Below the pieces are notes generated by a model, which had not been told where the DNA came from, ran no database searches, and saw only the letters and a list, made by a program, of their open reading frames with translations. A stretch of DNA of 64,000 nt from Gilvimarinus algae (GTDB taxonomy: Bacteria; Pseudomonadota; Gammaproteobacteria; Pseudomonadales; Cellvibrionaceae): positions 248,001 to 312,000 of the forward strand of contig NZ_JAULRT010000032.1 of assembly GCF_030518215.1 (NCBI RefSeq), written 5' to 3'. The translations under genes and the position numbers were made by a program. Each line of letters opens with the position of its first letter. Within the stretch, counting starts at the first letter, position 1. Positions 1 to 64,000 of this stretch are shown piece after piece.

Positions 1-1
1 C

Positions 2-328
2 TCGGCAGAAGCCGCGGGCTACAAAGTAATGAGTTTTGATTCCCTGTCCGATGTGGCCGGTTTTCTCACCCGTGCCAATTACTTTATTGGCTGCGATTCA
101 GGTCTTGGGCATTTGGCGTCGTGCCTCGGAGTTCCCACGGTCTCCATTGCTATTCGCCGCGGCACCGCGCGCCTGTGGGCACCGTCCTGGCACATCAGCG
201 AAGTGGTATTGGCGCCTTCATGGCTGTTTTGCCGGCCATTGAAAACCCGCTATTGGAAGCGTGCTCTAGGCCCCAAGCAAGTTATGAAAAGTTTTCGGCG
301 TTTGGTGGCTCGCACCGAGATCGCCTAG
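2..328 (+). CDS. Glycosyltransferase family 9 (heptosyltransferase-like), C-terminal part
   Basis: The reading frame is open from the window edge, so the true start lies upstream; 108 residues are visible. The stretch FIGCDSGLGHLASCLGVPTV is the conserved C-terminal nucleotide-sugar binding motif of family 9 glycosyltransferases (D-S-G-x-x-H-x-A-x-x-x-G-x-P), which add sugars to the lipopolysaccharide core in the cytoplasm. An ATG at 29 is internal to the domain and unlikely to be the start. The next gene is convergent. Which heptosyltransferase-like subfamily it belongs to cannot be told from the fragment. Confidence 0.75.
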   Translation, partial: SAEAAGYKVMSFDSLSDVAGFLTRANYFIGCDSGLGHLASCLGVPTVSIAIRRGTARLWAPSWHISEVVLAPSWLFCRPLKTRYWKRALGPKQVMKSFRRLVARTEIA

Positions 329-336
329 GTCGCGAA

Positions 337-1008
337 CTAATGCCGCAAGTAGACACGGCGGTAGGCCAGAAAAGCGAGCATGAGAGTCACGGGTACACCG
401 AGCTCAATCACCTCCTCGGTAATCGTGGTGAGCACCTCACTGTGATGCGGTAGGTGAATGCCAAAGTCGGCCAGTTTGCGGGCGGCGCCATCCAGAGCCC
501 GGGCAATGATCAGCATGGCTCCGGCGAAGCCGGTGATCAGGGATACCGCCTCCAGCCGCAGAACACTGCCGAGCAGGGTGCGGGCATAGCGACGAATCAG
601 GGTGATGAACAGCGCCACCACGGCCAGGATCACCAACAGAGTAATGCCCTTTTCCAGGATAGAGACGTCCGGTGCACGCAGGGTGGCGGATTTGAATAGC
701 CCATACGTCGAAAAGCGCTTGTCAAAGTCCATCTCCCGCAGCCCCAGCAGAGTGACCGTGATAATCAGTGGCCAGTGGTGGCGGACCACATGGGAGCCTC
801 CCAGGCACACCATCAGCGCGGCGCAGACAAAGTAGCCCATGGCCGAGGCAAAATCGATGGGGCCGCCTTCGCGCGCTGCCTGCATTGCGGCGACATCCCC
901 GGCGCTGATGTAGTAGTACACCGTTACGGCGATGGCGATGATGACCATGGCCAGCAACAACAGATAGCGCAGTGGACGAAGGGGTAGGGCGTTGGTTGTG
1001 GTATTCAT
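337..1008 (-). CDS. Polytopic inner-membrane protein, unknown function
   Basis: A 223-residue protein with about five or six hydrophobic segments: near residues 13-34, 52-71, 78-93, 119-138, 149-170 and 198-217. A conserved-looking polar loop, LREMDFDKRF, follows the third. I do not recognise the family. It is convergent with the glycosyltransferase fragment and lies downstream of the DUF971 gene on the same strand after a ~60 bp gap, so it may be the last gene of the hslVU transcript or have its own promoter. Base composition matches the neighbours, which suggests a resident gene. Confidence 0.6.
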   Translation of the reverse strand: MNTTTNALPLRPLRYLLLLAMVIIAIAVTVYYYISAGDVAAMQAAREGGPIDFASAMGYFVCAALMVCLGGSHVVRHHWPLIITVTLLGLREMDFDKRFSTYGLFKSATLRAPDVSILEKGITLLVILAVVALFITLIRRYARTLLGSVLRLEAVSLITGFAGAMLIIARALDGAARKLADFGIHLPHHSEVLTTITEEVIELGVPVTLMLAFLAYRRVYLRH

Positions 1009-1069
1009 TCAGGCGCGCCAGTTGGAAGTTTTGGCCTGCTATTGTAGCCATCTTGCCCAAAATTGCGAG

Positions 1070-1447
1070 TTAAGGGACGAAGCGCACCGCACGAGTGTCT
1101 GGGTCGCGATCTAGCCCCGCTAGCGACAGCGCCTCTTCATACTCGCGCCAGTAATCCTCTTTGTGCTGGCAAAACGCGCGCAGCATATCCCAGGTATAGA
1201 TACCGGTGTTGTGCCCGTCGTCAAAGCTCAGCTTGATGGCGTAATTGCCTACAGGCTCCAGCTTGAGAATGGTGACCAGACGTTTGCCGTATTGCAGTTT
1301 GGCCTGGCCTGGTCCGTGGCCTTTGACCTCGGCGCTGGGGGAATGCACCCTCAAAAACTCGGCGCTCAGGCGATAGTGTTCTGCGCCGAACTGGATTTCC
1401 AGCTCGGCGCTGTCGCGGTGCAATTTTATTTTGCTGGGCGCATTCAT
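1070..1447 (-). CDS. DUF971 (gamma-butyrobetaine hydroxylase N-terminal-like) protein
   Basis: A 125-residue protein made almost wholly of a DUF971 domain, the small fold also found at the N-terminus of gamma-butyrobetaine hydroxylase and in some Fe-S assembly proteins. The typical region is YAIKLSFDDGHNTGIYTWDML (H-x-x-G-I-Y-x-W). Its role is not known; it often sits directly behind hslVU in gammaproteobacteria, as here. The start codon overlaps the last base of the hslU stop, so translation is probably coupled to hslU. The family assignment is firm; any function would be a guess. Confidence 0.8.
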   Translation of the reverse strand: MNAPSKIKLHRDSAELEIQFGAEHYRLSAEFLRVHSPSAEVKGHGPGQAKLQYGKRLVTILKLEPVGNYAIKLSFDDGHNTGIYTWDMLRAFCQHKEDYWREYEEALSLAGLDRDPDTRAVRFVP

Positions 1448-2763
1448 CAGAGAATATAGCGGCTCAGATCTTCGTTTTTAGCTAATTCACCGAGGTGGTT
1501 GTCGACATAGCCGGCGTCGATCACAAACCGCTCGCCATCGCTGCCAGCGTCAAAGGAAATTTCTTCCAGTAAGCGTTCAAGCAGGGTGTGCAGGCGTCGT
1601 GCACCAATGTTTTCGGTGCGCTCGTTCACATCAAAAGCGGTTTCGGCGATGCGACGAATTCCGTCTTTGGTGAACTCGATGTCGACGCCTTCGGTTTTTA
1701 ACAGCGCTTGCTGCTGCTCGGTGAGCGATGCCGAGGGCTCGGTGAGAATCCGCTCAAAGTCGTCCGGTGTCAGAGCGCTCAGCTCCACCCGAATGGGCAG
1801 CCGGCCCTGCAGCTCTGGAATCAGATCCGAAGGCTTGGATAAGTGAAAGGCTCCGGATGAAATAAACAGGATATGATCGGTTTTGACCATGCCGTGTTTG
1901 GTGCTGACGGTACAGCCCTCAATAAGCGGCAGGAGGTCCCGCTGCACGCCTTCGCGGGAGACATCGGCGCCGCTGGTTTCGCCGCGCTTGGCGACTTTAT
2001 CGATTTCATCAATAAAGACGATGCCGTTTTGCTCCACGGCCTCAATTGCCATGGATTTAATGTCGTCATTGTTAACCAGGCGTGCCGCTTCTTCTTCCTG
2101 CAACACTTTCAAGGCTTGCTTGACGGTCATTTTACTGGTGTGTGTTTTACCGCTGGACATGGAGGAAAACATGTTTTGTAGCTGGTTGGTCATCTCTTCC
2201 ATACCGGGTGGCGCCATGATCTCAACACCGACCGGGGTAGCCGCAACGTCCACTTCGATTTCTTTGTCGTCCAGGTCGCCCTCGCGCAGCTTCTTGCGAA
2301 ATACCTGGCGGGTGTTCGCGCCTGATTCAGTGTCGCTGTCGCCCCGTGCTTTGGGTAAAAGGGCGTTGAGGACACGCTCCTCAGCGGCCTCGGCGGCGCG
2401 TACCTCTACGCGCTTCATGGCCTGCTCGCGCTGCATTTTAATGGCGCTTTCCACCAGGTCACGAATAATGGATTCCACGTCCCGGCCGACGTAGCCGACT
2501 TCGGTGAACTTGGTGGCTTCCACTTTGATAAACGGGGCGCCGGCGAGCTTGGCCAGACGCCGGGCGATTTCGGTTTTGCCGACCCCCGTGGGGCCAATCA
2601 TCAAAATATTTTTTGGGGTGATTTCACCGCGCAGATCCGGGGCGACCTGCATGCGCCGCCAGCGGTTTCGCAGCGCTATGGCGACCGCGCGCTTGGCGTC
2701 GCTCTGGCCAACGATATGGCGATCGAGCTCGTGAACAATTTCACGGGGAGTCATGCTGGACAT
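1447..2763 (-). CDS. hslU: HslU, ATPase subunit of the HslVU protease
   Basis: A 438-residue AAA+ unfoldase (family usual ~440). It forms hexamers that unfold proteins and feed them to the HslV peptidase in the cytoplasm. The Walker A motif GPTGVGKT is at residues 57-64, Walker B is VFIDEIDK, and the I-domain insertion lies between them. The C-terminus ends in SRYIL, matching the tail that docks into HslV. It begins 14 bp after hslV and is surely cotranscribed with it. Conserved and complete. Confidence 0.97.
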
Positions 2764-2777
2764 AGAAGCACTCGCTG

Positions 2778-3317
2778 TCAGTATTCCAGAGATTCAATCG
2801 TCTGGTTGTGGTTGGTATAGATGCAGATGTCGCCGGCGATAGACAGACCCTTTTCGACGATGGCGCGGGCGTCGAGCTCGGTGTTGTCGAGCAACGCGCG
2901 CGCAGCCGACTGCGCGAAGGCGCCGCCTGAGCCTATGGCGATGAGGTCGTCTTCGGGCTGAATTACGTCACCGTTGCCGGTAATGATCAACGAGGCCTCT
3001 TTGTCAGCAACAGCCAGCAAGGCCTCCAGGCGGCGTAGAGAGCGCTCTGTGCGCCAGTCCTTAGCCAGCTCTACGGCCGCCCGGGTCAGCTGGCCGTTGT
3101 AGGCTTCTAACTTGGCTTCAAAGCGCTCGAACAGGGTAAAGGCATCAGCGGTGCCGCCGGCAAATCCGGCCAGCACTTGGTCGCGATAAAGTCTACGGAC
3201 CTTACGCGCGTTGCCTTTCATGATGGTGTTGCCCAGTGAGACCTGGCCGTCGCCGCCGATGACAACGGTGTTGCCCCGGCGCACGGAGAGAATGGTGGTA
3301 CCTCGGTACTGTTCCAC
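2778..3317 (-). CDS. hslV: HslV, peptidase subunit of the HslVU protease
   Basis: A 179-residue N-terminal-nucleophile threonine peptidase of the proteasome beta-subunit fold. It begins [15 protein letters not shown], so the catalytic threonine would be Thr7, exposed after removal of a six-residue propeptide; E. coli-type HslV begins directly MTTI. The motifs [24 protein letters not shown] and the GSGG loop are all present. It is followed closely by hslU. A sigma-32 promoter match lies ~90 bp upstream, with a hairpin in the leader. The short-form start cannot be used because no Met precedes Thr7. Confidence 0.97.
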
Positions 3318-3349
3318 GTCTTGTCCTTTACATCTTGGCTGGTGGATTG

Positions 3350-3374
3350 ACCGGGCGTGTGCCGTACACCCGGT
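3350..3374 (-). promoter_or_regulatory. Stem-loop in the hslVU 5' leader
   Basis: An imperfect inverted repeat (arms 3350-3360 and 3366-3374, 9 bp with a 2-nt bulge, 5-nt loop) lies between the predicted heat-shock promoter and the hslV start. A leader stem-loop affecting hslVU mRNA is known in E. coli; the equivalence here is inferred from position only. Confidence 0.4.
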
Positions 3375-3402
3375 GCCGGCAGAGGCGGCAGCTAGACCGT
3401 TA

Positions 3403-3430
3403 GGATGGGGGCGCGGTGACGTTTTTCAAG
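3403..3430 (-). promoter_or_regulatory. Sigma-32 (heat-shock) promoter of hslVU
   Basis: On the minus strand CTTGAAA is followed after 13 bp by CCCCATCC, very close to the sigma-32 consensus (CTTGAAA, 11-15 bp, CCCCATnT). It is correctly placed upstream of hslV and just past the stop of the SPOR gene. This matches the known heat-shock control of hslVU and would start a leader of about 80 nt. Confidence 0.8.
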
Positions 3431-3435
3431 CGCAC

Positions 3436-4008
3436 TTAGCCCTCGGGCTTGCGTTTGAGCACCAGAGCGTTATAGCGGTTGGACACCAGAGTCGAGCGCG
3501 CTTTCGACATGCGGCTTGGGTTGTCAAAGGGGCCGACAACCACTCGGTGCCAGCGCTCGCCACCGCGGATAGTGACTTGCTCGGTGTAGGCGTCCAGATT
3601 CAGGAGCAGCAATTGGGCCCGCAGGTTGTCTGCGTCTTCGCCGCGGCGAAAGGAGCCTACCTGCAAGAGATACTCCACGGGCGTCTCCGGTTCGCTGGCG
3701 ACTTCGCTCGGCTCGGTAGCGGGAACAATCTCTTCGCTTTCCTGCAGCAGCTTATAAAAATCAAAGCGCGGCTTGGGCAGCTCCTCCTTTGGCTCGGGTT
3801 CGGTTTGTTGAGTTTCAAGCACGGCGGCGGCAGGGGTTTTGGGTTGAGACAGCCCCTCGGCGGGAGAAATGCCCGCCAGGTACACCAAAAACATCACAAA
3901 AGCACCCAGCACCGAGCCGATAAAGAGCCATACCCACCAGGGGACCTGGGAGCGCGGCGGGGTTTTTTTGCTGGCAGGGCGCTTATTTTTGGCGTAATCG
4001 CGGGTCAT
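3436..4008 (-). CDS. SPOR-domain inner-membrane protein (FtsN-like)
   Basis: A 190-residue bitopic protein with a basic cytoplasmic N-terminus, one membrane segment (about residues 25-47), a Pro/Glu-rich periplasmic linker and a C-terminal SPOR domain (about 112-185, starting YLLQVGSFRRGEDADNLRAQ). SPOR domains bind denuded septal peptidoglycan. The position between priA and hslVU is the usual place of the FtsN-like gene in Pseudomonas-type genomes. I infer a role in cell division, but sequence similarity outside the SPOR domain is too low to call ftsN with certainty. Confidence 0.75.
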   Translation of the reverse strand: MTRDYAKNKRPASKKTPPRSQVPWWVWLFIGSVLGAFVMFLVYLAGISPAEGLSQPKTPAAAVLETQQTEPEPKEELPKPRFDFYKLLQESEEIVPATEPSEVASEPETPVEYLLQVGSFRRGEDADNLRAQLLLLNLDAYTEQVTIRGGERWHRVVVGPFDNPSRMSKARSTLVSNRYNALVLKRKPEG

Positions 4009-4134
4009 GGAGGGCGCTCGGGTAAAAGGCGGTATTTTACGGTTGTGCCCTCGTCTTTCGCAATGAGGGATTCTTCACGCCGCAGCTATGCAAGATTGTC
4101 GACAAGGCTTTATCGGTAACACAGATGTGAAACT

Positions 4135-6339
4135 CTAGCTCATATCCTGAGGGTCGATGTCCAGGGACCAGCGCAGCGCCCGTTGCCAGCGGCCGGCCTC
4201 AATGGCGCTCACTAGCGCTTGTAAAAATTGATGCAGCGCGCCGCGCGACTCGGCTTTGGCTTGCAACTGGTAGCGGTAACGCTGTCCGCGTTTTTCCATC
4301 AACGCGGGCATGGGGCCCAATAGTTGGACCTTATGCGTTAGTGCGGCCGCCTCCACCTGCTGCCTGAGCTGCTTGAGAAAGCTCTGGGGTATCTCGGCGT
4401 TGGGGGCGTCGGCGCGCACCAGCGCCAAGTGGGCAAAGGGTGGCATGCGGGTGATATCCCGCTCGCTCAGGAGCGCCTGGGCAAAGGCGCCGTAACCCTG
4501 ATGCACCAACAGTTGCAGCAATGGATGCTCGCGATTGCGCGTTTGCAAAATAACCTGCCCTGCCTTATCGGCGCGCCCAGCGCGCCCGGCGACTTGGGTG
4601 ATCAGTTGACCCATGCGCTCCGGACCACGAAAATCGGCGCTCAACAGGCCGCCGTCGACATCCATAATGATCGCGAGTGTGACGTCGGGGAAGTGATGCC
4701 CTTTGGCGAGCATTTGTGTCCCCACCAGAATACAGGCTTCGCCAGAGTGAATTTGCGCCATGAGCCGCTCGAGAGCGTGTTTACTGCGCGTGGTGTCGCG
4801 GTCAATGCGGAGCACCGGTGTCTGCGGGAAGTTGGCTTTGAGAAACTCTTCGCTGCGTTCGGTGCCGAGTCCCAGCGGTACCAGCCGGTGACTGTGGCAG
4901 TGCTCGCAGTGGGAGCTCTGCGGGCGCTGAAAATCACAATGATGACAGTGAAGGTGTCTGGGGTTGTGATGCAAAGTCAGCCGCGCGTCGCAGTGGGGGC
5001 ATTGCAGTTGGGTACCGCAATCGTGGCACTGCAGTGTGGGGGCATAGCCTCGGCGATTGAGGAACACCAATACCTGATTGCCCGAAGCCAGGTGCGAACC
5101 AATGGCCGCCAGGCTCTCCTCTGTGACGCCACGGCTGGCTGGCACGTCATGGCTATCGCTGACGATAATTTGCGGCGTGGCCTGGCTGTTGGCTCTTTGG
5201 GTGAGCTGCAGGTGGTGGTAGCGCCCGGCCCGAGCGTTATGCAAACTCTCAAGCGCGGGTGTGGCGCTGCCGAGAATCACGGGAATACCGAGCCGCTGCG
5301 CGCGAACGCTAGCCAGATCTCTGGCCGAATAGCGAAAGCCTTCTTGTTGCTTAAAGGACAGATCGTGCTCTTCATCGACGATGATCAGCCCGGGCTTCGC
5401 AAGCGGGGTGAAAATGGCGGAACGGGTACCGATGACGATCTGTGCCCGACCCGTAGCGGCGAGCACCCAGTTGTTGAGGCGCTCTCGATCGGTCAGCCCC
5501 GAGTGTAAAACAGCTATCTTGGGGCCAAAGCGCCGTCGAAACCGGGCAATGGTTTGCGGTGTCAGGCCGATTTCCGGCACGAGAACTAATGCCTGTGCCG
5601 TCGGAGTGACTTTCCGCACTCGCTCGATGGCCTGCAAGTAGACCTCGGTTTTGCCGCTGCCTGTCGTGCCGTCCAGTAAGTGAGCGGCGAATTTTCCAGG
5701 CGCCAGAGCCTCCAGCGCGCGAGCTTGCTGCGGGTTTAGCGCCAGAGGTGGCTCCGCGGAGAAGTGATCGAGACTGTCGGGATCTGCGGTGGCGATCAGC
5801 CCGCGCTCGTCAAGCCGCTTTAGAGGGTCCCGCGAAAAGCCTTGTTCTTTGAGTGTTTGCCAAGAGGTGGGGCCGTGCTCGCGCAGGTAGACCAGAAGCT
5901 CTGCTTGTTTGGGGGCTCGGGGCAGAGGGGTCTCAGGTAGCCCCCGCCCCTCCGGGGTTAAGTCCCACAGGCGGCAGGATTCTTCCGGCTCAAAGCTGGC
6001 GTCCTCTCCCTGACGTAAAAGTACAGGGAGTGCAGTTTGAAGGGCTTCGCCCAAGGGGCAGTGATAATAGTCAGCGGCCCAGTGGATGAATGAGAGCAGT
6101 TCGCGATCCAAAATCGGTATCGCGTCGATGATCGCGTCAACGGCTTTGACCTTATCCTCATCGACGCCCGGATGGTCAGACTCGCCCATTACCAAGCCGA
6201 CCAACTGACGTCCGGCAAAGGACACCCTGACCCGGGTGCCGGTATGGGGCGCGGTGAGGCAGGTATCCGGCAGCGAGTAGTGAAACAGCCGGCGTAGGGG
6301 CACGGGCAGGGCAACTTGTAGGTAAGGAGAATCGGTCAT
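4135..6339 (-). CDS. priA: PriA, primosomal replication restart helicase
   Basis: A superfamily 2 DNA helicase of 734 residues that recognises stalled forks and starts primosome assembly. It has an N-terminal DNA-binding domain, Walker A GTTGSGKT at about 224-231, the DEEH box ([13 protein letters not shown]) and paired zinc-binding cysteines ([13 protein letters not shown], then HCHHC and HCEHC). The start [15 protein letters not shown] at 6339 fits the family; an in-frame upstream start at 6372 would add 11 unusual residues. It is divergent from rpmE, a common arrangement. Confidence 0.95.
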
Positions 6340-6447
6340 TCGCGCTATGAGTATCATCGGGCACAGCCGCAAGCTTACTGGATTTGCAGCCTGAGTACAG
6401 GTCTGGTTCGCTGTGAGCGGCGAGAGGGTGAAATTTGTACATTTTTC

Positions 6448-6475
6448 TTGATTTGGCGGGCAGCTGTGGTAGTAT
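6448..6475 (+). promoter_or_regulatory. Candidate sigma-70 promoter of rpmE
   Basis: TTGATT at 6448-6453 and TAGTAT at 6470-6475 with a 16-bp spacer, followed by a leader of ~95 nt before rpmE. Strand and distance fit; it is a by-eye match only. Confidence 0.45.
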
Positions 6476-6573
6476 CGCCGCCCTCAAATTTGGTATTAAC
6501 GAGCGTTACCGTGCTCGGAGCCCAGCAACAGGCGGGTTATCGGGTGGCGGTATCCACAACACAGGCCAGAATC

Positions 6574-6792
6574 ATGCAAGCTGATATCCATCCGAATTAC
6601 ACCGACGTTACTGCAACGTGCAGTTGCGGCAACCAGATCAAAACCCGCTCTACCTTGGGTGAAGACTTCCATATTGACGTCTGCTCAGAGTGCCACCCCT
6701 TCTTTACTGGTAAGCAGAAAGTTGTTGATACCGGTGGTCGTATCGATCGCTTCAACAAGCGTTTCGGTGGTCGCATCGGCGGTAAGAAGTAA
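6574..6792 (+). CDS. rpmE: 50S ribosomal protein L31 (zinc-binding form)
   Basis: A 72-residue ribosomal protein starting MQADIHPNY. The four zinc-ligand cysteines of the C+ form are present (CSCG and CSECH), so this is RpmE rather than the zinc-independent paralogue. The start at 6574 fits the family; a longer in-frame reading from 6448 has no family support and runs through the promoter region. It is followed by a strong terminator and is probably a single-gene transcript. Confidence 0.96.
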
Positions 6793-6826
6793 GAGCCTTC
6801 TCTGACACTTTGGTCAGACGGGAATA

Positions 6827-6860
6827 AAAAGCCGGCGCCAGTAATGGTGCCGGCTTTTTT
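6827..6860. terminator. Bidirectional intrinsic terminator between rpmE and ponA
   Basis: A 10-bp hairpin (GCCGGCGCCA / TGGTGCCGGC, one wobble pair) at 6831-6856 has a T run on both strands, so it can stop both rpmE and the convergent ponA transcript. Confidence 0.85.
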
Positions 6861-6896
6861 GTGTTTGGATCGTTACCCTTGGCTTGATTGAGGCGT

Positions 6897-9377
6897 CTAG
6901 AACAGCTCCTCCGGCAATACCTCAGGCGAGTTTGTGTCGCCATTGCCTTGGCTTGTGCCAGACAGAGGGGGTAGGTTGTCTACCCGAAAAATTTCGAAGA
7001 TGGCGTCCGGATCATTGGGGCCGGCCCGTTTTCCCGTCTCTGGATCGATGCGAACAGTGACAATGCCGTCCGGGCGCCGCGCTGGCAGGTCGGGCTTGCC
7101 GTCTAGCGCGGCACGCATATAGTCAATCCATATGGGCAAAGCGGCAGAGCCACCGTATTCATTTTGCCCAAGCGGCGTGTAGTTATCGAATCCGAGCCAG
7201 GTAATGGTGACAATGTCCGGGTTGTAGCCGGCAAACCACGCATCCCGTGGGCCATTGGTGGTACCGGTTTTGCCAGCAATGTCACTGCGCTCCAATACCC
7301 GGGCGCGCCGGCCAGTGCCTCGTGCAATCACGTCCCTGAGCATGGAGTCGGCTATAAAAGCCGTTTGCGGGTCGAGGATGCGCGGGGCCGGGCGGCTCTT
7401 CTGGGTGGGGTGCTCGGCCTTGGGCTCACTCACCGCTAGCTCAGCGCCTGGTACGGCCAGCAATTCCTCCAGTGTGCGAGCCTCGAGGGGCTCTGCCTGC
7501 TCGGTGGCGCTCGGGGCTTCGGGCTCTTCTTCACAGTCGCGGCATACGGTGGCCGGCTCGGCCTGGTAGGGCGTCTCGCCCTCGATGGTTTCTATTCGCT
7601 CAATCAGGTAGGGCTCAACCTTGTAGCCTCCGTTAGCAAAGGCGGCGTAGCCCTCGGCCAGCTCTAACGGCGTAACGTCGTGACTGCCGAGTGCCAGGGA
7701 CAGGTCATAAGGCAGTGCCTCCTCTTCAAAACCGAAGCGCGCCAGACTCTTGTGGGCGGTCTCCATGCCCAAGGAGCGCAGAATACGGATTGATACCAAG
7801 TTGCGCGAACGGTAGAGCGCTGCGCGCATACGCATGGGGCCGAGAAATTTGCCGCCGTCGTTTTCCGGTCGCCAAGTGCCTTCGAGGCTGGCATCCTCAA
7901 TCACAATGGGCGCGTCATTGATGATAGTCGCAGGGGTAAAGCCGTTTTCCAGGGCGGTGGTATAGATAAAAGGTTTGAATGAAGAGCCGGGTTGGCGTTT
8001 TGCCTGGGTGATGCGGTTAAAGTGGCTTTGATTGAAATCAAAGCCTCCCACGAGTGAGATGATGGCCCCATCTGCGGGGTTCACAGAAACGAGCGCCGCT
8101 TCGGCAGCGGGCAGCTGAGCCAAATGCCAACCGGCTTGTGTGTCGCGTAGGCGAATAACGTCGGCGGGTTTTAGCACGTCGCTGGTAAACTGAGGCTTTT
8201 TACCTTTGTAGTTCTCGTTGATGTAGGGTTGTGCTTCGGACAGGCCCTGCTCCCAGTTTAAAGTGGTGGTGCTGCCATCTTTTAGCATCAGTTCGGCCGA
8301 TTGCTCGTCGGTGCTGGTGACTACGGCGGGCATCAGCCCGCCGTAAACGGGAATGTCTTTGAGCTGATCAAGCCAACTATCGGGGTTTTCCAGCCCGAGG
8401 TTTTGCTCCGGCCCACGGTAGCCGTGACGCTGATCGTAAGTAAGCACCCCTTCAATCAACGCCTTGCGCGCAATTTCCTGTAAGTGAGCGTTTACTGTCG
8501 TATAAACGCTGTAACCATCTGTATAAGCACCATTGCCGTAGCGGGATATCGCTTCCTGCCGAGCCATCTCTGCTACATAGGGCGCGTACAGTTCGGGAGT
8601 GAGGCCATGGTAGCGAGCGCTGATCGGCTCGTTGCTGGCCTGGCGCCAGCTGGTCTCGTCGATATGACCGAGCTCAAGCATGCGCCCGAGAATCCAATTG
8701 CGCCGAATGAGCGCTCTCTCGGGGTTCGCCAGCGGATTGAACGCCGATGGCGCCTTTGGCAGCCCAGCAATCATGGCCCACTGAGCCAAGTTGAGCTCGC
8801 CGATGTCCTTGCCGTAGTAAACGTTGGCGGCAGCCTGAATACCGTAAGCCCGATTGCCGAAGTAGATTTTATTGTTGTAGAGCTCGAGGATTTCCTCTTT
8901 GCTCAGCTCGCGCTCAATCTGCAGTGCAAGAAGAATTTCGTTGAATTTGCGGGCAAAGGTCTGCTTGAACGTCAGAAAGAAGTTGCGGGCAACCTGCATG
9001 GTGATGGTGCTGCCGCCAGACTGGATCTGGCCTGTTTGCAATAATTGTGATGCTGCTCGCAAAAGTCCTCTAATGGACACTCCGTTATGGTCGTAGAATT
9101 GAGCGTCCTCGGCTGAAAGTAGAGCTTTTATATATAACGGGGGGATCTGTTTATAGCTAATTGGAGTGCGGCGCTGTTCACCGAATTCACCAATCAGCTT
9201 GTGATCACTTGAATAAACCCTGAGCGGGGTCTGTAATTTAACCTGCCTCAGGCTCTGCACCTCGGGCAGCTTGGGGTCCAAATAAAGATAGAGTCCGGCA
9301 AATGTGATGGCTGTCACGCCGCAGCCTAAGACGAATAGCCATAAAAGCACCTTGATAAAAGAATATTTTTTAAGCAT
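6897..9377 (-). CDS. mrcA: Penicillin-binding protein 1A, bifunctional transglycosylase/transpeptidase
   Basis: An 826-residue class A PBP that polymerises and crosslinks peptidoglycan at the inner membrane. It has an N-terminal membrane anchor (about 9-30) and the transglycosylase motif EDAQFYDHNG with the catalytic Glu. The transpeptidase motifs are GSSFKPF (SxxK), SRN (SxN) and GKTGTTN (KTG). A Glu/Pro/Ala-rich insert, VCRDCEEEPEAPSATEQAEP, lies between the SxN and KTG motifs. The gene is divergent from pilM, the standard position of ponA/mrcA in pseudomonads. The start fits the family. Confidence 0.96.
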   Translation of the reverse strand: MLKKYSFIKVLLWLFVLGCGVTAITFAGLYLYLDPKLPEVQSLRQVKLQTPLRVYSSDHKLIGEFGEQRRTPISYKQIPPLYIKALLSAEDAQFYDHNGVSIRGLLRAASQLLQTGQIQSGGSTITMQVARNFFLTFKQTFARKFNEILLALQIERELSKEEILELYNNKIYFGNRAYGIQAAANVYYGKDIGELNLAQWAMIAGLPKAPSAFNPLANPERALIRRNWILGRMLELGHIDETSWRQASNEPISARYHGLTPELYAPYVAEMARQEAISRYGNGAYTDGYSVYTTVNAHLQEIARKALIEGVLTYDQRHGYRGPEQNLGLENPDSWLDQLKDIPVYGGLMPAVVTSTDEQSAELMLKDGSTTTLNWEQGLSEAQPYINENYKGKKPQFTSDVLKPADVIRLRDTQAGWHLAQLPAAEAALVSVNPADGAIISLVGGFDFNQSHFNRITQAKRQPGSSFKPFIYTTALENGFTPATIINDAPIVIEDASLEGTWRPENDGGKFLGPMRMRAALYRSRNLVSIRILRSLGMETAHKSLARFGFEEEALPYDLSLALGSHDVTPLELAEGYAAFANGGYKVEPYLIERIETIEGETPYQAEPATVCRDCEEEPEAPSATEQAEPLEARTLEELLAVPGAELAVSEPKAEHPTQKSRPAPRILDPQTAFIADSMLRDVIARGTGRRARVLERSDIAGKTGTTNGPRDAWFAGYNPDIVTITWLGFDNYTPLGQNEYGGSAALPIWIDYMRAALDGKPDLPARRPDGIVTVRIDPETGKRAGPNDPDAIFEIFRVDNLPPLSGTSQGNGDTNSPEVLPEELF

Positions 9378-9468
9378 TTTTTCTATGAGAATTAGAGGGT
9401 TAGCGACATTGGCCGGATGAAGGCTGCATTATACGGGGTTTTTAACTGTTTACATACGTACGTTCTTG

Positions 9469-9496
9469 TTGCAGGCTTAAGTTAAAGTGCTATAAC
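9469..9496 (+). promoter_or_regulatory. Candidate sigma-70 promoter of the pilMNOPQ operon
   Basis: TTGCAG at 9469-9474 and TATAAC at 9491-9496 with a 16-bp spacer, 36 bp before the pilM start, in the divergent mrcA-pilM gap. By-eye match. Confidence 0.45.
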
Positions 9497-9511
9497 ATAA
9501 ACGACGGCTAA

Positions 9512-10599
<1,088 letters not shown>

Positions 10600-10600
<1 letters not shown>

Positions 10601-11178
10601 TGGCGACTATTAACCTCCTGCCCTGGCGTGTCCAATATCGGGAAGAAAAGAAGAAAGAATTTATCGCTATTATGGTTGGTGTGGCTGTTCTTGCGCTGCT
10701 GGTAGCTTACGTTTGGGTCGCGAATGCCAATGGCCGTGTGGATCATCAACGCCAGCGTAATGACATATTGCAGCAGGAAATTACAGAGCTCGACAAGAAA
10801 GTGGCAGAGATCAAGGATTTGCAGCAAAAACGTGAAGAGCTTCTTGAGTTGATGGGTTTGATTCGTAACCTTGAAGGTACTCGCTCCGTCATTGTTCACC
10901 ATTTCGATGATTTGGTACGCGCCATTCCGGATGGGGTTTTCCTTACATCTCTTGGGAGAACGGGTGATATTATGAGTATCGAAGGGTACGCTGAATCGAA
11001 CAACAGAGTCTCGAGTTTTATGCGTAACCTTGATGCATCGCCTTGGTATAGCTCGCCGAATTTGTCCTCAGTAGAAGTCGCGCCAGAGCAGGGCGGGCAG
11101 GCTAATGCCTTCCAGATGACGGTAAAAACTGTCGTCGCCAAAGAGCTCATGCTTCAGCAAGAAGGGGAGGCTCTGTAA
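10600..11178 (+). CDS. pilN: PilN, type IV pilus alignment subcomplex protein
   Basis: A 192-residue bitopic protein starting MATINLLPWR, the conserved N-terminal INLLPWR motif that binds PilM. One membrane segment (about 25-42) is followed by a periplasmic coiled-coil region (LQQEITELDKKVAEIKDLQQ) and a ferredoxin-like C-terminal domain. It links PilM to PilO and PilP. It overlaps pilM and pilO by one base each. Confidence 0.95.
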
Positions 11179-11795
11179 TGGCTTTTAAGGATACAATTGA
11201 GCAAATCCGGGAGTTTGATTATAACGACCCCAATAAACTTGGGGTCTGGCCCACGCCCACAAAAATCTTGGTGTGTTTGTTCATCGTTGCCGTTGTTTTG
11301 ATAGGCACCTATTACGTTAAGGTCAAGTCTATTAATCAAGATTTGCTAAGGGCTCAGGCGGAAGAAAGCAATTTACGCAAAACTTTTGAGTCGCGCAGCG
11401 CCCAAGCAGCGAACTTGGCAGCTTACAAGGCGCAAATGGTTGAAATGCAGAGTTCATTTGAGTCTCTTCTTGCCCGCCTTCCTTCAGATACTGAAGTCCC
11501 TGGGCTTCTAGAAGATATTGATGCTCGTAGTGTAGAGAGTGGGCTGGGCGATCTTAGTCTTGAGCTACAGCCAGAGAGAGATGCAGAGTATTACGTGGAG
11601 CTGCCGATTAACATCAGTGTAAAGGGTGGTTATCACGATTTCGGCGGGTTCGTTAGTGGGGTTGCTGGAATGCCCAGGATTGTTACTCTGCATGATTTTT
11701 CTATCAAGCAATCTAAGGAAGGCGGTGATCTCGTTATGGAGATTTTGGCCAAAACTTATCACTATCAAGGAGGCGCTGGAAATGAGCAGCAGTAA
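11178..11795 (+). CDS. pilO: PilO, type IV pilus alignment subcomplex protein
   Basis: A 205-residue bitopic protein. The single membrane segment (about 32-50, ILVCLFIVAVVLIGTYYV) is followed by a coiled coil and a periplasmic domain that dimerises with PilN. It overlaps pilN by 1 base and pilP by 14 bases, consistent with one operon. Confidence 0.94.
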   Translation: MAFKDTIEQIREFDYNDPNKLGVWPTPTKILVCLFIVAVVLIGTYYVKVKSINQDLLRAQAEESNLRKTFESRSAQAANLAAYKAQMVEMQSSFESLLARLPSDTEVPGLLEDIDARSVESGLGDLSLELQPERDAEYYVELPINISVKGGYHDFGGFVSGVAGMPRIVTLHDFSIKQSKEGGDLVMEILAKTYHYQGGAGNEQQ

Positions 11796-12321
11796 GCCCT
11801 CCTTGGTTGTAATGGTTTTAGCTGCCACCTTGGCGGCTTGTGGTGGCGGCGGTGGTGATCTTGGTGAATTGCGTGACTACATTGAGGAAACCAAGCGCCG
11901 CCCTGGAAAACAGATAGAGCCCCTGCCAGTTTTCCGGCCCTTGCCGCCTTTTAGTTATTCGGCGATGACTTTACGCAGCCCTTTTGAACGGCCTGTAGAG
12001 GAGTTGGCAAGTGTCAAAGGCGGTAAGTCTGTAGAGCCGGATCTCACTAGGTCAAAGGAATATCTTGAAAATTTCAGTATTACTAATATGAGTATGGTAG
12101 GGACGGTTGAGCAAAATGGGACGCTTTGGGCCCTAATAGATACTGGCCCAGGTAGTCAGAGGAGTGTTGAGCCGGTGACTGTCGGCAATTATTTGGGGCG
12201 CAATCACGGCAAAATCATTAGTGCATCACCAGTCCAAATAGAGGTGATGGAGATTGTCTCCGATGGCGATGACGGTTGGGTTGAACGTCCTCGTATAATC
12301 AAATTACAAGAAAAGGAATAG
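11782..12321 (+). CDS. pilP: PilP, type IV pilus lipoprotein
   Basis: A 179-residue lipoprotein with signal peptide and lipobox LAAC (Cys at residue 20), followed by a Gly run. The periplasmic domain contains LRSPFERP and bridges the PilN/PilO complex to the PilQ secretin. The ATG at 11782 lies inside the end of pilO and gives a correct signal peptide; the longer open frame upstream does not. Confidence 0.93.
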   Translation: MSSSKPSLVVMVLAATLAACGGGGGDLGELRDYIEETKRRPGKQIEPLPVFRPLPPFSYSAMTLRSPFERPVEELASVKGGKSVEPDLTRSKEYLENFSITNMSMVGTVEQNGTLWALIDTGPGSQRSVEPVTVGNYLGRNHGKIISASPVQIEVMEIVSDGDDGWVERPRIIKLQEKE

Positions 12322-12357
12322 GCGGTCATGCGTGCTTTGTTCTTAGTGGGGTTTAAT

Positions 12358-14469
12358 ATGAGAAAAACACTCGTGTTGCTAGTGGCGTCCCTATTGTCTC
12401 CGCTGGTCGGTGCCGCAACGCTCGATGACATTCGGTTCGCAGAGCTGCCTAATCAGCGGTTCGAGGTTAGGTTGACTTTTAACGAAGCTCCGCCTGAGCC
12501 GCAGGGGTATACGATTGAGACCCCGGCTCGAATCGTATTGGATTTTCCTGACGTCGTCAGCGAGCTGAAAGAGCGGAGATACCCTTTAGCATTCGATAAT
12601 GGCAAGAGTGCCTTGGTACTTACCTCGGGTGATAGAACTAGGCTTATTCTAAATTTGGAGAATCTCTCGACTTATCAGGCCTCGGTTGATGGGAATTCTT
12701 ACGTGGTGGAGGTGGGCGCGAGTCAGCCTGGTGCTGCCGCAACACCCTCAAGGACTTCAGTGACATCTAATGCAGTTCAGACTCGTCAAGCAAGCTCTGG
12801 ACAGCAAGAAGTGGCCGCTATTGATTTTCGGCGCGGAGACCAAGGAGAGGGGCGTATTATTGTAGACCTTTCTTCAAACGCGATCAGTGCACAGATGCGA
12901 GATACGGCTAGTGGCCTAAGGGTGCGCTTCTCTGATACCTTTATTCCTCAAGCTTTGCGTCGCCGCCTAGACGTAATGGATTTTGCGACACCCGTCAGTA
13001 TTATTTCTGCAGACAGTGATGATGGTGATGTAGTCCTCGATGTCAGTGCCGAGGGGGATTACGACTATTTGGCGTATCAGACAGATAACCGCTATGTAAT
13101 TAGTGTTAAGCCTTTGACTCCGGCCGAAAAAGCCGAACAGGAAAGACTTTTTGAATATACTGGTTCTCGGTTGTCGTTCAACTTCCAAGACATTGAAGTC
13201 CGAGCGGTGTTGCAGATTATTGCAGATTTTACTGAGCTAAACTTAGTTGCATCCGATACGGTGCAAGGTCGCATAACTCTGCGTTTGGATAATGTGCCAT
13301 GGGATCAGGCGCTTGATATGGTTTTGAAAACCAAGGGCCTTGATAAGCGTCAAGTAGGGAATGTATTAATGGTGGCTCCAGCTGCCGAAATCGCTGAGCG
13401 TGAACGACAAGAGCTTTCCACTAAGCGACAGCTTGAGGAGCTTGCGCCTCTTCGCACCGAGTATATCCGTATAAGCTATGCCAATGCTCAGGAGGTGTTT
13501 GAGATCGCGATGGGAGGCGAGAGCGGTAGCCGGCAGTCGAATAACCAAGGTGCGAACTACACCCTGCTTTCGGAGCGTGGGCACGCCGTAGTGGATGAGC
13601 GTACTAATTCAATTATCGTTACCGATACGGTGGATCGCGTAGAGGCGTTTAAGCGCTTGCTTCAGGAGATTGATGTTCCTATTAAGCAGGTTATGATTGA
13701 GGCGCGGCTGGTGATTGCCAACAAGGATTTTCGTGAGGAGTTGGGCGTTCGCTGGGGTGGTGTTGGAGCTAGTTTGGGCGACAACGCATTGCTAGAGATT
13801 GGCGGTTCGGTAGATGGTTTGGACTCAGATCCGGGTACGCCTTTTGATTTCATCTACGGCGGGGGCTCTATGGAGCTCAATGAGAACATGATGGTAGATC
13901 TCGGCGTGCAGAACCCGGTTGGAAGTATAGCCTTTGGCCTTTTGACCGATAATGCTTTTCTGGATCTTGAGCTTTCGGCAATGGAATATAATGGCTATGC
14001 TGAAATTGTCTCCCAGCCTAAAGTAATTACTGGTGACAAGCAGCAGGCCAAAATCTCAACGGGTAGTGAGATTCCATACCAAGAAGCATCAGCGAGCGGT
14101 GCGACAGCTGCGTCTTTCAAGGAGGTCGTGCTAGAGCTTGATGTGACGCCACAAATCACTCCAGATAACAACATAATTATGGATCTGATTATCAAGAAAG
14201 ATTTGCTCGCCGAGTTCAATCAGGAGTTTGGTGTGCCAATCATCGATGTGACGCGCGTCAGTACAAAAGTTTTAGTCAACGATGGTCAAACCATCGTCCT
14301 TGGTGGCATTTTTGAAATGGAACAGTTGACCGGGGTTGATAAGGTCCCTTTCTTAGGTGATATCCCGTATCTTGGCAGATTGTTCCGTCGCGACGTGGTC
14401 AATCAAGAAAAAAGCGAGCTGATGGTCTTCATTACTCCGCGTATCATGTCTGATGAGCTGACTCAATAG
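12358..14469 (+). CDS. pilQ: PilQ, outer-membrane secretin of the type IV pilus
   Basis: A 703-residue secretin with signal peptide MRKTLVLLVASLLSPLVGA. Two AMIN-like peptidoglycan-binding domains (about 20-110 and 140-225) are followed by STN/secretin-N domains (about 250-430) and the C-terminal secretin pore, with VTPQITPDNNIIMDL and the near-terminal LGGIFEMEQ region. It forms the outer-membrane channel through which the pilus extends. An in-frame ATG at 12328 would add 10 residues; the start at 12358 gives the better signal peptide. Confidence 0.94.
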   Translation: MRKTLVLLVASLLSPLVGAATLDDIRFAELPNQRFEVRLTFNEAPPEPQGYTIETPARIVLDFPDVVSELKERRYPLAFDNGKSALVLTSGDRTRLILNLENLSTYQASVDGNSYVVEVGASQPGAAATPSRTSVTSNAVQTRQASSGQQEVAAIDFRRGDQGEGRIIVDLSSNAISAQMRDTASGLRVRFSDTFIPQALRRRLDVMDFATPVSIISADSDDGDVVLDVSAEGDYDYLAYQTDNRYVISVKPLTPAEKAEQERLFEYTGSRLSFNFQDIEVRAVLQIIADFTELNLVASDTVQGRITLRLDNVPWDQALDMVLKTKGLDKRQVGNVLMVAPAAEIAERERQELSTKRQLEELAPLRTEYIRISYANAQEVFEIAMGGESGSRQSNNQGANYTLLSERGHAVVDERTNSIIVTDTVDRVEAFKRLLQEIDVPIKQVMIEARLVIANKDFREELGVRWGGVGASLGDNALLEIGGSVDGLDSDPGTPFDFIYGGGSMELNENMMVDLGVQNPVGSIAFGLLTDNAFLDLELSAMEYNGYAEIVSQPKVITGDKQQAKISTGSEIPYQEASASGATAASFKEVVLELDVTPQITPDNNIIMDLIIKKDLLAEFNQEFGVPIIDVTRVSTKVLVNDGQTIVLGGIFEMEQLTGVDKVPFLGDIPYLGRLFRRDVVNQEKSELMVFITPRIMSDELTQ

Positions 14470-14473
14470 ACAG

Positions 14474-14980
14474 ATGATTGACAAACACGTGTTTCTTGTC
14501 GGCCCTATGGGGGTCGGCAAGTCTACCATCGGCCGACTGTTGGCCGGCGAGCTGGGTTTGGCGTTCCGCGACACTGACCGTATTATTGAGGAGCGCACTG
14601 GCGCAGACATTCCCTGGATTTTTGACATGGAGGGTGAGTCGGGCTTTCGCCTGCGTGAAACTCAAGTCCTGGAAGATGTTTGCCGGGAGGCGCCGGCCAT
14701 TATTGCCACAGGTGGCGGCATTGTCACTCAGCCGCGTAACCGCGAGCTAATGACAGATTTTGGTGTTGTTTGCTATCTGCAAGCTTCCGTGGATCAGCTT
14801 GTGGAAAGAACGGCTCGTGACCGGAAGCGCCCGCTGCTTCAGGTCGATAAGCCTCGCGATAAAATCGTAGAGATTCTCGCCGAAAGAGAGCCTCTGTACC
14901 GCTCAGTCGCCGACATAGTCGTGAACACAGACCGCCATGGCCCTAAAGCGGCTATCCAGGAAATACTTTCTCACCTTTAG
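14474..14980 (+). CDS. aroK: Shikimate kinase
   Basis: A 168-residue P-loop kinase that phosphorylates shikimate with ATP in the chorismate pathway. Walker A is GPMGVGKST at about 10-18; the shikimate-binding DTD-type residues (FRDTDRII) and the ATGGG motif (IIATGGGIV) are present. Only 4 bp after pilQ and just before aroB, the usual gammaproteobacterial order. Confidence 0.95.
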   Translation: MIDKHVFLVGPMGVGKSTIGRLLAGELGLAFRDTDRIIEERTGADIPWIFDMEGESGFRLRETQVLEDVCREAPAIIATGGGIVTQPRNRELMTDFGVVCYLQASVDQLVERTARDRKRPLLQVDKPRDKIVEILAEREPLYRSVADIVVNTDRHGPKAAIQEILSHL

Positions 14981-15048
14981 TGCCGACCCTTTCGCTCGTC
15001 CTATATAAGCTGTGGTAAAGTAGTCAATTTGGCGAATTGATTCTTACC

Positions 15049-16137
15049 ATGAAAACCGTGAATGTCGATCTGGGGGACAGAAGTTACCCCATTCATATTG
15101 GTGCAAACCTTATTCGGCGTCCTGAATTGCTGGCCGGATTTGTGCCAGGTAAGCAAGTCTGTGTTGTTACCAATGAGACGGTTCAACCCCTGTATTTGGA
15201 TAGTTGTGTTCGCAGCCTGCAGGCGGCGGAACTTGAAGTAATATCCATTATTTTGCCTGATGGGGAGGCCTATAAAAACCTCGAAACACTGAACTTGATC
15301 TTTGATGGTCTGCTCAACGCTCGGTTTAATCGAAGCTGTACTCTGGTAGCGCTTGGTGGCGGGGTAGTTGGCGATATGACCGGATTCGCTGCGGCGAGTT
15401 ATCAGCGAGGTGTTCACTTTATTCAGTTGCCGACAACACTGTTATCAATGGTGGATTCCTCCGTCGGTGGCAAAACGGGCGTAAATCATGCGCTCGGTAA
15501 AAATATGATTGGCGCATTTTATCAACCTAGGGCGGTGATTGCGGATATCGGCGTTTTATCAACTCTTCCTAGTCGCGAGCTATCCGCGGGTGTTGCTGAG
15601 GTCATCAAGTACGGGCTGATTTGCGATAGGGAGTTCTTCGAGTGGCTTGAATCCAATATGGAGCGGGTGATGGCTGGAGATGTGGCGGCCCTGGCGTACT
15701 GCGTCGAACGCTCCTGTGCAGACAAGTCTCGTGTCGTTGCCCAAGATGAGCGCGAGGGGGGTGTGAGGGCCATACTCAATCTCGGTCACACATTCGGCCA
15801 TGCTATTGAAACAGCCCAAGGCTACGGGAATTGGCTGCACGGCGAGGCGGTAGGCGTAGGGATGTTGATGGCTGTGGACTTGTCGTGCCGAATGGGGTTG
15901 GTTCCACATAGTCTGTTAGAGCGCACTAAATTTCTTGTGGAAAAGGCTAGATTACCACATGAGTCACCAGCCGGAATGACGAACGAAAGCTTTATTTCTC
16001 TAATGGCTGTGGACAAAAAAGTACTGAATGGGCAGCTTCGTCTGGTGTTGTTGCGGTCTCTTGGCGAGGCCTTTGTGACTTCCGATGTTGATCCTCATCT
16101 CCTTAATCAAACTCTGGACGCCTTTCGGTCCGGGTAG
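15049..16137 (+). CDS. aroB: 3-dehydroquinate synthase
   Basis: A 362-residue NAD- and metal-dependent enzyme converting DAHP to 3-dehydroquinate. It has the glycine-rich [13 protein letters not shown], the substrate/NAD motif [14 protein letters not shown] and metal ligands in [11 protein letters not shown] and [10 protein letters not shown]. The start [15 protein letters not shown] at 15049 fits the family better than the open frame beginning at 15037. Confidence 0.95.
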
Positions 16138-16148
16138 TCCTCGCCGGA

Positions 16149-17555
16149 GTGGGTGTGAGTATTTCCAACTATATAGACAGTTTAGGATTATCTTCTGACC
16201 CCTTTAAGGCTAAAAGCAATTCTCTTTGGTCCGGGTTAGAGGAATTCGCACATCGTATTCAGCATACAGTTGAGTTCTCTGCTCATTTTGTTGTGATTTA
16301 TGGTGGGCGTGGAACGGGTAAGTCTGAGCTCGCCCTTTATCTCTACCGCCGACTCGCGGATTCGAATTCCCCACTACTGTATAGCGCTAGGGCCGACGGT
16401 ACCTTTTTAGGTGTGCTGTCTTCCTTTCATGACCATTTGGCGTTGCCCGCGTTGCCTAGTCAAAATACAGATGGGTTGAGTTTGCAAGTCGAGGAGTCGC
16501 TTAAATTGTCATCATCTGAAACGGTCGTTGTTTTGGTTGATGACGCGAATTTCTTGAGTTGTGAGAGTATTTATTTCTTGGCCTCTCTTGCTTGTAGGGG
16601 GAATATTGGACTGATTCTGTTTTCTGAAGCCAATTTAAATGACTTATGCCCGGCGTCTCTTTTTTCCTCCGCTGAAGTATTTGAACTCCCTGAGCCAGCC
16701 CTGGAGGATATTATTGAAGCTCTACATTGTCGACTCCGCGGTGTTGGTTACTCTGGACAAGGAATTTTGGGGGATGCCGAAGCGGAGCAATTATGGCGAG
16801 CGAGTGATGGCAGTATTCAAAAATTTTTAGAAAATGCAGAGAAATGGCTTCAGGCTAAGTATGTTGAGAGCCCCGAGAGGAGTTTGCCACTTAAAGTAAA
16901 CAGCCACGGATTGCCCGTTATTCACATTATAGCGATTTCAGCTCTGTTGGCGACCTTGGGCGTCACCTGTTTATATTCCGGAGAGAATGCCGGCGTCCAG
17001 GAGGGCGGCGATTTATCTGTGCAGCCTAAGGAGCCCTCTCACGAGTCCTCAGTCTCTGTAGAGATTTTGGCATCCTCTTCTCAAGCGCCTGCGAGTTCTA
17101 GTTTGGCGGTAACGAGCCCTGCCCATTCAGATGTTGGAAGTGGGGAGGCGTCTTCGTTTGCCTCTAGCAGCTTGGGGATTCACACGCAAGATGTGGTTCC
17201 TGAGGTTGAGCTCGAAGCGCAAGCCGCCGCGGTTCGGCCCAAGGCTTCAGTTTGGACCGAAGACGAGCTTGAAGTGATGTCTTGGCCGCCTGATGAATAC
17301 ACGATACAAGTTTTAGGCGTTGCCAGCTATGAGTCGGCTGATCGCTTTATTCTCGCACAAAGTAATGCAAGCCTCTTAAAGCTTGTTCGAAGTAAGCGGC
17401 AGGGGAAGCAATGGTTTATTGTTCTTGCTGGTCGCTACCAGTCCTTAGCTGAGGCGAGAAATAGACTCGGGTCCTTACCTCAATCGCAGGCTAAAGCTGG
17501 CGCTTGGCCTAGAACAGTATCGGAAGTGCAGGAATTAATTAGTGCATACCCTTAA
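16149..17555 (+). CDS. damX: DamX-like AAA+/SPOR-domain cell-division protein
   Basis: A 468-residue protein with a GTG start. An ExeA-like AAA+ ATPase domain (Walker A GGRGTGKSE at about 54-62, Walker B VVVLVDDAN) is followed by a membrane segment (about 255-275), a long Ser/Ala/Pro-rich periplasmic linker and a C-terminal SPOR domain (YTIQVLGVASYESADRFI onward). Downstream of aroB is the classical position of damX. Linker serines reduce GC locally. It ends at a bidirectional terminator. Confidence 0.88.
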   Translation: MGVSISNYIDSLGLSSDPFKAKSNSLWSGLEEFAHRIQHTVEFSAHFVVIYGGRGTGKSELALYLYRRLADSNSPLLYSARADGTFLGVLSSFHDHLALPALPSQNTDGLSLQVEESLKLSSSETVVVLVDDANFLSCESIYFLASLACRGNIGLILFSEANLNDLCPASLFSSAEVFELPEPALEDIIEALHCRLRGVGYSGQGILGDAEAEQLWRASDGSIQKFLENAEKWLQAKYVESPERSLPLKVNSHGLPVIHIIAISALLATLGVTCLYSGENAGVQEGGDLSVQPKEPSHESSVSVEILASSSQAPASSSLAVTSPAHSDVGSGEASSFASSSLGIHTQDVVPEVELEAQAAAVRPKASVWTEDELEVMSWPPDEYTIQVLGVASYESADRFILAQSNASLLKLVRSKRQGKQWFIVLAGRYQSLAEARNRLGSLPQSQAKAGAWPRTVSEVQELISAYP

Positions 17556-17586
17556 AAAAGCCCGGCTATAAGCCGGGCTTTTTGTT
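17554..17586. terminator. Bidirectional intrinsic terminator after damX
   Basis: A perfect 9-bp hairpin AGCCCGGCT / AGCCGGGCT with a 3-nt loop at 17559-17579. It has a T-rich tail on both strands and serves damX and the convergent lipoprotein gene. Confidence 0.9.
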
Positions 17587-17603
17587 TTTTAGGATAGCTC
17601 TTG

Positions 17604-19586
17604 TTATTCCGTAGGGAATCCTTGAGCTTCAATTGGAATCAGGAATGTCCAGGTATTCCCGCCAATGGTGACGTCTATGCCTGCCGCACCGCTAGGCGGC
17701 TCCTCGCCAGCAGTAATAAAGAGGGTCACATACCCGTACTCCTGAGATGAGGGCCAGACGCCGTCGGGGGAAACCACAACATCAGCATTATTGGCGACCT
17801 CGTCGTAAGCGGTAGTTTCTGAGCCGGCGGGAATGCCGTTGCCGTTGCAGTCTGCCAATAGCATCCGCACAGACTTCACCTGATTGGGCCCCAGCACTAC
17901 CGGTGTTGTGGGCTGGCCTGGTAGGCGGCCATCAGAAGTGCGAAGAGGTCTGCTACAGGACATCACGAGGGTCATGTCTGCTCGCACGAGGACTGGATCT
18001 CGGCTACACAAACCAGCATCTGCATCCGCTGGTCTACATAAAACGCCGTTGTAAAGACCGTTACCACTTGAGTACTGAGTCTCAGTTTCTCCATCTATCG
18101 TGGCTATTTCTTCGTTAGAGTCGTAAGCACCATTAAAATTTCTATCGAGATAGGGCGAGCCAAGGTCGTCGCACCCGAAGGCGTTTGAGATGCCGCCAGA
18201 AGTTTGGTGCGAGGCTGAGCCTGATACTGGCTGGCTGGCCAGGCAGTTGATTGCCCTGGCAGCAGCATTGCCCTCCGTGCTGTCCGCGGTATAGAAAACG
18301 TCTTCATTTAGGTCGAATAGGCCGTTGCCGTTGGTATCAATAAAAGACTCGTTGCCTAATGTTGTGGCGATTATCTTCAGCCGGCCGTCCCGACACTCTG
18401 CCACCCCTGGGGGGCATTCTAAAGTTAGAGAGCTTTCGTTGATGCTAAAGTTCACGTCTGAATACTGGCGAGGCTCTTGACTGGTCCAGTTCACGCTACA
18501 CGACCCACTGCTGCGTTCAGGATTGTCGTCGTCGGGCGTGATGAGGCAGTCTCCGTCAATCGCTGCACCGCTTGCGGTAAAATAAATGGGAGTGCCAATT
18601 GGTGCCGGATTGTTAAATGCATCTGCTGCGCGAACCGTGATGGTGGATTCCACGCCATCTGTATTCCAGCTGGGCGGGGCTACGTCGCTGGCAGCAATGC
18701 TAAAGCTGTTTTGGTCCGGTAAGCCGCTGGATAAAACGAGGCCTATCGATTGCGTGGTAATTCCGCCGTCTGTTGTTGCAATAACCTGCACTGGCCCGGG
18801 AACCGTTCCGGCTTGCACGGTGGTATAAACGTAGCCATCAACGCCGGAAGTGCCGCTGCTACTAACCAGTTGAAGACCTCCGCTGGTGCGGCTTAACGCA
18901 AAGTTGACGTCAACATCTTTGACGGGAGCGCCTGTGCTACCCAGCACCCTGAAGCGCAGGGTGGAGGTTTCGATGCCGCCAGAGCCTTTGAGGGTAATGA
19001 GGCTTGGGCTGGCGTCTATGAAGCGTAGGCTGGTAACCGTATCGGCTGCAACATCAATGGTTGTCTCTGCGCTTATTACAGAGCCGCCGTAGGTTGTAGT
19101 CGCCTTTATTGTGTCTGACCCGATACAGCCGTTAGCGGTATAGCGGATCGTGGCTTGGCCATTTGAGGTCTGGACGACATCGGTAGGACAGCCATCTTCA
19201 CAAGTTCCACCCGTTTGAGGCGAAAGTAACGCTTCCCCCGCGGCGATGCATGGAGAGCTGAAAGTAACAGCCACGCTGTCGGTGATGAGGCTGCCATTAT
19301 TGACTACATTGACGCTCAGCAGCGTATTTCCGCCGGCAGAAAGAGTGTTGTCGCCAATACCCTTGCCTATTTCTCCGGGCACGAAATTATCTCCAGAGCC
19401 TCTGCCGATTTGGGCGAGCTCGTTTCCGGCGCTACTGCTGCTGCCATTGCCATTGCCTCCGCCGCCCCCGTTTAGGTTGTCCAGGGCGCTACCACTGCTA
19501 CCGCCGCCACAGGCGACAAGACCAGTACAAAGGGCAATGAGAGCCGCGCATTTTGAAGCTTGAGACCCGAGTGTTGTTATCCGCAT
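17604..19586 (-). CDS. Large Gly/Ser-rich lipoprotein with Ig-like domains and Ca-binding-like loops
   Basis: A 660-residue predicted lipoprotein: signal peptide, lipobox LVAC, then a GGGSSGS / NGGGGGNGNGSSSS low-complexity spacer. The body has at least two or three beta-rich invasin/Big-type Ig-like domains (for example ITVRAADAFNNPAPIGTPIYF). Three Asp/Asn-rich loops resemble dockerin or EF-hand calcium loops (DTNGNGLFDLNED, DRNFNGAYDSNEE, DCNGNGI). Many cysteines in CxxGxC-like pairs suggest disulfides. Start at 19586 is chosen for the signal peptide; a longer frame to 19709 is open but unsupported. Probably cell-surface exposed; partner or substrate unknown. Confidence 0.7.
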   Translation of the reverse strand: MRITTLGSQASKCAALIALCTGLVACGGGSSGSALDNLNGGGGGNGNGSSSSAGNELAQIGRGSGDNFVPGEIGKGIGDNTLSAGGNTLLSVNVVNNGSLITDSVAVTFSSPCIAAGEALLSPQTGGTCEDGCPTDVVQTSNGQATIRYTANGCIGSDTIKATTTYGGSVISAETTIDVAADTVTSLRFIDASPSLITLKGSGGIETSTLRFRVLGSTGAPVKDVDVNFALSRTSGGLQLVSSSGTSGVDGYVYTTVQAGTVPGPVQVIATTDGGITTQSIGLVLSSGLPDQNSFSIAASDVAPPSWNTDGVESTITVRAADAFNNPAPIGTPIYFTASGAAIDGDCLITPDDDNPERSSGSCSVNWTSQEPRQYSDVNFSINESSLTLECPPGVAECRDGRLKIIATTLGNESFIDTNGNGLFDLNEDVFYTADSTEGNAAARAINCLASQPVSGSASHQTSGGISNAFGCDDLGSPYLDRNFNGAYDSNEEIATIDGETETQYSSGNGLYNGVLCRPADADAGLCSRDPVLVRADMTLVMSCSRPLRTSDGRLPGQPTTPVVLGPNQVKSVRMLLADCNGNGIPAGSETTAYDEVANNADVVVSPDGVWPSSQEYGYVTLFITAGEEPPSGAAGIDVTIGGNTWTFLIPIEAQGFPTE

Positions 19587-19955
19587 GTCTAAGTCCTGAT
19601 TTATCGGAATTGTCTTTGTTATTGCCTTAAAGGGGCGGCCGGTTAAAGTAGCTTTCCGATCGTGACGCGCCCTAGACAAATATTGTGCTCCGGGGCCTGA
19701 TGAGCCCAAAACACCGCTCCTGCTGCCTAAATTAGCGTAATTTTCAAGCGGGATAAAGGCCTAGACGGCTGAAAATGAGGAATAGTGGCACATTTTTACA
19801 ATTTCTTTTAATTTCAGGCTCTTGTTGTAGGGTGTTACTGTAGTTTCTTAATATAAATGCGCCACATAAGTGGGTGGTTGTTGCAATTATAACCACTAGG
19901 CAATACCCTGATTATAAGTCTAATCACCCTGTCGCACATCGAATAATCCGCCGGT
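19587..19955. other. Divergent intergenic region upstream of the lipoprotein and gltB
   Basis: AT-richer DNA without a convincing gene. TTGTAG at 19825-19830 and TAATAT at 19849-19854 with an 18-bp spacer form a possible rightward sigma-70 promoter, which would give a ~270-nt gltB leader. Confidence 0.35.
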
Positions 19956-20056
19956 TTGTGCCGGCCTGCTGAGCCCGCTTCCGCTTGCCTAAAGAGGCTC
20001 CAGCGGGTAATATTCTGCGCCCATTTGTATAGCCCCTCTTGTTCAGGGGCTTTTTT
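19956..20056 (+). ncRNA. Structured leader or small RNA ending in a terminator, upstream of gltB
   Basis: Between the candidate promoter and gltB lie a hairpin near 19951-19966 (CCGG arms) and a larger stem CCCGCT / AGCGGG (19976-20007) enclosing GCCT-AAAG-AGGC. These are followed by a strong intrinsic terminator: stem AGCCCCT / AGGGGCT at 20031-20051 and six Ts. It could be an attenuator in the gltB leader or an independent small RNA. I recognise no known family; the limits given are approximate. Confidence 0.4.
20031..20056 (+). terminator. Intrinsic terminator 74 bp before the gltB start
   Basis: AGCCCCT, 7-nt loop, AGGGGCT, then TTTTTT. No upstream rightward gene needs it, so it most likely ends a leader or small RNA. 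Confidence 0.7.
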
Positions 20057-20129
20057 GTCTGGCGCACCGAGCGGGCACGACTGGCTTGCCGGTGCGAGAG
20101 TGAATCAGGTACTAATTGAGAGACTGCGT

Positions 20130-23100
20130 ATGACCACTGGTCTGTACAGGTTGGACGAGTTTAAAGACAACTGTGGCTTCGGTCTTATTGCCCATTTGAA
20201 AGGCAAGACCAGCCACCGTCTGCTCGAGACCGCTATCGAATCATTGACGTGTATGACGCACCGCGGTGGTATTGCTGCGGACGGCAAAACGGGTGACGGT
20301 TGCGGTCTGTTGCTGCAAAAACCTGACAGCTTCTTGCGTGCCGTTGCAGCCGAAGCAGGCTGCCAGCCGCTGGGAGACATCTATGGCGTTGGCGCCGTGA
20401 TGTTGAGCCGTAGCGTCGAAAAAGCCGACCAGGCCCGCAGTGTGCTGGAGCGCTCGCTCACCGATGAGGGCCTAAGCGTCGCAGGCTGGCGCGAGGTGCC
20501 GGTGGATTCCAGTTGCCTGGGGCCGATTGCTCTCGAGTCCTTGCCGCTGTTCAATCACGTATTCGTCAATGCCGACTCGGCGCTGTCTAACGCTGAGGTC
20601 AGTGCCAAGCTGATGATGGCTCGTCGTCGCGCTGAGCTGGCTCTGAAAGATGATCCTTCTTTTTATATCGCCAGTCTTAGCACCAGCGTCCTCTCCTATA
20701 AAGGCCTGATGATGCCGGTGGACTTGCCCAAGTTTTTCGCCGATTTGGCGGATGAGAGGCTTGAAACTGCGATTTGCGTGTTTCACCAGCGCTTTTCCAC
20801 CAACACCATGCCGCAGTGGCCTTTGGCACAGCCTTTCCGCATGCTGGCGCACAACGGTGAAATTAACACCGTAATGGGAAATCGCAATTGGTCAGTAGCG
20901 CGCACCGCCAAATTCTCAACGCCCTTGTTGCCGGATATCGCCGAGGTGGCGCCGCTGGTCAACCGGACCGGCTCTGATTCATCCAGCCTGGATAATATGC
21001 TGGAAGTGCTGCTTATCGGTGGTATGGAGCTGCACCGCGCCGTGCGCATGCTGGTGCCACCGGCTTGGCAAAATGTCGAGCACATGGATTCCGATCTGCG
21101 CGCCTTTTACGAGTATAACTCCATGCACGTGGAGCCTTGGGATGGCCCGGCAGGCCTCGTGATCACCGATGGTCGCTACGCGGTCTGCACGCTCGATCGC
21201 AACGGCCTGCGCCCGTCTCGTTGGGTAATTACCAAGGATGACTTGATCACCGTCGCCTCTGAAGTGGGCGTTTACGGTTACAAGCCTGAAGATGTTGTCG
21301 CCAAGGGGCGGCTCGGTCCCGGCCAGATACTGTCGGTCGATACCGAGACAGGACAGCTGTTTCACACTGAAGACATTGACCAGATGCTGAAGCAGGGCAA
21401 GCCCTACAAGCAGTGGCTGAAAGACAATGCCGTGCGCATTGAGTCCACCCTGGAGTCGGACGTCGCTGAGAACGGGCTGTCGCCAGAAGACATGAAAGCC
21501 TACATGAAACAGTACCAGGTCACCTTTGAAGAGCGTGATCAGGTGCTGCGCCCGCTGGCTGAAGGTGGCCAGGAAGCCGTTGGCTCTATGGGTGATGATA
21601 CCCCTATGGCGGTGCTCTCTGGCAAGCAGCGTTCTTTGTACGACTTTTTCCGGCAGCAGTTTGCTCAGGTAACCAATCCACCTATTGATCCGCTGCGTGA
21701 AGCCATTGTGATGTCTCTGGAAACCTGCATTGGTCGCGAGCTTTCCGTTTATGAAGAAACCGAAGAGCACGCCAACCGGGTCATCCTGACTTCGCCGGTT
21801 TTGTCGCCGGCCAAATTCCGGGCTTTGAAAAACCTCGGGCGCGACGATTATCGTGCGCAGACGTTCTCTTTGTCCTACGACCCCGAAAAAACCGGATTGC
21901 AACAGGCCATTCTCGATTTGCGCGAGCAGGTTGCCGAGGCGGTTAAATCCGGCGTGGTTCTGGTTATTCTGAGTGATATGGGCTTGAAAAGAGGGCTTTT
22001 GCCCATTCATGCCCTGTTGGCCACAGGTGCCGTGCACCATTACCTGACAAATCGCGGCCTGCGCTGCGATGCCAACATTGTTGTCGAAACGGGCACGGCG
22101 CGCGACTCGCACCAAGTGGCGGCCTTGATCGGTTACGGTGCCACGGCGGTCTACCCCTATCTGAGCTACTACGTCATGAACGATTTGCTCAACAAGGGCG
22201 AGCTGCTCACAGATGTGGATCACGCCTACAAAAATTACCGCAAGGGCCTCGATAAAGGCCTGCTGAAAATTCTATCAAAAATGGGTATTTCCACCATCAC
22301 CTCCTACCGCGGTGCTCAGCTGTTCGAGGCTGTGGGTCTTGCTGAAGAAGTGGTGGATATGTGTTTTGCCGGTACTACCTCGCGTATTAAAGGTGCCCGC
22401 TTTGAAGACCTTGAGGCTGATCAAAGAGCTTTGGCCAAAACCGCCTGGCTGGATCGAAAGCCCATTGTTCAGGGCGGCCTGCTCAAATACGTGCACGGAC
22501 AGGAATACCATGCTTTTAACCCAGATGTGGTTCAGGCATTGCAAAACGCGGTGCAAACGGGCGACTGGAAGCTCTGGCAAAAATATTCAGACTTGGTGAA
22601 CACCCGCCCGGTGGCAACCCTGCGCGACCTGATTAAAGTGCGCGGCGGTGCGGGCAAGCCTGTTCCACTTGAAGAAGTCGAGCCCGTCGAAAGTGTGATT
22701 CAGCGCTTTGACTCTGCAGGTATGTCTTTGGGGGCTCTATCTCCCGAGGCTCACGAGGCCCTGGCCGAAGCCATGAACAGCCTAGGCGGGCGTTCCAACA
22801 GTGGTGAAGGCGGTGAAGACCCGGTGCGCTACGGCACCAACAAAGTTTCCAAAATCAAGCAGATTGCCTCAGGGCGTTTCGGGGTTACGCCGCACTACTT
22901 GGTGAATGCCGAAGTCCTGCAAATTAAAGTGGCGCAAGGGGCAAAGCCCGGTGAGGGTGGTCAGTTGCCCGGCGGCAAAGTCAATGAGTTGATCGCGCGC
23001 TTGCGTTACTCGGTGCCGGGTGTCACCTTGATTTCTCCGCCGCCGCACCACGACATTTATTCTATTGAGGATCTGGCGCAACTGATTTACGACCTTAAGC

Positions 23101-24584
23101 AGGTCAACCCGGATGCGCTGGTGTCGGTCAAGCTGGTATCCAGGCCCGGTGTCGGTACCATCGCCGCCGGTGTGGCCAAGGCTTACGCCGATTTGATCAC
23201 CATCTCCGGCTACGACGGCGGTACGGCTGCGAGCCCGCTGACCTCCATCCGCTATGCTGGCTCTCCTTGGGAACTGGGTCTGTCGGAGACACATCAGACG
23301 CTGCGAGCCAACGATCTTCGTGACAAAGTGCGCGTGCAAACTGATGGTGGCCTCAAGACTGGCCTGGATGTTATTAAAGCGGCCATGCTCGGCGCTGAAA
23401 GTTTTGGTTTCGGCACCGCGCCCATGGTGGCCTTGGGCTGCAAATATCTTCGTATTTGTCACCTGAACAACTGTGCGACTGGCGTTGCCACGCAAAACGA
23501 CAAGCTGCGCCGCGATCACTACATCGGCACCGTAGAAATGGCGAAGAATTTCTTCCGCTTTGTCGCGGAGGAAGCCCGCTTGCTGATGGCCGATCTTGGC
23601 GTGCGCTCGCTGGCCGAGCTGGTGGGGCGTGTTGACTTGCTGGAGCTGGCCGAAGGTGTAACCACCAAGCAGAAGCAGCTAGACTTGAGCCCGGTGGTGC
23701 ACACCGATGCCTTCCTCGCGACCAAGCCACAGCTGTGTGCCGTTAAGCGCAACGAGCCCTTTGATAAAGGTGAGCTTGCTGAGGCCATGGTGCGCGAAGT
23801 GCTGCCAGCTATTGAGGTCAAGTCCGGCGGCGAGTTCCGTTTTCATATCACCAACTGCGATCGCTCAATTGGGGCGCGCATCAGTGGTGAGATCGCCAAG
23901 CGTCATGGTAACCAGGGCATGGCCGATAAGCCTATCCGCCTGAATCTTACCGGTATTGCCGGGCAGAGCTTTGGTGTTTGGAACGCCGGCGGCCTGGATA
24001 TGTACCTTGAAGGAGATGCCAATGACTACGTGGGCAAAGGCATGGCCGGCGGGAAAATTGTCATCCGCCCGCCCAAGGGGTCAAGCTTTGATTCTAACCG
24101 CACCAGTATCATGGGCAACACCTGCCTCTACGGTGCGACCGGAGGTAAGCTGTTTGCGGCCGGTACCGCGGGTGAGCGCTGTGGTGTGCGCAACTCGGGC
24201 GCCCATGTGGTTGTCGAAGGCGCCGGTGACCATTGCTGTGAATACATGACTGGCGGTGTGGTGACGGTGCTGGGTGATACCGGCGTGAACTTCGGTGCGG
24301 GTATGACCGGCGGCTTCGCCTATGTGCTCGATGAGAGCAACCGCTTTGTGGATCGCTACAATCACGAGCTGGTGGAGATTCACCGGGTCGACACTGAATC
24401 GCTCGAAGCGCATCGCAATCATTTGCGGGGCATTGTCGAAGAGTTTGTTCGCGAAACAGAAAGTGCCTGGGGTGAACACCTGTTGGCACACTTTGATGAT
24501 TACGTGGGCAAGTTCTGGTTAGTCAAACCCAAGGCAGCCAGCTTTAAAAGTCTGCTGGAAAGCTTTAAAACTCGCGGCGAATAA
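20130..24584 (+). CDS. gltB: Glutamate synthase (NADPH) large subunit
   Basis: A 1484-residue enzyme that makes glutamate from glutamine and 2-oxoglutarate with GltD. It starts [14 protein letters not shown] before Cys15, the N-terminal nucleophile of the glutaminase domain after removal of the 14-residue propeptide. The FMN/synthase domain carries the 3Fe-4S cysteines in [16 protein letters not shown]. The C-terminal GXGXG beta-helix domain has the repeated G-x-x-G-x-x-x-G pattern ([23 protein letters not shown]). An open frame upstream to 19956 crosses the leader terminator and is not coding. Confidence 0.97.
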
Positions 24585-26036
<1,452 letters not shown>

Positions 26037-26040
26037 TGAT

Positions 26041-26066
26041 AAGCCGGTCGCAAGACCGGCTTTTTT
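26041..26066 (+). terminator. Intrinsic terminator of gltBD
   Basis: AAGCCGGTC, GCAA tetraloop, GACCGGCTT followed by a T run. Confidence 0.88.
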
Positions 26067-26100
26067 CTGGACACCAACGCACGACCGACAGACCAATACT

Positions 26101-27165
26101 ATGACCGAATTAAAAAACGATCGCTTTTTGCGGGCCCTAATGCGCGAGCCCGTGGATGTCACCCCTGTCTGGATGATGCGTCAGGCCGGGCGCTATTTGC
26201 CCGAATACCGGGCCACCCGCGAAAAAGCGGGCAACTTTATGGGGCTGTGCGGCAACCCTGAGCGCGCCTGTGAAGTTACGCTGCAGCCACTGGAGCGCTA
26301 CCCGTTGGATGCAGCGATCCTGTTTTCCGATATTCTGACCATCCCGGACGCTATGGGGCTGGGCCTTTACTTTGAAACCGGCGAGGGGCCCAAGTTTAAA
26401 AAGACGGTCCGCAGCGAAGCTGACGTCCAGGCCCTCAAGGTCATTGATCCCGCCAAAGATTTACCCTATGTTCTCGATGCCGTCTCATTGATTCGCCGCG
26501 AGCTCGGCGGTCGGGTGCCGCTGATAGGTTTTTCCGGCAGCCCCTGGACCCTGGCCACCTATATGATTGAAGGCGGCTCCAGCCGCGATTTTCGCCACGC
26601 CAAGCAAATGCTGTACAACACGCCCGAGCGGATGCATCAACTGCTCGACACTTTGGCGCAATCGGTGACTCGTTATCTCAATGCCCAAATCCGCGCTGGT
26701 GCCCAGGCCGTGCAAATTTTTGATACCTGGGGCGGCGCCTTGTCTCATGCCGCCTACCAAGAGTTCTCGCTCAAGTATCTGGCGCAGATCGTCGAGGGCC
26801 TGATCCGCGAACATGAAGGGCGCCGTGTGCCGGTGATTCTGTTCACCAAAGGTGGCGGTCAGTGGCTGGAAGCCATGGCCAATACCGGAGCTGATGCACT
26901 GGGTCTGGACTGGACCACCGATATCGGCGCCGCCCGTGATCGTGTCGGCAACCAAGTGGCCCTTCAGGGGAACATGGACCCGAGCCTGCTCTATGCCCAG
27001 CCCGAACGAATTCGTCAGGAGGTGAGCAGTATCCTGGCCTCCTACGGCAAAGGCGCAGGGCATGTGTTTAATCTCGGCCACGGCATCACCCCCGAGGTGG
27101 ATCCGGAGCACGCCGGTGCTTTTATTCGAGCGGTTCACGAATTATCAATTCCTTACCACGGCTGA
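26101..27165 (+). CDS. hemE: Uroporphyrinogen decarboxylase
   Basis: A 354-residue cofactor-free enzyme converting uroporphyrinogen III to coproporphyrinogen III in heme synthesis. It has the signature [11 protein letters not shown] near residue 22, [16 protein letters not shown], and the catalytic-site Asp in [11 protein letters not shown]. The start [13 protein letters not shown] fits; the longer open frame upstream overlaps gltD and the terminator. Confidence 0.97.
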
Positions 27166-27289
27166 CAGGCCTGCTCTGGCACGGCAATTGATTATTGATT
27201 AAACTGCCAGAGCCTTGCAGAAGGCGCCCTGTTGCTCCTGCCGCTTTGCCCGGTCGGAACGGGGCGTTTCCACAACCAGAGGAATTGCC

Positions 27290-28669
27290 GTGGGCATCAA
27301 GCAAGTCAAGCTTAATGTCAATGAACTGACCATCGGAATGTTTGTCTCCGGGCTGGATCGCCCCTGGACACAGACTCCTTTTCCGCTGCAGGGCTTTTAC
27401 ATCCGCGATGTGGATGAAATCAAGAAGCTCAAAAGCCTCTGTCAGCATGTCTACATCGATGTGGTCAAAGGACGCGCACCGGTTGCCGCCAACCTTAAGG
27501 CGATGACCCCGGGTATGGGCGGCACCGCCGAAAAGTCCACAGCCCCAAGACAGTATGACCGCACGCCCGTTACGGTTCCCGTCAAACCCATTAAGGTGCA
27601 ACGCGACCGCTACACCGAGGTCAAGCCCCTGGCCAAAGAGGTGAAAAAGGCGCGCCTGCTGCATCAGAAAGTGTACGACGCTGTCGGACAGGTATTGGGC
27701 CAGCTGGATGCCGAACGCTTTTACGATATCCCTATTTCCGAAACTCGCAAGTTGGCCAGTGATATGGTCGACAGTGTGGTGCGCAACCCCGATGCTTTTA
27801 CCTGGCTGTCGAGGGTGCAGGAAGCGGATGAATACACCTACAGTCACGCTCTGCGAGCAGCTGTCTGGGCCATTTTGTTTGGGCGACATATTGGGCTCGC
27901 CAAGCGCGACCTCGATGTGCTGGCTTTAGGCGTGCTTTTGAAAGACGTGGGCAAGACGCGGCTGCCCAAAGCGCTGTTGGTCAAGACCGAGCGCACTGCG
28001 GCCGAGCAGGAAGAATACGAAACTTTTGTTGAACTCGGGGTGCAGCTGCTGCGCGATACCGAGGGTGTGGAGCCGCGGGTCATCAGTGTGGTACGCACCC
28101 ACTGCGAACGGCTGAATGGCAGCGGCTTTCCGCAGCACCTAGTGGGCGACAAAATTCCATTGCTGGGCAAGATCGCCGGCATCGTGACCTTTTACGATAC
28201 CGTGATAACACCGCGTAGCGCGACCGTGCCGATTGCCCCCTCACGGGCGGTGGCGCGCTTGTATGAGCTTCGCAACACCCAGTTCCAGGAAGATCTTGTG
28301 GTCGAATTCATTCGCGCGATTGGTCTCTACCCCACTGGCACCCTCGTGGAGCTAAGTACGGGGGAAGTGGCGGTTGTGGTGGAGCAGAATTTTGAGCGCC
28401 GCCTCAAGCCGAAAGTTCTGGTCGTCATTGATGCGCTTAAAGAAAAGCTCAAAAGCCCCCGCCTGCTGGATCTGGCCGAGGACGACAAGCGCAAGCAGGC
28501 ATTGGTGGATTCGGGCAAGAAGCGGCTCGATGAAGTGCAGAAAATAGAAATCGCCCGCGATCTCGAGCCCGGTAGCTACGACGTCGATATTATTCAGGTT
28601 CGCGACAGCTATCTGCTGGCCAGCGAGCGCAAAGGGCTTTTGGGGTTGCTCGATCGGCTAACCAACTAG
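27290..28669 (+). CDS. DUF3391/HD-GYP-type protein with degenerate catalytic motifs
   Basis: A 459-residue cytoplasmic protein with a GTG start preceded by AGAGGA at 27278-27283. An N-terminal DUF3391-type region (to about residue 150) precedes an HD-GYP domain, the family of c-di-GMP phosphodiesterases. The HD dyad is LLKDVGK, so the metal-binding His of HD is Lys, and GYP reads GFP (NGSGFP). The first His (YSHALRA) and the later HCERLNGSGF His are kept. It may be a weak or inactive phosphodiesterase acting as a receptor. Convergent with psd, with overlapping stop codons. Confidence 0.85.
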   Translation: MGIKQVKLNVNELTIGMFVSGLDRPWTQTPFPLQGFYIRDVDEIKKLKSLCQHVYIDVVKGRAPVAANLKAMTPGMGGTAEKSTAPRQYDRTPVTVPVKPIKVQRDRYTEVKPLAKEVKKARLLHQKVYDAVGQVLGQLDAERFYDIPISETRKLASDMVDSVVRNPDAFTWLSRVQEADEYTYSHALRAAVWAILFGRHIGLAKRDLDVLALGVLLKDVGKTRLPKALLVKTERTAAEQEEYETFVELGVQLLRDTEGVEPRVISVVRTHCERLNGSGFPQHLVGDKIPLLGKIAGIVTFYDTVITPRSATVPIAPSRAVARLYELRNTQFQEDLVVEFIRAIGLYPTGTLVELSTGEVAVVVEQNFERRLKPKVLVVIDALKEKLKSPRLLDLAEDDKRKQALVDSGKKRLDEVQKIEIARDLEPGSYDVDIIQVRDSYLLASERKGLLGLLDRLTN

Positions 28670-29544
28670 CTGTTGCTTCCCGCAATGTCACCCAGTGCCT
28701 CGCCCATGCGGGTTGCGGTGCCGGCTTCGAACGACTCGCGCCAGTTAACCTGATCCTTGGCAAACAGCACTATCGCAGTCGAGCCGAGTTTAAAGCGTCC
28801 CATTTCAGCGCCTTTGGCGAGCTTAATCTGCGGGTTTGCTTCGGCCCCGTACCGGGTGGTGGCAATGCGCCGGCGCAGCGGCGCTACCTCGCCGCTCCAA
28901 ACGGTCTCAATGCCGGCAACTATCACTGCGCCCACTAACACCACAGCCATGGGGCCTGCCTCGGTATCAAATACGGTTACTACACGCTCATTGCGGGCAA
29001 ACAGGCGTGGGACTTTCTGCGCCGTCACTTCATTGACCGAGAACAACTCTCCCGGAACCACCGTCATTTGGCGAAGCTGTCCGCCCAGCGGCATATGGAC
29101 TCTGTGGTAGTCCTTGGGCGAGAGATAAACGGTGGCAAAGCTGCCTTCGTCAAACTCCCGTGCCAGGGCTTCATCACCGCCAAGCAGCTCGAGCGCTGAG
29201 TACATCTGGCCCTTTGCTTGAAAGATACGGCCATCGGCAATGTCGCCAATTTGGCTAATGCTGCCATCGGCCGGGCACACAATGGAGCCAGGGGCCGCAT
29301 CGATCGGCCGCGCACCCGGCTTGAGGGCGCGGGTGAAAAAATCGTTAAAGTGGGCGTAGCTGTCTAACGCCTCGCGCTCGGCCTCGCTCATATCGACGCC
29401 GTAGCGCTTGGCAAACCATTGAATAAAGCGGCTTTTGACCGTTTGGTTTTCACAGTTGGCCAGTTTCCCTGCCAGGCGTGAGAGAGTGTGTTGTGGCATC
29501 AAATACTGGCTGGCAATGAACAGGGCGTCTTTCATGGGGCTCAC
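28666..29544 (-). CDS. psd: Phosphatidylserine decarboxylase proenzyme
   Basis: A 292-residue pyruvoyl enzyme that makes phosphatidylethanolamine at the inner membrane. Self-cleavage occurs in the LGST motif (FKLGSTAIVLF), whose Ser becomes the pyruvoyl group. The conserved VYLSPKDYHRVHMP contains the His of the catalytic triad. Complete, family-normal length. Confidence 0.95.
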   Translation of the reverse strand: MSPMKDALFIASQYLMPQHTLSRLAGKLANCENQTVKSRFIQWFAKRYGVDMSEAEREALDSYAHFNDFFTRALKPGARPIDAAPGSIVCPADGSISQIGDIADGRIFQAKGQMYSALELLGGDEALAREFDEGSFATVYLSPKDYHRVHMPLGGQLRQMTVVPGELFSVNEVTAQKVPRLFARNERVVTVFDTEAGPMAVVLVGAVIVAGIETVWSGEVAPLRRRIATTRYGAEANPQIKLAKGAEMGRFKLGSTAIVLFAKDQVNWRESFEAGTATRMGEALGDIAGSNS

Positions 29545-29639
29545 TTTAAAACCTGTGGGAGGCTTATGCTACCAGAGAAGCAAGCTCTGCGGGTGCCGGG
29601 CTGGTAAAATGCCGCTTTCGCTCTTTTGGTGGAGGATTT

Positions 29640-30287
29640 GTGCTTGCCTTTCGAATGATTCCGGTGACTCACTATCAGCAAAACTGCAGCCTAATCTGGT
29701 GTGGCACAACCCGCGAGGCGGCCCTGGTGGACCCTGGGGGCGAGCCGGATAAGCTCCTCGAGGCCATCGCTGAAGTGGGCGTGCGAGTTGGCAAAATTCT
29801 GCTCACGCACGGGCATATGGATCATGTGGGCGCGGCCACGGCTATGGCACAGTCGTTGTCAGTGCCGATCATTGGGCCGCACCGGGACGACAGCTTCTGG
29901 CTTGACCGGTTAGATCAACAGGCTCAGATGATGGGTTTTGCACCGACTGAGGCGGTGCGCCCGGATCGCTGGCTTGCCGATGGCGATCAAATCAGCGTCG
30001 GCGATTGCCAGTTGGACGTGCTGCATTGCCCCGGCCATACGCCCGGGCATGTGGTATTGGTGGACCGAGCCTCGCGCCTGGCCTTTGTCGGCGATGTTCT
30101 GTTTAAAGGCTCGGTAGGGCGCTCCGATTTTCCCCTGGGTGATCACGCCGTGCTGGTGCGATCTATTGTCGGTAAGCTCTGGCCCCTGGGGGACGACATT
30201 CGCTTTGTGCCTGGGCACGGTCCCATGTCGGACTTTGCGAGCGAGCGGGCCGATAACCCCTTTGTCGCGGACAAACAGTTTGGCTAG
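29640..30287 (+). CDS. Metallo-beta-lactamase fold hydrolase (glyoxalase II-like)
   Basis: A 215-residue hydrolase with the metal motif THGHMDHVG (HxHxDH), the third His in CPGHTPGH and the bridging Asp in FVGDVLF. Short glyoxalase II-like proteins of this type (YcbL-like) hydrolyse thioesters in the cytoplasm. GTG start at 29640 with GGAGG four bases upstream; an ATG at 29655 is the alternative. The next gene overlaps its end by 8 bases. Exact substrate unknown. Confidence 0.85.
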   Translation: MLAFRMIPVTHYQQNCSLIWCGTTREAALVDPGGEPDKLLEAIAEVGVRVGKILLTHGHMDHVGAATAMAQSLSVPIIGPHRDDSFWLDRLDQQAQMMGFAPTEAVRPDRWLADGDQISVGDCQLDVLHCPGHTPGHVVLVDRASRLAFVGDVLFKGSVGRSDFPLGDHAVLVRSIVGKLWPLGDDIRFVPGHGPMSDFASERADNPFVADKQFG

Positions 30288-30981
30288 TTGGCATCCGGAG
30301 TTCCGCTTCTCGGCGAAGCGGCGCACCATCGGCATAGAGGTGCGCGAGACACGGGTGATTGTGCGTGCCCCTAAAGGCTTTTCGCAGGCACAGCTGCAGC
30401 GGTTGGTGCGGGAAAAGGCCAGTTGGATTGATGCGAAAGTGCGGCAGCAGCAGCTACGGATCCAGAGCCGTCCGCGCTATGAGTATCGAGGCGGTGAGCG
30501 CTTTCCCTTTCTCGGCGATACACTGGTGTTGGCGGTTTCTCTGGGCGCCTCAGCCGCCTGTCAGCGGGTCGGCCAGACCCTCCAGATTCAGTTGTCCTGT
30601 CGCAGTCGCAAACCTCAGCCAGAGCAGGTGCTGGCCGGTTTGACCGGCTGGTATCGCGCGCAGGCGCTCGAATTGCTTGAAAACAAAACATACGCCCTCT
30701 GCCGACAGCTGGGGCGCCACTGCCGCACTGTGCGGGTCCGTGCGACGCGCTCAAAGTGGGGGCATTGCACAGCCCAGGGCGACATTCAGTACAACTGGCA
30801 AATAGTGCTGGCCCCGGAGTCTGTGGTGGATTATCTTGTAGCCCACGAGGTGAGCCACCTCGTGCATCGCCATCACGGCCCAGCTTTTTGGGATCAGGTC
30901 GAGAAGCTCTGTCCCGGCTATCGCCACAACCGGCAGTGGCTGAGGGAGCACGGGCACCTGTTGATTTTACCGCCGCTATGA
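30280..30981 (+). CDS. YgjP-like (M48-type) metallopeptidase-domain protein
   Basis: A 233-residue protein with a YgjP-like metallopeptidase domain. The zinc motif HEVSH (HExxH) lies in LVAHEVSHLVHRHHGPAFW, followed by a third His, and the typical TRSKWGHC precedes it. Start is uncertain: a TTG at 30280 inside the end of the preceding gene fits, since the upstream frame is read entirely within that gene. Function not established; the family is thought to be a cytoplasmic zinc protease. Confidence 0.8.
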   Translation: MASWHPEFRFSAKRRTIGIEVRETRVIVRAPKGFSQAQLQRLVREKASWIDAKVRQQQLRIQSRPRYEYRGGERFPFLGDTLVLAVSLGASAACQRVGQTLQIQLSCRSRKPQPEQVLAGLTGWYRAQALELLENKTYALCRQLGRHCRTVRVRATRSKWGHCTAQGDIQYNWQIVLAPESVVDYLVAHEVSHLVHRHHGPAFWDQVEKLCPGYRHNRQWLREHGHLLILPPL

Positions 30982-30991
30982 GAGGTCCATC

Positions 30992-31354
30992 ATGGAACCC
31001 TTAACCGATGACTTTGAAGAAAATGTTGATCGCTTTATCGTCGAGGGGATAGACACTGGCTGTGTCTGGGGGCTTGAGGGGCCAGAGGGCTGGGCCCTGT
31101 GCGACTCGGAGAAGCACGACGATACCGATGTGATGCCGCTTTGGTCATCCCGCGAGCTGGCCGCGGTGCACTGTGTCGAGGAGTGGTCGGATTATCAGCC
31201 GCTGCCCATCGCCCTGGAGGAGCTGCTCGAAGACTGGCTGCCGGGCATGCACGACGATGTAATTCTGGTGGGGGTTAACTGGAACAAAGAGCTTGAAGGC
31301 GAGGAGTGGGAGCCCCTGGATCTGCTCGCCGAATTTGAATCTGAGTTGGGTTAG
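30992..31354 (+). CDS. DUF2750 family protein
   Basis: A 120-residue acidic protein with the DUF2750 pattern (GCVWGLEGPEGWALC, VMPLWSSRELA). Its role is unknown; such proteins are small, cytoplasmic and immunity-protein-like in appearance. It follows the peptidase gene by 10 bp, probably in the same transcript, and is convergent with the next gene, sharing 4 bases at the stops. Confidence 0.75.
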   Translation: MEPLTDDFEENVDRFIVEGIDTGCVWGLEGPEGWALCDSEKHDDTDVMPLWSSRELAAVHCVEEWSDYQPLPIALEELLEDWLPGMHDDVILVGVNWNKELEGEEWEPLDLLAEFESELG

Positions 31355-31686
31355 CCCGCTTGTCCGGAAACGTCCTCAACGCCAAACAAATAATCGTGCA
31401 GAATATCCACCTGATTGTCACACACATAGCGCTCAAGCTGTTCCAGCTCGGTAAACGCGGGGGTAATGGCGCTGTCAGGGTCGCCGGTGTAATCGGCGCG
31501 GGTCATGACCACCACCTTGGCGGGCGGAGAGAGCTCGGACTCAGGGCTCAGCAGAAGCTGCAGTACCTTGAACTTGAAGTCCAGGCAGAAGCGCATGAGG
31601 TTTGGATAGATCGATTCCTGTCGATTATTAAAGCGAATTTCCCTGCTGCCAAGCAGTTCCTGGTTGTACAAACGGTGGTCAGGCAT
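31351..31686 (-). CDS. Small conserved-looking hypothetical protein
   Basis: A 111-residue acidic protein (start MPDHRLYNQELLG at 31686; an upstream start at 31749 would add 21 less likely residues). No recognisable domain, signal or membrane segment. The stop overlaps the DUF2750 stop by 4 bases in convergent fashion, a compact arrangement that supports it as real. I do not recognise it. Confidence 0.5.
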   Translation of the reverse strand: MPDHRLYNQELLGSREIRFNNRQESIYPNLMRFCLDFKFKVLQLLLSPESELSPPAKVVVMTRADYTGDPDSAITPAFTELEQLERYVCDNQVDILHDYLFGVEDVSGQAG

Positions 31687-31854
31687 ACATATTCTCTGGC
31701 CGGCCGCAAGGGCGGCAAAACGATGGTGTCGATTACAGCACAGGGACAAGGCTTGCCAGTGTGAACCCCGTCACAAAAAGCCGGTGTGCCGTCGCAACCG
31801 GCGTGGTGACACTACTGAAATGTCTGAGAGTTTGACGACTCGGGAGGTCGCCCA

Positions 31855-32349
31855 ATGCTGTCAAGGTTATTCGCCGGATTATTGTCGCTGGTGCTGCTGT
31901 CTGTGCTTGGTTGCGCCAGTCTGCAGCCGGGTTTCAGCAAACCTGAGGTGACGGTTACCGGTCTGCGCCTGCTGCCGCCGCTCGACGGCGAATTTGCGCC
32001 AAGGCTTGGGGTGACGCTGAGGGTTCTCAACCCCGGTAGTGTGGATTTGTCCGCCGATGGCATGTCCTATAGCATAGCCTTGGACGGTTTCGATCTACTC
32101 ACGGGCGTTCGCTCCGGCTTGCCGGTGTTTGCCGCCTACAGCGAAACGCCCTTGGAGCTGGTGCTAACGGCGGACGTGCTGCAGATGCTCAGGCTTGGGC
32201 GCGCCCTGGCCGAGCGGCCGGATTGGCGTCCGGTAGAATACGAATTCAAGGCCCGGATCGATACCGGGCGCTTCTCGCCGGCCATTGAGGTGCGTGAGCA
32301 GGGCGAGGTGAGCTTTGAAGACATGGCCGCCAGCCCGCGGCTGCAGTAA
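31855..32349 (+). CDS. LEA14/WHy-domain lipoprotein
   Basis: A 164-residue lipoprotein with signal peptide and lipobox VLGC (Cys20), then a single LEA type 2 (WHy) beta-sandwich ([37 protein letters not shown]). LEA2 proteins are linked to stress and desiccation. It lies 11 bp before parC and is likely cotranscribed with it. Confidence 0.8.
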
Positions 32350-32360
32350 CAGGAATTATC

Positions 32361-34619
32361 ATGTCAGAACACACCACTTTTTCCGAAGCGGAAGAGTTTA
32401 TTTCTCTCAAAGAGTATGCCGAAAAGGCTTACCTCGATTATTCGATGTACGTGATCCTCGATCGCGCGCTGCCCCACATTGGCGACGGATTAAAGCCCGT
32501 GCAAAGACGCATTGTCTACGCCATGAGCGAGCTGGGGCTTAAATCCACGGCCAAGTACAAGAAGTCGGCGCGCACCGTGGGTGATGTTATCGGTAAGTTT
32601 CACCCTCACGGCGACTCGGCGGCCTATGAGGCCATGGTGATCATGGCTCAGCCGTTTTCCTATCGCTATCCGCTGGTGGATGGGCAGGGCAACTGGGGCT
32701 CGCCCGACGACCCCAAATCCTTTGCCGCCATGCGTTATACCGAGTCCAAGCTGGCACGCTATGCCGAGGTGCTGTTGGAAGAGCTGGGTCAGGGCACCGT
32801 GGACTGGCAGCCTAACTTTGATGGCACTATCGACGAGCCGGAGGTGTTTCCCGCACGCGTTCCCAATGTGTTATTAAATGGCACCACGGGTATTGCGGTG
32901 GGTATGGCAACGGATATTCCGCCGCACAATTTGCGTGAGGTGGTCGATGCTTGCATCCACTTGTTGGATAACCCAAAGGCCAGTGTCGAGGAACTCTGCG
33001 AGTTTGTGCAGGGGCCGGACATGCCCACTGAGGCGGAAATTATTACGCCCCGGGAGGATTTGATTGGTCTGTATAAAACCGGTCGCGGCAGCCTGAAGAT
33101 GCGCGCGATCTGGAGCCGCGAGAGCGACACTGGTGATTTGATTGTCACTGCCTTGCCGCATCAAGTCAGCGGCGCACGCGTGCTGGAGCAAATTGCCGCG
33201 CAGATGCAAAATAAAAAGCTGCCCATGGTGGCGGATCTGCGCGATGAATCCGATCACGAAAACCCCACGCGCCTGGTGATCACCCCGCGTTCCAACCGGG
33301 TGGATAGTGAGCAACTGATGCAGCATTTGTTTGCCACGACCGACTTGGAAAAGTCCTACCGAATCAATATGAACATGATCGGTATCGACGGCCGTCCGGC
33401 GGTGAAGAGCCTACAGAAAGTTCTCAGCGAATGGCTCAGCTTCCGCACGGTGACCACGCGCCGGCGCCTGCAACACCGACTGGAAAAAGTCGAGGAGCGG
33501 CTGTTGCGCCTGGCCGCCTTGATGCTGGTATACCTCAATGTCGACGAGGTGATTCGCATCATTCGCGAAGAGGAACATCCCAAGCCCGTGCTCATGGAGC
33601 GCTTCAACCTGATTGAAATGCAGGCGGAGTACATCCTTGAAACCAAGTTGCGCCAATTGGCGCGGCTTGAGGAAATGAAAATTCGGGAAGAACAGGAAAA
33701 ACTTGAAAAAGAGCGCGATGACTTGCAAAAGACGCTGGCGTCGGCCACGCGTTTGAAAACCCTAATTCGCAAAGAGCTCAAGCAAGTGGCCAGCGACTTT
33801 GGTGATGATCGCCGCTCGCCCCTGGTGGTGCGCGCCGAGGCCCAGGCCTTTAGCGAAACGGAGCTTATCAGCGTCGATCCTGTCACCGTGGTCCTGTCGG
33901 AGAAAGGTTGGATTCGCGCCGCCAAGGGTCATGATATTGATCCCGCTTCACTCAATTACAAAGCTGGCGACAGTTTCAAACTCGCTGTGCCGGGAAAGTC
34001 CAATCAGTCGGTCATACTGCTTGATTCCACTGGCCGCAGCTACGCCATGGCCGCCCATAATCTGCCCTCTGCCCGCGGTCAGGGTGAGCCGGTGAGCGGT
34101 CGCCTCAATCCTCCCAATGGGGCCAGCTTTGAGGGGCTGCTGATGGGGGCTGATGATTTGCCGGTGTTGCTCGCCAGCGATGCAGGCTATGGTTTTATCG
34201 CCACCCTTGCCGATTTGTACAGCAAGAACAAAGCGGGAAAGAATGCCTTAAGCTTGCCCAAAGGGGCCAGGGTTCTGCCGCCAGCTACCGTGAGTGATGC
34301 GGCCACAGACCGAGTAGCGGCCGTGAGTAATGAGGGCCGTTTGCTGGTGTTTCCAGTGACGGAGTTGCCGCGCTTGGCGCGGGGCAAGGGCAATAAAATC
34401 ATCAATATTCCGTCCGCCCGTGTGCAGGCCAGAGAAGAGTTTGCCGTGGCGATCGTTGTTTTGAGCCAAAGTCAGTCACTTACCGTGTTCTCCGGCAAAC
34501 GCCACCTGACGCTCAAGCCCGCAGATCTTGAGCACTATCAGGGGGAGCGTGGCCGGCGCGGAAATAAATTGCCCAGGGGGTTTCAGAAAGTGGATCGCCT
34601 GGCGGTCGATGAAAAATAA
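32361..34619 (+). CDS. parC: DNA topoisomerase IV subunit A
   Basis: A 752-residue subunit that breaks and rejoins DNA to decatenate daughter chromosomes. The active-site tyrosine lies in [16 protein letters not shown]. The quinolone-determining region reads [12 protein letters not shown], with the sensitive-type Ser and Glu kept. The C-terminal beta-pinwheel is ParC-like (about 500-740). parE is not in this window. Confidence 0.95.
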
Positions 34620-34632
34620 AAAGGAGTAGGCT

Positions 34633-34893
34633 GTGGCCGACGATAAACGCGAACACCTGCGCACACCCATGACGTGCCGCATCAAAATTTGCCACAAGGA
34701 ACTCGGCGAAATGATGGTGAAGACCCGGGACATTTCCGAGGGCGGTGTCTTCGTGATACTCGACCCGGAGCTTACACCGCCGGTGGGTGATCGCGTGACC
34801 GGCCAGATCCAGGGGCTGATGGACGAGGCGCCTGTGGTAGACATGGAGGTGGTAAGAGTGGAGCCAGAGGGCGTGGGGCTTAAATTTATTTAG
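34633..34893 (+). CDS. PilZ-domain protein (c-di-GMP receptor)
   Basis: An 86-residue single-domain PilZ protein with a GTG start and AGGAG upstream. The c-di-GMP motif is present as REHLR (RxxxR) and DISEGGVFV (D/NxSxxG). It probably senses c-di-GMP in the cytoplasm. It follows parC by 13 bp and precedes the DUF4124 gene by 8 bp. Confidence 0.88.
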   Translation: MADDKREHLRTPMTCRIKICHKELGEMMVKTRDISEGGVFVILDPELTPPVGDRVTGQIQGLMDEAPVVDMEVVRVEPEGVGLKFI

Positions 34894-34901
34894 GAAAACC
34901 A

Positions 34902-36125
34902 ATGAGCTGGTTGCAAACAAAACAGTGGCTGCCAGTGCTGTTGTCCGGTATTTGCTGCTCTGCCGGCGCTCAGGTGTATACCTGGACCGACGATAAAGGC
35001 AAAGTGCATTTTTCCGACCAGCGGCGCGCGGAGAATGCCGAGGCGCAGCAGATCGATATCGGCACCATGCCTGCCGCACCGCTGATCGAGACCAGCGACC
35101 CGGCCACTTATAACGGCCAACTCTACCCCTTGATAGTCGACCGTTTTTTTTATGCCGACAGCGTCAGCGATGAGCAGCGCCCGCTGATCACCTTTTACTT
35201 TGGCGGCGATTGTGTCTCGCCCACATCGCAAAACTTTAATCAGTTGCGCACTCGCTACACCATGGTGCTACGCGACGAAAGCAAGCTGCAAGCGGATGTC
35301 TTTCGTGCCCTGCGCACCCGCGCCTATGGCAATGTCTATCGCACCGGGCACTATAACGCGCCCGATGTGGATACCGCTGATGTCCGTTACTTGAACGGTG
35401 AAATCACTAGTCTCAAGATCAATGCCTGTCGAACCAACCTGCCTCCCGGCATCAGTAACAGTGATCTCGATGGTTCACTGGTCACACAGTTTGATCTGGT
35501 CAATGCCTGGCTGGAAGTGAAATGGACGCTCTCGAGTCGACTTGATGGTGAGCCTATGGCCGAGTTTACTACCCGGGGCGTTGCGGCAACCCGCCTTGAC
35601 AGCGGCTTGCGTCTGGGCTCTGCCGTTCGTGTGGCCTTTGAGACGGCCATTGATAATCTTCAAAGCGAGGACGCCTGGCGTCAGGCGGTGACGCAATCGG
35701 CACGCGGAGAACCTGAAACGGCCTCAGGTGCTCCAGGCGTAGTGACCGCGAATGGCTCGGCGCCATACGATTTTCAGCAACGGCAATTGCAGCAAGCCCA
35801 GCAGCGTTCGGCTTTTGTGGCAGCCCTGGCGGAGCTCAGTGCTGTACGCATGGCAATTGCCGAGTATTATCAGGTTCGCGGTGTCATGCCGCTGTCCATG
35901 TCGGCCATTGGCTTTGAGCGCGGCCCTCAAACGCGCAGTCGACATATCGAGTCTATGCACATGCAGGCGCCCGGCGTTGTACATGCCGTTTTGCCGGAAA
36001 CCGCCCTTCCCGGCGGGCACTATATTGAGCTTATCCCTGAGGTAGAACAGGGATTTACCCTTTTGGAGTGGCGTTGTGTAACCAGCGTTGCCTTAAACAC
36101 AGCTAGCGGGTGCGAGTCCCTATGA
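34902..36125 (+). CDS. DUF4124 protein with a pilin-like C-terminal domain
   Basis: A 407-residue exported protein. A signal peptide (to about residue 23) is followed by a DUF4124 domain (VYTWTDDKGKVHFSDQRR). A central region of unknown type has two isolated cysteines. The C-terminal ~100 residues resemble the globular part of a type IV pilin: a helix ALAELSAVRMAIAEYYQVRG, a proline turn, beta strands, then a WRC...GCES pair placed like the pilin D-loop disulfide. No prepilin-peptidase site or pilin N-terminal helix. Overlaps the next gene at ATGA. The pilin similarity is my reading, not a known annotation. Confidence 0.6.
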   Translation: MSWLQTKQWLPVLLSGICCSAGAQVYTWTDDKGKVHFSDQRRAENAEAQQIDIGTMPAAPLIETSDPATYNGQLYPLIVDRFFYADSVSDEQRPLITFYFGGDCVSPTSQNFNQLRTRYTMVLRDESKLQADVFRALRTRAYGNVYRTGHYNAPDVDTADVRYLNGEITSLKINACRTNLPPGISNSDLDGSLVTQFDLVNAWLEVKWTLSSRLDGEPMAEFTTRGVAATRLDSGLRLGSAVRVAFETAIDNLQSEDAWRQAVTQSARGEPETASGAPGVVTANGSAPYDFQQRQLQQAQQRSAFVAALAELSAVRMAIAEYYQVRGVMPLSMSAIGFERGPQTRSRHIESMHMQAPGVVHAVLPETALPGGHYIELIPEVEQGFTLLEWRCVTSVALNTASGCESL

Positions 36126-37192
36126 GATTTAAACGGTTTGCCTTTTGTTGTTTTGCAAGTGTGTTGAGCCTTATCTCGCTAGGCGCGCGAGCTGCTGTGA
36201 TACTACAGTATCACCATGTCGATGAGGCAACGCCTGCCTCTACATCGACAACACCTGCGCGGTTTGCCGAGCACATGGCTTACCTGCAAGAGCACGAGTT
36301 TACGGTCATGGCATTGCCAGAGTTATTGGATGCGCTGAAAGATGGGCGCTCACTGCCTGAAAAAACCGTGGCCATTACCTTTGATGACGGCTACGACTCA
36401 ATCTACCGCGAAGCCTTCCCAGTGCTTAAAAAGCACGGCTACCCCTTTACCGTATTTCTCAACACGGCGCCGATGGAGGCGAAGGGTTTTCTGAGCTGGG
36501 CACAGGTGCAGGAGATGATCGACTCGGGCGCCAGCATGGCCAACCACACAGTGAATCACCCTCACTTGGTACGCAAGCGCGAGGATGAGTCCGAGGAACA
36601 GTGGCAAGTTCGTATCCGTTCCGAGCTAAAAGATGCGCAGCGTGAAATCGTCAAGCACACTGGGCAGGATTACCCGATCCTTGCTTATCCCTACGGTGAG
36701 TTTGATGCGCGCGTTAAGGGGCTTGTCGAGTCACTTGGCTTTATTGGTGTGGGCCAGCACTCCGGAGCTGTCGGCCGCAACAGTGATTGGCTCGCACTGC
36801 CACGCTTTCCCATGGGCGGGAATTACGCGGCTATGGACAGTTTTGCCACTAAGGTCAACACCTTGCCCCTGCCGCTCGAACAGGTAAAGCGGCTGGATCG
36901 TGAGGGCAAGGCGCTGAGCGATGCTGTGGTACGCGCGGGTGAACGCCCCCAGTTGATTTTGCAGCTGGCTAGCAAGTCTCTGGCGCAGGCGCTTCAGTGT
37001 TATCAGCAGGGCAAAGCATTGCCGGGTAAAGTTGAGGGGGCGAGCGTGCACGTTCGTGCTGAGCAGGCGCTAACACCCGGCCGTTCGCGCTTTAACTGTA
37101 CGGCAAGGGATGAGAAAACGGGTCGCTATTATTGGTATTCAGAGCCCTGGCTGGTGAGCTCTAAGGAGGGGCAGTGGGTACACGAGGAGTAA
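36122..37192 (+). CDS. Polysaccharide deacetylase (carbohydrate esterase 4) family protein
   Basis: A 356-residue exported protein with signal peptide (to ARA, about residue 25). The NodB-type domain has TFDDGYDS with the catalytic and metal Asp residues and MANHTVNHPHL with the metal His pair. The C-terminal ~110 residues are an extra region without a clear family. It could remove N-acetyl groups from peptidoglycan or an exopolysaccharide. ATG at 36122 overlaps the previous stop (ATGA); a GTG at 36110 is less likely. Confidence 0.85.
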   Translation: MRFKRFAFCCFASVLSLISLGARAAVILQYHHVDEATPASTSTTPARFAEHMAYLQEHEFTVMALPELLDALKDGRSLPEKTVAITFDDGYDSIYREAFPVLKKHGYPFTVFLNTAPMEAKGFLSWAQVQEMIDSGASMANHTVNHPHLVRKREDESEEQWQVRIRSELKDAQREIVKHTGQDYPILAYPYGEFDARVKGLVESLGFIGVGQHSGAVGRNSDWLALPRFPMGGNYAAMDSFATKVNTLPLPLEQVKRLDREGKALSDAVVRAGERPQLILQLASKSLAQALQCYQQGKALPGKVEGASVHVRAEQALTPGRSRFNCTARDEKTGRYYWYSEPWLVSSKEGQWVHEE

Positions 37193-37722
37193 ACGAGGTA
37201 CTGAAGTTCTGGTTTGACAGCCTCCAACCGCAAGACTGGTTCGCAAAGAGTGACCGGCTCGATCAGCAGATCGCGCAGTGCTTCGGCGCTTTGCATCAAA
37301 GGTTAGTATCAACCAAAGACGATGCCCTGCTGCAAAGCCCTGAGCAAGCTCTGGTCGCGGTGATTGTGCTCGACCAATTTTCCCGCAACCTATTTCGCGA
37401 CCAACCCGAGGCGTTTGCTCAGGACGACAAGGCCCTGGCGATCGCCCGCGCTGCGATTGAGCGTCAATGGGATCAGTTGCTGCCGCCGCGCCAGCGCGCT
37501 TTTTTGTACATGCCCTTTATGCACAGCGAACGCCTGGAAGATCACGAGCAGGCGATGGCGCTGTTCACTGAGCTCGGCAACGAAAAAAATCTCGAGTTTG
37601 AGCGCAAACACAAAGTCATCATTGAACGCTTTGGTCGCTACCCCCATCGCAACGCGGTTTTGGGCCGGGAAAGCACGCCCGAGGAGCGGGCGTTTTTAAC
37701 CCAGCCGGGGTCGAGCTTTTAG
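37174..37722 (+). CDS. DUF924 family protein
   Basis: A 182-residue alpha-helical protein with the DUF924 signature (LKFWFDSLQPQDWFAKS, VIVLDQFSRNLFRD, FLYMPFMHSE, VIIERFGRYPHRN). Fold is TPR-like; function unknown. GTG start at 37174, with AAGGAGG just upstream, inside the end of the deacetylase gene. Convergent with the Bax-like gene, sharing 4 bases. Confidence 0.9.
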   Translation: MGTRGVNEVLKFWFDSLQPQDWFAKSDRLDQQIAQCFGALHQRLVSTKDDALLQSPEQALVAVIVLDQFSRNLFRDQPEAFAQDDKALAIARAAIERQWDQLLPPRQRAFLYMPFMHSERLEDHEQAMALFTELGNEKNLEFERKHKVIIERFGRYPHRNAVLGRESTPEERAFLTQPGSSF

Positions 37723-38522
37723 TCATCGAGCTCGCCCAGGCGGTTATAGCGAATCAGCTCCGCCAGCTCATCCACATAGGCCTGTCCGCGGCTTGAATAC
37801 TGCGTTAACCCAGTAATCAATGCATTGCCGGTAACCGGCGTCTCGGCTTTTCTCAGCTCGGCGCGCTTTTGCCGAACCTCCCGGTAAGCCCGGTGAGAGT
37901 TGATGTTACGGTAGTAGGCGTTTAGCGCGTGCTCAATGCCGCGAAAGCGTCTTACCTCATGGCGCGCCCCGGCTGCTCGGCGGGCGGGCACTATGCCGCA
38001 ACCTTTGCTGTAACACCATTGGCCGAACAGATTTTGCGCCTGCTGGGCAAAACGCGAAGTGCCCCAGCCGGATTCGGCGGCCGCCTGCGCCAGGACCATG
38101 GAGGGAGGGATAATGTCCACGCGACGGTTGAGAATATCCAGGCTCTGTTCTGCGCTGAGAGCGTTATCGTCATCATCGATCTGATAGCGCTGCTTGAGGC
38201 GCTCCAGCCGCCTAAGTTGCACGTGGGTCAACGCTTGGCCGGTGCGCAATTGTCGCTGCATCTGCAGTACCTCACCACGCAGCTGCAACAAGGCGGTGTT
38301 TTTCTCTTCAATCATTGGCAGTAACAAATCGATAAACGTCTGCTTGCGCGACGGAATATCACTGATGGACTTCATGTTTGGCAGTTTGGTTGAGCCCGAC
38401 AGAAGCGCCAGCTGCGATGCGGTATGCACCGATTGGCTCAGGTAAAGCGTCAGGGCCAGAGTGCCCAGGGCATAAGCGGCGAGCACCGCGGCGGTCAGTT
38501 GGAATTTTTTTTGACTCTGCAT
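37719..38522 (-). CDS. Bax-like glucosaminidase-domain membrane protein
   Basis: A 267-residue protein with an N-terminal membrane anchor (about 8-27), a helical stalk and a C-terminal N-acetyl-beta-glucosaminidase domain similar to E. coli Bax. The catalytic Glu is in AQAAAESGWGTSRFAQQ. It probably trims peptidoglycan on the periplasmic side. Start MQSQKKFQ at 38522 gives a proper anchor; the longer frame to 38570 does not. Confidence 0.85.
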   Translation of the reverse strand: MQSQKKFQLTAAVLAAYALGTLALTLYLSQSVHTASQLALLSGSTKLPNMKSISDIPSRKQTFIDLLLPMIEEKNTALLQLRGEVLQMQRQLRTGQALTHVQLRRLERLKQRYQIDDDDNALSAEQSLDILNRRVDIIPPSMVLAQAAAESGWGTSRFAQQAQNLFGQWCYSKGCGIVPARRAAGARHEVRRFRGIEHALNAYYRNINSHRAYREVRQKRAELRKAETPVTGNALITGLTQYSSRGQAYVDELAELIRYNRLGELDD

Positions 38523-38541
38523 AAAAGGTGATTGCCTGCCA

Positions 38542-39216
38542 TTACAAGTCGAGGGTTTTGCGCAGCTCATTCAGCCGCCGTTGGTTTTCCTCTTTTGTCA
38601 GAGGTGTCTCCAGCGTTTCGGGCAGCGCTGGGGTGTCCGGTGCCGGTAAGGTCTCGCCGTCCATCACCCGCTCGCACAGGCGCCGGTAGTGCTGTTCAAA
38701 TACGGGAAAGGCCGTGCGTTCGGATGAGCTGGCGAGAAAAAACCAGTCGCTGGCTTTGCCGGCGTAGTAGACCGCCGGGTGGCTCCATTTAAAAGCTGCT
38801 TTCGGTGATGGGGCCTGGCAGGCCTCCACATAGGCGGCGTGCGGATCTTTCAGCCCGTGCTTTTTGGGGTCGCCCTGGCAGGCGGTGATCATTTTGTTCA
38901 GGGTGGGCAAGTATTCGGAGGTTTCAATGACCTCGCGCGCGCCGCGGCGAATGGTGGCCGGGCTAAAGCGCAGCAGCGAGTCGAGCCAGAGTTTTTTGAT
39001 TTGTCCGAGCACGCTCGCGTCGCTGTAGGCTTTGTAATACTGGTTGTGATAGTTAATACGAAACAGCGCAAAAACCTCGTTGAGCGCATCTATGTGCTCG
39101 GTGGAGGCTCTGGGGCGCTCCTGCGTGTCAGCTTGCCCAGCTTCTGTCGGTGAGGTCTTCGACAAGGCTTCGATCTCGCGTTGCGCTTGTTCCAGCAGGT
39201 GATTGCTGTCGGCCAT
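38542..39216 (-). CDS. Phage lambda P-like replication protein (putative helicase loader)
   Basis: A 224-residue protein with a central region (IKKLWLDSLLRFSPATIRRG to YLPTLNKMITACQ) that resembles the replication protein P family, whose phage members load the DnaB helicase. It overlaps the DnaT-like gene by 89 bases on the same strand, so the two are coupled, as dnaT and dnaC are in E. coli. I infer a chromosomal DnaB-loading role. The match is by eye; no ATPase motif is present, so it is not DnaC. Confidence 0.5.
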   Translation of the reverse strand: MADSNHLLEQAQREIEALSKTSPTEAGQADTQERPRASTEHIDALNEVFALFRINYHNQYYKAYSDASVLGQIKKLWLDSLLRFSPATIRRGAREVIETSEYLPTLNKMITACQGDPKKHGLKDPHAAYVEACQAPSPKAAFKWSHPAVYYAGKASDWFFLASSSERTAFPVFEQHYRRLCERVMDGETLPAPDTPALPETLETPLTKEENQRRLNELRKTLDL

Positions 39217-40234
39217 CTTGATTACCCTGTATCGGTTGTGCTCCCAGCGCGTGTTGACGCGCCCAGTGGTGCTTTACGTGTTGCAGAAATTTGGTATTCC
39301 AGGAGCTGTGAACACGGTTGCTGTCGCGCCAAAACAAGACAAACTCCGCCACCTGGCGCCTGGCAAATTCCAGGTCAATATTGGCCAGTTGCAAGACATC
39401 ATAGACATCCCGGCCCGGTTGCCAGTTATCCGGTATGCGCTTGGGCTCAGTGTCGTGCTCCAGCGCGCTGGTGTACCTGGCCCACTGGCGTTTGACGTGC
39501 TGGATAAATTTGCTGTTCCAGGTGCGGCCCACTTCGCCCCGCTCGCGCCAGTAGAGCACGAACTCGGGGATGGCGTCTTCGACAAAGGCCTGGTTGATGC
39601 CGGCGTGACGTACCAGCAATACCATGGCATCGCGCGATGGGCGCCAGTCGCCGCTCATGGCAGTATCCTGCTCGCGCTGAAACAGCCCGGTTTCGTGCTC
39701 GCGCCAGTTGCGGATCACTTGCTTGAGAAACTTGGCTCCCCAGGCGTGGTGGGGCTCGCCCCGTTCGCGCCAGTAGGTCACAAACTCGGGCACCTGCTGG
39801 CGGATAAAATAATCCGGAATGTTGTACTGCGCCAGCTGCGCCATCAGCTCGGCATCGGGCCTCCAGTTGGGGGCGATTTGATTGCTCTGTCGCGGCCCGT
39901 CGCGCAGCCCCTGAGGCGGCTGAGGCGGTGCGGCGCTTCGTATCACGCCCTGAGTAAAGCGAAAGTGCAGCTCGCCGCTTTGGCTAAAGGGCGCGTTAAG
40001 CAGCGTGAGCAGACCCTTCTCCTGCAAGTTTTTGCTGATGCGTTGTATTTCCAGCGGCGGCCAAAATGGCAGGCGCTCAGCAATGTAGGCGCCTGAGAGG
40101 GTGATGGCCTCTTCCCCGCTGGCGATCAACGCATCGCTGAGCACACCCAGCATAATCGCCTCCTCCAAGCCTATGGCGGCAGCCAGAGAGGGGGAGACGA
40201 CCAGGGGTTTTTCTGGCAGCAGGGGCGAATTCAT
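39128..40234 (-). CDS. DnaT-like primosomal protein with three DnaT repeats
   Basis: A 368-residue protein. A winged-helix-like N-terminal region (about 10-100) precedes three tandem copies (about 123-180, 197-253, 270-326) of the DnaT C-terminal ssDNA-binding domain. Each copy follows W-x-P ... EFV-x-[YF]WR ... W-x-[ST]KF-[IL]-x-x-[VH] (examples VPEFVTYWRERGE, IPEFVLYWRERGE, VAEFVLFWRDSNR). E. coli DnaT has one such domain and forms trimers, so the triplication may provide one chain with trimer-like binding. Followed by the P-like gene. Confidence 0.75.
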   Translation of the reverse strand: MNSPLLPEKPLVVSPSLAAAIGLEEAIMLGVLSDALIASGEEAITLSGAYIAERLPFWPPLEIQRISKNLQEKGLLTLLNAPFSQSGELHFRFTQGVIRSAAPPQPPQGLRDGPRQSNQIAPNWRPDAELMAQLAQYNIPDYFIRQQVPEFVTYWRERGEPHHAWGAKFLKQVIRNWREHETGLFQREQDTAMSGDWRPSRDAMVLLVRHAGINQAFVEDAIPEFVLYWRERGEVGRTWNSKFIQHVKRQWARYTSALEHDTEPKRIPDNWQPGRDVYDVLQLANIDLEFARRQVAEFVLFWRDSNRVHSSWNTKFLQHVKHHWARQHALGAQPIQGNQDGRQQSPAGTSATRDRSLVEDLTDRSWAS

Positions 40235-40300
40235 ACGAGCACTTTAACCGACAAAAGACGCTATTGTAACACCGCCGCCGATGTTGCCGGAGGCGGTGAT

Positions 40301-42628
40301 TCAGCGGTTCTCCAGTCGGTTGTAATCCAGCAGCCCGGCCTTGGTTGGCTGTTGCTGGTGATAGGCGCTGTGGATATGATCGCTGATCTCCCAGAAATTC
40401 GGGTCCGCCCGGCTGATGCCATAGCGCGCCTTAAGGGCGCGGTAGTCTGCTTCGGTCTGGGCGCCGGACACCCGCTCGGCAAAGGTGGCCAGTTGCTTTT
40501 CATCCACCAGCCAGAAGGTATTGGGGTAGGCGCCTATTACACCCGCCGTAACCACCAGAGAATCTTGCGCGGGCAGGCGCCTTTGCGCCTCGCTGAACAT
40601 TGAGGAGAGGTTGCTGTGGGCACTGGTGCGCAAGATACTGAAGACGCCCTGGCCGGGCACCAGCAGGAGGCTCGCTTCGGGCATCAGGTGGGCGCCCTGG
40701 CCCTGGGTGTTTTGCAGCGCCTGCAGCGCCGCTTTCAGTTGGGCGGGCCAGGTGAGCTGAGCAATGCGCTCACTATCGGCAAAGGCGGGCTCAAGGTGTT
40801 CGTGCAGCCGCTGCAAGAGTTCGGCCTTGGGGTGATCGGTTTGATAGTCGAGCAAATGCACCGGAGGCAGGCGGTCCAGATAGCGGGTCAGATACCCTTC
40901 AATATCGTCCTCCGCGCCCTGATACCAGTGCGCAATCAGCTCATTTTGACGGGACTTGGGCAAAAAGGCGACAAAGTTCATTTCGCCTTCAATGCGCAAG
41001 AAGTCCATATACAGCCGGCTCAACAGCTGATGGGACGCATTGCCGTAGACGTCAAAGCCGGCGACCAGCAAGTAGTGAATGCGCTCGAGCAGCGGGTAGT
41101 CGATGACCCAAGCGGTTTTTGGGGCTGGGCCAATCATACCTCGGGTCACACTGGCGCTGTCGTTGTGCCGCACGATGGTGAGCGCCGCGTTGTCATTGTT
41201 ACCTTCCCCGTCCCAGATAACGTCGATACCAATGTCCGTTTCGTTCTTCATGCGCTCGGCGATATATCTGGCCTTGGCCTCAAGGAACCTCTCCTGCAGG
41301 TGGGCGTATTCCAGCCAGCGGGAGAGCGGGCGCAAAGTGTTGCCTGCTTCTGCAGGCAAGCGCAGGTGCTCACTGTTGCTGGACAGAAACTCGCCATCGT
41401 TGGCCGGGTCAACGGTGTCGGGGGAGAGAAAAAATACCCAAAAGTGGTCCTGAATCACATTGAGCGCCACCTGGCCGCGACACACTGGCCCTTTGATAAA
41501 GTTCATGATGGTGAACTCGGCTTCGTCCAGCAAAAACCGGTAGCGGGCATCCACGGGCAGATCGGCAAAGCTGGCGAAGGGGTTGGCGGCCACCTCCGGT
41601 GTGTAGCCGGGCAATGCGGTGATCTCGTACTTGGGCGCGTAAAACCAGCGCCGCCAGTTCGCCATGCGCTCAGGGTGCAGTCGGTAGGGCATATGCGTTT
41701 TTGCCAGGCGCGTGGATGGGTCTTGCCAGAGGCGGTAGTACACTCGTTCCACCTTCGGGTCATCAAAGGGGCGTCGGCTGGCGATACGCTCAATTGGCTG
41801 GCCGGGCGGGGTGCGTGAACGCACCAAGCGAAACACGGTATCCGGTGCCGCATCAAAGTAGAGCCCTGCGAGAAAAAGATGCTCATAGAGATAGCGGTTG
41901 ATGAGCTGGGACTTGGTGTCGTTACCATTAAAAAAGGTTTCCCAGTCCGCCAGCATCTTGAGAAGTTTTGACGGCACGCCCGGCTCGGCGCCAGTTTGAG
42001 CACCGCTTTCGAGCCACTGTATAAGGGTGTCGTGCTCCTGGGCCGATAGCGCTGGTAGGCCATAGGGCATGCCCCACAGTGGGTAGTCGCTGGCATAACC
42101 GTCAAAATCCTCGGCACGCGGACACTGCTGATCCCGGTCTGTGGCAAAGTCAAAGCTGTCGGGCAATACTGGCGAGTGGGGCAGCGGGTGTTGTTGTTTC
42201 AAAAGCAGCAGCTGCGCCATGACGCTGCCGGCCAGGTTGGCCTCGGCGGTATTGGCTCGCTCGTTAATAACCGGGAAGAAGTCCTTTTCCCGCCAAGCAG
42301 CGGTTGAGCCCGCATCTTCAAACAGGCGCGTCAGCTCCGCCCCCATCAGGCGGGTGCCGTCATAGACTTTGTTTTTACTGGCGCCGCGCAGGAGCCCTTC
42401 GGTGGCGTCGAGCTTGAGCTGGCAGGGGGCGTCGTAGCAGCCGTGGCAGACCGTGCAGCGCGCCTCCAGCAACGGGCGAATGTTGGTCTGGTAGTCGGCG
42501 GCATCACCCCCGATGCCAGGCTCGCGCGGGCTCGGTGAGCCATAGCGGGCATCCAATTGAGATGCCCCAATAGCGGCGCAGCCTGCAATCAATAGCAACA
42601 TGAGTACGCAGGTGCGCGTGTGCAACAT
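40301..42628 (-). CDS. cti: Fatty acid cis/trans isomerase (periplasmic heme protein)
   Basis: A 775-residue exported protein. A lipoprotein-like signal (LLIAGC) is followed by a c-type heme motif CTVCH near residue 60, typical of Cti. The enzyme turns cis-unsaturated membrane fatty acids to trans, a rapid response to solvents and heat. Start MLHTRTCVLMLLL at 42628 chosen for its signal peptide over the open frame to 42751. Cti is restricted to some Pseudomonas, Vibrio and related groups. Confidence 0.9.
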   Translation of the reverse strand: MLHTRTCVLMLLLIAGCAAIGASQLDARYGSPSPREPGIGGDAADYQTNIRPLLEARCTVCHGCYDAPCQLKLDATEGLLRGASKNKVYDGTRLMGAELTRLFEDAGSTAAWREKDFFPVINERANTAEANLAGSVMAQLLLLKQQHPLPHSPVLPDSFDFATDRDQQCPRAEDFDGYASDYPLWGMPYGLPALSAQEHDTLIQWLESGAQTGAEPGVPSKLLKMLADWETFFNGNDTKSQLINRYLYEHLFLAGLYFDAAPDTVFRLVRSRTPPGQPIERIASRRPFDDPKVERVYYRLWQDPSTRLAKTHMPYRLHPERMANWRRWFYAPKYEITALPGYTPEVAANPFASFADLPVDARYRFLLDEAEFTIMNFIKGPVCRGQVALNVIQDHFWVFFLSPDTVDPANDGEFLSSNSEHLRLPAEAGNTLRPLSRWLEYAHLQERFLEAKARYIAERMKNETDIGIDVIWDGEGNNDNAALTIVRHNDSASVTRGMIGPAPKTAWVIDYPLLERIHYLLVAGFDVYGNASHQLLSRLYMDFLRIEGEMNFVAFLPKSRQNELIAHWYQGAEDDIEGYLTRYLDRLPPVHLLDYQTDHPKAELLQRLHEHLEPAFADSERIAQLTWPAQLKAALQALQNTQGQGAHLMPEASLLLVPGQGVFSILRTSAHSNLSSMFSEAQRRLPAQDSLVVTAGVIGAYPNTFWLVDEKQLATFAERVSGAQTEADYRALKARYGISRADPNFWEISDHIHSAYHQQQPTKAGLLDYNRLENR

Positions 42629-42714
42629 GGTTTTCTCTCCACTTCGGCTGCCCGTAGCATAACACAGGCGTTTTGCTTTAAAGTGTGGCTGATATTTTCC
42701 GATGAGGGCTTCGC

Positions 42715-44319
42715 ATGACGCAGTCACCCGCCAACAAACTCGCCGATCCAAAGTCCCACCTGATTGTGCGCAATGCGACGCTCAGCGATGTGGATGCCAT
42801 CGTGGCCCTGTCTGCGCGGGTGTATATTCCCATTGGCATGGAGGCCTATGTGCGCTCTGCCATTGTCGGCCAAATTAATACCTTCCCCCAGGGGCAGATT
42901 GTGGTCATGGTGGGCGAAGTCCTGGTGGGCTATTGCGCGACTTTTCGTATCTCGGGCAAATTTGCCTTGAAACCGCACACCTGGGCTGAAATCACCGGAA
43001 ATGGCTATGCTTCGCGTCACGACATCAATGGCGAGTGGCTCTACGGTATGGAGGTGTGCATTGACGATGCCTATCGCGGTTACCGTATTGGCCAGCGTTT
43101 GTACAACGAGCGCAAAAAGCTTTGTCAGTCACTGGAGCTTAAAGGGGTGGTGTTTGCCGGACGCATGCCCAACTTGTCGCGCCGGCTCAAGCGCTTTAAA
43201 ACGGTGGAAAACTACGTCGATCAGGTCATTCGCAAAAAGGCCAAGGATCCGGTGTTGTCTTTTCAGTTGCGCAATGGCTTTGAAATCATCGGCATCCTTG
43301 AAAACTACCTCGACGAAGACAAGCAGTCGCTCGGTTACGCCGCTCACATGAAGTGGGAAAACCCCAAAGTCCCCAAATCCAATGACAAGCCGGCCAAACA
43401 TTACGGGGTGCGCATGCCCGAAGTGGTTCGAGTGGCCACTGTGCAGTACATGCAGCGCAAAATTACCTCTTTTGGCGAATTCATAAAATACATTGAGTAT
43501 TTTGTCGACGTAGTGGCCGACTACAAAAGCGATTTTGTGGTTTTCCCCGAACTGTTCACGCTGCAGCTACTGTCGATTGAAGATCAGGAGCTGTCGCCCT
43601 TTGAATCCATTGAGGCGCTCACCAAATACACGCCACGGTTGAAAGAAGCGTTTCGCAATATGGCGCTGCACTACAACGTCAATATCATCGCCGGCTCACA
43701 CCCCACCCGTATGGAAAACGGGCGCATTGAAAATATTGCCTATATTTTCCTGCGCGATGGGCGCATGTTCGAGCAGCCTAAAATTCACCCCACGCCCAAT
43801 GAGGTGTACTGGTGGGACATCGAAGGCGGCAGCACCCTGCGAGCTATTGATACCGACTGTGGCCCCATAGGGGTGTTGATTTGCTACGACTCGGAGTTTC
43901 CGGAGCTGGCCCGGCATCTGGCGGATCAGGGTATTCACTTTTTGTTTGTACCTTTTTGTACAGATGAGCGGCAGAGTTATCTGCGTGTGCGCTACTCCTG
44001 TCAGGCGCGCGCGGTAGAGAACCAGTTTTATGTCATTATGTCCGGCAATGTGGGCAACCTGCCCAATGTCGCCAACATGGATATTCAGTACGCCCAAAGC
44101 TGTATTCTCACACCCTGTGACTTCGCTTTTGCCCGAGACGGTATTGCCGCTGATACAACGCCCAATGTGGAAACCGTGGCTTTTGCCGATTTGCGCCCCG
44201 AGTCCCTATTGATGGCGCGCAACAGCGGAACCGTGCAAAACCTGAAAGACCGGCGCCACGACCTCTACCGTATGGTCTGGAAGGGCGACCGTATTACACC
44301 GATAAAAGACGAGGGATAA
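42715..44319 (+). CDS. GNAT acetyltransferase - carbon-nitrogen hydrolase fusion
   Basis: A 534-residue two-domain protein. Residues ~15-215 form a GNAT acyltransferase domain (YRGYRIGQRLYNERKKL is the acyl-CoA loop). Residues ~230-525 form a nitrilase-superfamily domain with the Glu-Lys-Cys triad in VFPELFTLQL, the Lys of EQPKIHPTPNE and GVLICYDSEFP. This fusion is known in many proteobacteria but its substrate is not established; an acylated amide is a reasonable guess. Single gene, divergent from cti. Confidence 0.92.
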   Translation: MTQSPANKLADPKSHLIVRNATLSDVDAIVALSARVYIPIGMEAYVRSAIVGQINTFPQGQIVVMVGEVLVGYCATFRISGKFALKPHTWAEITGNGYASRHDINGEWLYGMEVCIDDAYRGYRIGQRLYNERKKLCQSLELKGVVFAGRMPNLSRRLKRFKTVENYVDQVIRKKAKDPVLSFQLRNGFEIIGILENYLDEDKQSLGYAAHMKWENPKVPKSNDKPAKHYGVRMPEVVRVATVQYMQRKITSFGEFIKYIEYFVDVVADYKSDFVVFPELFTLQLLSIEDQELSPFESIEALTKYTPRLKEAFRNMALHYNVNIIAGSHPTRMENGRIENIAYIFLRDGRMFEQPKIHPTPNEVYWWDIEGGSTLRAIDTDCGPIGVLICYDSEFPELARHLADQGIHFLFVPFCTDERQSYLRVRYSCQARAVENQFYVIMSGNVGNLPNVANMDIQYAQSCILTPCDFAFARDGIAADTTPNVETVAFADLRPESLLMARNSGTVQNLKDRRHDLYRMVWKGDRITPIKDEG

Positions 44320-44366
44320 ATTCCCCGCCGAGCCCGATAGATGATCTCAACCACTGGAGAGATCGC

Positions 44367-45521
44367 ATGCAAAAAACCATAAACCTGCTGCTGGTAGCCT
44401 TGGCGCTGCTGGTAGCTTGCCGCGCTGTTGCACACGAAGATCACCATCACCACCACTACGATCCGGTGATCATTGGTTATGTGTTCAGCCCGGACAAACC
44501 CCTCGATCCGGATACCATTGCCGCAGAAAAACTCACGCATATCAACTACGCCTTTTCCAATATTGAAAACGGCAAGGTGGTCAATGGCTTTGATTTTGAT
44601 GACGACAATTATCAACTACTACAAAGCCTGAAAAAGCGTAACCCGTCGCTTAAGATATTGTCCTCAGTCGGCGGCTGGACCTGGTCCGGCGGTTTTTCCG
44701 ATATGGCGCTGACGCCGCAGTCGCGTCAGACATTCATCGACAGCGCAGTGGCCTTTGTGCGCCGTCATCAGCTCGATGGCATTGATATCGACTGGGAGTA
44801 CCCGGGTCTTACCGGTGCCGGCAATACCCATCGTCCGGAAGACGGTGTCAACTTTACCCAGGTACTTAAAGGGTTGCGCTCGGCCTTTGATAAACTGGAA
44901 AAAGAACTCGGTCGCGAGCTGTTGATCACCATTGCCACGGGCGGATTTCCCGATTACTTGGCCAAGAGCGATATCGGCAACTGGCAGGCGTATTTGGATT
45001 ACATCAACATCATGGCGTACGACTACAACTTCCCGCGGGACGGCGGCACCACCGGCCATCACACGGCATTGTACAGCCACCCCGATGATGACAGTGGTCA
45101 GTCCGCCGATGCGGCGGTAACCCATCATATGGCCGCCGGTGTGCCGGCCCATAAACTGGTGGTGGGGGTGGCTTTCTACGGTCGCGCCTGGACGGAGGTT
45201 GAGCCCGGCAATGCTGGTCTTGGACAAACCGCTAAGGCCGGCCAGCCCGCCTTTGGCAGCAGTCGTTACCACAACCTGCGTGAAGCGGTTATCGGGCAGG
45301 GTGATTACACCCGCCATTGGGACGATCTGGCCAAGGCGCCTTGGCTTTGGAGCGAAAAAGAGCGCACCTTCGTCAGCTACGATGATCCCGAGTCGGTCGC
45401 AGCCAAGGTGAAGTACATTCGCGAGCAAAAGCTCGGCGGGGTAATGTTCTGGCAGTACACCTCTGACTACAACCACGAGTTGTTGGACACGATCAATAAG
45501 GCCTTCGGCCGCCGCCATTGA
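44367..45521 (+). CDS. Glycoside hydrolase family 18 chitinase
   Basis: A 384-residue exported GH18 enzyme. After the signal (LLVAC could also be a lipobox with Cys18) comes HEDHHHHHYD, a short His-rich spacer. The catalytic motif DGIDIDWEYPG (DxxDxDxE, Glu as acid) and SVGGWTWSGGF are intact, as is MAYDYNFP. It hydrolyses beta-1,4-GlcNAc polymers outside the cytoplasm. There is no carbohydrate-binding module, so it is a catalytic-domain-only chitinase. Confidence 0.9.
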   Translation: MQKTINLLLVALALLVACRAVAHEDHHHHHYDPVIIGYVFSPDKPLDPDTIAAEKLTHINYAFSNIENGKVVNGFDFDDDNYQLLQSLKKRNPSLKILSSVGGWTWSGGFSDMALTPQSRQTFIDSAVAFVRRHQLDGIDIDWEYPGLTGAGNTHRPEDGVNFTQVLKGLRSAFDKLEKELGRELLITIATGGFPDYLAKSDIGNWQAYLDYINIMAYDYNFPRDGGTTGHHTALYSHPDDDSGQSADAAVTHHMAAGVPAHKLVVGVAFYGRAWTEVEPGNAGLGQTAKAGQPAFGSSRYHNLREAVIGQGDYTRHWDDLAKAPWLWSEKERTFVSYDDPESVAAKVKYIREQKLGGVMFWQYTSDYNHELLDTINKAFGRRH

Positions 45522-45571
45522 TGGCGAATACCCAGCGGGCAGGGAGGCCCTTTTCTGTGCGCGGTGTGCCA

Positions 45572-45597
45572 CAGAACGACGGCCGTTAGTCGTTCTG
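45572..45597 (+). terminator. Hairpin after the chitinase gene, possible terminator
   Basis: CAGAACGAC and GTCGTTCTG form a 9-bp perfect stem with an 8-nt loop, 50 bp after the stop. There is no T run directly after it, so its role as a terminator is doubtful. Confidence 0.35.
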
Positions 45598-45693
45598 GCA
45601 CCGCCGGCCAGCCTGTCTTTACGATTCTTTTTCTCTGGTCTTTGAGGGCGCGCGTTAGCATAGAGGCGTGTGTTTCTGTCAGAGAGGTTCACC

Positions 45694-46692
45694 ATGCTCC
45701 AAGCAACCGCTTACTCAGTTCTCGACCTCGCCCACGCCAAAGTAGACGCCAGTTACGCGGACGCCTACGCGCGTGTGGTGGAGGCGGCGCAGGCGGCCGA
45801 GGATCTCGGTTACCGGCGTTTTTGGTTGGCCGAGCATCACAGCATGGACGGCATTGGCAGCTCGGCAACCAGTGTCTTGATCGGCCACATCGCTGGCGCG
45901 ACTCAGACGCTTCGCGTTGGTGCAGGCGGTATTATGTTGCCCAATCACGCGCCCATGGTGGTGGCGGAGCATTTCGGTACCCTTGAGGCCCTCTACCCCG
46001 GCCGCATTGACCTGGGGGTGGGTCGGGCGCCGGGCAGCGACGGGGCTACCATGCGCGCGCTCAGGCGTGAGCTGCACAGCGGGGTAGACGATTTTCCCGA
46101 ACAGCTGGCTGAGCTACAGTACTTTTTGGGCGAGCAGCAGCCCGGGCAGAAAGTCTTTGCCGTTCCCGGTATGAGCAGCCAGGTGCCCATCTGGTTACTG
46201 GGGTCGAGCCTTTACAGTGCGCAACTGGCGGCTCGACGCGGCTTACCTTTTGCTTTTGCCTCGCATTTTGCGCCGCGGTTGATGCTGGAGGCGCTTCACC
46301 TGTATCGCACAGGCTTTGAACCCTCAGCGGTGCTCGATGCGCCCTATGCGGCGATTGGTGTGCCCGTGTGTGCGGCGCCAAGCGATGAGCAGGCGCGGTA
46401 TCTTCATACCACGGCGCAGCAGAGCGTTCTGGCGCTGCTGCGTGGTGAGCACTTGCGGCTGCGTCCACCGGTTGAGTCCATGGAGTCGCTGTGGACGCCA
46501 CAGGAGGCGGCGCACATCAGTGACTTTCACGGCATTGCCGTGGTTGGCGGTCCAGAGACGGTAAGGCAGAAGCTTCAGGAGTTGAAAACCCTCACCGGCG
46601 CTGATGAATTTATTTTTGCCAGCAACTTCTTTGATCAGCGCGACCGCCTGCGCTCGTTGGAGCTGGTCGCGCTGGCGATGAACGGCATCTGA
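45694..46692 (+). CDS. LLM-class (bacterial luciferase-like) flavin-dependent oxidoreductase
   Basis: A 332-residue TIM-barrel oxidoreductase of the luciferase-like monooxygenase superfamily ([51 protein letters not shown]). It uses reduced FMN or F420; family members oxidise varied small molecules. ATG at 45694 has AGAGAGG upstream and is preferred to a GTG at 45670. Substrate unknown. Confidence 0.88.
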
Positions 46693-46748
46693 TCTCGGGA
46701 TCTGCTATCGTAAGGGTGCCAGACAAAGAGGGAGTGGCACCAAACGTG

Positions 46749-49700
46749 ATGTGTGTGAAATTGCCGGCAGTCTTCTCAGCACTCGTGGTCTTGCTGTTCA
46801 GTGCCTTGTCGTTCGCCGAGGGATCCGTGCGTTTTGAGCGCTTGGCACTGGCCGCGGTTCAAGACCAAGGCGGAGGCGCTATCAGTGCTGTGCGGGCCGT
46901 GGTGAAAGGGCCGCAGGGTTTTATTTGGCTCGGCAGCGAAAACGGTGTCTTCCGTTACGATGGCCGCTCGCTGGTTGGTTATCACGCCCAGTCCGGCAAT
47001 GACGCAACCCTGAGTGGCAATTTTGTCTGGGATCTGGCGGTCGATCAGGACGGCACCCTCTGGGTAGCCACGGGTAATGGGCTGAACATCTACCGACCCC
47101 ACACCAATCACTTCGAGCACTTTACCCTGCAAACCGCCGAGACCAGCCTCACTGGCGAGAGTATTTTTACGCTGGCGGTCGACGCGCAAAACCGACTTTA
47201 TCTTGGCACCTCGAATGGCCTGTTGGTGCTCGGGCCGCAGCGCGAGCAGTTGACGCGCTATCGCAACAGTGAATCTCAAGCGGACAGTTTGAGTCGGGAT
47301 CATGTGCGCGACGTGTTTGTCGATAGCGCCAATCGCGTCTGGGTGGCCACCGCTGGTGGCGGCCTGAATCGGCTGCAGCGAGAGAGCGGTGGTTTTGTTG
47401 TCTATCGCCATCGGGACGATGACCCCAATTCGCTGATTGACGACGATGTCTCGGCCATTACCGAGGATCATGCCGGGCAGATTTGGGCGGGCTCCTACAG
47501 CAGTGGCTTGACGCGTTTTGATCCCGCGAGCGGGCGCTTCTGGCGTTACAGCCGCAGCGATGACAAGTACTCGCTGGCCAGCAATAACGTCGCTGACTTG
47601 CTCACTGACAGCGGCGGGCGAGTGTGGGTGGCCACCGATCACGGTGGCCTGGCACTGTACCGCCCGCAAACGGATGACTTTCAGCGCTTTACTCACAGCG
47701 CTTACGATTCCGACAGTCTGAGCTCGGATCAGCCGCGCCGGCTCTATGAAGACGATCAGGGAAACCTGTGGATTGGCATGTTCCCGGCGGGTGTCGATTT
47801 TCTCGACCGCTCGGCGTTCGTGTTTAAGAACTACACCCATCGACCCGACGACCCCACAAGTCTTAGTCACAATGGTGTGTTGACGTTTTTCCAAGATAAC
47901 GCCGGGCACTACTGGATAGGCACCGAGCGCGGCGTAAACCGCTGGGACCGGGAGAATCACCGCTTTGTTCGCGCCAGTGGCGCTCTGGCGCCCCTGGCAG
48001 ATGCGGCGGTGCTGACCATAGAGCAAACCCGTAACGGCGACTTTTGGTTCGGCACCTGGTCGGGTGGTTTGTACCGCTACCGTCCGGCGACCGATCAATT
48101 GCAGCACTACCTGCCAGACAAGGCCCAGCCAAGCAGTATTGGTAGTGTGTTTATCTGGAAGTTGCTGGAAGATCGCGACGGCACTTTGTGGGTCGGCACT
48201 GAGAATGCCGGATTGAGCCGCTACCGCCCGGCCACCGATGACTTTGTCCACTATACGGCCCGCGGCACACAGAGCGAGGGCCTGATCAGCAATCAGATAT
48301 GGACGTTGTTGGAGTCGCAAGACGGCCACATCTGGATTGCGACTTTGGATGGGTTGGACCGTTTGAATAAAAAGACGCAAACCTTTGAGCATTTTCCAGC
48401 CGATGCCACAGACCCGGACCGGCTAAGCAGCCATCAAGTGATCTCTCTGTATCAGGATCGCGCCGGCGATATTTGGGTGGGCACGCGAGACGGCGGTGTA
48501 AACCGTTTTGATCATGCCAGGGGCACCTTCGAGCGATTGAGTGTTGAGCAAGGGCTGCCCTCGTCTACCGTCTCCAGTATTATTCAGGATGACGCCGGTG
48601 ATGTCTGGGTGACGACGGTAAACGGTATTGCCCGCATCGATCCGGAGGCCTTTCGTGTGCTCAACCGCTACTACCGCTCCGATGGTCTGGTGGCCAGTAA
48701 CTTCAATCGCGATGCCACTTTTAAAGATGACCAGGGGCGTTTGTTTGTGGGCAGCATTGGCGGTTTCAGTGTGTTCGATCCGGCCAAGCTACAGACCCAT
48801 CAAAATGCGCCGCCCGTGGTGATTACCGAGTTGCGGCTGTTTAATCAACCGGTCAGCGCGGGCGATGACACCGGAGTTTTGAAAAAGGCCATTAATCGCA
48901 CTCGCGAGCTCACACTGCGACACGACCACAACATGTTTTCCTTTGAGTTTGCGGCGTTGAGCTTTCGCACGCCCGAACTCAATCGCTACGCCTATAAGCT
49001 GGAGGGCTTTGACCGCGACTGGAATTTCATTGGTCACAAACACACGGCGACCTACACCAACATGTCACCGGGCGAATATGTGTTCCGGGTAAAGGCGGCC
49101 GATAAGGAAGGCAACTGGAACGAGCAAGGCGCGGCTATCGCCGTGCGTGTGGAGCCGCCGCCCTGGCGCAGCGGTTGGGCCTATTTCGCTTACTTGCTGG
49201 TGTTGGCGGCGCTGTTGTATACCGGGTTGAGGGTAAAGCAGTTACGTCAGCAGTCGCGCGAGTATCAGACGCTCTCGCTGACGGATCCTTTGACCAACGC
49301 CAATAACCGTGCCGGTATGGCACGTCAGGTTCAGCAGCGGGTAGGCCAGAGTTTGTTCGACTCTTCCGCAGGCTTGTTGGTGCTCGATATCGATCACTTT
49401 AAGCCAATTAACGACTCGCTGGGTCACGATACCGGCGACCGGGTACTGCGTGAACTCGCCGCGCTGTTGGCGCAAACAGTACGCGCAAGCGACTGCCTGG
49501 CGCGGTGGGGCGGCGAAGAGTTTGTCTTGTTCTGTGCGCCAGTGGACACAGCCGCGCTCAGGTCGCTTGCCGAGAAAGTGCGCCGCCGGGTAGAGTCTCA
49601 TGTGTTCGACGCGCCCGGCCACCGACTGTCGTTGACCTTAAGCATAGGCGGCGCTTGCGCCCGGCCGGGGGAGGATTTTGACCGCCTGTTCAAGCGCGCC

Positions 49701-49763
49701 GACGAGGCGCTTTACAACGCTAAGGCTGACGGCCGCAACCGCGCGGTTATGGCGCAGGATTAG
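46749..49763 (+). CDS. Beta-propeller sensor diguanylate cyclase (Reg_prop - Y_Y_Y - GGDEF)
   Basis: A ~1004-residue membrane sensor. A signal peptide (to about SFAEG) is followed by some 12-14 two-component-regulator propeller repeats forming two periplasmic propellers (each with patterns like DGTLWVATGNGLN), then a Y_Y_Y domain (LNRYAYKLEGFDRDWNFIG). One membrane helix (WAYFAYLLVLAALLYTGL) precedes a GGDEF domain with active site RWGGEEF and an inhibitory-site RASD five residues before it. It links a periplasmic signal, often oligosaccharide in this family, to c-di-GMP synthesis. A GTG at 46716 is an alternative start. Overlaps the convergent mscS gene by 17 bases. Confidence 0.92.
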   Translation: MCVKLPAVFSALVVLLFSALSFAEGSVRFERLALAAVQDQGGGAISAVRAVVKGPQGFIWLGSENGVFRYDGRSLVGYHAQSGNDATLSGNFVWDLAVDQDGTLWVATGNGLNIYRPHTNHFEHFTLQTAETSLTGESIFTLAVDAQNRLYLGTSNGLLVLGPQREQLTRYRNSESQADSLSRDHVRDVFVDSANRVWVATAGGGLNRLQRESGGFVVYRHRDDDPNSLIDDDVSAITEDHAGQIWAGSYSSGLTRFDPASGRFWRYSRSDDKYSLASNNVADLLTDSGGRVWVATDHGGLALYRPQTDDFQRFTHSAYDSDSLSSDQPRRLYEDDQGNLWIGMFPAGVDFLDRSAFVFKNYTHRPDDPTSLSHNGVLTFFQDNAGHYWIGTERGVNRWDRENHRFVRASGALAPLADAAVLTIEQTRNGDFWFGTWSGGLYRYRPATDQLQHYLPDKAQPSSIGSVFIWKLLEDRDGTLWVGTENAGLSRYRPATDDFVHYTARGTQSEGLISNQIWTLLESQDGHIWIATLDGLDRLNKKTQTFEHFPADATDPDRLSSHQVISLYQDRAGDIWVGTRDGGVNRFDHARGTFERLSVEQGLPSSTVSSIIQDDAGDVWVTTVNGIARIDPEAFRVLNRYYRSDGLVASNFNRDATFKDDQGRLFVGSIGGFSVFDPAKLQTHQNAPPVVITELRLFNQPVSAGDDTGVLKKAINRTRELTLRHDHNMFSFEFAALSFRTPELNRYAYKLEGFDRDWNFIGHKHTATYTNMSPGEYVFRVKAADKEGNWNEQGAAIAVRVEPPPWRSGWAYFAYLLVLAALLYTGLRVKQLRQQSREYQTLSLTDPLTNANNRAGMARQVQQRVGQSLFDSSAGLLVLDIDHFKPINDSLGHDTGDRVLRELAALLAQTVRASDCLARWGGEEFVLFCAPVDTAALRSLAEKVRRRVESHVFDAPGHRLSLTLSIGGACARPGEDFDRLFKRADEALYNAKADGRNRAVMAQD

Positions 49764-50622
49764 TGTCGTCGGCCACCAGCGGTATGTGGCTTGAGCGCAA
49801 GTGCAAGTCCCGCTGGGGGAAGGGAATTTCCACACCTGCCTCGCGCAGCGCGTCGTCAATCGCCCAGACGTAGTCCGAGGTTACCTGGGTGGGGCGTTTG
49901 ACCGCATCGGGCGCAACCCACACGCCCAGCAAGAAATTGAGGCTGCTGTCGCCAAAACCGCTCATCCAGACAATGGGTTTGTGTTTTTCATCGTTGAGCG
50001 TGTAGCTGACACTGGCGGCGGCCTTGAGCACGGCCTCGCGGACGGTGTTTTTGTCCGAGCCGTAAGCGACGCCAAAAGGGATGCGAAAGCGGCGCACGTT
50101 CTCTTCCAGGGTCCAGTTCACCACCCGGCCACTGATAAACTCCGAGCTGGGCACCAGAATATCAATATTGTCGTTGGTGCGTATCAGCGTCGAGCGCAGG
50201 CGAATGGCTTTTACCTCGCCCATCAGCCCAGAGTCCAACTCGATAAAGTCGCCCACTTTGATGGATTTTTCCAGCAAAATAATAATGCCCGAGACAAAGT
50301 TATTGACGATGGACTGCAGCCCGAGGCCAATACCAATACCCAGCGCACTGCCGATAATCACCAATTTATCGAGCTGAAAGCCCAGCACCGAGAGCGCGCC
50401 AATAAAACCGAGCACGACCAAAAAGTAGTAGACAATCCGGTTGATGGTGTAGATCTGGTGGGTCACCGTGGGGTGGCGATAGAGCGCCAGGCGATTAATG
50501 GCGCGGCTGATCAATCCGGCGATCACAAAGGTGGCAATGATCACGATGATCGAGGCGCAGAGCGCGCCGCTGGTGAGCGTGTAGTTGCCGACTTTAAGTA
50601 GCGTTATATCCAGCCATTCCAT
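49747..50622 (-). CDS. MscS-family mechanosensitive channel
   Basis: A 291-residue small-conductance channel with three N-terminal membrane helices, pore-lining helix near LVIIGSALGIGIGLGLQSIV, and the conserved beta domain (VGDFIELDSGLMGEVKAIRLRSTLI). It releases solutes on osmotic downshock. The sulfurtransferase gene lies directly upstream on the same strand (7 bp). Confidence 0.92.
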   Translation of the reverse strand: MEWLDITLLKVGNYTLTSGALCASIIVIIATFVIAGLISRAINRLALYRHPTVTHQIYTINRIVYYFLVVLGFIGALSVLGFQLDKLVIIGSALGIGIGLGLQSIVNNFVSGIIILLEKSIKVGDFIELDSGLMGEVKAIRLRSTLIRTNDNIDILVPSSEFISGRVVNWTLEENVRRFRIPFGVAYGSDKNTVREAVLKAAASVSYTLNDEKHKPIVWMSGFGDSSLNFLLGVWVAPDAVKRPTQVTSDYVWAIDDALREAGVEIPFPQRDLHLRSSHIPLVADDTNPAP

Positions 50623-50629
50623 AGATCGG

Positions 50630-51436
50630 TTACACCTCTACCGGCGTGTCCGGGTGGTTACCCCACTCGGCCCAGGAGCCGTGATAGCCCTTGATATCAA
50701 AGCCCAAATGCTTGCCCACTAAATAGGTGAAGCCCGAGCGGTGATGGCTCTGGCAGTGAGTGACAATGGGCTTGTCGCCAGTAATTCCGCGAGCGGCCAG
50801 ATAGTCGCGCGCGTCGGTGCGAATACGCAGGCCGCGATCGCGGTCCATCAACTCGGTCCACTCCACGTTGACGGCGCCGGGGATATGACCGGCCTTTTGC
50901 GCCGTGACTTTCTCCCCGTGGTATTCGCTTGGGTTTCGGGCATCCCACACCTGCAGCGATTGCGCGTCAAGGCCCGCCAGAATATCCGGAATTTCCACCA
51001 GCTCAGCAGGATTGATCGCCACCTCAACGGGTTTGCTGTTGGGATCTTCAATTGCTCCGGTTACTGGGTAATCCTCACCCAACCAGGCGTGCAGGCCACC
51101 GTTTAAGTAGCTGTAGCGGGTGTGGCCAATGGTGTCCAGTGTCCAGATAAAGCGCCCGGCCCAGCCGCCGCCCTCGTCGTCGTAGACCACCACATGGGTC
51201 TCGGGCGTCAGGCCCAAGTAAGTAAACAGCCGGTTGAGCTGCTCCACTGGCGCAATGCGCCCCGGCGCAGGCGGGCGGTTACACAGCAGCATTTGCGGCG
51301 GGACATGAGCCGCCCCCGGGATATGGCCGCGGCGGTAATTTTCCTCACTGGATAAGTCCACAATCAGCGGCGCCTGCGGTCCGCCCAACAGCGGTAACAG
51401 CTCGGCGGGCTCAATGATCAATGGCAGTGGGGACAT
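50630..51436 (-). CDS. Two-domain rhodanese sulfurtransferase
   Basis: A 268-residue protein with two rhodanese domains. The N-terminal one lacks the catalytic Cys; the C-terminal one has the active loop in THCQSHHRSG with the persulfide Cys. It transfers sulfur from thiosulfate or mercaptopyruvate. The loop CQSHHRSG is neither the typical CRxGx[R/T] of rhodanese nor CGSGVT of mercaptopyruvate sulfurtransferase, so the donor is open. Confidence 0.88.
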   Translation of the reverse strand: MSPLPLIIEPAELLPLLGGPQAPLIVDLSSEENYRRGHIPGAAHVPPQMLLCNRPPAPGRIAPVEQLNRLFTYLGLTPETHVVVYDDEGGGWAGRFIWTLDTIGHTRYSYLNGGLHAWLGEDYPVTGAIEDPNSKPVEVAINPAELVEIPDILAGLDAQSLQVWDARNPSEYHGEKVTAQKAGHIPGAVNVEWTELMDRDRGLRIRTDARDYLAARGITGDKPIVTHCQSHHRSGFTYLVGKHLGFDIKGYHGSWAEWGNHPDTPVEV

Positions 51437-51475
51437 ACACAGAATCCTTTTTTGGGTTAAATCGCGGTGGCGGGC

Positions 51476-52498
51476 TCAGTAGCCGCTGCGGCCAGGGTGC
51501 AAATCTGCCAGAATTCGGCGGTAGCCGGCAAGTCTTCCGGCACTGATTTCGCCATCGTCCAGTGCTTGTAAAATAGCACAGCCCGGCTCGTGGGAATGTG
51601 AGCAGTCGCGAAATTTGCACGCGCCAATGTAGGGTCTGAATTCTTTAAAACCCGCCAGAACGTCCTCCGGCTCGATATGCCACAGGCCGAATTCGCGGAT
51701 ACCGGGTGAGTCGATTAAATCCCCGCCGGTATCAATGTGATAGAGCTGGGCGCTGGTGGTGGTGTGGGTGCCTGTTTGTTTCTCGCTCAGGGCGCCCACA
51801 CGGCTGTTGGCATCGGGTAGCAGGGCGTTGACCAGCGACGACTTGCCCACGCCGGATTGGCCGACAAAGACGCTGGTGTAATGCGCCAGATACTCGCGCA
51901 GCGGCAAAAGCCCCTCGTCGCGCTTAGCCGAGGCGAGAATCACCGTGTAGCCGAGCCCGGCGTAGAGCGCGTGAATGCGCTCCACTTTGTCGCGCTGATC
52001 GTCGTCAATCAGGTCCACTTTATTGATCACCAGGGCCGGCTCAATGCCAATGGACTCGGCGGCCACCAGATAGCGGTCCACCAGGTTAAAGTGTGGCTCG
52101 GGGTAGGGGGCAATGACGATCACAATGCGGTCGATATTGGCGGCCACGGTTTTCAAGTCGCCGTAGGGGTCGGGCCGCATCAGCGCCGAGTCCCGCTCGG
52201 TGCGCGCCACGACCACCCCATAGGGGTTGCCATCGCGCCAGATCACCCGGTCGCCTGTGACCAGCCCGCCCAGGTTGCTTCTGAAGTGGCAGCGTTTGAG
52301 GGTTTGTTCAGCGGGGTTTTCCACCATCACCTGGGTGCCGTAGTGAGTGACAATCAGCCCTTCAATCTCGGGGCCAAGGTCGCTCTCACCGAGCCGCTCG
52401 CCGGTGTTTTCATCCCGCCGTGCGGCGCGCTTTTCACGCTCTTTCTGTATTTTTTCAATACGCCACGCCTGGCGGCGGCTCAGCTTGCGTTTGCTCAA
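51476..52498 (-). CDS. rsgA: RsgA, ribosome small-subunit maturation GTPase
   Basis: A 340-residue circularly permuted GTPase. The N-terminal OB fold is followed by G4 NKVD, G1 [14 protein letters not shown] and the C-terminal zinc motif [14 protein letters not shown]. It acts late in 30S assembly. No ATG is available: a TTG at 52498 gives [18 protein letters not shown], which matches the family N-terminus; the open frame to 52936 runs through the divergent orn gene. Start therefore TTG. Confidence 0.93.
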
Positions 52499-52571
52499 AG
52501 GCAGACCCTGGTTGGCAGTGGTAACATACGGGATTATAGGCCCCGAACTGCATTGTAAAGGAAAAACCGCT

Positions 52572-53126
52572 ATGAGCCCTACCGCCAATGACGACAACCT
52601 GATCTGGATTGACCTGGAGATGACCGGCCTCGACCCGGACAGCGACGTGATCATTGAAATCGCCACCATCGTCACTGACGCCCAGCTCAATATCCTCGGC
52701 GAGGGTCCGGTTATGGCCGTACACCAGCCCGACAGTATTCTAGACGCCATGGATGAGTGGAACACCAACCAGCACGGTAAATCCGGGCTGACCGAGCGAG
52801 TCAAAAACTCCACCACCACCCTCGCCGATGCCGAAAACGCCACCATCGCCTTTCTCGAACAGTGGGTCCCGGCCGGAAAATCCCCCATGTGCGGCAACTC
52901 CATCTGCCAGGACCGGCGCTTCCTTGCCCGCGGCATGCCGCGCCTTGAGCGCTACTTCCACTACCGCAACCTGGATGTCAGCACCCTGAAAGAGCTGGCG
53001 CGCCGCTGGAAGCCCGAGGCGCTGGAGGGCTTTAAAAAGTCCGGTGCGCATTTGGCGCTGGATGATATTCGCGACTCAATTGCGGAGCTGGTGCATTATC
53101 GTGAGACGTTTATTGATTTGGGGTGA
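52572..53126 (+). CDS. orn: Oligoribonuclease
   Basis: A 184-residue DEDDh 3'-5' exonuclease that degrades very short RNAs and pGpG, the product of c-di-GMP breakdown. Motifs [11 protein letters not shown], the middle Asp in CQDRRFL and [11 protein letters not shown] are intact. Divergent from rsgA, the common arrangement. Relevant to the many c-di-GMP proteins here. Confidence 0.96.
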
Positions 53127-53344
53127 GGTTTCTTTCATTTTCTTTTGGTTGTTGATTTTGCTTTGGACGGCGCTCTGTCGCCGCGTGGACGAGTGACTTG
53201 TTCCTGTGCGGCATGAAGTCACCGGCCGCTCCTTCGCATTCATGCGCTCGTGAAATTGGTTAATGCCTTTTCCGTCAAAAATCACTCCGGACAACCGGGC
53301 CTTAGGTGTCCCTCTCTCCGGTCTGTATATACGCGAAGTAAGCA
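53127..53344. other. Intergenic region of repeat-like appearance
   Basis: No supportable gene. The minus strand can be read as a short open frame (53076-53345) without a start context or family match. The segment from about 53160 to 53260 has the look of dispersed intergenic repeats, but only one copy is in the window. Confidence 0.3.
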
Positions 53345-54013
53345 TCAGGTTGAAGATTGAATTATCAATGAAAGAGCGAAAACTCCGAGGGCTATAGGTA
53401 TCAAGAACTCAAACATAAGCCAGCGGTAGTTTTGCATTTTGCATAACATCAAAAACCAGTGGTCGAATCTCCATAAAGCGTCATCAAGTCTGGGAGTCCT
53501 TAATAGTTCTAGAATGTTGTCTAAGGATGTTTGAATTTGTTTGAGCTCTTTATCGCTTTTTGTACCTAGAGCATTGGCTGATTCTTTGATTTTCTCCGCG
53601 TCATATAACAAGCCCCTTATTAAAAAACGATAAATAGAGGTGTTCCGCACTTTTAGTGTTAGGTCTTCTTCAGTTATTCGATCTCCGCCGCCGTCCCAGC
53701 CCCCAGTATCAAGTGCCGTTTGGCGTACCCGCCATTCGCTAAAAGACTCAATTGAGATCCAGAAAAAATGGCTCAGCTGATAAATTATAATTGAGAATAG
53801 CAGCCATAGAATATCACTTTTCTCTAGGTCAACTAGGTTGATCCCCAATATTGATGAGTTTGGTCCGATATCTAAGTCGCTAATCAGAAGGGCAATCGCA
53901 GAAAGGCTAAAGAACAGCAGTTGGGCTTTTACTATTCTGGTTCCGGGCTCATGCTTTATGAAAACTGGGTGTTGAAGTAGCTTTATTTTTCTGTCTTCGT
54001 TTAGTTTTTCCAT
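53345..54013 (-). CDS. AT-rich membrane protein, unknown function
   Basis: A 222-residue protein with about three membrane segments (near 29-46, 66-86 and 198-217) and a polar middle (DTGGWDGGGDRITEEDL, then a helix SANALGTKSDKELKQIQTSLDNILELL). GGAG lies upstream of the ATG with proper spacing. Base composition is clearly lower in GC than the neighbours, which suggests recent transfer. I do not recognise the family. Confidence 0.55.
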   Translation of the reverse strand: MEKLNEDRKIKLLQHPVFIKHEPGTRIVKAQLLFFSLSAIALLISDLDIGPNSSILGINLVDLEKSDILWLLFSIIIYQLSHFFWISIESFSEWRVRQTALDTGGWDGGGDRITEEDLTLKVRNTSIYRFLIRGLLYDAEKIKESANALGTKSDKELKQIQTSLDNILELLRTPRLDDALWRFDHWFLMLCKMQNYRWLMFEFLIPIALGVFALSLIIQSST

Positions 54014-54446
54014 GGTATGTTACTCCATATAGTCAAAGGATAGGTTAGAAATTGGTAGCGCAATATGATTCGAAGTGGGCGATGGTAGATTTAATTGTGC
54101 TTCAAGTGTCGATCATCCACCTAGTTAAAATATCAGAATTGAGAGGTTGATTTTTCGCCCGATTACGACTGAGCCCAGTGGAGGGCGATTTTAGGAGGTA
54201 AGCAGAAAAGAAGTCTGCGCAAGCATAGTCACAGAAGGGATACAGTGACTATGAGGCCTTCTAAAACCGGCAGGAGCGAGGGAGCCCCGAAGGGGCCGGT
54301 TGTTGGGCAAGATTTTTGGTTACTTTTTGTCGCAAAAGTAACTCCCCCGTTCGTTGAATTGGACGAATAAAACCCCCCCCCGTTTCCAGCAGCCCAAACC
54401 ATCTATGACTATAATGCCAACACTTAGAAAGGCGAAAGGTGCCTAG
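54014..54446. other. Intergenic region with stacked inverted repeats
   Basis: No gene seen. It holds three inverted repeats in a row: ATAGTCAC/GTGACTAT at about 54225-54253, AACCGGC/GCCGGTT around 54265-54302, and GTTACTTTT/AAAAGTAAC at 54319-54342. The last resembles intergenic elements that recur in many proteobacterial genomes. A mobile or REP-like element is possible. Confidence 0.4.
54319..54342. repeat. Perfect 9-bp inverted repeat in intergenic DNA
   Basis: GTTACTTTT, 6-nt spacer TGTCGC, AAAAGTAAC. No gene ends close enough for it to be an obvious terminator. Confidence 0.5.
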
Positions 54447-55334
54447 TTGATGAAAAGCGGCAAGTTGTTTGATTTGGCAGACGTTTTGGACTTGATGCTG
54501 GACGCTGTCTGCGTGGTTGATCGAGACGGACGTTTTTTGTTTGTCAGTGCGGCGTTTGAGCAGATTTTTGGCTATAAGCCGAGTGAGGTGTTGGGTAAGC
54601 CGATGATCGACTTGGTGTATCCCGAGGACCGCGAGCGCACGCTTAGTAAAGTTGATACTCTGTTGGCGGGCGAGCCGAGTCCGCACTTTGAAAATCGCTG
54701 GGTTCGTAAAGATGGGCGGGTGGTGCATGTGCTTTGGACGGCGCAGTGGTCGGAAAAACATCAGGCGAGAATTGCGGTGGCGCACGATATAACTGAACGC
54801 AAGAAGATGGAGGGGCGGCTGCAGCATCTGGCGGTGCACGATCAGCTAACCAATTTGCCCAACCGGGTATTGTTGCAGGATCGTATCGCCACGGCCCTGG
54901 CCAGCGCCCGGAGGGATAGCAACCAGCTCGCGCTTTTGTTTATTGATCTGGACGGTTTTAAACACGTCAACGACAGTTGCGGGCATTCGGTGGGCGACCG
55001 GTTGCTGCAGGAGGTGGCGCGGCGCCTCGAGCGGTGCGTTCGAGAATCTGATACCGTAGGGCGCTGGGGTGGCGATGAGTTTTTGGTGTTGCTAAGCAGT
55101 ATTAGTGCCGTGTCCGATGCCGAGAGAGTGGCGGAAAACATTCGTCTGTCGCTGGCCAGGCCGTATAACCTGAACGGTGAGCTGCTGAACTTGGCTCCAA
55201 GCATTGGTATTGCGCATTACCCGGAGCATGGCGGCGGTGAGCAGACGTTAATTCAGTGTGCGGACCACGCCATGTACAAGGCTAAAAAGGCAGGAGGCAA
55301 TCGCTTTTTGGTGTATACCTCGCCCGCAGAGTAA
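54447..55334 (+). CDS. PAS-GGDEF diguanylate cyclase
   Basis: A 295-residue cytoplasmic protein with a PAS/PAC sensor domain (about 12-125) and a GGDEF domain with catalytic GRWGGDEF and an inhibitory-site RESD five residues before it. No membrane segment. ATG is at 54447 after a purine-rich stretch; a TTG start just upstream cannot be excluded. Makes c-di-GMP in response to a PAS-bound signal, unknown. Confidence 0.92.
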   Translation: MMKSGKLFDLADVLDLMLDAVCVVDRDGRFLFVSAAFEQIFGYKPSEVLGKPMIDLVYPEDRERTLSKVDTLLAGEPSPHFENRWVRKDGRVVHVLWTAQWSEKHQARIAVAHDITERKKMEGRLQHLAVHDQLTNLPNRVLLQDRIATALASARRDSNQLALLFIDLDGFKHVNDSCGHSVGDRLLQEVARRLERCVRESDTVGRWGGDEFLVLLSSISAVSDAERVAENIRLSLARPYNLNGELLNLAPSIGIAHYPEHGGGEQTLIQCADHAMYKAKKAGGNRFLVYTSPAE

Positions 55335-55383
55335 GCCCGTGTATCTGACACCCCTTTTACTTTATTCAGAAGAGAGAGGCTTT

Positions 55384-56085
55384 ATGTCATCAGCCAACCC
55401 GTTTTCCGATTTGGAGTGTTTAACACTCGAAAACCCCAAAGCGGGCGCCAGCGACGCCTGTGTAATCTGGCTCCATGGTCTGGGCGCCAGCTGCAACGAT
55501 TTTGCCAATCTACTGCCCGAGCTCAAGCTGCGCGAGGGCGCTCGCATCCGGTTTATTTTCCCTCAGGCCCCCACGCTACCAGTGACCGTTAACGGCGGCT
55601 ATGAAATGCCGGCCTGGTATGATCTGGTGAGTTTGGATGTCGAGCGAAAGTTCAATGAAGTGCATTTGCAGCAGGCGAGTGCGGCTATTCACGAGATCAT
55701 CGAACGGCAGGTGGCTGCCGGGATCGCCAGCGAGCGGGTACTGCTCGCTGGCTTTTCACAAGGGGGCGCCGTGGTGTTTGAGGCCGCGCTAAGCAGTAAC
55801 CGGCCGCTGGCGGGCTTGCTGGCCTTATCGACTTACTTTGCCACCAGCGATACTTGCCGCTTTAGCGAGCAAAACAAGAATTTGCCTATCTCTATTCAGC
55901 ACGGGCTGCACGACGATGTTGTCTTCCCCTTGTTGGCAGAGCGGGCCGAGGCGACGCTGGCGGCTCATGGCTATGCGTTTGAGTCGCACCGCTACCCCAT
56001 GGCCCATGAGGTCTGCCGCGAGCAAATCGACGATATCAGCGCTTTTATCAATCGCTGTCTGCCGGCCGACCCGTCACCGCGCTGA
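55384..56085 (+). CDS. Carboxylesterase/phospholipase of the alpha/beta-hydrolase fold
   Basis: A 233-residue cytoplasmic esterase. The nucleophile elbow GFSQGG, the Asp in HGLHDDVV and the His in PMAHEV complete the triad. WLHGLGASCNDF is the oxyanion region. Similar to Pseudomonas carboxylesterase II and acyl-protein thioesterase-like enzymes. Start MSSANPFSDL at 55384; the open frame upstream overlaps the previous gene. Confidence 0.9.
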   Translation: MSSANPFSDLECLTLENPKAGASDACVIWLHGLGASCNDFANLLPELKLREGARIRFIFPQAPTLPVTVNGGYEMPAWYDLVSLDVERKFNEVHLQQASAAIHEIIERQVAAGIASERVLLAGFSQGGAVVFEAALSSNRPLAGLLALSTYFATSDTCRFSEQNKNLPISIQHGLHDDVVFPLLAERAEATLAAHGYAFESHRYPMAHEVCREQIDDISAFINRCLPADPSPR

Positions 56086-56092
56086 CAGCGGC

Positions 56093-56302
56093 CTATTTCT
56101 TGGCGTCCTGGCGGGCCCGCACGTTCGCCAGCAAAGCTTTTAGCTCTGCCTGTGCCCATACGGAGGCTTCCTCTTCAGAAGCAAAACCGTCCTGCGCTTT
56201 GGAAACAAGGGTTTTCCGAGCTGTGGCGCGGCGGGTCAGTTCCGCGCGCCAGCGGCCATTGCTCTCAATAATGCGGTAGTCGTACTTTTTGCCGGTCGCC
56301 AT
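56093..56302 (-). CDS. DUF3622-type small protein
   Basis: A 69-residue basic protein (MATGKKYDYRIIESNGRWRA...) whose pattern of a short beta hairpin and a helix rich in Ala/Glu matches DUF3622. Function unknown. The ATG at 56302 is preferred to the longer open frame at 56410, whose extra residues are unlike protein. Confidence 0.7.
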   Translation of the reverse strand: MATGKKYDYRIIESNGRWRAELTRRATARKTLVSKAQDGFASEEEASVWAQAELKALLANVRARQDAKK

Positions 56303-56445
56303 AGAAATTCCCAAAGATGAAGTTTTGGTGCGTGTTTGCCGCTTTTGTCTGAGCGGGAGACTCACCAGAAGGTATAGACCATAGGTGTACAGAGGATGCG
56401 CATTATGCACGCTTTAACGCCAGGTACAATGGCTTTTGTTGGGTG

Positions 56446-56895
56446 TTAAATACGAACCTTTCCCAACAACGTGAGAAGTACCTTGAGTTCGTTGGTGGAG
56501 AGCTCGCCGAAAGCCTCTTGCAGCAGTGGCACACAGGCTTGCTGGGCGGCGCCAAGCTGCTTAATTCCGCCCTGGGTGATCAGCAGGTGGGTAATGCGTC
56601 CATCGTTTTCATCCCGCCTTTTTTCAACCCAACCGCTGCCTTGTAGAGCATTAACCGCTTTGGTTAACACGGGCTGGTTCATTTCCATTTTCTCCACCAG
56701 TGAGCTGATGGTTTCCGGGGCTTCTGGCCGCCGTGCTAGGTGGGTGAGCACCGACATCCGAGTCATGTTCAGGCCGAGCGGCTCCAGCACCTGAACCAAA
56801 TGGGCGCTGAGGTGCTGGTAGCAGATGGACAAGCGGGTGATGCACTGCCCCAAGAGCATGACATTTTCTTTCATTCCATCATCTTGACAATCCAT
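56446..56895 (-). CDS. MarR-family transcriptional regulator
   Basis: A 149-residue winged-helix repressor (MNQPVLTKAVNALQGSGWVEKRRDENDGR is the recognition helix and wing, at about 70-97). It starts at 56895 or at an internal ATG 56874. It is divergent from the membrane-protein gene, with two matching 12-bp palindromes in the gap. I infer that it represses that gene and itself. Its ligand is unknown. Confidence 0.88.
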   Translation of the reverse strand: MDCQDDGMKENVMLLGQCITRLSICYQHLSAHLVQVLEPLGLNMTRMSVLTHLARRPEAPETISSLVEKMEMNQPVLTKAVNALQGSGWVEKRRDENDGRITHLLITQGGIKQLGAAQQACVPLLQEAFGELSTNELKVLLTLLGKVRI

Positions 56896-56910
56896 TCCGC
56901 AGAATACAAT
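56884..56910 (+). promoter_or_regulatory. Candidate promoter of the membrane-protein gene, overlapped by operators
   Basis: TTGACA at 56884-56889 and TACAAT at 56905-56910 with a 15-bp spacer. Operator 1 covers the spacer and operator 2 lies just downstream. Confidence 0.45.
56894..56905. promoter_or_regulatory. MarR operator 1
   Basis: ATTCCGCAGAAT: one half of a pair following ATTCCGnnGAAT. It overlaps the first codon of the long-form MarR gene and lies between the -35 and -10 boxes facing right. Confidence 0.55.
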
Positions 56911-56915
56911 AATAT

Positions 56916-56927
56916 ATTCCGTGGAAT
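56916..56927. promoter_or_regulatory. MarR operator 2
   Basis: ATTCCGTGGAAT: ten of twelve bases identical to operator 1 and centred 22 bp away, two turns of the helix on the same face. Confidence 0.6.
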
Positions 56928-56954
56928 GTATATTTGAAGGAGAGGATAAGTCTT

Positions 56955-57581
56955 ATGTGGAATTTACTGAAACGCTATGCATCATCGCTTATCGGGTTCG
57001 CCACCGGCAGGTTCGGTGCTGTGCGGTGGTGGCTGCTGGCGCTGTGCACCTTTGTAGTTGCGCGTTTTGCTCAGCGCTGGCTGGACGGGTTTTACGCACG
57101 CTCGGAATTTCCCGTGCCCTATTATATCGGTCAGACCCGCTTCAGCGGCGAAGTGCTCAAGGGCTACTACCGTGAGTTACTGGAAAAGGGGACTCTGGAT
57201 GTGTATATCCAGACTCAGCTTGTGGATTATGTGTTTATGGTGGCGACGTTTTTGTCCTTTTTTTGTCTGGCCGCAGCTGTGTTGCACACCGTGCATAAGG
57301 TGTACGGCGAGGGGATCCTGCTTCGTATCGCCCGGGTGTTTGTCTGGCTGGCGCCCAGCGCCGCGCTGATGGACGCACTGGAAAACCTGATCTCCTTTGT
57401 CATGCTGGCCAATCCCACCGGTTTTGCCAATTGGTTGGCAATTCCCTATTCTTCTTTTGCCGTGTGCAAATTTGCGATCTTTGCGGTGACCTATGTCTGG
57501 GTAATCACAGCCGTTGTGCTGAGTGTGGTAGGTGGGGCGGTAAAAGCGGTGAGACGGCTTCGGCCTGGCTCTTCGTCGTAA
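56955..57581 (+). CDS. MarR-controlled membrane protein, unknown function
   Basis: A 208-residue protein with about four membrane segments (near 24-43, 94-118, 128-150, 172-195) and a periplasmic-looking loop with PYYIGQTRFSGEV. Start MWNLLKRYA at 55 is from the sequence at 56955, with AGGAGAGGA upstream; a TTG seven codons earlier is less likely. No family recognised. The divergent MarR gene and twin operators suggest it is induced by a small molecule. Confidence 0.65.
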   Translation: MWNLLKRYASSLIGFATGRFGAVRWWLLALCTFVVARFAQRWLDGFYARSEFPVPYYIGQTRFSGEVLKGYYRELLEKGTLDVYIQTQLVDYVFMVATFLSFFCLAAAVLHTVHKVYGEGILLRIARVFVWLAPSAALMDALENLISFVMLANPTGFANWLAIPYSSFAVCKFAIFAVTYVWVITAVVLSVVGGAVKAVRRLRPGSSS

Positions 57582-57656
57582 GAAGGATTGAGAGTTTGCT
57601 AAGCGCTTTCTTACTCGAGATAATAGCGGCCCGAACACACGCTGAAGAGATGCCAC

Positions 57657-57986
57657 ATGCCACTACCTGCCTGCCCGCTTTGCAAGGGCGAATACACTTA
57701 TCAAGATCAAGCGTTTCTTATGTGCCCTGAGTGCGGTCATGAATGGATAGCAGGTGAAGAAAAGGATGAGGGGGTTTCTGTTCGAGATGCCAACGGTAAT
57801 TCCCTCATTGAGGGTGACTCGGCTACTCTTGCCAAAGATTTGAAAGTCAAAGGCACCTCTGAGGTTCTAAAAGTGGGGACCAAAGTGACGATCAAGCGCA
57901 TTGTCGATGGTGACCACAATATCGACTGCAAGCTCGCCAAGGGCGGAGATATGATGCTGAAAAGTGAGTTTGTGAAAAAGGCATAG
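57657..57986 (+). CDS. yjdM: PhnA/YjdM family protein
   Basis: A complete 109-residue protein. The N-terminal zinc ribbon ([15 protein letters not shown]) is followed by the PhnA beta domain ([20 protein letters not shown]). Historically called alkylphosphonate utilisation protein, its real function is unclear. The last ~170 bp are copied at 59595-59763 as part of a direct repeat. Confidence 0.93.
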
Positions 57987-58256
57987 CCATGCGTACGCCT
58001 GGGTGTTGCCGCAGCATAAGGTTTTAACCTGCACCCTAGCATTTACGGTTTAGTGCACAGATAGTTGGGTTCCGCCTCGAGTCCAAACCGTGTTCGCTGG
58101 CGCTCAGGTAGATGACTAATGAGCTGATCCTCTTTGACAGAAAATCCTACCGCTCTCAGTTTTTGCGGGTAATCTCTGCCATAGAGTCGAACATGATCCC
58201 ATTGCCAAAAGGCTTTGGTACGCTCCTCCGGTGAGGTGGTGTCCAGCCCTAATAGG
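57816..58256. repeat. Direct repeat, copy 1
   Basis: Near-identical to 59595-60033, offset 1777-1779 bp. It covers the 3' end of phnA (intact here), the gap, and the 3' end of a methyltransferase gene (broken here). The 57 bases after the phnA stop are identical in both copies. Confidence 0.9.
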
Positions 58257-58335
58257 TTTTCTCCGCTTCGTAACCCATCGGAATATCAAGGAAGGCCTTC
58301 AACCTAGTTTGAGTGCTCGGTAAGCCTCGAAAATG
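58043..58335 (-). pseudogene. 3' remnant of a zinc-ribbon methyltransferase gene
   Basis: The last ~215 bp match the 3' end of the gene at 59820-60647 with only a few changes. From ~58257 to 58335 the match continues but is much weaker (roughly 70%), with a stop and frame shifts in the region encoding VLKPGGVALLDVP in the intact copy. It cannot make a methyltransferase. The change in divergence suggests a chimera of two related genes. Confidence 0.8.
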
Positions 58336-58464
58336 GCTTTATATAATCCCTACCTAGTGTCGAGTGTAGTTGTTTGGGAGTCTTTGTCTTTAGGGTTTGG
58401 TTCGTTCTAAAAACTTTTCTTTCTCTCTCTCGGTGAGCTTTCTATAAATATGAATAAATAATTT

Positions 58465-59238
58465 TTATTTTATTGATCTTTCAAAAACAGATATTTGCTG
58501 TCCGCACAGTCTTCCAGGTCTATCTTTTAGGTGTAGCCCAGCTTCTAGAGCCAATGTATCTAAAAAATCATCGCTGATCATCATGACTTGTTCATTGCCT
58601 ACAATGTCTTTGTTGTTCGGTATGGGTGTTTCAGGGAAAAAGGTACAGAATTCATCCGGCGTGTGAGTTGAAAAAATTGCGACCCCATTAGGTGATAAGC
58701 TAGCTGCTGTTTGCTTTAAATAATGGGAGATATCGCCTTCATAAAGGTGAGTGAGTATTGATGCGCCTATGGCTAGGTCAATTGATCCGTTCTGGCATGG
58801 AAAGATAAAATCCCTTGTTGGTACCCGGCCCTTGGGATTGTACATGTGAGATATTCCGTCAAAGTGGTGAAAATTAAACCTGTTGCCGTAAACTTTTTTA
58901 AAATGATATTGGCACCACTCTATAGCAGGCCAATAAATGTCGAATCCGATGTACTCTAACTGAGGTAAAAGGCAGAAGTGCCGCGCCATTTTCCCTACCC
59001 CACAACCAATATCAAGAACTCTTGGGTTTGTGCAATTTGTTGTGTACTGCATGCTGAGTTGAGTCCAGGCAGAGCCAATATATAGAAATCGATCCAGCTC
59101 CGGCCCGCTTACAGTTGCTCGCAATCGTTTGGAGGGTATCGGGAGCTCAAGACTATTGTAAGTGAATTGAGCATCTATTTCCTCTGATGGGTGAGAATAC
59201 TGATTGCTGATCCATGTTGCAGGCTTCGAGAAATCCAT
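58465..59238 (-). CDS. Class I SAM-dependent methyltransferase, AT-rich
   Basis: A 257-residue methyltransferase (SAM motif I VLDIGCGVGKMARHF, then YIGFDIYWPAIEWCQ). Start at 59238 is favoured by GGAGGA seven bases upstream; an ATG at 59301 would give 278 residues. Substrate unknown. It lies inside the segment bracketed by the direct repeat and has low GC, so it looks acquired. It could act on a sugar or on a peptide product of the nearby cluster; neither is shown. Confidence 0.8.
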   Translation of the reverse strand: MDFSKPATWISNQYSHPSEEIDAQFTYNSLELPIPSKRLRATVSGPELDRFLYIGSAWTQLSMQYTTNCTNPRVLDIGCGVGKMARHFCLLPQLEYIGFDIYWPAIEWCQYHFKKVYGNRFNFHHFDGISHMYNPKGRVPTRDFIFPCQNGSIDLAIGASILTHLYEGDISHYLKQTAASLSPNGVAIFSTHTPDEFCTFFPETPIPNNKDIVGNEQVMMISDDFLDTLALEAGLHLKDRPGRLCGQQISVFERSIK

Positions 59239-59301
59239 GTACTTGTCCTCCGTCTGATTCTCAATATACTGTTTGTTGGTTCTGCCAAATGAATTGATCA
59301 T

Positions 59302-59594
59302 TTATTTCGTTTTTTGTCAAGCATGATTTTCACAGATGTTGATAAATTGGAAGATTTCATTTAATGAGCTCTCGAGGGGCACAAGTCGCTTGATGTTGGT
59401 CGGGCGCTATTAGCTGAAGAAGTCTTGAGACTGCTGTTGGTATGCTACATCTGTAAGGCAAGGCTGCGGTGCATCACATACGTTGCCACTGCCTGCTTGA
59501 CTTACATGTTCTGCTGCTTTTGAAAATCATCAAAAATATGACTTGATCCTGTGACAGTTTTTTCGGGCGTGTAACCTTAGTAGACAAAATGATG
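59302..59594. other. Intergenic, AT-rich, no gene seen
   Basis: Searched on both strands for small double-glycine precursor genes; none found. Short open frames (20-25 codons) occur but lack support. Confidence 0.4.
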
Positions 59595-59763
59595 GATAGT
59601 GCGACTCTGGCCAAAAGACTTGAAAGTCAAAGGCGCCTCTGAGGTTCTAAAAGTGAGCACTAAAGTGATCAAGCGCATTGTCGATGGTGACTACAATATC
59701 GACTGCAAGCTCGCCAAGGGCGGCGATATGATACTGAAAAGTGAGTCTGTGAAAAAGGCATAG
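59595..59763 (+). pseudogene. 3' remnant of phnA
   Basis: Matches the last ~170 bp of phnA at 57816-57986. It has one inserted base (CCAAAAGAC against CCAAAGAT) and a 3-base deletion, and lacks the zinc-ribbon part and any start. Same stop context and identical downstream bases. Confidence 0.85.
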
Positions 59764-60033
59764 CCATGCGTACGCCTGGGTGTTGCCGCAGCATAAGGTT
59801 TTAACCTGCACCCTAGCATTTACGGTTTAGTGCACAGATAGTTGGGTTCCGCCTCGAGTCCAAACCGTGTTCGCTGGTGCTCAGGTAGATGACTAATGAG
59901 CTGATCCTCTTGGACAGAAAATCCTACCGCTCTCAGTTTTTGCGGGTAATCTCTGCCATAAAGTCGAACATGATCCCATTGCCAAAAGGCTTTGGTACGC
60001 TCCTCTGGTGAGGTGATGCTCCAGTCCTCATAG
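59595..60033. repeat. Direct repeat, copy 2
   Basis: Partner of 57816-58256. Here the methyltransferase end is intact and the phnA end is broken. Confidence 0.9.
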
Positions 60034-60647
60034 GTTTCTTCCCTGTTGTGGTCTATCGGCACATCCAGTAGCGCTACTCCACCTGGTTTAAGAACTCGGT
60101 ATACCTCGTCCATCGCTTTTCTATCGTCGCTTATATGTTCAAAGACATGAACGCAGACGATATAATCAAAGCTGTTAGATGGAAATGATAAGGCGGTGAT
60201 ATCTTCTTTTCTCATTGCCTTTGTGTGATCAATATCGACACTCAGATAATCTATGTCAGCATGGCTGCAAATAATTTCCGTGATCATTCTTTCCGGTGAA
60301 AAGTGTAGAACTTTCTTTTTCCCGTTGCTGTTCAAAAGTTTTTCCAAGCTAAAGGCGTAGCTTCTATGTCTTGGGTGGGAGTAACAGCTTGGACAAACAG
60401 CGTTTGGATACACGTGGCCATAGCCAGTGTAGAAGTTGATAAACGATCGTCCCTGCCAGCCGCATAGGTTACACTCCACCTTGGCGCGGCGTTTGAATAA
60501 TGCTTGACAGCGTGCCGCTTCCATTACTCCTGCCGCCAACAGAGCTAGCCTTTTTGCTGGAGAGAAGCTTGTGGTGGACAGTCTGTTATAGTTGATGTGC
60601 TGCGAAATTCGCACTAGCTGCATCATTAGTTGAGTCCTTATTTTCAA
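59820..60647 (-). CDS. Zinc-ribbon SAM-dependent methyltransferase
   Basis: A 275-residue class I methyltransferase with an N-terminal zinc-ribbon-like pair (CNLCGW and CPSC at about 59-90) and the SAM-binding region LSVDIDHTKAM, DYIVCVHVFEHISDD and VLKPGGVALLDVP. The 5' end overlaps the glycosyltransferase gene by 62 bases (41 if it starts at 60626), so the two are translated together. Such proteins often sit among glycan genes. Here it may act on the sugar, on the precursor peptide, or on something else. Confidence 0.8.
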   Translation of the reverse strand: MKIRTQLMMQLVRISQHINYNRLSTTSFSPAKRLALLAAGVMEAARCQALFKRRAKVECNLCGWQGRSFINFYTGYGHVYPNAVCPSCYSHPRHRSYAFSLEKLLNSNGKKKVLHFSPERMITEIICSHADIDYLSVDIDHTKAMRKEDITALSFPSNSFDYIVCVHVFEHISDDRKAMDEVYRVLKPGGVALLDVPIDHNREETYEDWSITSPEERTKAFWQWDHVRLYGRDYPQKLRAVGFSVQEDQLISHLPEHQRTRFGLEAEPNYLCTKP

Positions 60648-61941
60648 TAAAGTTCATTATAAATTTGGCGCAAGCTGCAGCCCCATTGTGGCGCTTCACG
60701 TCATCGCTGAAGTGTCTAATTCTCTCTTGATGAATGTTGCTTGATTCGATGTGCAAGAGTATGTTGGCAAACATGTCGGCGTTGAATTCTTGTGCGGGGA
60801 TGGAACCGCCAAGGCCGCACATCATTACGCGTAGGCCATTAATGGGTTGGTCATACATTCTCGGTCGAATGATTTGCGGAATTCCGGCCCGAATAGCCTG
60901 GGCTGTTGTTCCTATGCCGCCGTGGTGAACCAAGCAGCGGACTTTGGGTAAAAGTTCTTCAAAGTTGACGTGCTCAATAAATTGAATGGGAACGTCAAAG
61001 GGGATTTTCAGTGCTTCGAAAGCGGCGCGCCCATGCTTTGATACCAAAATCGCAGGTGAGCCCAGCTTTCGGCAGATGGGGATGATTTCCCGGCAAAGGT
61101 GCTGGATGTCCTCAACGGCGGTGCCTGGAGTAAACACAATTGGATTTGAGTGTCTCTCAAGAAATTCTTGAAGTTCAGGTGGGTTTTCCTGTAGTTCGGT
61201 AACGAAGGGGAAGCCCGCAAACTCAATGTGAGGGAAATAGCGGTTTACCGGATCGCTGAACCATGCAGGTAATAGGGCAATATGAAGATTGACCTTTACG
61301 CCAGAACGGCAGCCTAAAAATTTAGGGAAGACTTTCGCAATAACTCGCCGAAAGCCGGATGGTATAGGCGCTAAACCGTATTGTTTTCGGTATTCGTTGA
61401 GCTCGCTTTCGACCTCAAATGAGAATAGGCGATGAAGTTTTTCCAGCGGTCCGAGGATTCGCTTTGATAGCCATGAGTGTCTTCCATGAAACTCATTGTA
61501 CATATCCATATCGTAACCATTGTGAGGGATCTGCGACGTGGCGTAGTAAGTAACGATTAACGGAATGTTGAACTTCTCACAGGCAAGAGTGGCAGGGCTT
61601 AGGTTGCCGTGAGTGATTACCGTAATGTCGACTCCGTTAGTATGCTGTCTTTCAATATACTCAAATGTGCGTTCGAAACTTTTTCCAATAATATTCTCAA
61701 AGCGGTGTTTCCTGCCCTGTTTGGTTTCTCCTGACGAGTCTTCGCTCTCTCTAGCAGCAAGTTGATGCTCTATCAATCCGATTGAGTGGAACTCAATGCC
61801 TCGGCCCACAATGTGGTCTTTGAAGTATTCATTGGCCAAGAAGGCCACGTTGCAGTGCTTTGCCAGTCTTTCAGCGATTGCCAGCAAAGGGTAGATGTCA
61901 CCCAGAGAGCCGAAGGCAACCATCACTATTTTCCGATTCAT
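60586..61941 (-). CDS. UDP-glycosyltransferase family (GT1/GT28-like) protein
   Basis: A 451-residue GT-B fold enzyme of the type used for lipids, carotenoids and small molecules (RhlB-, CrtX-like). The donor-sugar motif HHGGIGTTAQAIRAGIPQII is near residue 340 and the N-terminal GSLGDIYPLLAIAE fits the acceptor domain. The start at 61941 has GGAG six bases upstream. It follows the precursor gene and the hairpin. I infer it could glycosylate the peptide, but known glycocin transferases are mostly of another family, so this is open. Confidence 0.82.
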   Translation of the reverse strand: MNRKIVMVAFGSLGDIYPLLAIAERLAKHCNVAFLANEYFKDHIVGRGIEFHSIGLIEHQLAARESEDSSGETKQGRKHRFENIIGKSFERTFEYIERQHTNGVDITVITHGNLSPATLACEKFNIPLIVTYYATSQIPHNGYDMDMYNEFHGRHSWLSKRILGPLEKLHRLFSFEVESELNEYRKQYGLAPIPSGFRRVIAKVFPKFLGCRSGVKVNLHIALLPAWFSDPVNRYFPHIEFAGFPFVTELQENPPELQEFLERHSNPIVFTPGTAVEDIQHLCREIIPICRKLGSPAILVSKHGRAAFEALKIPFDVPIQFIEHVNFEELLPKVRCLVHHGGIGTTAQAIRAGIPQIIRPRMYDQPINGLRVMMCGLGGSIPAQEFNADMFANILLHIESSNIHQERIRHFSDDVKRHNGAAACAKFIMNFIENKDSTNDAASANFAAHQL

Positions 61942-61967
61942 TGTTTCACTCCATGATGCCAGATTGA

Positions 61968-61996
61968 ACATCTGCGGGCTTCAAGCCCGCAGATGT
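61968..61996 (-). promoter_or_regulatory. 13-bp hairpin between precursor gene and glycosyltransferase gene
   Basis: ACATCTGCGGGCT and AGCCCGCAGATGT pair perfectly around a 3-nt loop. There is no T run on the minus strand, so it is a processing or partial-stop hairpin rather than a classical terminator. It would favour precursor over enzyme mRNA. Confidence 0.7.
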
Positions 61997-62005
61997 GTTG
62001 CTTCT

Positions 62006-62167
62006 CTAGTTGTTGCAGTGCCACGCACTAGAGTAAGGATCGCAAGGTGGCGGTGGTGGTGGCGGTGGGTCACACTCAACGCTAATCACGTTGTTGTAGT
62101 TGTCTCGGATGACGCGACATCCGCCACCACTGACTGCCTTCATTTCTTCTTTCGTTAGATAACGCAT
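62006..62167 (-). CDS. Double-glycine microcin/RiPP-like precursor peptide
   Basis: A 53-residue peptide too short for usual gene finding. Leader MRYLTKEEMKAVSGG (1-15) matches the class II microcin leader pattern M-R-x-L-x-x-x-E-[IM]-x-x-V-[ST]-G-G, with cleavage after Gly15 (or Gly16). The core has Cys at 17, 32, 42 and 51, Asp33 then eight prolines (34-41), Cys42-Asp43-Pro44, an aromatic tail (Tyr45, Trp49) and ends NN. Shine-Dalgarno AGGA at 62175-62178 is 7 bases upstream and overlaps the exporter's TAG stop. The adjacent exporter has the matching C39 peptidase. I infer an exported peptide, probably a bacteriocin; no core match is known to me. Confidence 0.82.
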   Translation of the reverse strand: MRYLTKEEMKAVSGGGCRVIRDNYNNVISVECDPPPPPPPPCDPYSSAWHCNN

Positions 62168-62176
62168 AAGACATTC

Positions 62177-64000
62177 CTAGTCGTTATGAATGGTATGCCG
62201 AGGGTTCCCGGCAAGATGAAATTGCTTCCCTGCAGACCGAACAGTTTCCGGTCTATGTGCTACCAGAACCCGGGTGATACTGAGCTTGCCGATGTTTTGG
62301 CTGACTACTGACTCACTATCAGTGTCCAGGTGGCTGGTGGCCTCGTCCATGAACAGAATTTGCGGAGTGCGATAGAGCGCACGAGCTAAAATGACACGTT
62401 GCTTTTGTCCTCCGCTGAGATTTGAACCTAGATCACCAATGAGGGTTTCATACCCCATGGTCATTTTCTCGATGTCTCTATGAATACAAGCATTAGTTGC
62501 GCATTGCTTAATTCTTTCGCCATCGGGCGATTCTGAGAAGAAGGCAATGTTATCTCGGATGCTGCCGCTGACAAGCTGGTCATCCTGCATGACGCCAGAG
62601 ATCTGGCCTCGATACTGAGGTATGGATTTTAGGGGTTTTCCATCGATAAGGATTTCGCCTTCGGTGGGCTCATACAGCCCCATTAGACATTTAATCAGTG
62701 TGGATTTTCCGCAGCCGCTCGGGCCGGTGATTGCAAGTGACTCGCCTTTCTCTACCTCAAAGCTAACGTTACGGAAGGCGAAATCCTTCTCTCCCTCAAA
62801 CTGGTACCCTAAGTTGACGACTTTAATATTTCCTTCTATGCGATTGTCCTTGTCAAGACTCGCTTCGTTGGACGCTGGTTCCTTGTTTGTAAAAGCAATG
62901 TCGGAGAGCCGCTCTAAATGAATGTCAAGAAGCTTGAACTCTATGGACTGAGTTATTAGGTTGTTGAAGGATATAGTGAAGCTGCTCTTGAAACTGACAA
63001 ACGCAAATAGCATCCCGAGACTAAATTGATTATCCCTGACCAGAAGTGCAGCAAGGAAAATTACTGCAATATTTTCGATGCCAAATAGAATGTTGCTGGC
63101 ATTTGTGGTGAAAGTATTCCACTTGGACAGCTGTACCTCTTTGTCGATATGATTGCTAAACTTTGTTGCCCATTGGGCTTGTCGGATACCCTCCTTCTGA
63201 AAGAGTTTTAGTGTTTGTACAGCCCTTAGCGTCTCAAGGAAAAAGCTATTTTCATTGGCAGAGGCGATGATGCTGTCTTGGCTAAGAAGGCGTATCTTCC
63301 GATATAGCGAGATTCGCAGCAGGGTGTACAACGAGACCGCCATAAGGGTTATCATCGTTAATGTGGTGCTGTAGTAAAACAGGATTGCCAGAGTGATTAT
63401 TGTCATGGCGCCATCCAGAATGGCGGTGACAAGGCCTCCGGTGATCATGTCCCGAACGCTTCGTAGGGAGCCAAATCTCGAGACGATGTCGCCAACATGT
63501 CTTCTCGAGAAGAAGCTAAAGGGAAGCCTTATTAGATGAAAGAACAAGTTTGCACCCATTTGTAAGCTAAGTTGCTTCGAAAGGTGCAATATGGCAAAAG
63601 ACCTAAGAAAGCTAATTGCCGCCTGGGTGAGAACGAGCAGTGAAAACCCTATGGCAATTGGCACTAACCAGTCCCAGTACTCGGTGCTTACTACCTGATC
63701 TACTACGAGTTGCAGATAGAGCGGAGATAAAATCGTCACGAAGTGGAGTGCAAAGGTAATTGCAATTATCTGAAAAAGACTTCGCTTCAGGCCAATGACG
63801 TTAGTCCATAGGTCAGATAGCCTTAACTTTTTATTGTAGTTTCCTTTGTTGAAGTCTTCAGTTTTGGTGACTTCTACCACAATTCCCGTGAAATGAAGGT
63901 TGAATTCGCTTAACGGAAGTAAAACCTCTCCTCGAGAGGGGTCCATTACAGTAAATTGGTCGTTTCGCTTTTTAGTAAGAACCACAAAGTGATTGATATC
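62177..64000 (-). CDS. C39-peptidase ABC exporter (5' part beyond the window)
   Basis: 607 residues are visible; the start lies past 64000. The first ~45 are the end of a C39 bacteriocin-processing peptidase domain, with the catalytic His in NHFVVLT and Asp in VMDPSRG; the catalytic Cys lies beyond the window. Then follow an ABC transmembrane domain of about six helices (about 70-350) and an ATPase domain with Walker A GPSGCGKST, signature LSGGQKQR, Walker B ILFMDEA and H-loop VLVAHRPE. Such exporters cut after Gly-Gly and export the core. The stop codon overlaps the precursor ribosome-binding site. Low GC, like the rest of this cluster. Confidence 0.93.
   Translation of the reverse strand, partial: DINHFVVLTKKRNDQFTVMDPSRGEVLLPLSEFNLHFTGIVVEVTKTEDFNKGNYNKKLRLSDLWTNVIGLKRSLFQIIAITFALHFVTILSPLYLQLVVDQVVSTEYWDWLVPIAIGFSLLVLTQAAISFLRSFAILHLSKQLSLQMGANLFFHLIRLPFSFFSRRHVGDIVSRFGSLRSVRDMITGGLVTAILDGAMTIITLAILFYYSTTLTMITLMAVSLYTLLRISLYRKIRLLSQDSIIASANENSFFLETLRAVQTLKLFQKEGIRQAQWATKFSNHIDKEVQLSKWNTFTTNASNILFGIENIAVIFLAALLVRDNQFSLGMLFAFVSFKSSFTISFNNLITQSIEFKLLDIHLERLSDIAFTNKEPASNEASLDKDNRIEGNIKVVNLGYQFEGEKDFAFRNVSFEVEKGESLAITGPSGCGKSTLIKCLMGLYEPTEGEILIDGKPLKSIPQYRGQISGVMQDDQLVSGSIRDNIAFFSESPDGERIKQCATNACIHRDIEKMTMGYETLIGDLGSNLSGGQKQRVILARALYRTPQILFMDEATSHLDTDSESVVSQNIGKLSITRVLVAHRPETVRSAGKQFHLAGNPRHTIHND

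Follow-up and report, generated by a model that had tools for sequence, protein, structure and literature searches.

Class II microcins of the MccV type combine a double-glycine (GG) leader, an adjacent C39 exporter and a small Cys-containing core. Class IIb siderophore microcins (MccE492/H47 type) also have a GG leader and a C39 exporter, and their clusters include a glycosyltransferase (GT) for the siderophore. Glycocins such as sublancin and glycocin F unite a GG-leader precursor, a C39-type exporter and a GT in one cluster and carry Cys for two disulfides. In the available sections of two reports, the definition of class II microcins includes an N-terminal leader ending in GG or GA (PMC9746304, PMC10233263), and those of the former give Cys32/His105/Asp121 as the catalytic residues of CvaB.

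We analyzed a window of 64,000 nucleotides, the whole stretch of DNA presented here, in which a gene on the minus strand encodes the 53-aa peptide MRYLTKEEMKAVSGGGCRVIRDNYNNVISVECDPPPPPPPPCDPYSSAWHCNN behind a C39 exporter (Table 1). With moderate confidence, we read it as a precursor whose secreted, class II microcin-like product is exported by the neighboring transporter and modified by a GT and perhaps a methyltransferase, competition being its likeliest use. Of the class II microcin features, the GG leader and a C39 ABC exporter with Cys/His/Asp were both found. In contrast to the MccV type, the locus has a 38-aa core with eight consecutive prolines (Pro8), a truncated adaptor, a GT and a methyltransferase in the operon, and no recognizable immunity gene. 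The unusual features are the core, the UGT-type GT and an adaptor without the usual periplasmic part.

Table 1. Features of the cassette in the window.
Feature	Position	Strand	Remarks
Double-glycine precursor, 53 aa	62006..62167	(-)	leader residues 1-15, predicted core 16-53
C39 peptidase-containing ABC exporter	62177..64000 in window; whole gene G000:C50:310177-312315 (= L002:10177-12315)	(-)	Cys36, His109, Asp125
13-bp perfect stem-loop, precursor-GT intergenic	61968..61996	(-)	no T-run after it on coding strand
UGT-type (MGT, EryCIII-like) glycosyltransferase, 450 aa	60586..61938	(-)	HHGGIGT at residue 338, DQP at 363
SAM methyltransferase MT1 (Methyltransf_11), Cys-rich N-terminal part	59820..60629	(-)	start codon uncertain
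Second methyltransferase MT2	58465..59301	(-)	between two repeat copies

The initial annotation had described a 53-codon gene with a double-glycine leader, a ribosome-binding site and a 9-bp distance from the exporter, and all of this was recovered: the open reading frame is exact, its ATG follows the exporter stop after a gap of 9 nt, and an AGGAA lies 6 nt upstream of this ATG, overlapping the exporter stop codon. The leader has M at position -7 and L at position -12, in agreement with the available part of PMC12457901, where hydrophobic residues at these positions are typical of most C39 substrates. The predicted core harbors four Cys (C-X14-C-X9-C-X8-C, counted by eye) and ends in CDPYSSAWHCNN; its calculated mass is 4217.8 Da with two disulfides and cleavage after Gly-Gly. 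The exporter gene extends past the window edge; the genome contains it whole, and its 712-aa product has the Pfam domains Peptidase_C39 (1.5e-32), ABC_membrane and ABC_tran. The spacing of its Cys, His and Asp equals that of the CvaB residues as given in the accessible text of PMC9746304.

A relative of the precursor was found in one other genome (G070), which belongs to another genus of the family; this corrects the initial annotation, in which the core had no known relative. The G070 precursor (58 aa) lies beside a GT, an MT1, a C39 exporter and a 187-aa adaptor-like protein, and the order short adaptor, C39 exporter, precursor, GT and MT1 is common to both genomes; the operon of the window strain reads, 5' to 3' on the minus strand, 161-aa adaptor-like gene, exporter, precursor, GT, MT1 and MT2. 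The two leaders share 12 of 15 residues. At the codon level, 7 of the 15 positions are unchanged, 5 show synonymous differences and 3 carry replacements (Y/T, T/S, E/D). Both cores contain four Cys, the middle two of which flank a Pro-rich stretch. The G070 spacing is C-X12-C-X10-C-X14-C (counted by eye), and a MAFFT alignment matches three of the four Cys by column, the first being one column apart. A profile built from these two precursors (A2) gave strong matches only in the same two of 144 family genomes, plus three weak ones (E 8e-4 to 7.5e-3). The precursor stands beside a C39 exporter in both genomes. The exporter itself is not specific to the cassette: it is 51% identical to its G070 counterpart, and several family exporters without a GT are equally similar (49-51%).

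Taken together, these features suggest the following mechanism, of which processing and export by the neighbor are the firm, well-supported part. Export would be the joint task of the short MFP-like protein and the exporter, whose C39 domain would bind the leader (L-12, E-8, M-7, V-4) and cleave after Gly-Gly; the transporter would then move the 38-residue core, probably disulfide bonded, outwards. Before export, the UGT-type GT and perhaps the methyltransferase would modify the core in the cytoplasm. The stem-loop behind the precursor gene could allow an excess of precursor over enzyme. The likeliest use would be competition with other bacteria; antibacterial action is presumed by analogy with known bacteriocins, and a route across the outer membrane is likewise presumed.

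Among GT types, the GT matched only the EryCIII-like, MGT and sterol glucosyltransferase ones, in libraries that may lack a SunS model; it retains HHGGIGT and DQ. We took its start as the ATG at 61938; an upstream in-frame ATG (61971) sits inside the stem-loop. It is 48-50% identical to the GT of G070, and to that of no other genome; the next full-length match reaches 33% and partial matches up to 37%. At E<=1e-20, 22 of the 144 family genomes (own included) gave 27 GT matches, 20 of which were taken into a tree. The other seven were G080, with a split frame, G036, which is partial, and five matches with no retrieved locus (G082 C533, G082 C97:18459, G065 C1:3807867, G158 and G076 C225). The own and G070 sequences pair with a support of 100/99. 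C39-linked GTs are clustered on this tree (3 changes against a shuffled mean of 6.5; 4 of 500 shuffles as low), and the same 3 changes led us to reject a single clade of such GTs. Eight of the 27 matches, in 7 of the 22 genomes (own counted), have a C39 exporter match at most 10 kb away, where about 0.1 match is expected by a rough estimate that assumes 4.5-Mb genomes. We found no GT relative in genome_contigs (A1) or PLSDB, searches that missed or did not contain the G070 one and so leave absence unproven, and no true one in the order samples of 390 genomes (GT profile, E<=1e-50) or in a class sample of 369 genomes.

MT1 is 52-53% identical to its G070 counterpart, and at E<=1e-30 these were the only genomes among the 144 to give a match. 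Close copies of precursor, GT and MT1 together likewise occur only in these two. This gene order and exclusive co-occurrence, in two genomes only, suggest that the peptide is modified, and it is possibly glycosylated and methylated. Alternatively, the peptide could be an unmodified, disulfide-bonded class IIa-type microcin, with the GT and methyltransferase serving another substrate, such as a surface glycan or lipid that would take over the immunity protein's task of shielding the producer. Sterol and macrolide glucosyltransferases, which the GT resembles, use small molecules as substrates; the cassette contains no classical immunity gene; and 15 of the 22 GT-bearing family genomes have no C39 exporter match within 10 kb of the GT (14 if G000, the starting point, is set apart), indicating that this GT type has other uses too. 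However, in both genera GT and MT1 come directly after the precursor, and neither has a close copy elsewhere in the 144 genomes; we regard this alternative as rather doubtful.

Although the locus shares with the glycocins a GG-leader precursor, a C39-type exporter, a GT and Cys for two disulfides, we do not assign it to them. SunS belongs to a different GT family, and the GT found here is UGT/MGT-like rather than SunS-like; the Cys spacing of the core also differs from that of glycocins. Additionally, thioredoxin/DsbB-like genes are usual in glycocin clusters, according to the available part of PMC6405829, and no such thiol-disulfide oxidoreductase gene was seen among the operon genes. Glycocin membership was therefore rejected for want of a SunS-like GT and of thioredoxin/DsbB-like genes in the cassette. 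Similarly, membership in the class IIb microcins was rejected because the Ser/Gly-rich C-terminal siderophore motif is missing from the core; no siderophore-attachment gene was recognized in the cassette. The locus couples a GG precursor with a GT type unlike that of the sublancin-type glycocins and, should the peptide be the substrate of these enzymes, would represent a Gram-negative route to glycosylated bacteriocins. Among the open-access literature matches listed, no title dealt with a GT-linked GG peptide from this group, which is weak evidence of novelty since the matches are partly best-N lists (best 15 of 110, 10 of 19 and 10 of 214).

The 161-aa adaptor-like gene lies upstream of the exporter, beyond the window, and its stop codon is overlapped by the exporter ATG. 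Class II microcin systems encode a membrane fusion protein linking the exporter to TolC; as judged from its sequence, the 161-aa protein would lack the parts that reach TolC. It and its 187-aa G070 counterpart, which was located by position and is 27% identical where aligned, match full-length adaptors over about 45 N-terminal residues only (hhalign E 4.8e-8), a region that extends as far as the membrane helix. In the two proteins, hydrophobicity peaks in the 19-residue segments beginning at residues 35 and 40. Neither protein matches NCBIfam, and the 161-aa one has no Pfam match; used as a query in the family, it found only its own genome and the full-length adaptor of G092. Adaptors of 349-438 aa are encoded at seven further exporter loci, those that were read completely. 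The short form may be a working adaptor or a remnant, or may have immunity as a second role. According to the accessible sections of PMC9746304, microcin immunity proteins have 51-216 aa and a membrane helix and are encoded nearby; by these criteria, the cassette has no recognizable immunity gene unless the adaptor-like protein, the only small membrane protein noted among the operon products, fills the role. The initial annotation had proposed export as a bacteriocin or signal; it made no mention of the GT and methyltransferase genes, which continue in the same orientation. Its first half, a precursor with a processing exporter, is well supported by the leader, the Cys/His/Asp residues, the syntenic relative and the 20 of 30 family loci described below, whereas the role as bacteriocin or signal, with no recognizable immunity gene, stays presumptive.

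This leads to a further alternative, which we consider unlikely: a signalling, periplasmic or surface peptide rather than a toxin, released by the short adaptor into the periplasm or envelope and acting on the producer or its kin. The brevity of both adaptors and the lack of a recognized immunity gene are consistent with it, but the channel might be completed by a longer HlyD-like protein encoded at a different site (G000:C24, 481-aa frame), and the five-gene cassette contains no receptor or regulator gene. With about the same low probability, the locus could encode a glycopeptide pathway of Gram-negative type: a GT of the macrolide/sterol kind and a methyltransferase would decorate a four-Cys polyproline GG peptide, and a C39 transporter with a minimal adaptor, which lacks the periplasmic bridge, would export it, possibly to the periplasm and not through TolC. 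The short adaptor would make it testable whether a C39 exporter can function without a full periplasmic bridge.

Finally, a chance reading frame in the 3' flank of the exporter is highly improbable: the frame is short, NCBIfam leader models score below cut-off (TIGR01847, 14.2 vs 15.7 bits) and scans of viral_contigs, PLSDB and genome_contigs gave no relative, but the G070 relative has the same leader, four Cys and the same position. Two leader patterns each hit a single ORF in the 64-kb window, the precursor, and none in 40 first-order Markov resamplings; both were composed after the leader had been seen, so this result is supportive only, and the relative with the same leader and gene order argues better against chance. 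The collections were searched by back-translated scan and tblastn (viral_contigs, genome_contigs) or by tblastn (PLSDB); these searches missed or did not contain the G070 relative, and absence is therefore not proven. Similarly, no true relative was found in a sample of 58 relatives (precursor query) or in the order samples of 390 genomes (precursor profile, best <=16 candidates per genome), both of which G070 evidently lies outside. The weak matches were rejected as matches of Pro-rich composition: they start at query position 10 or later, miss most or all of the leader and in several cases contain stops. Three of them (L005, L006 and L009) were inspected as ORFs, and none has a similar leader.

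An uninterrupted 13-pair stem separates precursor and GT in both genomes, with unrelated sequences. Its z-score is -4.1 in the own genome, where none of 200 shuffles was as stable, and -3.4 in G070, where one of 200 was. A few T follow the G070 stem and none the own one, which is thus not a canonical terminator there and may be an attenuator or mRNA stabilizer. Terminator and promoter scans gave no excess over shuffles (4 vs 3.7; 5 vs 5.1), and the terminator scan reported the own stem-loop on the opposite strand only. Among 23 hand-chosen GG-leader genes of the family that were folded, 14 have at least 8 uninterrupted pairs within 70 nt behind the stop (by eye); the shuffle control covers the own and G070 genes.

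MT2 was not found in the G070 cassette. It is bracketed by a direct repeat (window 57834-58189 and 59614-59966; 300 nt at 98% and 55 nt at 91%), which comprises 3' portions of MT1 and a PhnA/YjdM gene and leaves a 66-aa MT1 remnant (94%). A defense system was rejected, as PADLOC matches were limited to ABC-ATPase and methyltransferase domains.

The block has a GC content of 43-48%, most surrounding 1-kb windows having 51-67%; a second low-GC stretch (43-45%) lies at L002 1001-2500. A flanking gene (L002 13238-14575, 445 aa, CFVCH motif), called lipoprotein-like as our reading of a protein without a Pfam match, recurs in G005 and G006 (73-77%), two of seven further genomes from the genus. In G006, rsgA, orn, an esterase, gnd (named from Pfam and, in relatives, from its N-terminus) and queG lie near this gene, and in G005 rsgA does. 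The block is absent from both sites, the two that were compared, indicating an accessory island. In G070, the cassette adjoins orn, and a second copy of the orn 3' part lies on the opposite side (L035 7055-7382 and 13554-13874, 89-98% identical), which suggests an insertion with duplication in the same chromosomal neighborhood.

C39 exporters were found at E<=1e-120 in at least 36 of the 144 family genomes; the best <=7 candidates per genome were scored, so that exporters may have been missed. A GG-leader ORF (<=130 aa, within 300 nt; a loose pattern composed after examples had been seen) follows the exporter on the same strand at 20 of 30 loci (18 of 28 without the two cassettes) and on the opposite strand at 2 of 30. 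C39/GG loci thus are a standing feature of the family, of a known kind, to which the present locus adds a precursor with an unusual core. These loci (among L045-L068) resemble ours in having the precursor directly behind the exporter, an MxELxxxExxxVxGG-like leader and often a stem-loop after it, whereas their cores are unrelated, many of them Gly-rich, and their adaptors, at the seven loci mentioned above, are full length. G157 and G098 encode an extra, separate C39-like protein, which in G157 seems to lack the catalytic Cys on reading its sequence. The G157 locus (L036 7828-13670) combines a GT, this stand-alone protein and two GG-leader precursors (L020:3082-3324 and 2755-3000), each with a run of 17 serines reminiscent of the Ser-rich tail of siderophore microcins. 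In G156 (L082 5933-6121), a GG-leader ORF with a six-Cys core lies behind a C39 exporter and is followed by genes that look, by eye, like the MacAB type.
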